A stretch of 33,534 nucleotides of DNA. It comes from Patescibacteria group bacterium. GTDB lineage: Bacteria; Patescibacteriota; Patescibacteriia; Patescibacteriales; UBA12465. Positions 1 to 33,534 of the stretch are shown here, piece by piece; the stretch's first letter is position 1, and each line of letters begins with the position of its first letter. The stretch is taken from the NCBI GenBank assembly GCA_028705215.1, contig JAQWDY010000007.1:1-33534 (forward strand). Reading direction: 5' to 3'. The notes beneath the pieces were generated by a model. The model worked only from the letters and a program-made list of their open reading frames with translations, was not told where the DNA came from and did not search any database. The position numbers and the translations under genes were made by a program.

Positions 1-834
1 TTGATAATAAGCCGGTTTAACTTCTTGGATTTGACCAATTATAAAGTAACTAAGAGCAAATATTAAGGCGATATCATAATTGCGTGGCATTTTTATTTCC
101 AGGCGATGATCTTTTAAGCCAAAATATTTATTTTTTCCAAAACTAATGACAAGTTCTTTTTTTGTGGGCATTACAAATTTTGCATGCCTAGCTTCACCCT
201 CACTAAAAGATCTTATAGAAACATGAGGGCCAAAAAGTTCATGTTTTTTTATATCAAGCAGAGGGGTGATATTGGCAAATTTATCAGGAACAATAAAGCT
301 ATAAGCTTGGTATTGTTTCAATTTGTTTCTAAAATTTTTACTTTTAACGAAATTTTCAATTGATTTTACATCTTCTTTTGTTTTCGATAATATCATGCCC
401 AGATAAGTTGATATATTATAAGTTTGCGGCTCAGAAATTTTTTGATAAGCAATAACTTTGTCGGCGATTAAAGCGGCGCTTGATTTTTGATTACAGGTTA
501 AAAGAATTGTTTTAAGTCCATTTTCTTTAGCCGCCTTTATTTCCCAAACTGCGTCCTTTTCTCCTGAAGCAGAAATTATAATCGCTTGACTGATAGTTTT
601 TTGTCTTATAAGTTTTTTATAACTTTTAAGTTTATCTTTAAAATTACTTTCATTGGCCATAATCATTGGTCTATCGGCAAAGATTATTTTACCAGTGTTA
701 AAGGCATTGCCACTACCAACAATAAAAGGCAGGCCCACAGTTTTGATGTTAAACGAAGGAGGTGGGGTTTGATTAAAAAAATCAAGAGCAGCTAAGGTGC
801 TTTGCGCTAAGCTGGGCAACTTTTTTATATTCAT
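1..834 (-). CDS. SIS-domain sugar-phosphate isomerase-like protein (partial, C-terminus beyond window)
   Basis: An open frame of 278 codons runs on the minus strand from an ATG at 834-832 to the window edge with no stop, so the C-terminus is missing. Residues about 34-52 (PFIVGSGNAFNTGKIIF) look like the first strand and glycine loop of a SIS fold. Residues 84-113 contain ISASGEKDAV followed by a helix and the strand GLKTILLTCN, the usual SIS phosphosugar-binding core. A second half, including an SEGEARHAKF stretch, may be the second SIS domain, as in the isomerase half of GlmS or in phosphoglucose/phosphomannose isomerases. The exact substrate cannot be assigned. The ATG is preceded by T at -1 and by a good promoter at 863-891. 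The gene is transcribed away from yebC. Its proximity to glgA is suggestive of sugar-phosphate metabolism but proves nothing. The SIS family call is fairly secure; the enzyme identity is not. Confidence 0.75.
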   Translation of the reverse strand, partial: MNIKKLPSLAQSTLAALDFFNQTPPPSFNIKTVGLPFIVGSGNAFNTGKIIFADRPMIMANESNFKDKLKSYKKLIRQKTISQAIIISASGEKDAVWEIKAAKENGLKTILLTCNQKSSAALIADKVIAYQKISEPQTYNISTYLGMILSKTKEDVKSIENFVKSKNFRNKLKQYQAYSFIVPDKFANITPLLDIKKHELFGPHVSIRSFSEGEARHAKFVMPTKKELVISFGKNKYFGLKDHRLEIKMPRNYDIALIFALSYFIIGQIQEVKPAYYQ

Positions 835-862
835 ATTTTTGCTTTATTTTATTATATATTTC

Positions 863-891
863 ATTATAATTTATCTTGATTTTTATTTCAA
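863..891 (-). promoter_or_regulatory. Sigma70-type promoter for the SIS-domain gene
   Basis: Read on the minus strand, TTGAAA (891-886) is followed by a 17-base spacer and a perfect TATAAT (868-863). The predicted transcription start is near 856, giving a leader of roughly 22 bases before the ATG at 834. Box quality, spacing and position all fit a housekeeping promoter. Confidence 0.7.
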
Positions 892-905
892 TTTGCGTTA
901 CAGTT

Positions 906-935
906 TTGATAGGCTTGAAGGCTCAAGTTTTTAAT
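906..935 (+). promoter_or_regulatory. Weak candidate promoter for the yebC operon
   Basis: TTGATA (906-911), an 18-base spacer and TTTAAT (930-935) would start transcription about 25 bases before the yebC ATG. The match is mediocre and the region is so AT-rich that alternatives exist. A promoter is expected here because the upstream gene is divergent. Confidence 0.3.
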
Positions 936-966
936 TTTAGTTTTGTAAAAATTAATTATATTTATT

Positions 967-1689
967 ATGTCAGGACACTCTAAATGGGCGACAACGCATC
1001 GTCAAAAAGCCATAATTGATGCAAAAAGAGGCGCTATTTTTACTAAATTAGCCAATGTTATTACCATTGCTGCAAAAAAAGGGGCCAACCCTGAAATTAA
1101 TTCTTCTCTTAAAACGGCGATTGATCAAGCGCGGGCAGCTAATATGCCTAAAGATAATATTGAAAAAGCAATAAAAAAGGGAACAGGAGAATTGGTGGGA
1201 GATCAGGTCGAAGAATTGTATTATGAAGGCGTATTGCCGACTGGGATTCAGGTAATAGTCAAATGCTTAACAGATAATAAAAATAGAAGCGGCGCAACAG
1301 TGCGTCATTTATTTTCTAAGTATGGCGGCTCTTTTAGTGCAGTAATGTGGAATTTTAGTCAACTTGGTTCACTTAGCGTTTCGCAAAATGAAATAAAAGA
1401 AAAACATCAGGGCTATGAAGACTTAGAGTTGGAGCTTATAGATAAAGGAATATTAGATTTTGTGAAAGAGAAGGAGGGTATCACAATTTATACTGCTATG
1501 ACAGATATGCAAGGGATTAAAGATTTTTTAGAAAAGGATAAGGGGATGGTAGTTGAAAGGGCAGAAATTGATTATGTTGCCAAGGATAAAATAGACCTAT
1601 CTGCCTCTGATCAGGAAAGAATAGAAAAGTTTATGGAAGAACTTGAGGATAATGAAGATGTAAATGATTATTATACAAATATTAATTAA
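967..1689 (+). CDS. yebC: YebC/PmpR (TACO1) family protein
   Basis: This 240-residue protein starts with MSGHSKWATTHRQKAIIDAK and continues RGAIFTKLANVI, the diagnostic N-terminus of the YebC/TACO1 family; its length is normal. Family members were first annotated as transcriptional regulators. More recent work on the family supports a role at the ribosome, easing translation of difficult (for example proline-rich) stretches. The central GATVRHLFSKYGGSF block and the acidic C-terminal domain are typical. Its TAA stop directly abuts the ruvC ATG, so the two are certainly co-transcribed. A yebC-ruvC pair is a widespread arrangement, but ruvA and ruvB do not follow here. No Shine-Dalgarno sequence precedes the ATG. 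Confidence 0.95.
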   Translation: MSGHSKWATTHRQKAIIDAKRGAIFTKLANVITIAAKKGANPEINSSLKTAIDQARAANMPKDNIEKAIKKGTGELVGDQVEELYYEGVLPTGIQVIVKCLTDNKNRSGATVRHLFSKYGGSFSAVMWNFSQLGSLSVSQNEIKEKHQGYEDLELELIDKGILDFVKEKEGITIYTAMTDMQGIKDFLEKDKGMVVERAEIDYVAKDKIDLSASDQERIEKFMEELEDNEDVNDYYTNIN

Positions 1690-2169
1690 ATGCCAAATAT
1701 TATTTTAGGAATAGACCCCGGTATAGCTGATACCGGCTATGGTGTTATTGAAAATACTTCAGGCAAGCTAAAGTGTTTAGCTTATGGCAGTATTAAAACC
1801 AAGGCGCACGAAACATTATCTTCAAGATTGCTCATTCTTAACCAAGAGTTGGAAAAAATAATATTAAAATATAGGCCGCAGCGGGTGGCAATTGAAAAAT
1901 TATTTTTTAATAAAAATGTTAAAACTGCTTTAATTGTGGGACAGGCTAGAGGAGTGGTGATGCTAACTATTAGTAAACATAATTTACCGATTTGTGAGTA
2001 TACGCCCTCACAAATAAAACAAGCGGTTTCCTCTTATGGTCAAGCTGACAAAAAACAAGTGCAGAAAATGGTAAAATTAATTTTAAACTTAGAAGAAATA
2101 CCTCGTCCCGATGATGCAGCTGATGCTTTAGCAGCTGCAATTTGTGCTCTAAATTATAACAATTTATGA
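1690..2169 (+). CDS. ruvC: Crossover junction endodeoxyribonuclease RuvC
   Basis: RuvC cleaves Holliday junctions during recombination, working as a dimer with RuvAB. The protein has 159 residues, the normal size. The acidic catalytic set of the RNase H-like fold is visible: Asp8 in GIDPG, Glu69 in AIEKLFF, and Asp142/Asp145 in DDAADALA. The NKNVKTALIVGQARGVV segment is also typical. The ATG follows the yebC stop without a gap. The gene ends in TGA, overlapping the glgA start as ATGA. It is one of only two genes here without T at -1, because the base before the ATG belongs to the upstream stop codon. ruvA and ruvB are not in the window. Confidence 0.95.
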   Translation: MPNIILGIDPGIADTGYGVIENTSGKLKCLAYGSIKTKAHETLSSRLLILNQELEKIILKYRPQRVAIEKLFFNKNVKTALIVGQARGVVMLTISKHNLPICEYTPSQIKQAVSSYGQADKKQVQKMVKLILNLEEIPRPDDAADALAAAICALNYNNL

Positions 2170-3632
2170 AAAAAGAAAAAAAATTAAAAGTTGTTCACAT
2201 TGTTTCTGAAGTAGCACCTTTTTCCAAGACGGGTGGCTTAGGAGACGTGTCTCGCAGTTTGCCCAAGGCGTTAAAAAGATTGGGGCATGATGTCTTTTTA
2301 ATTACCCCTCTTTATGGCAAAGTGATAGATAAAAAAAGATGGGGATTAAAATTAATTTTTTCTGACGTTAATTTACGTTTAAACAGCAAAGAAAGTATCA
2401 AGGTAAATTATTGGCAAGGTTATTTAATGGAAGATTTGCCGGTTTATTTTATTGAAAATGTTAGCTATTTTTCAAAAAGTCGTAAAATATATGGTTCTAG
2501 TCATGAAAATGCCAGATTTTTAATTTTCAATGTGGCGGCCTTAAAATTATTGTCGCTTCTGAAAAAGCCGGTCGACATAATTCATTGTCATGATTGGCAG
2601 TCGGGCTTAGTCCCATATTATTTAAAAACTGATTTCCGTTATTCTAAAACTTTAAAAAAAGCGAAAACAGTTTTCACTATCCATAATTTAATCTTTCAAT
2701 TTGGACATAATTGGTGGGAAGTGCCACTGGAGCATAAGGATTATGGTCGTAGTCGTTTGCCGCATTTAAGTGATAAGAGAATTGAGTATATAAATTTTGC
2801 TAAACGAGCTATTTTGTCAGCTGATATTATTAATACTGTTAGCGAGCAATATCGTCAAGAAATAATGACAAAAAAATTTGGGCAAGACCTGCACCGGATT
2901 TTAAAAAATCGTTCACGTAAATTATATGGGATTATAAATGGTATTGATTATAATACTTATAACCCGGAAAAGGATGAAAGCTTGCATAAAGTTTATTCCT
3001 ATGAAACGGTTGAACATAAAACAGCTAATAAGAGGTATTTGCAAAATAAGATTGGTTTGCCAGAAGACAAAAAAATTCCAATTTTGTGTACTACGTCTCG
3101 AGTTACTTTTCAAAAAGGTTTTAATTTGATTTTAAAAATTATGGAGCCTTTGTTGAAAATGGATTTGCAACTAGTTTTCATGGGAGATGGCAATAAGGAA
3201 TATATTCAGCCGATAAAAAAATTACAAAGAAAATTTCCAAAGAAAATTGTTTGGTTACCCTTTGATCAAGAAATGGAAACCTTGCTCTACGCAGCTTCTG
3301 ATCTCTTTTTATTACCATCTAATCACGAGCCTTGTGGAATTAATCAGCTTATTGCAATGCGCTATGGTTGCATTCCGGTTGTGAGAGAAATTGGCGGCCT
3401 TTATGATACGGTTGATAATTTTAATCCGGCTGAGAAAAAGGGGAATGGCTTTACTTTTTCAACTGAAGATTCCTATATGTTTTATGCCGCAATTATTCGC
3501 GCTTTAGAAAATTATAAACATACACGTACTTGGCAGAATTTAGTGGTAAGAGTGATGCGTCAATCAAATAGTTGGGAGATTCCAGCAAAAAAATATGTGG
3601 AGTTATATAGAGCAGCGGTTACTAAAAAATAA
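2166..3632 (+). CDS. glgA: Glycogen/starch synthase (GT5)
   Basis: GlgA extends alpha-1,4-glucan chains using ADP- or UDP-glucose. The 488-residue protein shows the GT5 sugar-nucleotide loop KTGGLGD at residues 21-27, and HCHDWQSGLVPYY in the N-terminal Rossmann domain. Toward the C-terminus it has the donor-binding block SNHEPCGINQLIAMRYG followed by IPVVREIGGL. Length is normal for bacterial GlgA. The start overlaps the ruvC stop by four bases (ATGA), implying translational coupling. The GH57 gene follows after three bases, so synthesis and remodelling or degradation of an alpha-glucan are probably coordinated. No glgC or glgB is visible. The donor nucleotide cannot be inferred from sequence alone. 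Confidence 0.93.
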   Translation: MKKEKKLKVVHIVSEVAPFSKTGGLGDVSRSLPKALKRLGHDVFLITPLYGKVIDKKRWGLKLIFSDVNLRLNSKESIKVNYWQGYLMEDLPVYFIENVSYFSKSRKIYGSSHENARFLIFNVAALKLLSLLKKPVDIIHCHDWQSGLVPYYLKTDFRYSKTLKKAKTVFTIHNLIFQFGHNWWEVPLEHKDYGRSRLPHLSDKRIEYINFAKRAILSADIINTVSEQYRQEIMTKKFGQDLHRILKNRSRKLYGIINGIDYNTYNPEKDESLHKVYSYETVEHKTANKRYLQNKIGLPEDKKIPILCTTSRVTFQKGFNLILKIMEPLLKMDLQLVFMGDGNKEYIQPIKKLQRKFPKKIVWLPFDQEMETLLYAASDLFLLPSNHEPCGINQLIAMRYGCIPVVREIGGLYDTVDNFNPAEKKGNGFTFSTEDSYMFYAAIIRALENYKHTRTWQNLVVRVMRQSNSWEIPAKKYVELYRAAVTKK

Positions 3633-3635
3633 TTT

Positions 3636-4802
3636 ATGCAATGGATAAATTTTTTACATTTCTATCAACCAGCTAACACCGATTATTATATTATTAAAGA
3701 GGCACTTGATAAAAGTTATTGGCGGCTGATTAGATTAATGGAAGAGCACCCTAATTTGCGTATGACCTGGAATGTTTCAGGTTGTCTTTTAGAAAGACTT
3801 TATGATGCTCAAGAATTTAATTTTTTAGAAAGACTAGCGGCGCTTATTAAAAATGGACAAATTGAATTGACTGGCACGGCTGCTTATCATGGTCTTTTGC
3901 CGCTTTTGCCCAGGGAGGAGGTAGTAAGGCAAATTGAGGCTAATTTAAAAATAGTAAAGAAAACTTTAGGAATAAAAATAAAACCAGCTGGCTTTTTTTT
4001 ACCGGAAATGGCCTATAGTCCAAAAGTGGCAGAAGTGATTAAATCGTTGGGCTATGAATGGATAATTATTGATGAAGTGGCAACTGAGGTTAAGCCGTGT
4101 TCATTTTTAGTAAAGGATAAAATTAGTGGTTTAAAAGTTGTTCTTCGTAATCGAAAATTATCTCAAACATATCCGCCAACACAAATTTTAAAATCAAAGT
4201 CTGCCTCAGGACAAGATTTTATGATAACCGCTACTGATGCAGAATTATATGGCTTACGACACCAAGATCAAACTGCGGAAATGGAAAAGGTGGGAAAGCT
4301 AAAAGATCTTAAAACGTTGACTATTTCTGAGGCGATAAAAGAATTGGAGAAAGGTGAGTCCTTTGTAATAGATAGCTTAAAATTAAGTCCTTGTTCTTGG
4401 GACTCAACTCGAACTGATATAGAAAATGGCGAACCTTTTAAATTATGGAAAGATAAAAATAATGTTATACATCGTGATTTGTGGCGCTTAGCTAATTTAG
4501 CGCTTTCTCTTGATGAGCTTTTTGCAAAGGATATAAATTACGAGTGGTATCGTTGGCATTTGGTGCGAGGTGTGGCCAGTTGCACTTTTTGGTGGGCCAG
4601 TGAATACGATTTTTCCAATGTTTTTGGACCCTATGCTTGGAACCCGGACATAATTGAAAGAGGTTTGGAAGATATGATAAGGGCGGTTCGATCGCTTAAT
4701 GACAAGAAAAGCAAAAAATATAAATTAGAAGCAGAAAATTATTATTTAAAAATTAAAAAGAATATTTGGCAAAGGCATTGGAATAAGCATTGGCAGAACT
4801 AG
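3636..4802 (+). CDS. Glycoside hydrolase family 57 protein (alpha-glucan amylase/transferase type)
   Basis: GH57 enzymes hydrolyse, transfer or branch alpha-glucans using a retaining mechanism. This 388-residue protein has the family's ordered motifs. HFYQPAN (residues 8-14) matches region 1, and GQIELTGTAAYHGLLPLL lies at about 74-91. LPEMAYSP holds Glu124, the expected nucleophile. TDAELYGLRH holds Asp201, the expected acid/base. It is short and lacks the long C-terminal extensions of branching or amylopullulanase members, so alpha-amylase, 4-alpha-glucanotransferase and related activities are all possible. GH57 genes next to glgA are known from archaea and thermophilic bacteria. Here it starts three bases after the glgA stop. 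The family call is firm; the specific activity is open. Confidence 0.88.
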   Translation: MQWINFLHFYQPANTDYYIIKEALDKSYWRLIRLMEEHPNLRMTWNVSGCLLERLYDAQEFNFLERLAALIKNGQIELTGTAAYHGLLPLLPREEVVRQIEANLKIVKKTLGIKIKPAGFFLPEMAYSPKVAEVIKSLGYEWIIIDEVATEVKPCSFLVKDKISGLKVVLRNRKLSQTYPPTQILKSKSASGQDFMITATDAELYGLRHQDQTAEMEKVGKLKDLKTLTISEAIKELEKGESFVIDSLKLSPCSWDSTRTDIENGEPFKLWKDKNNVIHRDLWRLANLALSLDELFAKDINYEWYRWHLVRGVASCTFWWASEYDFSNVFGPYAWNPDIIERGLEDMIRAVRSLNDKKSKKYKLEAENYYLKIKKNIWQRHWNKHWQN

Positions 4803-4835
4803 CCCGTGGTTGTTTCTTCTGTTATTTATTTACTT

Positions 4836-5867
4836 ATGAACAAAATTTTACAGTTATTTAGAGAAGATTATGTAATTAATCTTTTGCGCGAACAAGTTTT
4901 GCCGCTTTATCCCGAGTATAAAGAAGTTTCTCGGGTTGAGATTAAGCCTTATAAAAAAATGGTTTGGACTAATACTTATCATGTTGTAATTGGCTACAAT
5001 GTTGGCTTTAAAAATCAAGCTGACGAGATTGAGCATGTCTTTATCGTTTGCTCTGCGCACAGCAACGAAGAAAGGAAAAATGTTTTTGCAGTCTTAAAAT
5101 ATTTGTGGCAAAAAGAATTTAATGGGGAAATATTTGATGTGCCTCGTCCCTTATTTTACTCCCCAGATTTTAACGGCACTTTTTATGAGGGGATAAGGGG
5201 AGAAAATTTAATGTATTATATAAAAAATAAAGATTTTTCAGAAATAGAAAACATGGTTCTTTTGTCTGCTAAATTATTTTCTCGTTTACATAAGTTGCCA
5301 GTTAATGAAGAAGCTAATTTTAATCCAATAAATTCTCGGATTAAAACTGTTATTCCTGGATCGGAAGTGATAATCGCAGAGATGACCTATCGTTTTGAGG
5401 GTAAATTTTATGAAGATTTTAAAAAAGTATATTCTAAGTTAATAGAAAAAGAGGAAAAAATATTTTCTCAACCAGATTTTAAGCCTTGTCTTATTCATGG
5501 CGATGCTCACACGGAAAATCTTATAAACACTGGAACAGGAAGGTTAGGTTTAATAGATTTTACCGATTTTTGTTTAGGTGATTTTGCCCGAGACCTGGGC
5601 ACCTTTATGCAACAATTAGAGTATAAAATACTGGCGCGACACGATAATGATGTGGTTTATGCTAAGAAAATGAGTAAGTTATTTTTACATGAATATTTAA
5701 ATGAGAGGAGCTTAACCTTAACATCAGACTTAAATGAACGGATTAGATTGTATTACGATTGGACGGCAGTAAGAACGGTAGTTTATTTATTCTTAAAGCA
5801 TGACAGCGATCCTGCTAAGGCAGAATTATTACTTAATAAGGTAAAACAAGATTTGGCAATTAAATAA
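4836..5867 (+). CDS. APH/choline-kinase-family phosphotransferase
   Basis: The protein has a kinase-like fold of the aminoglycoside phosphotransferase family. IHGDAHTEN supplies the catalytic Asp and Asn (D223 and N228 from this start), and LIDFTDFCLGDFARDLG supplies the metal-binding Asp (about 241). A GTG at 4806 would add ten residues, but the ATG at 4836 is preferred. It fits the local start pattern (T at -1) and the remaining 343 residues begin with an ordinary helix. The substrate is unknown. In this glucan-linked cluster a sugar or maltose-type kinase is conceivable, but the family also includes choline, homoserine and antibiotic kinases. An antibiotic resistance role is unlikely given the chromosomal operon context. 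Confidence 0.82.
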   Translation: MNKILQLFREDYVINLLREQVLPLYPEYKEVSRVEIKPYKKMVWTNTYHVVIGYNVGFKNQADEIEHVFIVCSAHSNEERKNVFAVLKYLWQKEFNGEIFDVPRPLFYSPDFNGTFYEGIRGENLMYYIKNKDFSEIENMVLLSAKLFSRLHKLPVNEEANFNPINSRIKTVIPGSEVIIAEMTYRFEGKFYEDFKKVYSKLIEKEEKIFSQPDFKPCLIHGDAHTENLINTGTGRLGLIDFTDFCLGDFARDLGTFMQQLEYKILARHDNDVVYAKKMSKLFLHEYLNERSLTLTSDLNERIRLYYDWTAVRTVVYLFLKHDSDPAKAELLLNKVKQDLAIK

Positions 5868-5873
5868 TTTGTT

Positions 5874-6959
5874 ATGAAAAATAAAGCAAGTGGGAAAAAT
5901 AAAAAAAAGATAATTAAAATTGCGCATATTCATGTTTGGGATAAAAAAAATAAGGGCGACAGAGCGATAGTTTTAGCGGTGCAAGAGTTATTAAAAAAAC
6001 AAATTAAAAATTGTGAGATTGAAGATTTTCCAGTTGAGGTTTTAAAAACATATTCAGCTTCTAATCTAAACAAAATAAATTCCTGTGATTTGGTCATTGT
6101 TGGTGGCGGAGGAATTTTTTATTCTTATTTTTTGCCTTTTGATATAAAGGCAATCAAGGCTATTTTAATTCCTATTTTTTTATTTGGCCTAGGGTACATT
6201 AAAGAGGTCGGTGCTAAAAAATGGCCAGAAGCTAATATTTCAAGTGTTGTATTTTTAGCCAAGCAAGCTCAAAAGATTGGCGTAAGAGATATAAATACTA
6301 AGCGTTTTTTACAAGCTAATGGAATAAGAGAAAGTAAGTTAGAGGTTATTGGTGATCCCGCCCTATTATTAACTGAAAAAAAACCAAATGAAGAGTTGCT
6401 TAATAAGTTAAAACTTAAAAATAAAAAAATTCGTTTAGGGCTTAATTTAAATTATTCCGGCTGGTTAGGTTTTGGCCTTTGGCGAGATGATATTCTCTTA
6501 GCCTATAAGGAGGTTGCTGCCTACTGGCAAGATAATTTTAAGGCGGAAATATATTATCTTAAACATCACCCTGGAGAGGAAAAAATATATAAAAAATTAG
6601 GAATAAAAAATATTAAGAAAGTTGATTTGCCGCCATGTGAGCAAAAATATGTGTATGGCAAAATGGACTTGATAGTTGGCATGATGTTGCATGTTGGTGT
6701 TTTGTCGGTTGGCGCCCTTACTCCCGAAATTAGTGTTGCTTATGATATTAGAAATTACGGTTTTGCTGAGTATATTAAACATAAAGAGTTGGTGGTTGAT
6801 CTTGATAAATTAAAGAGTAAAGAATTATTGAAAAAAACAAAGATAGTTTATTCTAAAAAAAACTATTATCAAAAAGAATTTAAAAAATTGAAAGTAGAAA
6901 TTAAAAAACAAGAGATTAAATTTTTGCAAGCTGCCATAAAGAGCGTGGCTGTGTTATAA
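5874..6959 (+). CDS. Polysaccharide pyruvyltransferase family protein
   Basis: The 361-residue protein matches the polysaccharide pyruvyltransferase fold (CsaB/WcaK type), whose characterised members move pyruvate from phosphoenolpyruvate onto cell-surface sugars. Visible hallmarks are NKGDRAI at residues 26-32, the CDLVIVGGGGIF strand-loop at about 71-82, KIGVRDINTKRFL, and VIGDPALLL. Near the C-terminus is a GMMLHVGVLS segment carrying the conserved His. It starts six bases after the kinase stop and is probably in the same transcript. The last bases overlap an extended -10 promoter that may serve ftsK. Whether it truly pyruvylates a cell-wall or surface glycan here is an inference; other members of this fold are uncharacterised. 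Confidence 0.82.
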   Translation: MKNKASGKNKKKIIKIAHIHVWDKKNKGDRAIVLAVQELLKKQIKNCEIEDFPVEVLKTYSASNLNKINSCDLVIVGGGGIFYSYFLPFDIKAIKAILIPIFLFGLGYIKEVGAKKWPEANISSVVFLAKQAQKIGVRDINTKRFLQANGIRESKLEVIGDPALLLTEKKPNEELLNKLKLKNKKIRLGLNLNYSGWLGFGLWRDDILLAYKEVAAYWQDNFKAEIYYLKHHPGEEKIYKKLGIKNIKKVDLPPCEQKYVYGKMDLIVGMMLHVGVLSVGALTPEISVAYDIRNYGFAEYIKHKELVVDLDKLKSKELLKKTKIVYSKKNYYQKEFKKLKVEIKKQEIKFLQAAIKSVAVL

Positions 6960-6960
6960 T
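6952..6960 (+). promoter_or_regulatory. Candidate extended -10 promoter for ftsK
   Basis: TGTTATAAT contains the extended -10 TG one base upstream of a perfect TATAAT (6955-6960). No good -35 is present, as is usual for extended -10 promoters. Transcription would start near 6967, about 15 bases before the ftsK ATG. The site lies at the very end of the upstream gene, so ftsK could be expressed both from this site and by readthrough. Confidence 0.5.
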
Positions 6961-6981
6961 ATAAGATAATAATTTAAGAAT

Positions 6982-9489
6982 ATGGGACGAAGAAAAAAAA
7001 GAAAAAATAATGATTACCTAGTTTTGCCAGATTTTAAATTGAACGAAAAAGCTCGTCGAAGTCTAACAATTATCATTTTATTAACACTAGGGCTTGTTAG
7101 TTTATTGGGCTTGTTTGATTTATCGGGTAATTTTGGTGAATTTTTAGAAAAATGGTTAGCTTTAATTTTTGGTTATGGCAGATGGTTGGTGCCAGGCATT
7201 CTTCTTTATTGGACTTATTTATTAATTAGAGGGGAAAAAAATGATCTGCGTTTTAATAATTACTTGGGATTATTTTTATTGTTTATCACCTATCAGACAG
7301 CCTTTCATTTCTTTTATTCTGATTTGAAATGGTTAGAGTTAGCGCAGACAGGTCAGGGTGGGGGTTATATTGGTTATTATTTAAGTCGCGGATTATTTTA
7401 TATCTTTGGTTTTTGGGGAGGCGCTTGGGTACTGCTAGCCTTTTTATTAGTTTCTTTAATATTAACTTTTAACACCTCTTTAAGCCGTTTAATTGGAAAA
7501 GAAAGTTTTTTGGCTAAATTTATTCGCCCCTTTGGACTTTTTTTCCGCGAATTATTTTCTAGTTCAGATGAAGAGGAAAATGAAAATGTAAGTGAATTAG
7601 TAGCAAATGCCCGGGAAGATGTAATTGATTCTTGGCAAAGGAAAGAATTAGATGAGAATTTAGCAGAAAAAGAGGAGAGCGATGAAATAGTTCCTGCTAG
7701 AGTCAAGGCTAATCAGAAAACTGTTCAAGAAAAATTAACTTGGCCTAAGCGATCTATTAAAATTGATTTACCAATAGAGCTTTTAAATAATAAGCTTTCT
7801 AAAGCAATTGGTGGTGATACAGAGTTAAATGGACAAAAGATTAAAAGTACTTTAAATAAATTTGGAATAGAAATAGAAATGGGGGAAACAAAGGTTGGTC
7901 CAACAGTGACGCAGTATACATTTAGGCCAGCAGAAGGAGTGAAGTTATCAAGAATCACAACTTTAAGTAATGACTTGTCCTTAGCCTTAGCGGCACATCC
8001 AATCCGAATTGAGGCGCCTATTCCGGGTAAATCTTTAGTAGGTGTTGAGGTGCCCAATCGAGCTAAAGCGATTGTTGGCTTGCGAGAAATTTTAGAAGAT
8101 ACGGCCTTTAAAAATAGAAAGAATAATTTACATATTGTTTTAGGTAAGGATGTGGCTGGAACTTCTTGGCTTTATGATTTAACTAGAATGCCACACTTAT
8201 TGGTAGCGGGGGCAACAAATTCCGGTAAGTCAGTTTGTTTAAATGCAATTATAATTAGTTTGCTTTATCAAAACAATCCTGATGATTTACGCTTTATCAT
8301 GGTTGACCCGAAACGAGTTGAGCTACCAACCTATAACGGTATTCCTCATCTATTAACACCAGTTATAACCGAGGTTTCCAAAACAATTAATTCATTAAAG
8401 TGGTGCCTTAATGAAATGGACAGGCGTTATGATATTTTAAACAAAGCGGGAAAAAAGAATATTCAAAGTTATAACCAGACTGCTAAGGAAAAATTGCCTT
8501 TTATTGTTTTTGTTATTGATGAATTAGCTGATTTTATGATGACGGCTGGAAAAGAAATGGAAGCGGCTATTATTCGTTTGGCACAAATGTCTCGTGCAAT
8601 TGGTATTCATTTAATCTTAGCAACACAGCGTCCAAGTGTTGATGTTATCACTGGTTTAATTAAGGCTAATATACCTACTCGTATTGCTTTCTCGGTTGCC
8701 TCTTTAGTTGATTCAAAGACAATTTTAGATTCATCTGGAGCAGAAAAACTTCTAGGACAAGGCGATATGTTGTTTTCAACTGCTGAACTAGCTAAGCCGA
8801 AAAGAATTCAGGGCGCTTATCTAAGTGATGATGAAATTAATGATGTTGTTAACTACATCAAAGAGAAAAGTGGTGAGGCGGAATATTTAGAGGGAGTAAC
8901 TGATAGACAGAAAGTAGCTGGTGTTGCTGGCGTTGGCTTAGACGGTAACCATGGCGATGAGGATGAGTTATTTTTAGAAGCTAAAGATATTATTGTAAAA
9001 GCTGGAAAAGCTTCAACTTCAATGTTACAACGTCGTCTTTCTATTGGTTATGGACGAGCAGCCAAAATTTTAGACATGCTTGAAGACTCGGGAATTATCG
9101 GTCCTGCCAATGGCTCTAAGCCAAGGGAAGTTTTAATAAGCCGTGATGATTATGAGGCCCAGGGCGGAATTAGTGCCACGCCTTTACACAACAGAGAACA
9201 GACAGAAGCGCCTGATAGCTACTTAACTGACGAAGGCGATGACGGAACTTTAGATTTTAGTAATGACGAAGCAGAGGGAGAAGGGTCAGAAGAAGAAAAT
9301 GGAGCTGAATCGATTTTGCGAGAACTAAGTCCTGATGAAGCTGAGGATGCGATTGAAGATGAGAATGAAATTTTAGAAGATATTAGAGAAGGTGTGGAAG
9401 AAGATGAAAAACAAGAAAAAAAGGAAAAGGGAGAAAGCGAAAAAGTTAGTCCTCTGGATGAGGATGATGAGATGTTTTTTTCTCGGTAG
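6982..9489 (+). CDS. ftsK: DNA translocase FtsK/SpoIIIE
   Basis: FtsK pumps DNA at the division septum and helps clear and decatenate chromosomes. The 835-residue protein has about four N-terminal membrane helices (between residues 28 and 165) and a short, charged linker (about 190-260). The RecA-like motor has Walker A GATNSGKS (410-417) and Walker B VFVIDE (509-514). A winged-helix gamma domain at about 661-720 (KASTSMLQRRLSIGYGRAAK), which reads the orienting DNA motifs, is present. The linker is far shorter than in E. coli. Unusually, about 115 further residues follow the gamma domain; they are strongly acidic and low in complexity, whereas most FtsK proteins end shortly after gamma. A candidate extended -10 promoter lies just upstream. 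Confidence 0.95.
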   Translation: MGRRKKRKNNDYLVLPDFKLNEKARRSLTIIILLTLGLVSLLGLFDLSGNFGEFLEKWLALIFGYGRWLVPGILLYWTYLLIRGEKNDLRFNNYLGLFLLFITYQTAFHFFYSDLKWLELAQTGQGGGYIGYYLSRGLFYIFGFWGGAWVLLAFLLVSLILTFNTSLSRLIGKESFLAKFIRPFGLFFRELFSSSDEEENENVSELVANAREDVIDSWQRKELDENLAEKEESDEIVPARVKANQKTVQEKLTWPKRSIKIDLPIELLNNKLSKAIGGDTELNGQKIKSTLNKFGIEIEMGETKVGPTVTQYTFRPAEGVKLSRITTLSNDLSLALAAHPIRIEAPIPGKSLVGVEVPNRAKAIVGLREILEDTAFKNRKNNLHIVLGKDVAGTSWLYDLTRMPHLLVAGATNSGKSVCLNAIIISLLYQNNPDDLRFIMVDPKRVELPTYNGIPHLLTPVITEVSKTINSLKWCLNEMDRRYDILNKAGKKNIQSYNQTAKEKLPFIVFVIDELADFMMTAGKEMEAAIIRLAQMSRAIGIHLILATQRPSVDVITGLIKANIPTRIAFSVASLVDSKTILDSSGAEKLLGQGDMLFSTAELAKPKRIQGAYLSDDEINDVVNYIKEKSGEAEYLEGVTDRQKVAGVAGVGLDGNHGDEDELFLEAKDIIVKAGKASTSMLQRRLSIGYGRAAKILDMLEDSGIIGPANGSKPREVLISRDDYEAQGGISATPLHNREQTEAPDSYLTDEGDDGTLDFSNDEAEGEGSEEENGAESILRELSPDEAEDAIEDENEILEDIREGVEEDEKQEKKEKGESEKVSPLDEDDEMFFSR

Positions 9490-9524
9490 CTTAGTGGGTA
9501 TAAAAAAATAAATTTAGTTTATTT

Positions 9525-10958
9525 ATGATAACGAAAATTAAAAAATTAATTCCACGTAAGGTTTTTCGTTTACTCTCTCCGAGTTATCATTTTGTTTTGA
9601 GTTTAATCGCAGCTATTTATCATCGTTTTCCTAGTCGCAATTTAATTATAATTGGAGTAACTGGTACTGCTGGAAAAACCTCAACTTCTTACTTGATATA
9701 TAAGATGTTAAATGAGGCAGGCTATAAAGCGGGATTAACATCAACTGCGATTTTTTCTGATGGGGAAAAAGAATGGCTAAATGATAAAAAAATGACCATG
9801 CCAGGACGCTTCTTTATTCAAAAAATGTTAAAACAGATGGTGGTCAATAGATGTTTATTTGCAATTGTTGAAACAACTTCTGAGGGCATAAAACAATTTC
9901 GTCATCGTTTTATAAATTATGACACCGTGATATTTACCAATCTTTATCCAGAGCATATTGAGTCGCACGGTAGTTTTAAAAAATACAAAGAGGCTAAGGG
10001 AGAGCTTTTTTCTCACTTGCATCGTTTTAGTAATAAATATGTTGATGATAAATTAAGGGTTTGCCATGTTAAGAATGGCTTGAAGAAAATAGATTATACC
10101 CGTGTTAAAAAAACCATTATTGTAAACGGTGACGATAAACAAGCATCATATTTTCTTAATTTTTGGAGTGAGGCAAAAATTATCTACTCTCTTGATCCTA
10201 AGTTTGATGAAAGGCGGTTAATAGAAACTTTAAATAGCGAATCGTTGGTTAAAAATATTGTGACGATTAAAGGTGAGCTTAAGCAGGTCTCCGCTTCAGG
10301 ATTGCAAATAGAGATTGAGGATTCAATGTTAGAGTTAAGTTTACTGGGGGACTTTAATGCAAAAAATGTTATTGCCGCTTTTGCTCTTGGAGCTTCTTAT
10401 TTAATCCCAAGGGATAAAATTATACAGGGGCTAAAAAGTGTAAAGTCATTGGCTGGCAAAATGGAGCTAATTGAAGCTGGTCAAGATTTCAAGGCGATGG
10501 TTGATTATTCATTTGAGCCTAAGGCTCTTGAGAACCTATATAGCACAATTAAACTTTTCCCTTATAACAAATTAATCCATGTTCTTGGTGCTACCGGCGG
10601 TGGTCGAGATAAAGCTAAGCGGCCAGTTATGGGAAAATTAGCGGCACAAATGGCAGATTTGGTAGTTATCACCAATGAAGACCCTTATGATGAAGATCCG
10701 TTAGAAATTATAAAGCAAGTAGCTAGCGGGGCAGAAGCGGGGGGAAAAGAAAAAGAAAAAAATTTGTTTTTAATATTAGATAGAAAAGAAGCACTTAGAA
10801 AAGCTGTAATTTTAGCAGAAAAAGATGATATGGTTTTAGTTACCGGCAAGGGGGCAGAGCAATTTATGTGTGTGAAAAATAGTCAAAAAGTCCCTTGGGA
10901 TGATAGGGTGGAATTAAAACGAGCGATTGTGGACAAACTGTGTGTTGACAAAATATAA
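9525..10958 (+). CDS. MurE-like Mur ligase lacking the N-terminal UDP-binding domain
   Basis: Mur ligases add amino acids to the peptidoglycan precursor with ATP. This 477-residue protein has the P-loop GVTGTAGKTS at 44-53, the KKYKEAKGELF segment (Lys expected to be carbamylated), and GATGGGRDKAKRPVMG at 355-370. These are closest to MurE. In ordinary MurE the P-loop sits roughly 110 residues in, after a domain that binds the UDP-MurNAc end. Here only about 43 residues precede it, including a hydrophobic segment (22-33). The diaminopimelate-recognising DNPR motif is replaced by EDPY (385-388). The protein may therefore be a specialised amide ligase rather than a classical MurE, although it could still act in wall synthesis. 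The rpoB promoter overlaps its 3' end. Confidence 0.85.
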   Translation: MITKIKKLIPRKVFRLLSPSYHFVLSLIAAIYHRFPSRNLIIIGVTGTAGKTSTSYLIYKMLNEAGYKAGLTSTAIFSDGEKEWLNDKKMTMPGRFFIQKMLKQMVVNRCLFAIVETTSEGIKQFRHRFINYDTVIFTNLYPEHIESHGSFKKYKEAKGELFSHLHRFSNKYVDDKLRVCHVKNGLKKIDYTRVKKTIIVNGDDKQASYFLNFWSEAKIIYSLDPKFDERRLIETLNSESLVKNIVTIKGELKQVSASGLQIEIEDSMLELSLLGDFNAKNVIAAFALGASYLIPRDKIIQGLKSVKSLAGKMELIEAGQDFKAMVDYSFEPKALENLYSTIKLFPYNKLIHVLGATGGGRDKAKRPVMGKLAAQMADLVVITNEDPYDEDPLEIIKQVASGAEAGGKEKEKNLFLILDRKEALRKAVILAEKDDMVLVTGKGAEQFMCVKNSQKVPWDDRVELKRAIVDKLCVDKI

Positions 10959-10973
10959 TTAATGTCATATTAT
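10945..10973 (+). promoter_or_regulatory. Strong sigma70-type promoter of rpoBC
   Basis: A perfect TTGACA (10945-10950), an optimal 17-base spacer and TATTAT (10968-10973) lie across the stop codon of the Mur ligase. This is the best promoter in the window. Transcription should start near 10980, giving rpoB a leader of about 180 bases that contains several hairpins. Confidence 0.8.
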
Positions 10974-10986
10974 AAATGTACGCTTA

Positions 10987-11009
10987 CACTTTTTTCATTT
11001 AAAAAAGTG
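10987..11009 (+). other. Perfect 9-bp hairpin at the 5' end of the rpoB leader
   Basis: CACTTTTTT (10987-10995) pairs perfectly with AAAAAAGTG (11001-11009) around a five-base loop. It begins only a few bases after the predicted start of the rpoB mRNA. It has no following U-tract, so it is not a classical terminator. It could protect the 5' end or simply reflect AT-rich sequence. Confidence 0.45.
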
Positions 11010-11047
11010 ATTTATAAAAAAACGAGTTAATTTAATATTTTTCAAAA

Positions 11048-11077
11048 CTCAAGCCAATTTGGGATTGAGATTTTTTT
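11048..11077 (+). terminator. Terminator-like hairpin between the Mur ligase gene and rpoB
   Basis: CTCAA (11048-11052) pairs with TTGAG (11065-11069); an inner CCA/TGG pairing extends the stem, and the structure is followed by A and seven T (11071-11077). It can end transcripts from the upstream operon. It also lies downstream of the strong rpoB promoter, so rpoB mRNA must pass it, which suggests either leakiness or attenuation. Confidence 0.5.
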
Positions 11078-11100
11078 GTTAAAAATTAATCTTTATACGT

Positions 11101-11126
11101 ATTGGCTCCTTTTTGTGCCGTTTTTT
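11101..11126 (+). promoter_or_regulatory. Second hairpin and anti-hairpin segment in the rpoB leader
   Basis: GGCTC (11104-11108) can pair with GTGCC (11115-11119) with one U-U mismatch, followed by G and six T (11121-11126), a weak terminator-like shape. Alternatively ATTGGCT (11101-11107) pairs over seven bases with AGCCAAT (11052-11058), which would break the hairpin at 11048-11069. The two folds are mutually exclusive. Function is an inference from pairing only. Confidence 0.35.
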
Positions 11127-11159
11127 ATTAAAATTTAAAAACTACTCTATATATTTTTT

Positions 11160-14100
11160 ATGTCTAAACGTAAATCATTCTCAGAGGTTAGGGCCGCTGT
11201 GCCGATGCCTGACCTAATTGAAATTCAAAAAGATTCTTACAATTGGTTTCTAAAAGAAGGTTTGGCTGAGTTATTTGATGAAATAAATCCCGTAGTTGAT
11301 TTTATCGGCCGTGATTTAGAATTATATTTTGAGGATTATTATTTAGACGAACCTAAATTTTCAGAAACAGAAAGTCGTGAAAAAAATATTACCTATGAAG
11401 CACCTTTGCGTGTTAAAACTAGGCTTTTAAACAAAAAAACTAAAAAGGCGGTAACCCAGGAAGTTTTTTTAGGTGACTTCCCCTTAATGACGAGAAACGG
11501 AACCTTTATTATTAATGGTATTGAAAGGGTAGTTGTCTCTCAGTTGATTAGATCGGCGGGAGTAATGTTTACCGCTGATTATATAAAAGGAAAGAAATGC
11601 TATGGCGCTAAAGTTATTCCAAATCGTGGCGCCTGGTTAGAAATTGAAAGTGATATTAATAAGGTGTTGTGGGTCAGGATAGATCGTAAAAGAAAAGTGG
11701 CGGTAACCTCTCTTCTTCGTGCGTTTGGTTATGAAACTGATGAAGAGCTAATAAAATTATTTAAGGACGTTGATTTAGTAAAAACAGATGATGAACCTAC
11801 TTTTATCGCAGCTACCATTGAAAAGGATTTGGCTAAAAACGAAGCTGAGGGCTTGCAGGAAATATATCGCCGAATTCGTCCAGGTGATTTAGCTTCAGTT
11901 GAAAATGCGCGACAGCTTATTCATTCAATGTTTTTCCGTTTTGATCGTTATGATTTTGGTCGAGTTGGTCGTTATAAATTAAATCGTCGTTTTGATCTTG
12001 ACCTTCCTACAAACAAGAAGGAGTATCGTATTTTACGCAAGGAAGATTTGGTTTTAATTATAAAAGAAATTATTAGACTAAATATCACCAAGGAACCAGA
12101 AGATGATATTGATCACCTTGGTAATCGTCGTGTTAGAGCAATTGGTGGATTGATTCAAAATAGGTACAGAGTTGGTTTAGCAAGAATGGAAAGAATTATT
12201 AAAGATAGGATGTCAACCTCTGATATTAGTAGTCTAAATCCATCCAAGTTAATAAATGCTCGGCCAGTAATTGGGGTAGTGCGCGAATTTTTCATGTCTT
12301 CGCAATTATCACAATTTATGGATCAAACTAACCCATTGGCAGAATTGGAGCATAAGCGTCGTTTAAGTGCTATGGGCCCAGGTGGTCTAACTCGTGAAAG
12401 AGCTGGTTTTGATGTGCGTGATGTACACTCAACTCACTATGGCCGTATTTGTCCGATTGCGACACCTGAAGGGCCTAATATCGGTTTAGTTGGTCACTTA
12501 GCCAGTTATACTAGATTAAATAGCTACGGTTTTTTAGAAACCCCTTATCGTCGAGTTGTTAAAGATAAAAAAGGTTATCGAATTACCGATGAGCTTGTTT
12601 ATCTTGATGCTTCTGAAGAAGAAAAATATGTTACCGTTGACTCAACTATCCCAACAGATGATAATGGCTACTTTTTAGTTTCAAAGCATGAAGCAAGGAT
12701 AAAAGGTGAGCCGGACATGGCTGATGTTTCTGAAATTGATTTTGTTGGCGTTGCTGCTAACCAAATCATTTCAATTGCTACCTCTTTAGTTCCTTTCATG
12801 GAACACAATGATGGACAAAGGTCTCTTATGGGAACAAACATGCAACGTCAAGCGGTTCCTTTGGTGATAAATGAATCGCCAATAGTAGGAACTGGTGTAG
12901 AGGCAAGAGCCGCGCTAGATAGTGGACATGTGGTGATTGCCGATGAAGATGGTCAAATCACAAAAGTTGAAGCAGGCAAAATTGAATTAACCACCAAAAA
13001 AGGTGAAATTATTACTTATAATTTGAATAAATTTTTACGTTCTAACTCCTCAACTTGTATTAATCAGCATCCAACCGTTGAATTGGGAGAGAAGGTAAAG
13101 AAAGGGCAGATTATTTCAGATGGTCCAGCTATTGCTGATGGAGAATTATCTTTAGGACGAAATATTCTTGCCGCCTTTATGACTTGGGAAGGCTTTAATT
13201 ATGAAGACGCGATTATTATTTCTGAGCGCTTAGTTAAAGATGATGTTTATTCCTCTATTCATATTGAAAATTATACAATTGATGTCCGTGATACTAAGTT
13301 GGGCCCCGAAGTTGTTACTAATGATATTCCAAATATCAGTGAAGAAAAATTAAAAAATCTGGATGATGAAGGGATAATTCGTATTGGCGCTGAGGTGTCC
13401 AGTGGAGATATTTTGGTTGGAAAAATTACACCAAAAGGTGAGACAACCTTGTCAGCAGAAGAGAAATTATTAAGAGCTATTTTTGGTGATAAGGCAAAAG
13501 ATGTGCGTGATTCATCCTTATACTTAGAACATGGGGAACACGGAAAGGTGGTTGATGTGAAAATATTTTCACGTGAAGAAGGTGATAAATTATCAGCTGG
13601 CGTTTTGCAATCCATTCAAGTATCAGTAGCTAATTTAAGAAAGATTCAAGTAGGAGATAAGATGTCTGGTCGCCACGGAAACAAAGGCGTTATTTCAAAA
13701 ATTGTTCCAGTGGAAGATATGCCATATATGACAGATGGTACCCCACTTGATATTATTCTCTCTCCTTTGGGTATTATTTCTCGTATGAACTTGGGGCAGT
13801 TACTTGAAACTCATATGGGTTTTGCTGCGCAAAAATTAGGTTATAAGGTGATGACACCGGCTTTAAATGGAATAACGGAAGAGCAAATTAAGGGAGAGTT
13901 AATAAAAGCGGGCTTACCTGAGGATGGTAAGGTTATTCTTTATGATGGTAAAACTGGTCAAGCTTATGATCAAAAAATTACTGTTGGTTATAAATATGTC
14001 TTGAAGTTAAATCATATGGTTGAAGACAAGATTCACCAACGTTCAATTGGTCCTTACTCGCTTATTACTCAGCAACCTTTAGGTGGTAAGGCGCAGTTTG

Positions 14101-14471
14101 GTGGTCAGAGATTTGGAGAAATGGAAGTTTGGGCGCTTGAAGGTTATGGCGCAAGTCATACTTTACAAGAGGTTTTAACTATTAAATCGGACGATATTCC
14201 TGGTCGCAGTAAGGCTTATGAAGCAATTATTAAAGGTGAAGAAATTGAAAAATTAAATGTTCCAGAATCATTCAACGTTTTAATTAGAGAGCTGAAGGGA
14301 TTAGGTTTAAATGTTGAGCTTTTAAGTGATGATTCTCAGACACCTGCTTCTGAGGTGGTAACTGATTTAGATGAACAATTAGCAGATGAGGAGTTGGCAA
14401 ATAAAGAGAATCAAGAAAACGAAATTAAAGACGAAGAAGGGGTAGAGGATGTTGCCGAAAAAGAAGTGTAA
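11160..14471 (+). CDS. rpoB: DNA-directed RNA polymerase subunit beta
   Basis: The 1103-residue beta subunit forms the catalytic core of RNA polymerase with beta-prime. The rifampicin region at about 379-405 (SSQLSQFMDQTNP, then HKRRLSAMGPGGL) is canonical, with Asp, His and Ser at the usual sensitivity positions. It continues to TRERAGFDVRDVHSTHYGR. The next block reads CPIATPEGPN where most bacteria have CPIETPEGPN. The C-terminal GGKAQFGGQRFGEMEVWALE and YGASHTLQE are conserved. It is compact, lacking the large lineage insertions that make E. coli RpoB longer, and it ends in an acidic tail of about 50 residues. rplJ and rplL do not precede it. A strong promoter and a structured leader lie upstream, and rpoC starts 40 bases downstream. 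Confidence 0.98.
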   Translation: MSKRKSFSEVRAAVPMPDLIEIQKDSYNWFLKEGLAELFDEINPVVDFIGRDLELYFEDYYLDEPKFSETESREKNITYEAPLRVKTRLLNKKTKKAVTQEVFLGDFPLMTRNGTFIINGIERVVVSQLIRSAGVMFTADYIKGKKCYGAKVIPNRGAWLEIESDINKVLWVRIDRKRKVAVTSLLRAFGYETDEELIKLFKDVDLVKTDDEPTFIAATIEKDLAKNEAEGLQEIYRRIRPGDLASVENARQLIHSMFFRFDRYDFGRVGRYKLNRRFDLDLPTNKKEYRILRKEDLVLIIKEIIRLNITKEPEDDIDHLGNRRVRAIGGLIQNRYRVGLARMERIIKDRMSTSDISSLNPSKLINARPVIGVVREFFMSSQLSQFMDQTNPLAELEHKRRLSAMGPGGLTRERAGFDVRDVHSTHYGRICPIATPEGPNIGLVGHLASYTRLNSYGFLETPYRRVVKDKKGYRITDELVYLDASEEEKYVTVDSTIPTDDNGYFLVSKHEARIKGEPDMADVSEIDFVGVAANQIISIATSLVPFMEHNDGQRSLMGTNMQRQAVPLVINESPIVGTGVEARAALDSGHVVIADEDGQITKVEAGKIELTTKKGEIITYNLNKFLRSNSSTCINQHPTVELGEKVKKGQIISDGPAIADGELSLGRNILAAFMTWEGFNYEDAIIISERLVKDDVYSSIHIENYTIDVRDTKLGPEVVTNDIPNISEEKLKNLDDEGIIRIGAEVSSGDILVGKITPKGETTLSAEEKLLRAIFGDKAKDVRDSSLYLEHGEHGKVVDVKIFSREEGDKLSAGVLQSIQVSVANLRKIQVGDKMSGRHGNKGVISKIVPVEDMPYMTDGTPLDIILSPLGIISRMNLGQLLETHMGFAAQKLGYKVMTPALNGITEEQIKGELIKAGLPEDGKVILYDGKTGQAYDQKITVGYKYVLKLNHMVEDKIHQRSIGPYSLITQQPLGGKAQFGGQRFGEMEVWALEGYGASHTLQEVLTIKSDDIPGRSKAYEAIIKGEEIEKLNVPESFNVLIRELKGLGLNVELLSDDSQTPASEVVTDLDEQLADEELANKENQENEIKDEEGVEDVAEKEV

Positions 14472-14511
14472 TTTCTTTGGTAAAAAAATATTAAATAACA
14501 ATTTAGATAAT

Positions 14512-17500
14512 ATGTTAAATCCAATAAAAACTAGTGACTTCGACGCCATTCGCCTTAAACTTGCTAGCCCTGACGAGATTAAAGCCTGGTCTAATGGGGA
14601 GGTTACGCGTCCGGAAACTATTAATTATCGTACTCAAAAACCAGAGAAGGACGGTCTCTTTTGTGAAAAGATTTTTGGCCCCACTAAGGATTGGGAGTGT
14701 GCTTGTGGTAAATATAAAAAAATTCGTTATAAGGGGATAGTGTGTGATAAATGTGGAGTTGAGGTAACTCGTTCTATAGTGCGCCGTGAACGCTTTGGTC
14801 ATATTGATTTAAAAGTGCCAGCTTCTCATATTTGGTTTTTGCGTGGCCTATCATCAAAGATTGGTTTACTTTTGAATTTGGGCATTCAATCTCTAGAAAA
14901 GGTTATTTATTATGCCAGCTTTATCGTAACTGATGTTGATGAAAACCTAAAAGATTTGGCAGTTTCACAAGTTAAAGCAGAATATAAAAGTAAGCTAAAA
15001 GGCTATGAGAGTGAATATAACAACAAAGTGAAACAAATTAAAGATGCGGGTGGCGACAAAGAAGCGTTAAAAGAGGCGTTAAAATTTAAAGAAGAAAAAA
15101 TAGCAGACCTTGATGAAGATTTTGCAATAACCCAGAAGGAACTTAAAGACTTAAAGCCGTTAATGATTTTATCAGAACAAGATTACCAAAGCATGAGTTT
15201 GAAATTTGGTCATATTTTTGAAGCCTCAATTGGCGCTGAGGCCGTTAGGAAATTATTAGAAAAAATTGATTTAGAAAAAAGCATCGTTAAATTAGAAGAT
15301 AAATTGAAAGATGCGGTTGAATCAAAAAAAGAAAAATTAATTAAAAGACTAAAATTATTAAAAAGTTTTAGAAACAATAATCTCCGTCCAGAATGGATGA
15401 TTTTAAATACTATTCCGGTTATACCTCCAGATTTAAGACCGATGGTGGCTCTTGATGGTGGTCGTTTTGCTGCCTCAGATTTAAATGATTTATATCGTCG
15501 CGTAATTAATCGTAATAATCGCTTAAAGCAATTATTGGATTTAAACGCGCCAGAAGTAATCTGTCGTAATGAGAAAAGAATGTTACAGGAAGCGGTTGAT
15601 GCTTTAATTGATAACTCTGCTCGTCACACTAAAACGGTGACAGCTTCAACTGGTCAAAAAAGACAACTAAAATCTTTAGCCGATACTTTAAAAGGAAAAC
15701 AAGGTCGTTTTCGTCAAAACTTATTGGGAAAAAGAGTTGACTATTCTGGTCGTAGCGTGATTGTGGTTAATCCTAAATTAAATTTGGATCAGTGTGGTTT
15801 GCCTAAGATTATGGCAATTGAGTTATTTAAGCCCTTTATTATCTCTCAGCTTATTAAAAGAGAAATTGTTCATAATGTTAGATCAGCGTCTCGTTATATT
15901 GAGGCTGGTCATGATGAAGTTTGGGATATATTAGAAGAGATTGTTAAAGAGGCATATGTATTATTAAATCGCGCCCCCACCTTACACCGTCTTGGTATTC
16001 AGGCGTTTAGACCAGTTTTAATTGAGGGTAAGGCGATTCAAATTCACCCTCTTGTTTGTACCGCTTTTAACGCCGACTTTGACGGCGACCAAATGGCAGT
16101 TCATGTGCCACTGACTAAAGAGGCGAAACATGAGGCAGAGACTTTGATGCTATCTACTCATAACTTATTGAAACCAGCAACTGGTGATCCAATCATTGCT
16201 CCGGGGCAAGATATTGTATGGGGAACATATTATCTTACTTTAGTTGATGAAAGTTATGAGAAAAAAACTAGAGAAGAATCACGCCATTTTTATAATGAAG
16301 ATGAAGCTTATCTAGCTTATGATAACAATTTTATAAATTTACATGAGCCAATCCATGTTCAATATAATGGAGAAATGTTAAAGACTACAGTTGGTCGTTT
16401 AATCTTTAATGCAATTTTGCCAGAAAAATTACGCTATATTAACAGTGTTGTTGGAAAAGGAAAATTGAAAGATTTGATCAGGGAGTGTTTACGTATTTAT
16501 GGAGAAGAGGAAACGGTTAAATTTATTGATGATTTAAAAAATCGCAGTTTTGCCTTTATTACTAAATCCGGCTTATCTTGGGGCTTCGGTGATTTGCCAT
16601 ATTTACCTGAAAAGGATCGCTTAATTGATGAGGCAAACAAAAAGGTAGAGTTAATTAAAGAACAATATGAAGAGGGCTTACTTACAGAAAGTGAAAGATA
16701 CGCTAAAGTAATTGAAGAATGGAATGGGGCTAAAGATAAAATTGCTGATATATGTAAAAAAGGATTAACTAATATTTTACCAGTATTCTCGATGATTGAT
16801 TCTGGGGCACGTGGTTCTTGGGCGCAGCCAGTACAGATTTTGGGAATGAAAGGATTGGTAACCTCTCCTTCGGGCGCAATTATTGAGCTGCCAGTTAAGG
16901 GTAATTTTAAGAAGGGGTTTGGTGTGCTTGAATACTTTATTTCCACTCATGGTGTGCGTAAAGGTTTATCAGATACAGCTTTAAGAACGGCTAACGCTGG
17001 TTATTTAACTAGACGTTTAGTAGATGTTTCACAAGACGTGATTGTTACCGAAGATGATTGTGGGGATAAAGAAGGCTTATTGGTAGATAGGAAAAGTGCT
17101 GAAAAAAATGGTGAAGACTTTTTCAAAAAAATTATAGGGCGCTATTTAGCAAAAGATGCGCTAAATCCTAAAGGCAAGGTGGTTCTTAAGGCAGATGAAA
17201 TTATTAATGAAGAGGCGGCGGTTAAATTAAAGACGGCTGGAGTTGAAAAATTAAGCATTAGATCGGTTCTAAGTTGTAATATGCATAAAGGAGTTTGTGC
17301 TAAATGTTATGGTTGGGATCTAGCTTATAACAAGCCAGTCAAAATTGGAGCGACAGTTGGCGTGATTGCGGCGCAGTCTATTGGAGAGCCAGGAACGCAG
17401 TTGACGATGAGAACCTTCCACTCTGGTGGTGTAGCTGGACAAGATGATATTACGCAAGGTTTACCTCGAGTTGAAGAAATTTTTGAGGCCAGAAGCCCAA

Positions 17501-18432
17501 AAAAGAAGGGCTTAATGTCTGACGTAGCTGGAAAAGTTAAGATTGAATTTGCTCAAAAAACAATTCGCGATAAGGATGGAAAGGAAATTTTAGTTGATAA
17601 TCCTCAGGCCAAGGTTCTAAGCATACACTATCGAGGTACTGATAGTGATAAGTATTATTTTTCAGAAAAAATTAACGAAATTAAATTAACTCAGGGGCTA
17701 ACGGCTAAGGATAAGAAAAAATTAACAGTAAAAGTTCTGGTTAAAGATGGTGATAAAGTTTCGAAAAATACTGAACTTTTCAATATTGGCGGCGAGGTGG
17801 TGAAGGCGAAAACGGCCGGAATAGCTAGCGTAAATGACAAGTTTGTGAGCATTTTAAAGGAAGTTGATAAGATTAAAGAATTTTCTGTTTTAAAGGGCAC
17901 CATGATTATGGTAGCTGATGGCGAAGAAGTTGAAGTTGGCACGCAATTAACTGAAGGCAGCCTTGATTTACGTGAGCTTTATAAATTAAAGGGACGTTTA
18001 GAAACGCAAAAGTATATTATTAAAGAAATTCAATATGTTTATTCGTCTCAAGGGCAACCTTTAAATGATAAACACGTTGAAATCATTGCTCGTCAAATGT
18101 TCTCACGTTTCTTAGTCACCGAGGCTGGTAATACTAATTTATTGCCTGGCGAAACAATTGAAGAGGAAGTATTTTTTCAAGCTAATGATAATAACAAAAA
18201 AAGAGCGGATGGAGACAGATTATTGCTTGGTATTACTAAAGCTTCTCTGACAACTGACAGTTTCTTATCTTCCGCCTCTTTTCAAGAGACTTCAAGAGTT
18301 TTAATTGACGCTGCGGTAAATGGCAAAATTGATTATCTAGAAGGTCTTAAAGAGAATGTTATTATTGGTTGTCTTATTCCCGCCGGAACTGGTTATAAAG
18401 TAAAAAAGAAACGGGCTCAATACGAAAAGTAA
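14512..18432 (+). CDS. rpoC: DNA-directed RNA polymerase subunit beta-prime
   Basis: The beta-prime subunit carries the active-site metal. From the ATG at 14512 it has 1306 residues. The N-terminal zinc site is Cys63, Cys65, Cys78 and Cys81. NADFDGDQMAVH at about 520-531 holds the three catalytic aspartates. The second zinc site is formed by VTEDDCGD and SCNMHKGVCAKCYG, and the trigger-loop region contains GEPGTQLTMRTFHSGG. An upstream in-frame ATG at 14449 would overlap rpoB by 23 bases and add an unconserved, lysine-rich stretch of 21 residues. The family N-terminus begins just before FDAIRLKLASP, so 14512 is preferred; it also has T at -1. A hairpin terminator follows at 18457-18487. Confidence 0.97.
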   Translation: MLNPIKTSDFDAIRLKLASPDEIKAWSNGEVTRPETINYRTQKPEKDGLFCEKIFGPTKDWECACGKYKKIRYKGIVCDKCGVEVTRSIVRRERFGHIDLKVPASHIWFLRGLSSKIGLLLNLGIQSLEKVIYYASFIVTDVDENLKDLAVSQVKAEYKSKLKGYESEYNNKVKQIKDAGGDKEALKEALKFKEEKIADLDEDFAITQKELKDLKPLMILSEQDYQSMSLKFGHIFEASIGAEAVRKLLEKIDLEKSIVKLEDKLKDAVESKKEKLIKRLKLLKSFRNNNLRPEWMILNTIPVIPPDLRPMVALDGGRFAASDLNDLYRRVINRNNRLKQLLDLNAPEVICRNEKRMLQEAVDALIDNSARHTKTVTASTGQKRQLKSLADTLKGKQGRFRQNLLGKRVDYSGRSVIVVNPKLNLDQCGLPKIMAIELFKPFIISQLIKREIVHNVRSASRYIEAGHDEVWDILEEIVKEAYVLLNRAPTLHRLGIQAFRPVLIEGKAIQIHPLVCTAFNADFDGDQMAVHVPLTKEAKHEAETLMLSTHNLLKPATGDPIIAPGQDIVWGTYYLTLVDESYEKKTREESRHFYNEDEAYLAYDNNFINLHEPIHVQYNGEMLKTTVGRLIFNAILPEKLRYINSVVGKGKLKDLIRECLRIYGEEETVKFIDDLKNRSFAFITKSGLSWGFGDLPYLPEKDRLIDEANKKVELIKEQYEEGLLTESERYAKVIEEWNGAKDKIADICKKGLTNILPVFSMIDSGARGSWAQPVQILGMKGLVTSPSGAIIELPVKGNFKKGFGVLEYFISTHGVRKGLSDTALRTANAGYLTRRLVDVSQDVIVTEDDCGDKEGLLVDRKSAEKNGEDFFKKIIGRYLAKDALNPKGKVVLKADEIINEEAAVKLKTAGVEKLSIRSVLSCNMHKGVCAKCYGWDLAYNKPVKIGATVGVIAAQSIGEPGTQLTMRTFHSGGVAGQDDITQGLPRVEEIFEARSPKKKGLMSDVAGKVKIEFAQKTIRDKDGKEILVDNPQAKVLSIHYRGTDSDKYYFSEKINEIKLTQGLTAKDKKKLTVKVLVKDGDKVSKNTELFNIGGEVVKAKTAGIASVNDKFVSILKEVDKIKEFSVLKGTMIMVADGEEVEVGTQLTEGSLDLRELYKLKGRLETQKYIIKEIQYVYSSQGQPLNDKHVEIIARQMFSRFLVTEAGNTNLLPGETIEEEVFFQANDNNKKRADGDRLLLGITKASLTTDSFLSSASFQETSRVLIDAAVNGKIDYLEGLKENVIIGCLIPAGTGYKVKKKRAQYEK

Positions 18433-18456
18433 AGAAACAAATATTAATAAAAATAT

Positions 18457-18487
18457 AAAAAAGCGTCCATTTAAATGGGCCTTTTTT
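18457..18487 (+). terminator. Rho-independent terminator of rpoBC
   Basis: AAAAAAG, a bulged C and GTCCAT pair with ATGGGC and CTTTTTT around a TTAA loop (18471-18474), giving 13 base pairs with one bulge and one G-T pair. More T-rich sequence follows to 18508. It lies 25 bases after the rpoC stop. Confidence 0.85.
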
Positions 18488-18489
18488 AT

Positions 18490-18518
18490 TTGTTTTTTTG
18501 TCTTTTTTCAAGTAAAAT
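18490..18518 (+). promoter_or_regulatory. Promoter for the 18531 operon, nearly leaderless
   Basis: TTGTTT (18490-18495), a 17-base spacer and TAAAAT (18513-18518) immediately follow the rpoBC terminator. Transcription would start near 18525, only about six bases before the ATG at 18531, so the message would be nearly leaderless. Confidence 0.55.
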
Positions 18519-18530
18519 AGAAGATAAGAT

Positions 18531-20015
18531 ATGAAAGAAAAAGTATTAAAAAAAATTAAAAATATTCCGGCTATAAGGCTTTTTTGGTTAAGCTTAATTG
18601 TTATTTTTATAATTGTATTTCTAACTTTAAAAGTGGTGCCGGGAGGCAAAATTGTGTATCGTTATAATTATGCCCGTAAATTTCATTTTGGCCAGGGGTT
18701 TATCTACAACTTTACGCCTCAAGATAGGGTTATTATTCAATCAGGGCGATTGCCAAAAATAATAGGAGACCCTTTATATTTTTCTGTTTTTACACCGCGT
18801 TCTTTTTCTCAGGCAAAATTGAAATTATATTATAGGCGCAATCTGGATGAAAATACGCCTATTATAGAAGCTGGCGTTTTGGCCGATGGTGTGGTCTGGC
18901 GTTATGATCTAAAGCCAATAGAAAATAGGTTAATTGATAATCTTCGTTCTTCTTGGCAGGTGTTATCGCAAGAGCCCTTAGTTATGCAGCAAAATAATTA
19001 TTATCAAAATAGTGAAAGTTTTTTCTCAGATTTAAAGACAGGGAAACTAGAGGGTTGCCAGACGGGGAAGGTGTTAGATTGTTTAGCGGTTTATAATTAT
19101 AGCCCTGATTTAAAAGCAGACTTTTCCTTTTCTAAGAGCGATAAGCCTTTAGAGCTTAATATTCCTTTAAGAGGTGCACACACACTTTTTATTTATCCTG
19201 AAAATAATGCATTATCTTTTATAGTCACCGTAACTGATTTGAATTTAGATAAAAACGAAGATCCTGTAAAACTAATTCTGTCCCAACAAGGTAAAATTAT
19301 TGCACAAAGTGATTTAATTGATGAAAACAGTGTGCCCAGTGGCCAGGAGGAGGTAAAAACATTATCTTTAGAACATGGGATTAAAGCGGGCGAGCTATAT
19401 AAATTGGAAATAAAAATAAGTGATGATGTGGTTATAAAAGAAATAAAAAGTTCTACGAATAGATTGGTGTTTGCCAATAAATTATGGCCCGTTTCCTGGG
19501 GTAAGGACCTAAATATTTATACAGATTCTAATTATTTGCAACTTAAGGCTTTGGGCCCGGCCAGTTTACAAGATTTTATTTTTAATAAGCAATCGTTTTC
19601 TTTATCCCAACCATATGAAAAGCAAGAGTTCTTACTTCAACAAGAAAACAATGAAGCTGTAAATGAGATAAATTTAGTTCGCGATGATGTCATTATTGAG
19701 TCTGGGGGTATTTTTTCTTTTACGAAAGATACTTTTTTTAACCCGTTAGTGAAAAAAGTTGACAGCTATTATCAATTAAAACCTAGTAATAAGTATATAA
19801 TGGCTGACTACAAGGCACCACAAATATATCATGGAGACATGTTGGTTAATGAAGTAGAATTTAATTTGCAGGGTGTTTATCGGGAAGACTCTAAATATAA
19901 TTTTGCTATTTCTGTACCTGGTATAGAAAAAAATGAAGCTAATTATGTAGAGATTGAAAAAATAGAAATTGAATTTTCCGGACGCACTCTTTGGCAAAAG
20001 TTATTTAATCTTTAA
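18531..20015 (+). CDS. Membrane-anchored extracytoplasmic protein of unknown function
   Basis: I do not recognise a characterised family. The 494-residue protein has a lysine-rich N-terminus and one hydrophobic helix at about residues 16-36. About 455 residues follow that should lie outside the membrane (Lys/Arg inside, no cleavage site obvious). The outer part is rich in alternating hydrophobic/polar strands (for example KLKLYYRR, LSFIVTVTDL, YKLEIKIS), suggesting beta-sandwich domains. Only two cysteines are seen, in a GCQTGKVLDC stretch at about residues 175-184, possibly a disulfide. It is the first gene after the rpoBC terminator and probably heads the operon, followed after three bases by a small two-helix membrane protein. 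A surface or envelope role is likely but inferred. Confidence 0.8.
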   Translation: MKEKVLKKIKNIPAIRLFWLSLIVIFIIVFLTLKVVPGGKIVYRYNYARKFHFGQGFIYNFTPQDRVIIQSGRLPKIIGDPLYFSVFTPRSFSQAKLKLYYRRNLDENTPIIEAGVLADGVVWRYDLKPIENRLIDNLRSSWQVLSQEPLVMQQNNYYQNSESFFSDLKTGKLEGCQTGKVLDCLAVYNYSPDLKADFSFSKSDKPLELNIPLRGAHTLFIYPENNALSFIVTVTDLNLDKNEDPVKLILSQQGKIIAQSDLIDENSVPSGQEEVKTLSLEHGIKAGELYKLEIKISDDVVIKEIKSSTNRLVFANKLWPVSWGKDLNIYTDSNYLQLKALGPASLQDFIFNKQSFSLSQPYEKQEFLLQQENNEAVNEINLVRDDVIIESGGIFSFTKDTFFNPLVKKVDSYYQLKPSNKYIMADYKAPQIYHGDMLVNEVEFNLQGVYREDSKYNFAISVPGIEKNEANYVEIEKIEIEFSGRTLWQKLFNL

Positions 20016-20018
20016 GAT

Positions 20019-20210
20019 ATGAATTTTTTTAGCAAAAGAAAAGAAGGAGGGCTATTTGTTAATGAACTTTTCTATTTTTTATTGAGTTTAACTGTTGTCT
20101 CTATAGTTTTAGAAATTATATTTCCGCGCATTATTCTAGCTTACTTAAATATTAATTATTTAATTATTGCTACTACCGTCACTGGCCTTTATCTGTTAAT
20201 AAAAGAATAA
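20019..20210 (+). CDS. Small two-helix membrane protein, unknown function
   Basis: The 63-residue product starts MNFFSKRKEGG and has two hydrophobic helices at about residues 14-34 and 40-60, ending in LLIKE. The positive N-terminus suggests both ends are cytoplasmic. It starts three bases after the upstream exported protein and ends 11 bases before the acyl-CoA synthetase, with the same T at -1 start context, so it is probably a real operon member. No family is recognised; it may be an accessory partner of the upstream membrane protein. Confidence 0.65.
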   Translation: MNFFSKRKEGGLFVNELFYFLLSLTVVSIVLEIIFPRIILAYLNINYLIIATTVTGLYLLIKE

Positions 20211-20221
20211 ATTAAAATAAT

Positions 20222-22204
20222 ATGAATTTAGCAAACTTTTTTAAGCCTCAAAAGATAGCAATAATTGGAGCCTCTAATAATCCGAGTAAAATTGGTCGGC
20301 AAATTTTAGATAATATTATTGCCTCTCACTTTCGGGGAAAAATATTTCCAATTAATATAAAAGAAAAAAAGATTGCTGGCTTTAAAGCCTATGCTTCCCT
20401 TGATGATTTAAAAAAACAATCTTTAAGTAAGTGTTTAATTATAGTTGCCATTCCCGCTCCCTTTGTTGCCTTAGAAATTGAACGAGGAGCTAAATTAGGA
20501 GCCAAGAATTTTATTATCATTAGCGCTGGCTTTAAAGAGGCAGGCAGCGAAGGACAAAAACGGGAAGAAGAAATAAGAGCTATAGCAGAAAAATATAAAC
20601 TCAATATTTTAGGCCCAAATTGTCTAGGTTTTATAAATAACGTAAATAATTTTAACGCTAGTTTTTCAGAAACTACAAATACTTCCGGACGCTTAGCTCT
20701 TGTCTCACAGTCTGGGGCAATAGGGAGCGCAGTTTTAGATTGGTTAAAAGAGTATAATTTAGGGCTTGCCTATTTTATAAGTTTAGGTAATAAAGCGGTT
20801 TTAAATGAAAATGATTTTTTGCAGTACTTAGAAAAGGATAAAAATGTAGATGCAGTCGTGTTTTATCTAGAGGACATCTTGCAAGGTCAAGAGTTTGTTA
20901 GAACTGCTTCTCAGGTGGCACAAAAAAAGCCAATAATAATTTTGCTTTCTGGACTATCACAAGCTGGAGAAAAGCTTGCCTTTTCGCACACCGGAGCTTT
21001 AGCCAAAGAGTCTAAGGTGGTAGAAGCGGCCTTAAAACGGGCAGGAGTTATTCAGATTAAACATTTAAATGATTTATTTAATATAATATTGTTATTGAAA
21101 AATAAAGCTTTTTATCAAACCTTAAGTTCTAAGGTAAGTCTGATTACAAATGCTGGTGGCTTGGCAGTGCTAACTGCTGATGCCATCGAAAAAGCTGGCT
21201 TGGAGTTAGCAGATAATCAAGATTTGCTAGGGGATGCGCAAGCTCAAGATTACTATCAGGCTTTAAGTCTTAAATTAAAGAAAAAAATAAAACAAAATAT
21301 TTTAGTTTTATTAACTCCACAAACAAATACACAACCTTTGCAAGTGGCGCAAGCAATTGTAAAGGTTGCTGCCTCCCATTCGCAAAGCACTATTATGGCT
21401 ACATTTGTTGGTGGTAAGACGGTGTCTACTGCAAAGCGGTTTCTTTTAGAAAATGATATCCCTGTTTTCTCATACCCAGAACAGGCGATTAATAGCTTGG
21501 CATTGGTTGTAAAAAATCAACAAGCAAGAAAAGGTCTGCAGACTTTTTCTAAGCCTATTAAGAAAAAAAAGATAAATTATATTTCTAAAGATTACGTTGC
21601 CCTTTTAAAAGCTTTAAAAAAATATAATTTTTCGGTAGTGCCAACTTGGTATTATTCATCTTCTAATAAAATAAATAAATTTCCTATAGCACTTAAGGTG
21701 GTTGGTCCTGATTTTATTCATAAGACTGATAAAGGGGGAATAATTTTAAATATTAAAAATCAGAATGATCTTAAAAAGGCAGTACAAAAACTTAAGAAAG
21801 ATCATAGCAAGTATTTAAAAAATAAAGAAAATAAAATAGTTTTGCAAAATCAGAAGATGGGTGATTTAGAGTTAATTTTAGGGATAAAAAGAGATAAAAA
21901 TTTTGGTCATGTTCTACTTTTTGGTTTAGGAGGAGTATATGCTGAAGCTCTAGAAGAAACGCAACTTGTTTTAGCTGATTTAAATCGAAAAAGTGCTTTA
22001 AAAGCCTTAAAGGCGAGTCACTTTTTTCCAATTATTAATGGTTTAAGAGGAAAGGAGTTTAATATTTATGCTCTAGCTGACGCTTTAGTTAATTTATGCA
22101 ATTTAGTAGCAGCGCATCCAGAAATTAAAGAGCTTGATATTAATCCCCTACTGCTTACCGAGAAAGAGGCTATCGTTTTAGATGCCCGTGTTTTAACCGA
22201 TTAA
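20222..22204 (+). CDS. ADP-forming acyl-CoA (acetate-CoA) synthetase, fused alpha-beta
   Basis: These enzymes convert acetyl-CoA (or another acyl-CoA), ADP and phosphate to the acid, CoA and ATP, giving substrate-level ATP in fermentation. The 660-residue protein begins with a CoA-binding domain (KIAIIGASNNPSKIG). It continues with succinyl-CoA-synthetase-like domains, including ILGPNCLGF and VSQSGAIGSA. The phosphorylated histidine is His256 in AFSHTGALAK. From about residue 455 an ATP-grasp beta part follows, with His500 in FIHKTDKGG and a closing LDINPLLL. The order matches the single-chain form; archaeal enzymes often split alpha and beta. The presence of porB in the window supports a pyruvate-to-acetate route. 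The acyl substrate is not certain. Confidence 0.9.
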   Translation: MNLANFFKPQKIAIIGASNNPSKIGRQILDNIIASHFRGKIFPINIKEKKIAGFKAYASLDDLKKQSLSKCLIIVAIPAPFVALEIERGAKLGAKNFIIISAGFKEAGSEGQKREEEIRAIAEKYKLNILGPNCLGFINNVNNFNASFSETTNTSGRLALVSQSGAIGSAVLDWLKEYNLGLAYFISLGNKAVLNENDFLQYLEKDKNVDAVVFYLEDILQGQEFVRTASQVAQKKPIIILLSGLSQAGEKLAFSHTGALAKESKVVEAALKRAGVIQIKHLNDLFNIILLLKNKAFYQTLSSKVSLITNAGGLAVLTADAIEKAGLELADNQDLLGDAQAQDYYQALSLKLKKKIKQNILVLLTPQTNTQPLQVAQAIVKVAASHSQSTIMATFVGGKTVSTAKRFLLENDIPVFSYPEQAINSLALVVKNQQARKGLQTFSKPIKKKKINYISKDYVALLKALKKYNFSVVPTWYYSSSNKINKFPIALKVVGPDFIHKTDKGGIILNIKNQNDLKKAVQKLKKDHSKYLKNKENKIVLQNQKMGDLELILGIKRDKNFGHVLLFGLGGVYAEALEETQLVLADLNRKSALKALKASHFFPIINGLRGKEFNIYALADALVNLCNLVAAHPEIKELDINPLLLTEKEAIVLDARVLTD

Positions 22205-22206
22205 AT

Positions 22207-22929
22207 ATGTATCAGACTAAAAAAGTCATAGTTATATTGCCAGCTTATAATGCTAGCCAGACTTTAGAGAAGACGGTTTCAGATATCCCATCTTTGGTTG
22301 ATGAAATTATCTTAGTTGATGATGGGAGTGGTGATGAAACTGTCAATATAGCACAACGTTTAGGATTAAGTGTTTATAAACATGAGAAAAATTTAGGTTA
22401 TGGTGCTAATCAAAAAACCTGTTATCGTCTTGCTCTAAATCATGGGGCTGACATTATCATCATGATACATCCTGATTATCAATATGATCCAAAGCTAATA
22501 AAATATTTTGTAGAATTTATTTGTGATGGCTATTTTGATGTTATGTTGGGAACAAGAATTAGAAGTCGTCAAGAAGCTTTAGCCGGCGGTATGCCAGCTT
22601 ATAAATATTTTTTTAATCGTCTTTTAACCATCTTTCAAAATTTAGTAACGGGACGTAATTTATCGGAGTGGCATACTGGCATGCGCGCCTATTCACGAAC
22701 TGTGTTGGAAACAGTTAAATGGCAAAATAATTCCAATGATTTTGTTTTTGATAGTCAAATACTTTTTCAGATAGTAGCACAAAAATACCGTATTGGCGAA
22801 ATACCAGTGCCAGTTCGTTATTTTAAGGAAGCATCATCGATTAATTTTAGACGAAGTTTAAAGTATGGTCTGCAAACTGTCGTTTATAGCATTTCCTATC
22901 TTTTTAAAAAAACAAAAGTCAATGAATAA
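22207..22929 (+). CDS. Family 2 glycosyltransferase, polyprenyl/dolichyl-phosphate-sugar synthase-like
   Basis: The 240-residue GT-A protein has VIVILPAYNASQTLEKTV at the N-terminus and the nucleotide-binding VDDGSGD at about 38-43. The metal-binding region is MIHPDYQYDP (86-95) in place of the common DADGQ, and an acceptor-side motif EWHTGMRAYSR follows. No membrane helices follow the catalytic domain, as in soluble DPM1-type enzymes. Such enzymes load a sugar from a nucleotide onto a polyprenyl phosphate for use outside the membrane. The next gene, a TMTC-like membrane protein, overlaps it by eight bases, suggesting the two work in sequence. The sugar is unknown. Confidence 0.85.
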   Translation: MYQTKKVIVILPAYNASQTLEKTVSDIPSLVDEIILVDDGSGDETVNIAQRLGLSVYKHEKNLGYGANQKTCYRLALNHGADIIIMIHPDYQYDPKLIKYFVEFICDGYFDVMLGTRIRSRQEALAGGMPAYKYFFNRLLTIFQNLVTGRNLSEWHTGMRAYSRTVLETVKWQNNSNDFVFDSQILFQIVAQKYRIGEIPVPVRYFKEASSINFRRSLKYGLQTVVYSISYLFKKTKVNE

Positions 22930-24370
22930 ACGTTTAAGATATCTACTTTTAGTTTTAATTGGACTAAGCCTATATTTAGTGACTGTATTTTTTGATTTTT
23001 CCTATTTTGATGATCAAGATTTAATTCTGACTAATTACCCGATAATTAGTAATTTTCAAAATGTTGGACAACTTTTTTCTGATGATGTTTTTTTATCAGA
23101 GTCTAATTTTTATTATCGCCCTATTTTAAATTTATCTTTTATGATAGAGGCGCAGATATCAAAAACAGCCCCTTGGTTTTATCATCTGGCCAACGTTATT
23201 TATCATCTATTAGCAGTATTGTTGCTTTTTAGTTTACTTCTAAATTTGAAAGTGAGAGAAAAAAAAGCTTGGTATTTATCTTTATTATTCCTAATACATC
23301 CCGCCCTGGTGTCAGCGGTTGCCTGGATTCCGGGTCGGAATGATTCTTTACTGGCGGTATTTATATTATCAAGTTTTCTTTTTTTTATTAAATTTATAGA
23401 AAGGGGAGGGTATAAAGATTATCTTTGGTGTTTGTTATTTTTTATTTTTGCCCTGTTAACCAAAGAGGCCGCTGTTTTTTTACCGCTGTTGTTTATTTTT
23501 TATTATCTTTTTTTAACAAAAGATAGGATAGATAAAGAAAAAATCTGGACACTTGTTTTAGGGACAACTCTTAGTATATTTTTATGGTTTTTATTTCGCA
23601 GCTTAGTAGTTACTGAATCATTGGGAGACATAAAACAAATAGTGCTGACAGTTATAAATTATTTACCAGTCTTAATGGTTGCTTTAGGTAAATTTTTTCT
23701 CCCTTTTAATTTAGGGATAATGCCGCAACTTCATGAATCTAATTTAATTTGGGGAGGCGTTAGTTTTTTGTTTTTATTATTCTTATTAATAAGGAAAAAG
23801 ATAAAAAAAGAATATTTTATTTTTAGCCTGCTTTGGTTTACTCTTTTTTTATTACCTGGCTTATTAAATCCAGATCCGAAAATATCTTATCAAATACTAT
23901 TATTAGAGCATAGACTTTACTTGCCTTTTGTGGGTTTAATAATTCTATTATCTCAAACAGAATTAATCAATAAAAGAAGGGGCAAGATAAGCTTGATTAT
24001 AAAAAGTACTATTCTAATATTTTTTTTCACCGTAACGCTTTGGCGTTTGCCTCATTTTAAAAATCCCCTTTCTTTTTGGCAGTATGCGGTTACAACATCA
24101 CCTAATTCAGCTTTAGCGACTCGTAATTTAGGAGTAATGTATTATTTAAGTGGCGACAATGAAGCGGCAATGAAAAATTACAAAAGATCTATAGAAATAA
24201 ATAAAGATGAGCCTATGGTTTATAATAATTTGGGTCTTATTTATCTAGAAAACGGAGATTTAGAGAGCGCGGAAGAATATTTTTTAAAAGAATTAAAGAT
24301 AAATCCAGGTTATGATAAGGCTGTTTTAAACCTTGAGCTGTTGCAAGATTTGAAAAACCAGTTAAGATAA
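22922..24370 (+). CDS. TMTC-like multi-spanning glycosyltransferase (GT-C fold) with C-terminal TPRs
   Basis: From the ATG at 22922 the protein has 482 residues. It shows the order of signatures seen in TMTC-type proteins, which in animals transfer mannose from dolichyl-phosphate-mannose to proteins. There is an acidic FDDQD loop at 29-33, YYRPILNLSF at about 64-73, and a HLANVIYH helix. HPALVSAVAWIPGRNDSLL follows at 126-144, with EHRLYLPFVGL at about 329-339. About nine or ten membrane helices are visible, followed by two TPRs (about 397-430 and 431-464). An earlier in-frame ATG at 22865 would lie deep in the upstream gene; the chosen start overlaps it by eight bases. Transfer activity is inferred from family resemblance. 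Confidence 0.78.
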   Translation: MNKRLRYLLLVLIGLSLYLVTVFFDFSYFDDQDLILTNYPIISNFQNVGQLFSDDVFLSESNFYYRPILNLSFMIEAQISKTAPWFYHLANVIYHLLAVLLLFSLLLNLKVREKKAWYLSLLFLIHPALVSAVAWIPGRNDSLLAVFILSSFLFFIKFIERGGYKDYLWCLLFFIFALLTKEAAVFLPLLFIFYYLFLTKDRIDKEKIWTLVLGTTLSIFLWFLFRSLVVTESLGDIKQIVLTVINYLPVLMVALGKFFLPFNLGIMPQLHESNLIWGGVSFLFLLFLLIRKKIKKEYFIFSLLWFTLFLLPGLLNPDPKISYQILLLEHRLYLPFVGLIILLSQTELINKRRGKISLIIKSTILIFFFTVTLWRLPHFKNPLSFWQYAVTTSPNSALATRNLGVMYYLSGDNEAAMKNYKRSIEINKDEPMVYNNLGLIYLENGDLESAEEYFLKELKINPGYDKAVLNLELLQDLKNQLR

Positions 24371-24376
24371 ATACAT

Positions 24377-26005
24377 ATGCTAAAACAAATTTTTTCTAAA
24401 TCAATTGATAATATAACTCTAGCCGCCGCTCTTGTGGCGACTTCTTCCTTGCTTTCCCGCGTTTTAGGAGTCTTGCGTGATCGTATTTTAGCTGGTGCTT
24501 TTGGGGCTGGGGTAGCTTTAGATAATTATTATGCAGCTTTTCGTATTCCAGACTTAATTTTCAATTTAGTAGTATTAGGAGCGCTGTCAGCCGGTTTTAT
24601 CCCTGTTTTTACTAATCTTATAAAAAAAAGAAAAGAGCAAAAGGGGAAAAATAATGAGGCCTGGCGTTTAGTTAACAATCTTTTAAATTCCTTGCTCATA
24701 CTTTTAACCTTACTTTCTGTAGCGGGAATTATTTTTTCTGATAACTTAACAAGATTAATTACCCCTGGTTTTGAGCTAGAGCAACAACAAGAGGTAGCAG
24801 CTTTAACGCGGATAATGTTTTTATCACCGATATTTTTAGGACTTTCAGGAATAATGGGCGGAGTTTTGCAATCTTTTAAGAGGTTTTTAGTATACTCATT
24901 GACGCCAATTTTTTATAATTTAGGAATTATTATTGGCGCCTTATATTTTGTAAATATTTGGGGTCTTGCTGGCTTAGCTTGGGGCGTTGTTTTAGGTTCT
25001 TTTCTCCACTTTGTAATTCAGCTGCCTACAGTTTATAACTTAGGTTTTCGTTATCGTGCCATTATATCATGGCGTGATAAAAGTATTAGAAAAATTGCAG
25101 TCATGATGGTTCCACGAACTATGAGTCTGGCTATTTCTCAAATAAATTTGGTTGTTATTACTGTAATTGCTTCAAGTTTAGAATCGGGATCTTTAACTGC
25201 CTTTAATTTTGCTAACAACCTACAAGCTTTTCCGGTTGGAATTTTTGGCATTTCTTTCGCTATAGCCGCATTCCCGGTATTGGCAGAAAATGCTAATAAT
25301 TATCAAAAATTAACTAGCAATTTTTCTAAAACAATGCGGCGTATATTATTTTTTGTCGTGCCAGCAACTGTATTGATAGTGGCTTTGCGTGCTCAAATTG
25401 TTAGAGTAGTACTAGGAACGGGAAATTTTGATTGGCGCTCTACTTTCATGACTATGGATGCATTAGGTTTTTTTGCTTTGTCTTTATTTGCGCAGGCGAC
25501 TATTCCGCTTTTGACAAGGATGTACTATGCCAAACATAATTCAAAAACGCCTTTCTACTTTGGTTTAATTTCCATTGCAGTTAATATAATTCTTTCTGTT
25601 TGTTTTGGTAAATCTATGGGGGTAGCGGGATTAGCCCTTGCTTTTTCGATCGCAAATATTATTAATTTTATCTTGCTTTGGGCCTGGCTTTATGTTAAAG
25701 TAGGGGCTCTAGATTTTTCTCGAATTATCTTATCTTTTTTAAAATTTTCCTTTGCTGCTGTGGGCGCTGGTCTAGCTACTCAAATTTCTAAGTTTTTAGT
25801 TTGGCCCTTAATTGATATGACCACGTTTATTGGTGTTTTTTCCCAATTATTATTTTCTTCTTTAGTCGGACTTTTAGTTTATCTTTTATTCTGCTACCTT
25901 TTAGAGAGCGAAGAACTTGTGCATTTTATCACAATTTTGAAAAAAAGATGGCCTTTTAAGAAGATTAAAGTTGGAGATCAAGGTGAAGCTCGAGGTATAA
26001 GTTAA
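24377..26005 (+). CDS. murJ: Lipid II flippase MurJ (MviN family)
   Basis: MurJ moves the peptidoglycan precursor lipid II across the membrane. The 542-residue polytopic protein begins with the family signature LLSRVLGVLRDRILAGAFG and LDNYYAAFRIPDLIFN, then ALSAGFIPVFTNL. Arg28, Arg34 and Asp49 correspond to charged residues in the central cavity of E. coli MurJ. The later Arg pair of E. coli is replaced by FN. About 13-14 membrane helices can be seen, with a basic tail (KKRWPFKKIK). It follows the TMTC-like gene by six bases and precedes lepA by five, in one operon. Together with the MurE-like ligase it indicates that the cell makes a peptidoglycan wall. Confidence 0.93.
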   Translation: MLKQIFSKSIDNITLAAALVATSSLLSRVLGVLRDRILAGAFGAGVALDNYYAAFRIPDLIFNLVVLGALSAGFIPVFTNLIKKRKEQKGKNNEAWRLVNNLLNSLLILLTLLSVAGIIFSDNLTRLITPGFELEQQQEVAALTRIMFLSPIFLGLSGIMGGVLQSFKRFLVYSLTPIFYNLGIIIGALYFVNIWGLAGLAWGVVLGSFLHFVIQLPTVYNLGFRYRAIISWRDKSIRKIAVMMVPRTMSLAISQINLVVITVIASSLESGSLTAFNFANNLQAFPVGIFGISFAIAAFPVLAENANNYQKLTSNFSKTMRRILFFVVPATVLIVALRAQIVRVVLGTGNFDWRSTFMTMDALGFFALSLFAQATIPLLTRMYYAKHNSKTPFYFGLISIAVNIILSVCFGKSMGVAGLALAFSIANIINFILLWAWLYVKVGALDFSRIILSFLKFSFAAVGAGLATQISKFLVWPLIDMTTFIGVFSQLLFSSLVGLLVYLLFCYLLESEELVHFITILKKRWPFKKIKVGDQGEARGIS

Positions 26006-26010
26006 AAAAT

Positions 26011-27831
26011 ATGTTTGAAATAAATAAAATTAGAAATTTCTCAATTATTGCACACATTGATCACGGTAAATCAACTTTAGCTGATAGAATGTTAGAATTT
26101 ACCAATACCGTTGAGAAAAGAAAGATGAAAAATCAAATACTAGATGGTATGGATATTGAGCGGGAACGCGGCATCACAATTAAATTAACACCGGTAAGTA
26201 TGGAATATCAAGGTTACTATCTTAATTTAATTGACACCCCTGGGCACGTTGATTTTTCCTATGAGGTTTCTCGATCTTTAGCGGCGGTTGAGACCGCCTT
26301 ATTATTAGTTGATGCCACTCAAGGAATACAAGCACAAACGTTAGCTAATCTTTATTTAGCCATGGAGCAGGATTTAAATGTGATTCCGGTGGTTAATAAA
26401 ATTGATTTACCAGCGGCTGATATTCCTAAGGTAAAGGGAGAAATCATGCGTCTTTTAGGTTGTCGGGAAGATGAAATTTTTACTGCTTCGGGAAAGACCG
26501 GAGAAGGCGTGCCAGAGATTTTAGAGGCTATTATTAAGCAGGGGGAAGCCCCTACCGAGCCGACAATAAATTTAGAATCCGATTTTTCCCGGTCTTTAAT
26601 TTTTGATTCCAAATATGATATTTATCGAGGTGTAGTTGCTTATATACGAGTGGTAAATGGAGTTTTGAAAAAGGGTGATAAAATTAAATTGGCCTCAGCT
26701 CATGAAGAAAGCGAGGTTATTGATTGTGGTGTTTTTAATCCTGGTTATTTTTCAACAGATAAATTAATGCCCGGACAGATTGGCTATGTGGTAACTGGAT
26801 TTAAAGAGGTGGCTGAATGTCGTGTGGGGGATACTGTTTTGTCAGGCAAGGCGATTAAGACTGAGAAAGTGGAAGCTTTGCCGGGTTACAAGGAGGTAAA
26901 GCCCATGGTTTTTGCTGGCATATTTCCTCGTGAAGGAAATGATTTTAAGGAGTTGCGTGAAGCCATGGATAAACTTAAGTTAAATGATGCTGCCCTTGTT
27001 TATGAGCCAGAAAGATCTGATGCGCTAGGTTTCGGTTTTCGTTGTGGTTTTTTAGGTCTATTGCATTTGGAAGTTTTTCAAGAAAGACTGCGTCGTGAAT
27101 ACAATCTTGATTTAATTGTTACCATTCCTAGTGTTGCTTATAAAGTTTATAAAACTGGAGGTGAGGAAATAATAATAAGGACGCCTCAGAAGTTACCAGA
27201 ACAAAATCGAATTGAAAAGATAGAAGAGCCTTGGGTGGCGCTTGATATTATTAGTCCCAAAAATTATTTAGGAAATATTATGAACCTCGCTCAAGAAAAA
27301 CGAGGAATTTATAAAAATACTGAATATATTTCTGGCGAACAAGTAGATGGTCGAGCAATTTTACATTATGAAATGCCCTTATCCTCAATTTTAACTGATT
27401 TTTATGATAAGGTGAAAAGTGTTTCTTCTGGTTTTGCGTCAATAAATTATGAGTATTTAGATTATCGTCGAGCGGATGTTGTAAAAATGGATATTTTAGT
27501 AGCAGAAGAGCCTATCGAAGCACTAGCTACTATTATTTATAGCGATGATGCTTATCGACAGGGACGAGAGGTGGTAGATATTTTAAAGGACAACTTGCCC
27601 CGACAAATGTTTGCAATCAAAATTCAGGCCGCTGTCGGTGGTAAAATTATAGCTGCTGAAAAATTATCAGCTTTGCGCAAAGATGTGACCGCTAAATTGT
27701 ATGGTGGTGATGTTACGCGAAAAAGGAAATTATTAGAAAAACAAAAGAAGGGAAAGAAAAAGATGATGGCGGCTGGCAAGGGTAGCGTTGATATTCCAGC
27801 TAATATATTTGTTAAAATTTTAAAGAGATAA
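26011..27831 (+). CDS. lepA: Elongation factor 4 (LepA)
   Basis: LepA is a ribosome-associated GTPase related to EF-G. The 606-residue protein has all G motifs: AHIDHGKST (14-22), RGITI (53-57), DTPGH (75-79), NKID (129-132) and SGKTG. The LepA-specific C-terminal domain is visible in YSDDAYRQGREVVDILKDNLPRQM-type sequence, and the end (VDIPANIFVKILK) is typical, as is the basic KKGKKKMMAAGKGS loop. The length is normal. It starts five bases after murJ and is followed two bases later by a tiny membrane protein gene. Confidence 0.97.
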   Translation: MFEINKIRNFSIIAHIDHGKSTLADRMLEFTNTVEKRKMKNQILDGMDIERERGITIKLTPVSMEYQGYYLNLIDTPGHVDFSYEVSRSLAAVETALLLVDATQGIQAQTLANLYLAMEQDLNVIPVVNKIDLPAADIPKVKGEIMRLLGCREDEIFTASGKTGEGVPEILEAIIKQGEAPTEPTINLESDFSRSLIFDSKYDIYRGVVAYIRVVNGVLKKGDKIKLASAHEESEVIDCGVFNPGYFSTDKLMPGQIGYVVTGFKEVAECRVGDTVLSGKAIKTEKVEALPGYKEVKPMVFAGIFPREGNDFKELREAMDKLKLNDAALVYEPERSDALGFGFRCGFLGLLHLEVFQERLRREYNLDLIVTIPSVAYKVYKTGGEEIIIRTPQKLPEQNRIEKIEEPWVALDIISPKNYLGNIMNLAQEKRGIYKNTEYISGEQVDGRAILHYEMPLSSILTDFYDKVKSVSSGFASINYEYLDYRRADVVKMDILVAEEPIEALATIIYSDDAYRQGREVVDILKDNLPRQMFAIKIQAAVGGKIIAAEKLSALRKDVTAKLYGGDVTRKRKLLEKQKKGKKKMMAAGKGSVDIPANIFVKILKR

Positions 27832-27833
27832 AT

Positions 27834-27929
27834 ATGAAAAAAAAGAAAATGGTTAGACTTTTTTGGTTAGTGGTTTCAATAGTTGTTGGCGTTTCAATGA
27901 TTTTTTTACCAATCTTTCTCGCCTTTTAA
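27834..27929 (+). CDS. 31-residue single-helix membrane protein between lepA and recJ
   Basis: An ATG two bases after the lepA stop opens a frame of 31 codons ending in TAA at 27927-27929. The product has a basic start (MKKKKMVR) and a single hydrophobic helix (LFWLVVSIVVGVSMIFLPIF). It fills almost the whole gap between lepA and recJ. Its start has T at -1 like the other genes, and the sequence has the positive-inside topology of a real membrane peptide. No function is recognised. A chance frame of this size is possible in AT-rich DNA, but position and composition favour a gene. Confidence 0.6.
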   Translation: MKKKKMVRLFWLVVSIVVGVSMIFLPIFLAF

Positions 27930-27941
27930 AATTATAATTAT

Positions 27942-29735
27942 ATGAAAGAGTGGCGCTTGTTACCCGAGCTTAAACCAAGTGAAGAATTAATAAAATTAAA
28001 TCTTAATCCTTTATTGTTGCAGCTTATGCTTCATCGTGGTTTTACTACGCCCAGCGCAATTAATAATTTTTTAAATTTTAAGCTTGATGAAGGTAAAATT
28101 TTAGCAATGTCTCAAGAGGATGAAAATGGATTTTATGACCCTTTTATTTTCAAGGACATGGAAAGAGCGGTTGAGCTAATAATTTCTCACATTAAGAAGG
28201 GTGATTTAATTATTGTCTATGGTGATTATGATGCCGACGGAGTTACTTCTTCGGTTATATTATATGAGACTTTGCGATTATTACAGGCCAAAGCCGAGGT
28301 TTATTTACCGGATAGAGTGAGCGAAGGCTATGGTTTAAACAAGATGGCGATTAATAAAATTAGGCAAGGTGGAGCAAAATTAGTAATTACTGTGGACACT
28401 GGAATCAGAAACAAGGAAGAGGTGACTTATGCGCAAGGCCTGGGTCTTAATGTTATAATTACTGATCACCATGTTTTACCAGAGGAATTAAATCAGTTAC
28501 CAGATTGCCCTATTATTAATCCAGCCGATACGCGCAATAATTATCCTTGTCCTTTTCTAGCAGGTGTTGGCGTATCTTATAAGTTAATTAGCGCTCTTTT
28601 AATAAAGTCAAAACTTTCTCCTAAGCAAAAACAACAATTAGCTGACAAGGCACTTGATTTAGTTGCCTTAGGGACCGTTGCTGATATGGTAAGCCTTAAA
28701 GATGAGAATAGATTATTAGTAAAAAGAGGGCTAGAAATAATAAATCGTAATCAAAGATTAGGTTTAAATCAATTATTATTTTCAGCTGGCATTAACACTA
28801 CAAAACCAATAGAAGCGTGGAATATTGGTTGGCAAATTGCACCACGATTGAATGCGGCTAGCCGTTTAAGTCATGCCAATACCGCCTTTTCTTTATTAAC
28901 AACAGATGACAGGGCGGAAGCGAAAGAGTTAGCAGAGGAGCTTAATCAGCGCAACAGTAGTCGCCAAGAGATTACAAAGGAGATAATGTTGCAGGTAGAA
29001 GAAAAAATTGATAAAAATAATGTTCCGGAAATAATTATTGGTGTTTGTGACGATAATCAGGCTTGGAATGAAGGGGTTATCGGTTTGGTGGCAGGAAAAA
29101 TTGCAGAAAAATATTATCGACCAACCTTAATTATTACTCGTTTAGTTGAAGCGGTTGAATTTGATAGCAAGGAGAAGAAGTTAATTCCCAAACAGGTTAG
29201 TTTTAAGGGTTCAGGGCGCTCAATTCCTGAATTAAATTTAATTAAAGCAATTGAAAAAAATTCTACTTATTTAAATAAATACGGGGGACACCCAATGGCT
29301 TGCGGTTTTTCTTTAGATTCAGAAGAAAAATTGAGATTATTTAAAGAGGGGATGTTAAAGTTAGCAAAAGAGAAGTTAGCTAAAGTTAATTTGGTTCCCA
29401 AAATTGACATTGAAATTGAGTTGAAAAAAGATGATATAAATTTAGATTTTGCTCAAGATATTGAAAAATTAGCACCTTTTGGTCAAAATAATCATCAACC
29501 TAAGTTTGTTTCCTATAATTTTAAGGTCGAAGATGTCACGTTAATGGGGGAAGATAAGCAACATATAAAATTAAGAGTAAATAGTTTTTGGGCAATATCC
29601 TTTGGTGGAGCAAAAAAATATGAAGAAGTTAAAGTGGGCGATAGGATAGACATTGTGTATTATCTTGAAATAAATAAATTTAATGGACGCGAAGAAGTGC
29701 AATTAAAAATTATTGATTTAAAATTAAGCAAATAG
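27942..29735 (+). CDS. recJ: Single-stranded-DNA exonuclease RecJ
   Basis: RecJ degrades single-stranded DNA 5' to 3' in recombination and repair. The 597-residue protein has the DHH phosphoesterase motifs in order: YGDYDADGVTS (93-103), TVDTGIRN (150-157), ITDHHV (173-178), and NPADTRNNYPCPFLAGVGVSYK. The DHHA1 domain shows GSGRSIPELNL and KYGGHPMACGF, and an OB-like C-terminal domain follows. Length is normal for the family. It starts 12 bases after the 31-residue gene and is followed by the RNase HI-type gene after two bases. A TATAAT at 27933-27938 is too close to the ATG to be its promoter. Confidence 0.95.
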   Translation: MKEWRLLPELKPSEELIKLNLNPLLLQLMLHRGFTTPSAINNFLNFKLDEGKILAMSQEDENGFYDPFIFKDMERAVELIISHIKKGDLIIVYGDYDADGVTSSVILYETLRLLQAKAEVYLPDRVSEGYGLNKMAINKIRQGGAKLVITVDTGIRNKEEVTYAQGLGLNVIITDHHVLPEELNQLPDCPIINPADTRNNYPCPFLAGVGVSYKLISALLIKSKLSPKQKQQLADKALDLVALGTVADMVSLKDENRLLVKRGLEIINRNQRLGLNQLLFSAGINTTKPIEAWNIGWQIAPRLNAASRLSHANTAFSLLTTDDRAEAKELAEELNQRNSSRQEITKEIMLQVEEKIDKNNVPEIIIGVCDDNQAWNEGVIGLVAGKIAEKYYRPTLIITRLVEAVEFDSKEKKLIPKQVSFKGSGRSIPELNLIKAIEKNSTYLNKYGGHPMACGFSLDSEEKLRLFKEGMLKLAKEKLAKVNLVPKIDIEIELKKDDINLDFAQDIEKLAPFGQNNHQPKFVSYNFKVEDVTLMGEDKQHIKLRVNSFWAISFGGAKKYEEVKVGDRIDIVYYLEINKFNGREEVQLKIIDLKLSK

Positions 29736-29737
29736 AT

Positions 29738-30148
29738 ATGATAAATGAAAGTGCTAAAATTTTTAGTGATGGTGGAGCGCGCGGCAATCCAGGTCCAGCT
29801 GGTATTGGCGCGATTATCTATGACGTCAAGGGGAAGGTGTTAGCTGAAATTGCTGAATATTTAGGCAAGACAACTAATAATCAAGCAGAGTATAGAGCTT
29901 TAATTGCTGCTTTAAATAAGGCAAAAAACTTAAAATTAAAAGTTGTAGATTGTTATTTAGATAGTGAACTGGTAGTAAAGCAGTTAAATAGACAATATAA
30001 AGTAAAAAATAAGGAGCTCTCACCATTATTTCTAGAAGTATATAATATTAGTCTTTCGTTTAAAAAAATTACTTTCAATCATATTAAAAGAGAGCAAAAT
30101 AAAGAGGCTGATAGATTAGCTAATGAGGCAATGGATAGAGGAAAATAA
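29738..30148 (+). CDS. rnhA: RNase HI-type protein (RnhA-like)
   Basis: RNase HI removes RNA from RNA-DNA hybrids. The 136-residue protein carries the four acidic catalytic positions: Asp11 in FSDGGARGNPGP, Glu51 in TTNNQAEYRAL, Asp75 in YLDSELVVKQL and Asp125 in NKEADRLANEA. The short form without the basic hybrid-binding handle of E. coli RnhA resembles archaeal and Gram-positive 'reverse-transcriptase-like' RNase HI proteins. It is the last gene of the plus-strand operon, two bases after recJ and directly before a terminator. Confidence 0.9.
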   Translation: MINESAKIFSDGGARGNPGPAGIGAIIYDVKGKVLAEIAEYLGKTTNNQAEYRALIAALNKAKNLKLKVVDCYLDSELVVKQLNRQYKVKNKELSPLFLEVYNISLSFKKITFNHIKREQNKEADRLANEAMDRGK

Positions 30149-30154
30149 TAAAAT

Positions 30155-30188
30155 AAAAAACTATTCTTAAGTACAGAATAGTTTTTTT
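30155..30188. terminator. Bidirectional hairpin terminator between convergent operons
   Basis: AAAAAACTATTCT (30155-30167) pairs with AGAATAG followed by seven T (30175-30188), with loop TAAGTAC. The stem core is seven pairs, extended by six A-T pairs. The A-run and T-run let it work on both strands. It lies between the ends of the RNase HI gene (plus) and porB (minus). Confidence 0.88.
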
Positions 30189-30199
30189 ATTTGGTTATT

Positions 30200-31072
30200 T
30201 TAAATTTTATATTTAGAAATGTTGTGTGTGGCAATTTGGGAGATCGCTTTTATATCATCTGGTTTTAAATGTTTAAATCTCCCCTGTTTTTTTAAGTAGC
30301 TTTCTACTGGCTCAGCTTTGAAATTATCTGTTATGCTAGAGTGAGTTAACTGTCCATTTGTATATTCAAGAAGAGGATAAAGAGCGGTTTTAACTGCCAA
30401 TTTTCCCATTGCGGCCGCCTCGCCATAATCTATTTTCCAACCAGGAATACAAGGAGAAAGAATTTGGATATAGGAAGGGCCAGAAATAGTTAGAGCCTTT
30501 TTTACTTTATTGGTAATGTCATCGGGAAAGCCAGAAACTGATTGAGCCACGTATTTAACATTATGAGCTAGGGCAATAGCAAGCATATCTTTTTTATTTT
30601 GAGTAGAGCCAATTGATTGCTTGCCGCTTGGAGTGGTGGTGGTGGCGCTGCCATAAGGGGTAGCGCCAGAGGCTTGTATGCCAGTATTTGAGTATGATTC
30701 AGTGTCATAGCAAATATATAAAATATTTTCCCCTCTTTCCCACATACCACTAATTAAACCCAAGCCAATGTCAAAGGTTCCACCATCTCCAGCTTGAACT
30801 ATAACCTTTGTTTTTTTATCCCCCTTTTTCTTTAAAGAGGCCAAAATGCCGGAAGCAACGGCAGCTGCATTTTCGAATAAGGAATGTATCCAGGGAAGAC
30901 CCCAAGCACTTTCTGGGTAGGCTGTTGTTGTTACCTCCAAGCAGCCAGTTGCATTAGCAATAATAGTATCTTTGCTTAAGCCGCGCATTACTGCTTGAAC
31001 AGCTGATAATTGGCCACAACCAGAACAAGCATTATGCCCTGATGAGAGAAATTGTTTTTTAATATTTTTCAT
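30200..31072 (-). CDS. porB: Pyruvate:ferredoxin oxidoreductase beta subunit (TPP-binding)
   Basis: This subunit binds thiamine pyrophosphate and an iron-sulfur cluster in the enzyme that turns pyruvate and CoA into acetyl-CoA, CO2 and reduced ferredoxin. The 290-residue protein has four cysteines in the expected places: Cys16 and Cys19 in CSGCG, Cys44 in ATGCLE and Cys208 in LSPCIPGW. The TPP motif runs from AGDGGTFDIG (94-103) to YDTESYSNTG (122-131). A GSATTTTPSGK segment is also typical. The other subunits (alpha, gamma, delta) are not in the window. The gene lies 23 bases downstream of two pilin-like genes on the same strand, with no clear promoter of its own. A related 2-oxoacid oxidoreductase is a lesser possibility. 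Confidence 0.9.
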   Translation of the reverse strand: MKNIKKQFLSSGHNACSGCGQLSAVQAVMRGLSKDTIIANATGCLEVTTTAYPESAWGLPWIHSLFENAAAVASGILASLKKKGDKKTKVIVQAGDGGTFDIGLGLISGMWERGENILYICYDTESYSNTGIQASGATPYGSATTTTPSGKQSIGSTQNKKDMLAIALAHNVKYVAQSVSGFPDDITNKVKKALTISGPSYIQILSPCIPGWKIDYGEAAAMGKLAVKTALYPLLEYTNGQLTHSSITDNFKAEPVESYLKKQGRFKHLKPDDIKAISQIATHNISKYKI

Positions 31073-31095
31073 AAATAATTTAATATTTTTTATTT

Positions 31096-32124
31096 TCAGA
31101 GTGAATCATCACTTGACCTTATTTCAATATAGTCAGATGTTTTAATAATAATTGCCGAAGAATCGCATTTTTCCAGAGCGTCTTCAAAATTTTCAAAATT
31201 ATCTACATCTGCTAATTTTATTGATTGTGGCTCTAGAGTGAGAATGGTGCCAACTCCACCGGGTAGATTATCGCGCATACAGTTTAATAGCTGTGCAAGA
31301 TTAGAGCTTACTTCATTTAAGGCTAGGTTTTCTATTTTAACCCCGGGTGCCAGATTCCAGCCGACATAATTAAATTGTTTATTATAATCAATAAAGTCAG
31401 TCGCATAGCCACATCTTGAAATTTTTTCGTCAGTGGAAGTTATGCAAGAATTATCTGGTATATATTTAGGGACGGAATAAACGTATAAAGTTGTTATATC
31501 AAAAATTATATTTTTAAATTTTTCATTAGCATATTTAAGACACAAGGCTTGGCAGTCTTCCTGAGACCCAATTTCAACGCCGCTATAACAGGTAAATTGT
31601 TCAGAAACAGGAAGTTCGAACAAAATTTCATGACGCGTAAAATCACATTCACAGCATCCAACTGTAGTATTTTTGACTGGCTCCTTCATCATGTCTATAG
31701 AAATATCCCTTTTTTTAAGCAGCTCAGGGTTAATGGTATCTAAAATAAAATAAGAAAGTAAAAGAATTACTAATCCGACCAAACTACTTGTTATCATGGT
31801 TTTAGCTTTAGAGATAGTGCTTTTATTGCCAGCTGAAATTAGCCAGATTACACCTCCAGCCATTAGCATTACAGCCGCTAAAATGCCAGCAATCATGAAA
31901 CTATAATTATAAATTCCTTCTATGTATTTTGCCAGAAGATCGCTTTTCATTTTATCTCCCTCTTTTTTACCCACGGGCATTTCTCCTTCTAAACCAGGAA
32001 TTGGTATTTGAAATTTAAAATCAATTTGTGCTTGCAGTGGAGTGGCGGGGAAAACCATAACAAGCAATGAAAACAAAAAGATCAAGATAAAAAGAAGTTG
32101 TGGCTTGAAAATAATTTTTTTCAT
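31096..32124 (-). CDS. TrbC/VirB2-like two-helix protein with one six-cysteine module and degenerate C-terminus
   Basis: The 342-residue protein has a signal peptide (cleavage likely near Ala32 in PLQA), a short linker, and two membrane helices at about 74-97 and 110-129. Their style (SFMIAGILAAVMLMAGGVIW, then a basic loop) matches TrbC/VirB2 pilin-like proteins common in Patescibacteria. After residue 150 comes a cysteine module: Cys157, 158, 160, 179, 191 and 195. The C-terminal part (about 250-342) aligns with the end of the neighbouring paralog. It lacks that protein's SCHYGG segment, and the HIH motif is replaced by YIE. The first 150 residues are nearly identical to the paralog, with identical DNA. 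It starts five bases after the paralog's stop. A surface or secretion role is an inference. Confidence 0.8.
   Translation of the reverse strand: MKKIIFKPQLLFILIFLFSLLVMVFPATPLQAQIDFKFQIPIPGLEGEMPVGKKEGDKMKSDLLAKYIEGIYNYSFMIAGILAAVMLMAGGVIWLISAGNKSTISKAKTMITSSLVGLVILLLSYFILDTINPELLKKRDISIDMMKEPVKNTTVGCCECDFTRHEILFELPVSEQFTCYSGVEIGSQEDCQALCLKYANEKFKNIIFDITTLYVYSVPKYIPDNSCITSTDEKISRCGYATDFIDYNKQFNYVGWNLAPGVKIENLALNEVSSNLAQLLNCMRDNLPGGVGTILTLEPQSIKLADVDNFENFEDALEKCDSSAIIIKTSDYIEIRSSDDSL
31677..32091 (-). repeat. Direct repeat copy 1: shared N-terminal region of the pilin-like genes
   Basis: Compared by eye with 33026-33440 at a constant offset of 1349, the block 31677-32055 (379 bases) is identical, and only two mismatches (32056 and 32058) are seen out to 32091. 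It covers most of the signal peptide and both membrane helices. Identity ends sharply on both sides. Confidence 0.9.
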
Positions 32125-32129
32125 ACTAT

Positions 32130-33473
32130 TTATAATTTAGGACAGGAATTCGTGCTTATATGAATATGATCTCCTTCAAAAAGAATTTTAGTTGCCGTGT
32201 CACATTTTTTCACCGCTTCAATAAATGCCTGATAGTTTTCTTCATCTCCTAAGTCAACCGCGTGTGATTTATCAAATGTGCCGCCCCCATAGTGACAAGA
32301 ATTTTGACTGTGTACACAATCGTTATTTTGATAATTATCGCCGACACAATTTTGTAATTCGCCAATATTATTAGAATCACTAATAGATGATATTCTGCCA
32401 ACGCCAGGATCTAAATATTGACTCATGCAATTAAGAAGTTGCGCTAATTCAGGGCTTGCGTCATTTATTTGTTTTTCAATGCCTGGATCAAATGTCCATC
32501 CAGAAGAATCGAGATAACTCTGATAGAATCTTAAGGTATTTATTTCAACGCATCTTTGCTCAAGCGGCGTTGTTATCTCTATGTTTTCTGCACATGTCTG
32601 CTTTGGTTTATAAATAAGCATCTGCATTTTTTGATCTTTGCATAATTTCTCACAAGCGGACTCACTTAAATTCGGACTGGAATTGCAAGGAAAGTTTGTT
32701 CTTGAGGCATAATCACCACAAACACAACAGGCAACGGAGAGATCTTTAATTGAGCCGAAGATTGGCGTTCCTAGTGCAGCGTCGGGAGGAGCCGCACATA
32801 TATTTTTTTCATTGCATTCAGCATTTTTTATCACCTGTGAGCTTTTCAATACTCTTCCTGCTCCTCCGCGCTCTTCACATGTTTCTCTACATTGTTCATC
32901 GCTAATTTCTTCATTAGATTGCTCGCAATAATTTACTGGCAATTGGGTTGTATACGATCCACCGGTTGGATTAGTAGAAGTTGTGGATTCAACTAAGTCA
33001 CACTGACAGCAATAATCGCTAAACTCTGGCTCCTTCATCATGTCTATAGAAATATCCCTTTTTTTAAGCAGCTCAGGGTTAATGGTATCTAAAATAAAAT
33101 AAGAAAGTAAAAGAATTACTAATCCGACCAAACTACTTGTTATCATGGTTTTAGCTTTAGAGATAGTGCTTTTATTGCCAGCTGAAATTAGCCAGATTAC
33201 ACCTCCAGCCATTAGCATTACAGCCGCTAAAATGCCAGCAATCATGAAACTATAATTATAAATTCCTTCTATGTATTTTGCCAGAAGATCGCTTTTCATT
33301 TTATCTCCCTCTTTTTTACCCACGGGCATTTCTCCTTCTAAACCAGGAATTGGTATTTGAAATTTAAAATCAATTTGTGCTTGCAGTGGAGTGGCGGGGA
33401 AAACAACAACAAGCAATGAAAACAAAAAGATCAAGATAAACAGGGGGCGTAGTTTGAGAGTAATCTTTTTCAT
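32130..33473 (-). CDS. TrbC/VirB2-like two-helix protein with two six-cysteine modules and HxH-type C-terminal domain
   Basis: The 447-residue protein shares its signal peptide and two membrane helices (about 74-97 and 110-129) with the downstream paralog. It then carries two cysteine modules with the same spacing style: Cys155, 156, 158, 183, 195, 199 and Cys249, 250, 252, 263, 274, 278. The C-terminal domain (about 340-447) contains SCHYGG (His394), HAVDLGD (Asp407) and GDHIHIS (His436 and His438). This order recalls zinc-dependent M15-type peptidases (SxHxxG...AxD...HxH), although the spacing between His394 and Asp407 is longer than usual. A wall-acting or metal-binding role is therefore only a suggestion. 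It is the first gene of the minus-strand operon; no clear promoter can be picked in the remaining 61 bases. Confidence 0.8.
   Translation of the reverse strand: MKKITLKLRPLFILIFLFSLLVVVFPATPLQAQIDFKFQIPIPGLEGEMPVGKKEGDKMKSDLLAKYIEGIYNYSFMIAGILAAVMLMAGGVIWLISAGNKSTISKAKTMITSSLVGLVILLLSYFILDTINPELLKKRDISIDMMKEPEFSDYCCQCDLVESTTSTNPTGGSYTTQLPVNYCEQSNEEISDEQCRETCEERGGAGRVLKSSQVIKNAECNEKNICAAPPDAALGTPIFGSIKDLSVACCVCGDYASRTNFPCNSSPNLSESACEKLCKDQKMQMLIYKPKQTCAENIEITTPLEQRCVEINTLRFYQSYLDSSGWTFDPGIEKQINDASPELAQLLNCMSQYLDPGVGRISSISDSNNIGELQNCVGDNYQNNDCVHSQNSCHYGGGTFDKSHAVDLGDEENYQAFIEAVKKCDTATKILFEGDHIHISTNSCPKL
33026..33440 (-). repeat. Direct repeat copy 2: shared N-terminal region of the pilin-like genes
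   Basis: This is the partner of 31677-32091; 33026-33404 is identical to 31677-32055, including synonymous positions. The regions coding for the very first residues and for everything after residue 149 differ clearly, so identity is confined to the export and membrane part. Confidence 0.9.
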
Positions 33474-33534
33474 ATATTAAATATTAAATAAAGTTTTATC
33501 ACTTTTAATATTTGCGTTTTTTATGATATTTGTT

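Follow-up and report, generated by a model that had tools for sequence, protein, structure and literature searches.

The window analysed here is the whole of contig C18 (33,534 nt), part of a 746-kb genome that is assembled in 36 contigs and is 99% complete. Close to its end lie two genes, B and A, arranged head to tail on the minus strand and 5 nt apart; the window ends 61 nt upstream of gene B. The features that the analysis draws on are the following.

32130–33473, minus strand: gene B, 447 aa, with a signal peptide, a two-helix PF18895-like module, a Cys-rich outer half (22 Cys) and a C-terminal H/D/HxH domain
31096–32124, minus strand: gene A, 342 aa, with an N-terminal half as in B, a shorter outer half (10 Cys) and a C-terminal domain without the H/D/HxH residues
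33026–33440, minus strand: homogenised tract of gene B, in which 33026–33404 are 379 identical nt, followed by 2 mismatches and 33 identical nt
31677–32091, minus strand: homogenised tract of gene A, in which 31677–32055 are 379 identical nt, followed by 2 mismatches and 33 identical nt
32130–33025, minus strand: outer half of gene B, diverged from that of A (33% aa identity; saturated synonymous sites)
31096–31676, minus strand: outer half of gene A
32151–32318, minus strand: CVHSxxSCHYGG...AVD...HIHIS motif region of gene B, a possible metal site that is common to five relatives and lost in A
30200–31072, minus strand: porB, the TPP-binding beta subunit of a 2-oxoacid:ferredoxin oxidoreductase, directly downstream of A
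33408–33534, no strand: 127-nt end overlap with contig C1, an assembly-graph junction whose end, gene B nt 66, is the last base ahead of the first mismatch between A and B

Upstream of B, contig C1 carries the genes for a DsbA-like thioredoxin, porG, porD and porA, and the arrangement dsbA-porG-porD-porA-[anchor gene(s)]-porB-[anchor gene] is conserved across the order to which this tiny and probably parasitic bacterium belongs. The usual succession in family f1 is dsbA-porG-porD-porA-[pilin-like p1]-porB-[pilin-like p2]-rnhA; other families of the order carry two tandem pilin-like genes between porA and porB. About 40 genomes of the order have anchor genes between the alpha and beta subunit genes of the 2-oxoacid:ferredoxin oxidoreductase and a DsbA-like gene at the operon start, and at one locus (L076 of G022, 4143–6463) the dsbA/porG part is inverted relative to porA. 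A scan of GTDB contigs with B returned one distant relative.

The sequence-only reading of this DNA had reported 379 perfectly identical bases shared by the two adjacent genes, or 415 with two mismatches, and these figures are exact (31677–32055 in A and 33026–33404 in B). Counted from the gene start, nt 70–448 show no difference, and the 415-nt run from nt 34 to 448 holds two mismatches, at nt 67 and 69. Divergence is immediate on both sides of the 415-nt run, so that the abrupt passage into different outer parts described in that reading begins at once beyond nt 448. The first 11 codons differ between A and B, as does everything beyond codon 149 (divergence from codon 150). Encoded in the identical block are two hydrophobic helices, the linker before them and the later part of the signal peptide; the claim that it covers the signal region and both helices thus holds for the helices and, for the signal peptide, only for its later part.

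The two-helix core is covered by a match to the T4SS_pilin profile (PF18895) at about the family cut-off. A and B reached 26.2 and 25.6 bits in hmmscan, slightly below the cut-off of 26.6; the module of both scored 30.3 bits, above it, in a profile search of the genome; and orthologues exceed it (G006, 30.2; G003, 32.6; G047, 35.0). Hydropathy places hydrophobic segments at 10–28, 78–96 and 110–128, with a short Lys-containing loop read from the sequence as SAGNKSTISKAK between the module helices; signal peptide, two hydrophobic helices and Lys loop together form the PF18895 architecture. A functional pilus subunit would be a small protein that polymerises; A and B measure 342 and 447 aa and have large outer halves. 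No virB4 or other T4SS gene was found near the locus, where the neighbours in relatives are por, dsbA, leuS, xthA, rnhA, recJ or rpoC, and the sole VirB4-like ATPase match found sits on a different contig, C12. The outer halves are Cys-rich (median 8 per 100 aa), and the membrane module has a median of none, a richness compatible with an oxidised setting outside the cell, in which the DsbA-like protein may play a part. Judged from the sequences, each gene probably encodes a VirB2/T4SS-pilin-like two-helix base of about 84 aa joined to a large disulphide-rich outer half, itself probably extracellular. We infer that the outer halves lie outside the cell and are folded with help of the operon's DsbA-like protein.

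PF18895-like modules also occur elsewhere in genome G000. On contig C27 (L148, 1881–10333), two neighbouring proteins of great length (888 and 1917 aa) have this T4SS_pilin-like module at the start, followed by Ig-like (Big_5, TIG) and fn3 domains, so that the base also bears adhesin-like outer parts. Contig C9 (107241–109655 and 114084–114287) carries a five-member array of short PF18895 proteins of about 130–170 aa, with one more PF18895 protein nearby and another at 42 kb; this is an ordinary Patescibacteria pilin array. Together with the size of the genome and its gene content, the PF18895 arrays place the organism with the Patescibacteria.

Several different heads are recognised by Pfam on the same base at the locus in related bacteria. 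These are SLT (2e-24 and 8e-18), VanY (1e-14 to 2e-3) and peptidase C39 (2e-12), together with an NlpC/P60 head (3e-4) and a 3D head (7e-4) that both fall slightly below the cut-off. In most pairs the first gene is Cys-rich and has no recognised enzyme, and a domain search of the genome that carries A and B found no SLT domain. The C-terminal domain of B is common to G006, G003, G009, G004 and G010, with the SCHYG, AVD/AID and HxH residues kept; A ends in the same domain with these residues lost. The H/D/HxH residues of B form a possible metal site, and A is predicted to be, probably, a non-catalytic derivative. An M15 zinc peptidase, as the H/D/HxH motif might suggest for the C-terminal domain of B, found no support in Pfam, a PDB sequence search, AlphaFold2 with Foldseek, or hhalign: Pfam gave no enzyme match, all PDB matches had E > 0.1, and hhalign found no significant match to the VanY profile. 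The model of the corresponding domain of A is good (pLDDT 84) and has no convincing PDB match.

The two halves of the genes differ greatly in age. Within the block, 0.5 of 82 synonymous sites differ between A and B (Ks 0.006), as against 79 of 111 in the outer halves (pS 0.71, saturated), which share 33% of their amino acids. The nearest relative, G006, has a single gene at the locus; its outer half is 44% identical to that of A and 47% to that of B, and its block differs from the A/B block at 57 of 83 synonymous sites. Because each outer half is closer to G006 than to the other, the outer halves must be at least about as old as the G006 split, and a young block next to old, saturated outer halves indicates that the N-terminal halves were homogenised long after that split. 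Judged by synonymous divergence, what took place was gene conversion, or an equivalent event in which one N-terminal half replaced the other, and not a young duplication. The tract is young and sharply bounded within old paralogues, as gene conversion predicts, and other tandem pairs look alike. The preference for conversion over recent duplication in the sequence-only reading is therefore borne out by the very comparison it had proposed, that of synonymous divergence inside and outside the block. We consider it highly probable that A and B are old tandem paralogues in the por operon, that the membrane half of one was recently converted to that of the other, and that, independently, outer halves in the order are replaced between species.

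Another route to a young block is the insertion of a cassette, in which a foreign outer half was brought in and the resident N-terminal half was duplicated, the block being young by duplication. Species do exchange outer halves at the same junction, and the C-terminal part of B also matches the p2 genes of G003, G009, G004 and G010. However, A and B differ in their first 11 codons and in the upstream DNA, so the duplicated piece would have to exclude the gene start, and both outer halves have a counterpart in G006. We regard this explanation as improbable.

It is very unlikely that the identity is an assembly artefact, that is, that the N-terminal halves differ in the cell and a single copy was placed twice by the short-read assembler. 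The end of C18 repeats the end of C1 over 127 nt, and exact 127-nt overlaps recur in seven further contig-end pairs of the genome, which points to an assembly graph with k = 127; the block is longer than k, and the contig stops 61 nt upstream of gene B, all of which would suit an artefact. Nevertheless, the junction between the end of B and the start of A is unique, and any linear molecule that carries it must hold the block at least twice, once before the outer half of B and once after the start of A. Copies that differ more often than about once per 127 nt would have stayed unmerged, the assembly preserves the mismatches at nt 67 and 69 beside the block, and similar tandem tracts are found in other assemblies. 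Since the merging of distinct blocks needs near identity over every 127 nt, the identity of the block is taken as at least 99%; a few mismatches hidden by bubble removal, or a collapsed third tandem copy, are possible in a short-read assembly. The join of C1 to C18 is consistent with the gene order of the relatives. A repeat alone would fork the graph at nt 196, and the fork at gene B nt 66, where C1 ends, suggests instead that the end of the tract is polymorphic in the population, some reads carrying the upstream sequence of B followed by A-type bases.

A recent tandem duplication of the entire gene, with subsequent fast divergence of the outer halves under positive selection, is very improbable and in its plain form is rejected: the genes are adjacent on the same strand with a 5-nt spacer and their outer halves can be aligned over part of their length, but selection on the protein cannot saturate synonymous sites in one half only (pS 0.71 against 0.5 of 82), and the closer kinship of each outer half to the G006 gene contradicts it unless the outer halves came from outside.

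Among the relatives, sampled as one genome per species, neighbouring copies are likewise often homogenised, and then in the membrane module alone. A tree was built from 76 membrane modules (84 columns, with many unresolved forks). The p2 genes of family f1, which follow porB, form one group in it (23 rows) and never join the p1 of their own genome. The tandem pairs that group by genome are the A/B pair itself (identical) and those of G028 (100/92), G038 (98/91), G043 (100/94), G047 (98/87) and G052 (100/100), as well as, weakly, that of G021 (84/20); the pairs of G039, G041, G058 and G059 do not. The nearest identity lies within the genome for 7 of the 10 scored tandem pairs versus 0 of 21 genomes with copies flanking porB (Fisher test on pairs, 7/10 v 0/23, p = 3e-5 with related genomes counted as independent; p = 3e-4 when restricted to genomes with a congener in the set). 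Homogenisation across porB was thus not seen in the tree of 76 modules or in the 21 split-copy genomes. Two distinct N-termini in related genomes had been named in advance as evidence against conversion; they occur where porB separates the copies and are missing from many relatives with adjacent copies, which limits the conversion claim without refuting it.

The pairs of G028 and G021 separate the histories of base and head. Between G028_7577 and G021_8909 the outer halves are clearly orthologous (alignment score 359, 44%), whereas the modules of these two genes are closer to those of their genome mates (81% and 79%) than to each other (65%). The AU test rejects a tree in which these two modules join (p = 0.018) and likewise a tree that unites the other two G028/G021 genes (p = 0.009), the outer halves of which do not pair. 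Short, sharp tracts with divergence on both sides are also found within the module in G052 (147 of 150 nt) and G043 (87 of 90 nt). In G043, G047 and G052, for which the set contains no close relative, the tandem pair may instead have arisen by an independent duplication after which an outer half was replaced.

Cassette-like exchange of the outer part, another proposal of the sequence-only reading, is seen between species. G003 and G009 are close, with flanking proteins 91–98% identical. As far as the end of the module, the DNA identity of their p1 genes is about 84%; beyond it the outer half has been replaced, and similarity resumes with porB. For the outer half of G009 the match is in the more distant G008 (49% over 171 aa, 192 bits), not in G003. 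Likewise, porA, porB, leuS and the p2 module all make G026 and G034 sisters, and their p2 heads are an NlpC/P60 domain (63% to that of G016) and a VanY domain (71% to that of G031), respectively. The breakpoints in the exchanged pairs fall at the end of the membrane module. Separately, the second genes of the congeners G041 and G059 are similar (TM module 92%, outer half 231 bits), and the outer halves of their p1a genes (L173 7486 and L178 7660) have no detectable similarity, another likely head replacement.

Within the genome, a search for further copies of the block, also suggested beforehand, found only those of A and B in this 99% complete assembly, and no silent cassette store. An antigenic variation system with silent cassettes is rejected on that count, and the earlier idea of surface variation finds no support in the form proposed, given that the recognisable outer halves are often peptidoglycan hydrolases.

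Intrachromosomal gene conversion between the adjacent genes A and B would have overwritten one membrane half with that of the other, and the tract would stop where the outer half starts because no homology is left there to pair. The same process would recur in other tandem pairs of the order. RecA-type recombination is the putative agent, as it needs homology, which adjacent copies offer only in the part that encodes the base. The base would thereby be kept uniform, and heads flanked by conserved DNA could be exchanged between lineages, through recombination in the conserved base-coding DNA on one side and in the conserved next gene (the porB or rnhA side) on the other.

For Patescibacteria, which live on other cells, the manner in which walls are opened or remodelled at the contact site is unsettled. 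In the hydrolase-bearing genes, and in these only, the outer half is likely a head that acts on the wall or in contact and is mounted on a T4SS-like base. More generally, the VirB2-like base may carry exchangeable heads, Cys-rich or active on the wall, that perhaps provide the VirB1-type activity which Patescibacteria often lack. A bolder proposal, which we put forward tentatively and hold to be rather doubtful, is that the base serves as a universal socket, its adjacent copies kept uniform by conversion while unrelated wall-cutting heads (SLT, VanY, C39, NlpC/P60, 3D) are swapped between species, so that a T4SS-like apparatus gains the VirB1 activity it lacks, possibly in a form suited to the host cell wall. 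The fusion of wall hydrolases with a VirB2-like module, at a single conserved locus, makes the VirB1 gap testable. In the open-access literature, we found no paper on gene conversion in these bacteria and no description of a T4SS_pilin domain fused to wall hydrolases.

The closest known counterparts are the VirB2-like arrays of Patescibacteria. As described in the available text of PMC12102498, these comprise 2–11 genes with a within-array identity of 25% on average and 54% at most, their variability is discussed as a possible host adaptation, and VirB1 is absent from most genomes with VirB2-like proteins; that portion of the paper does not describe VirB2-like proteins fused to wall hydrolases. 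A and B resemble these arrays in Pfam family, in the signal peptide and two helices, in the tandem or interrupted arrangement and in the kind of organism. They differ in a module that is 100% identical, against at most 54%, and the proteins of the locus differ in having outer halves of roughly 90–320 aa, often wall hydrolases, and in lying in a por operon and not near virB4. VirB1-type hydrolases (VirB1, TraG of pIP501 and PrgK, as covered in the same text) share with the heads the placement of SLT and NlpC/P60-type domains at the membrane near T4SS-type proteins. Here, by contrast, the enzyme and a VirB2-like two-helix module form one polypeptide, in which the enzyme is exchanged for unrelated folds, and any link to a T4SS is hypothetical. 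The locus combines a membrane module kept unchanged by gene conversion with an outer part that is replaced as a unit. In this it recalls mammalian TLR1/TLR6, for which the available text of PMC2077338 describes a coding part homogenised between neighbours as the rest diverges; unlike in those receptors, the genes here are bacterial, the homogenised part is the membrane module, and the free part is replaced by unrelated domains.
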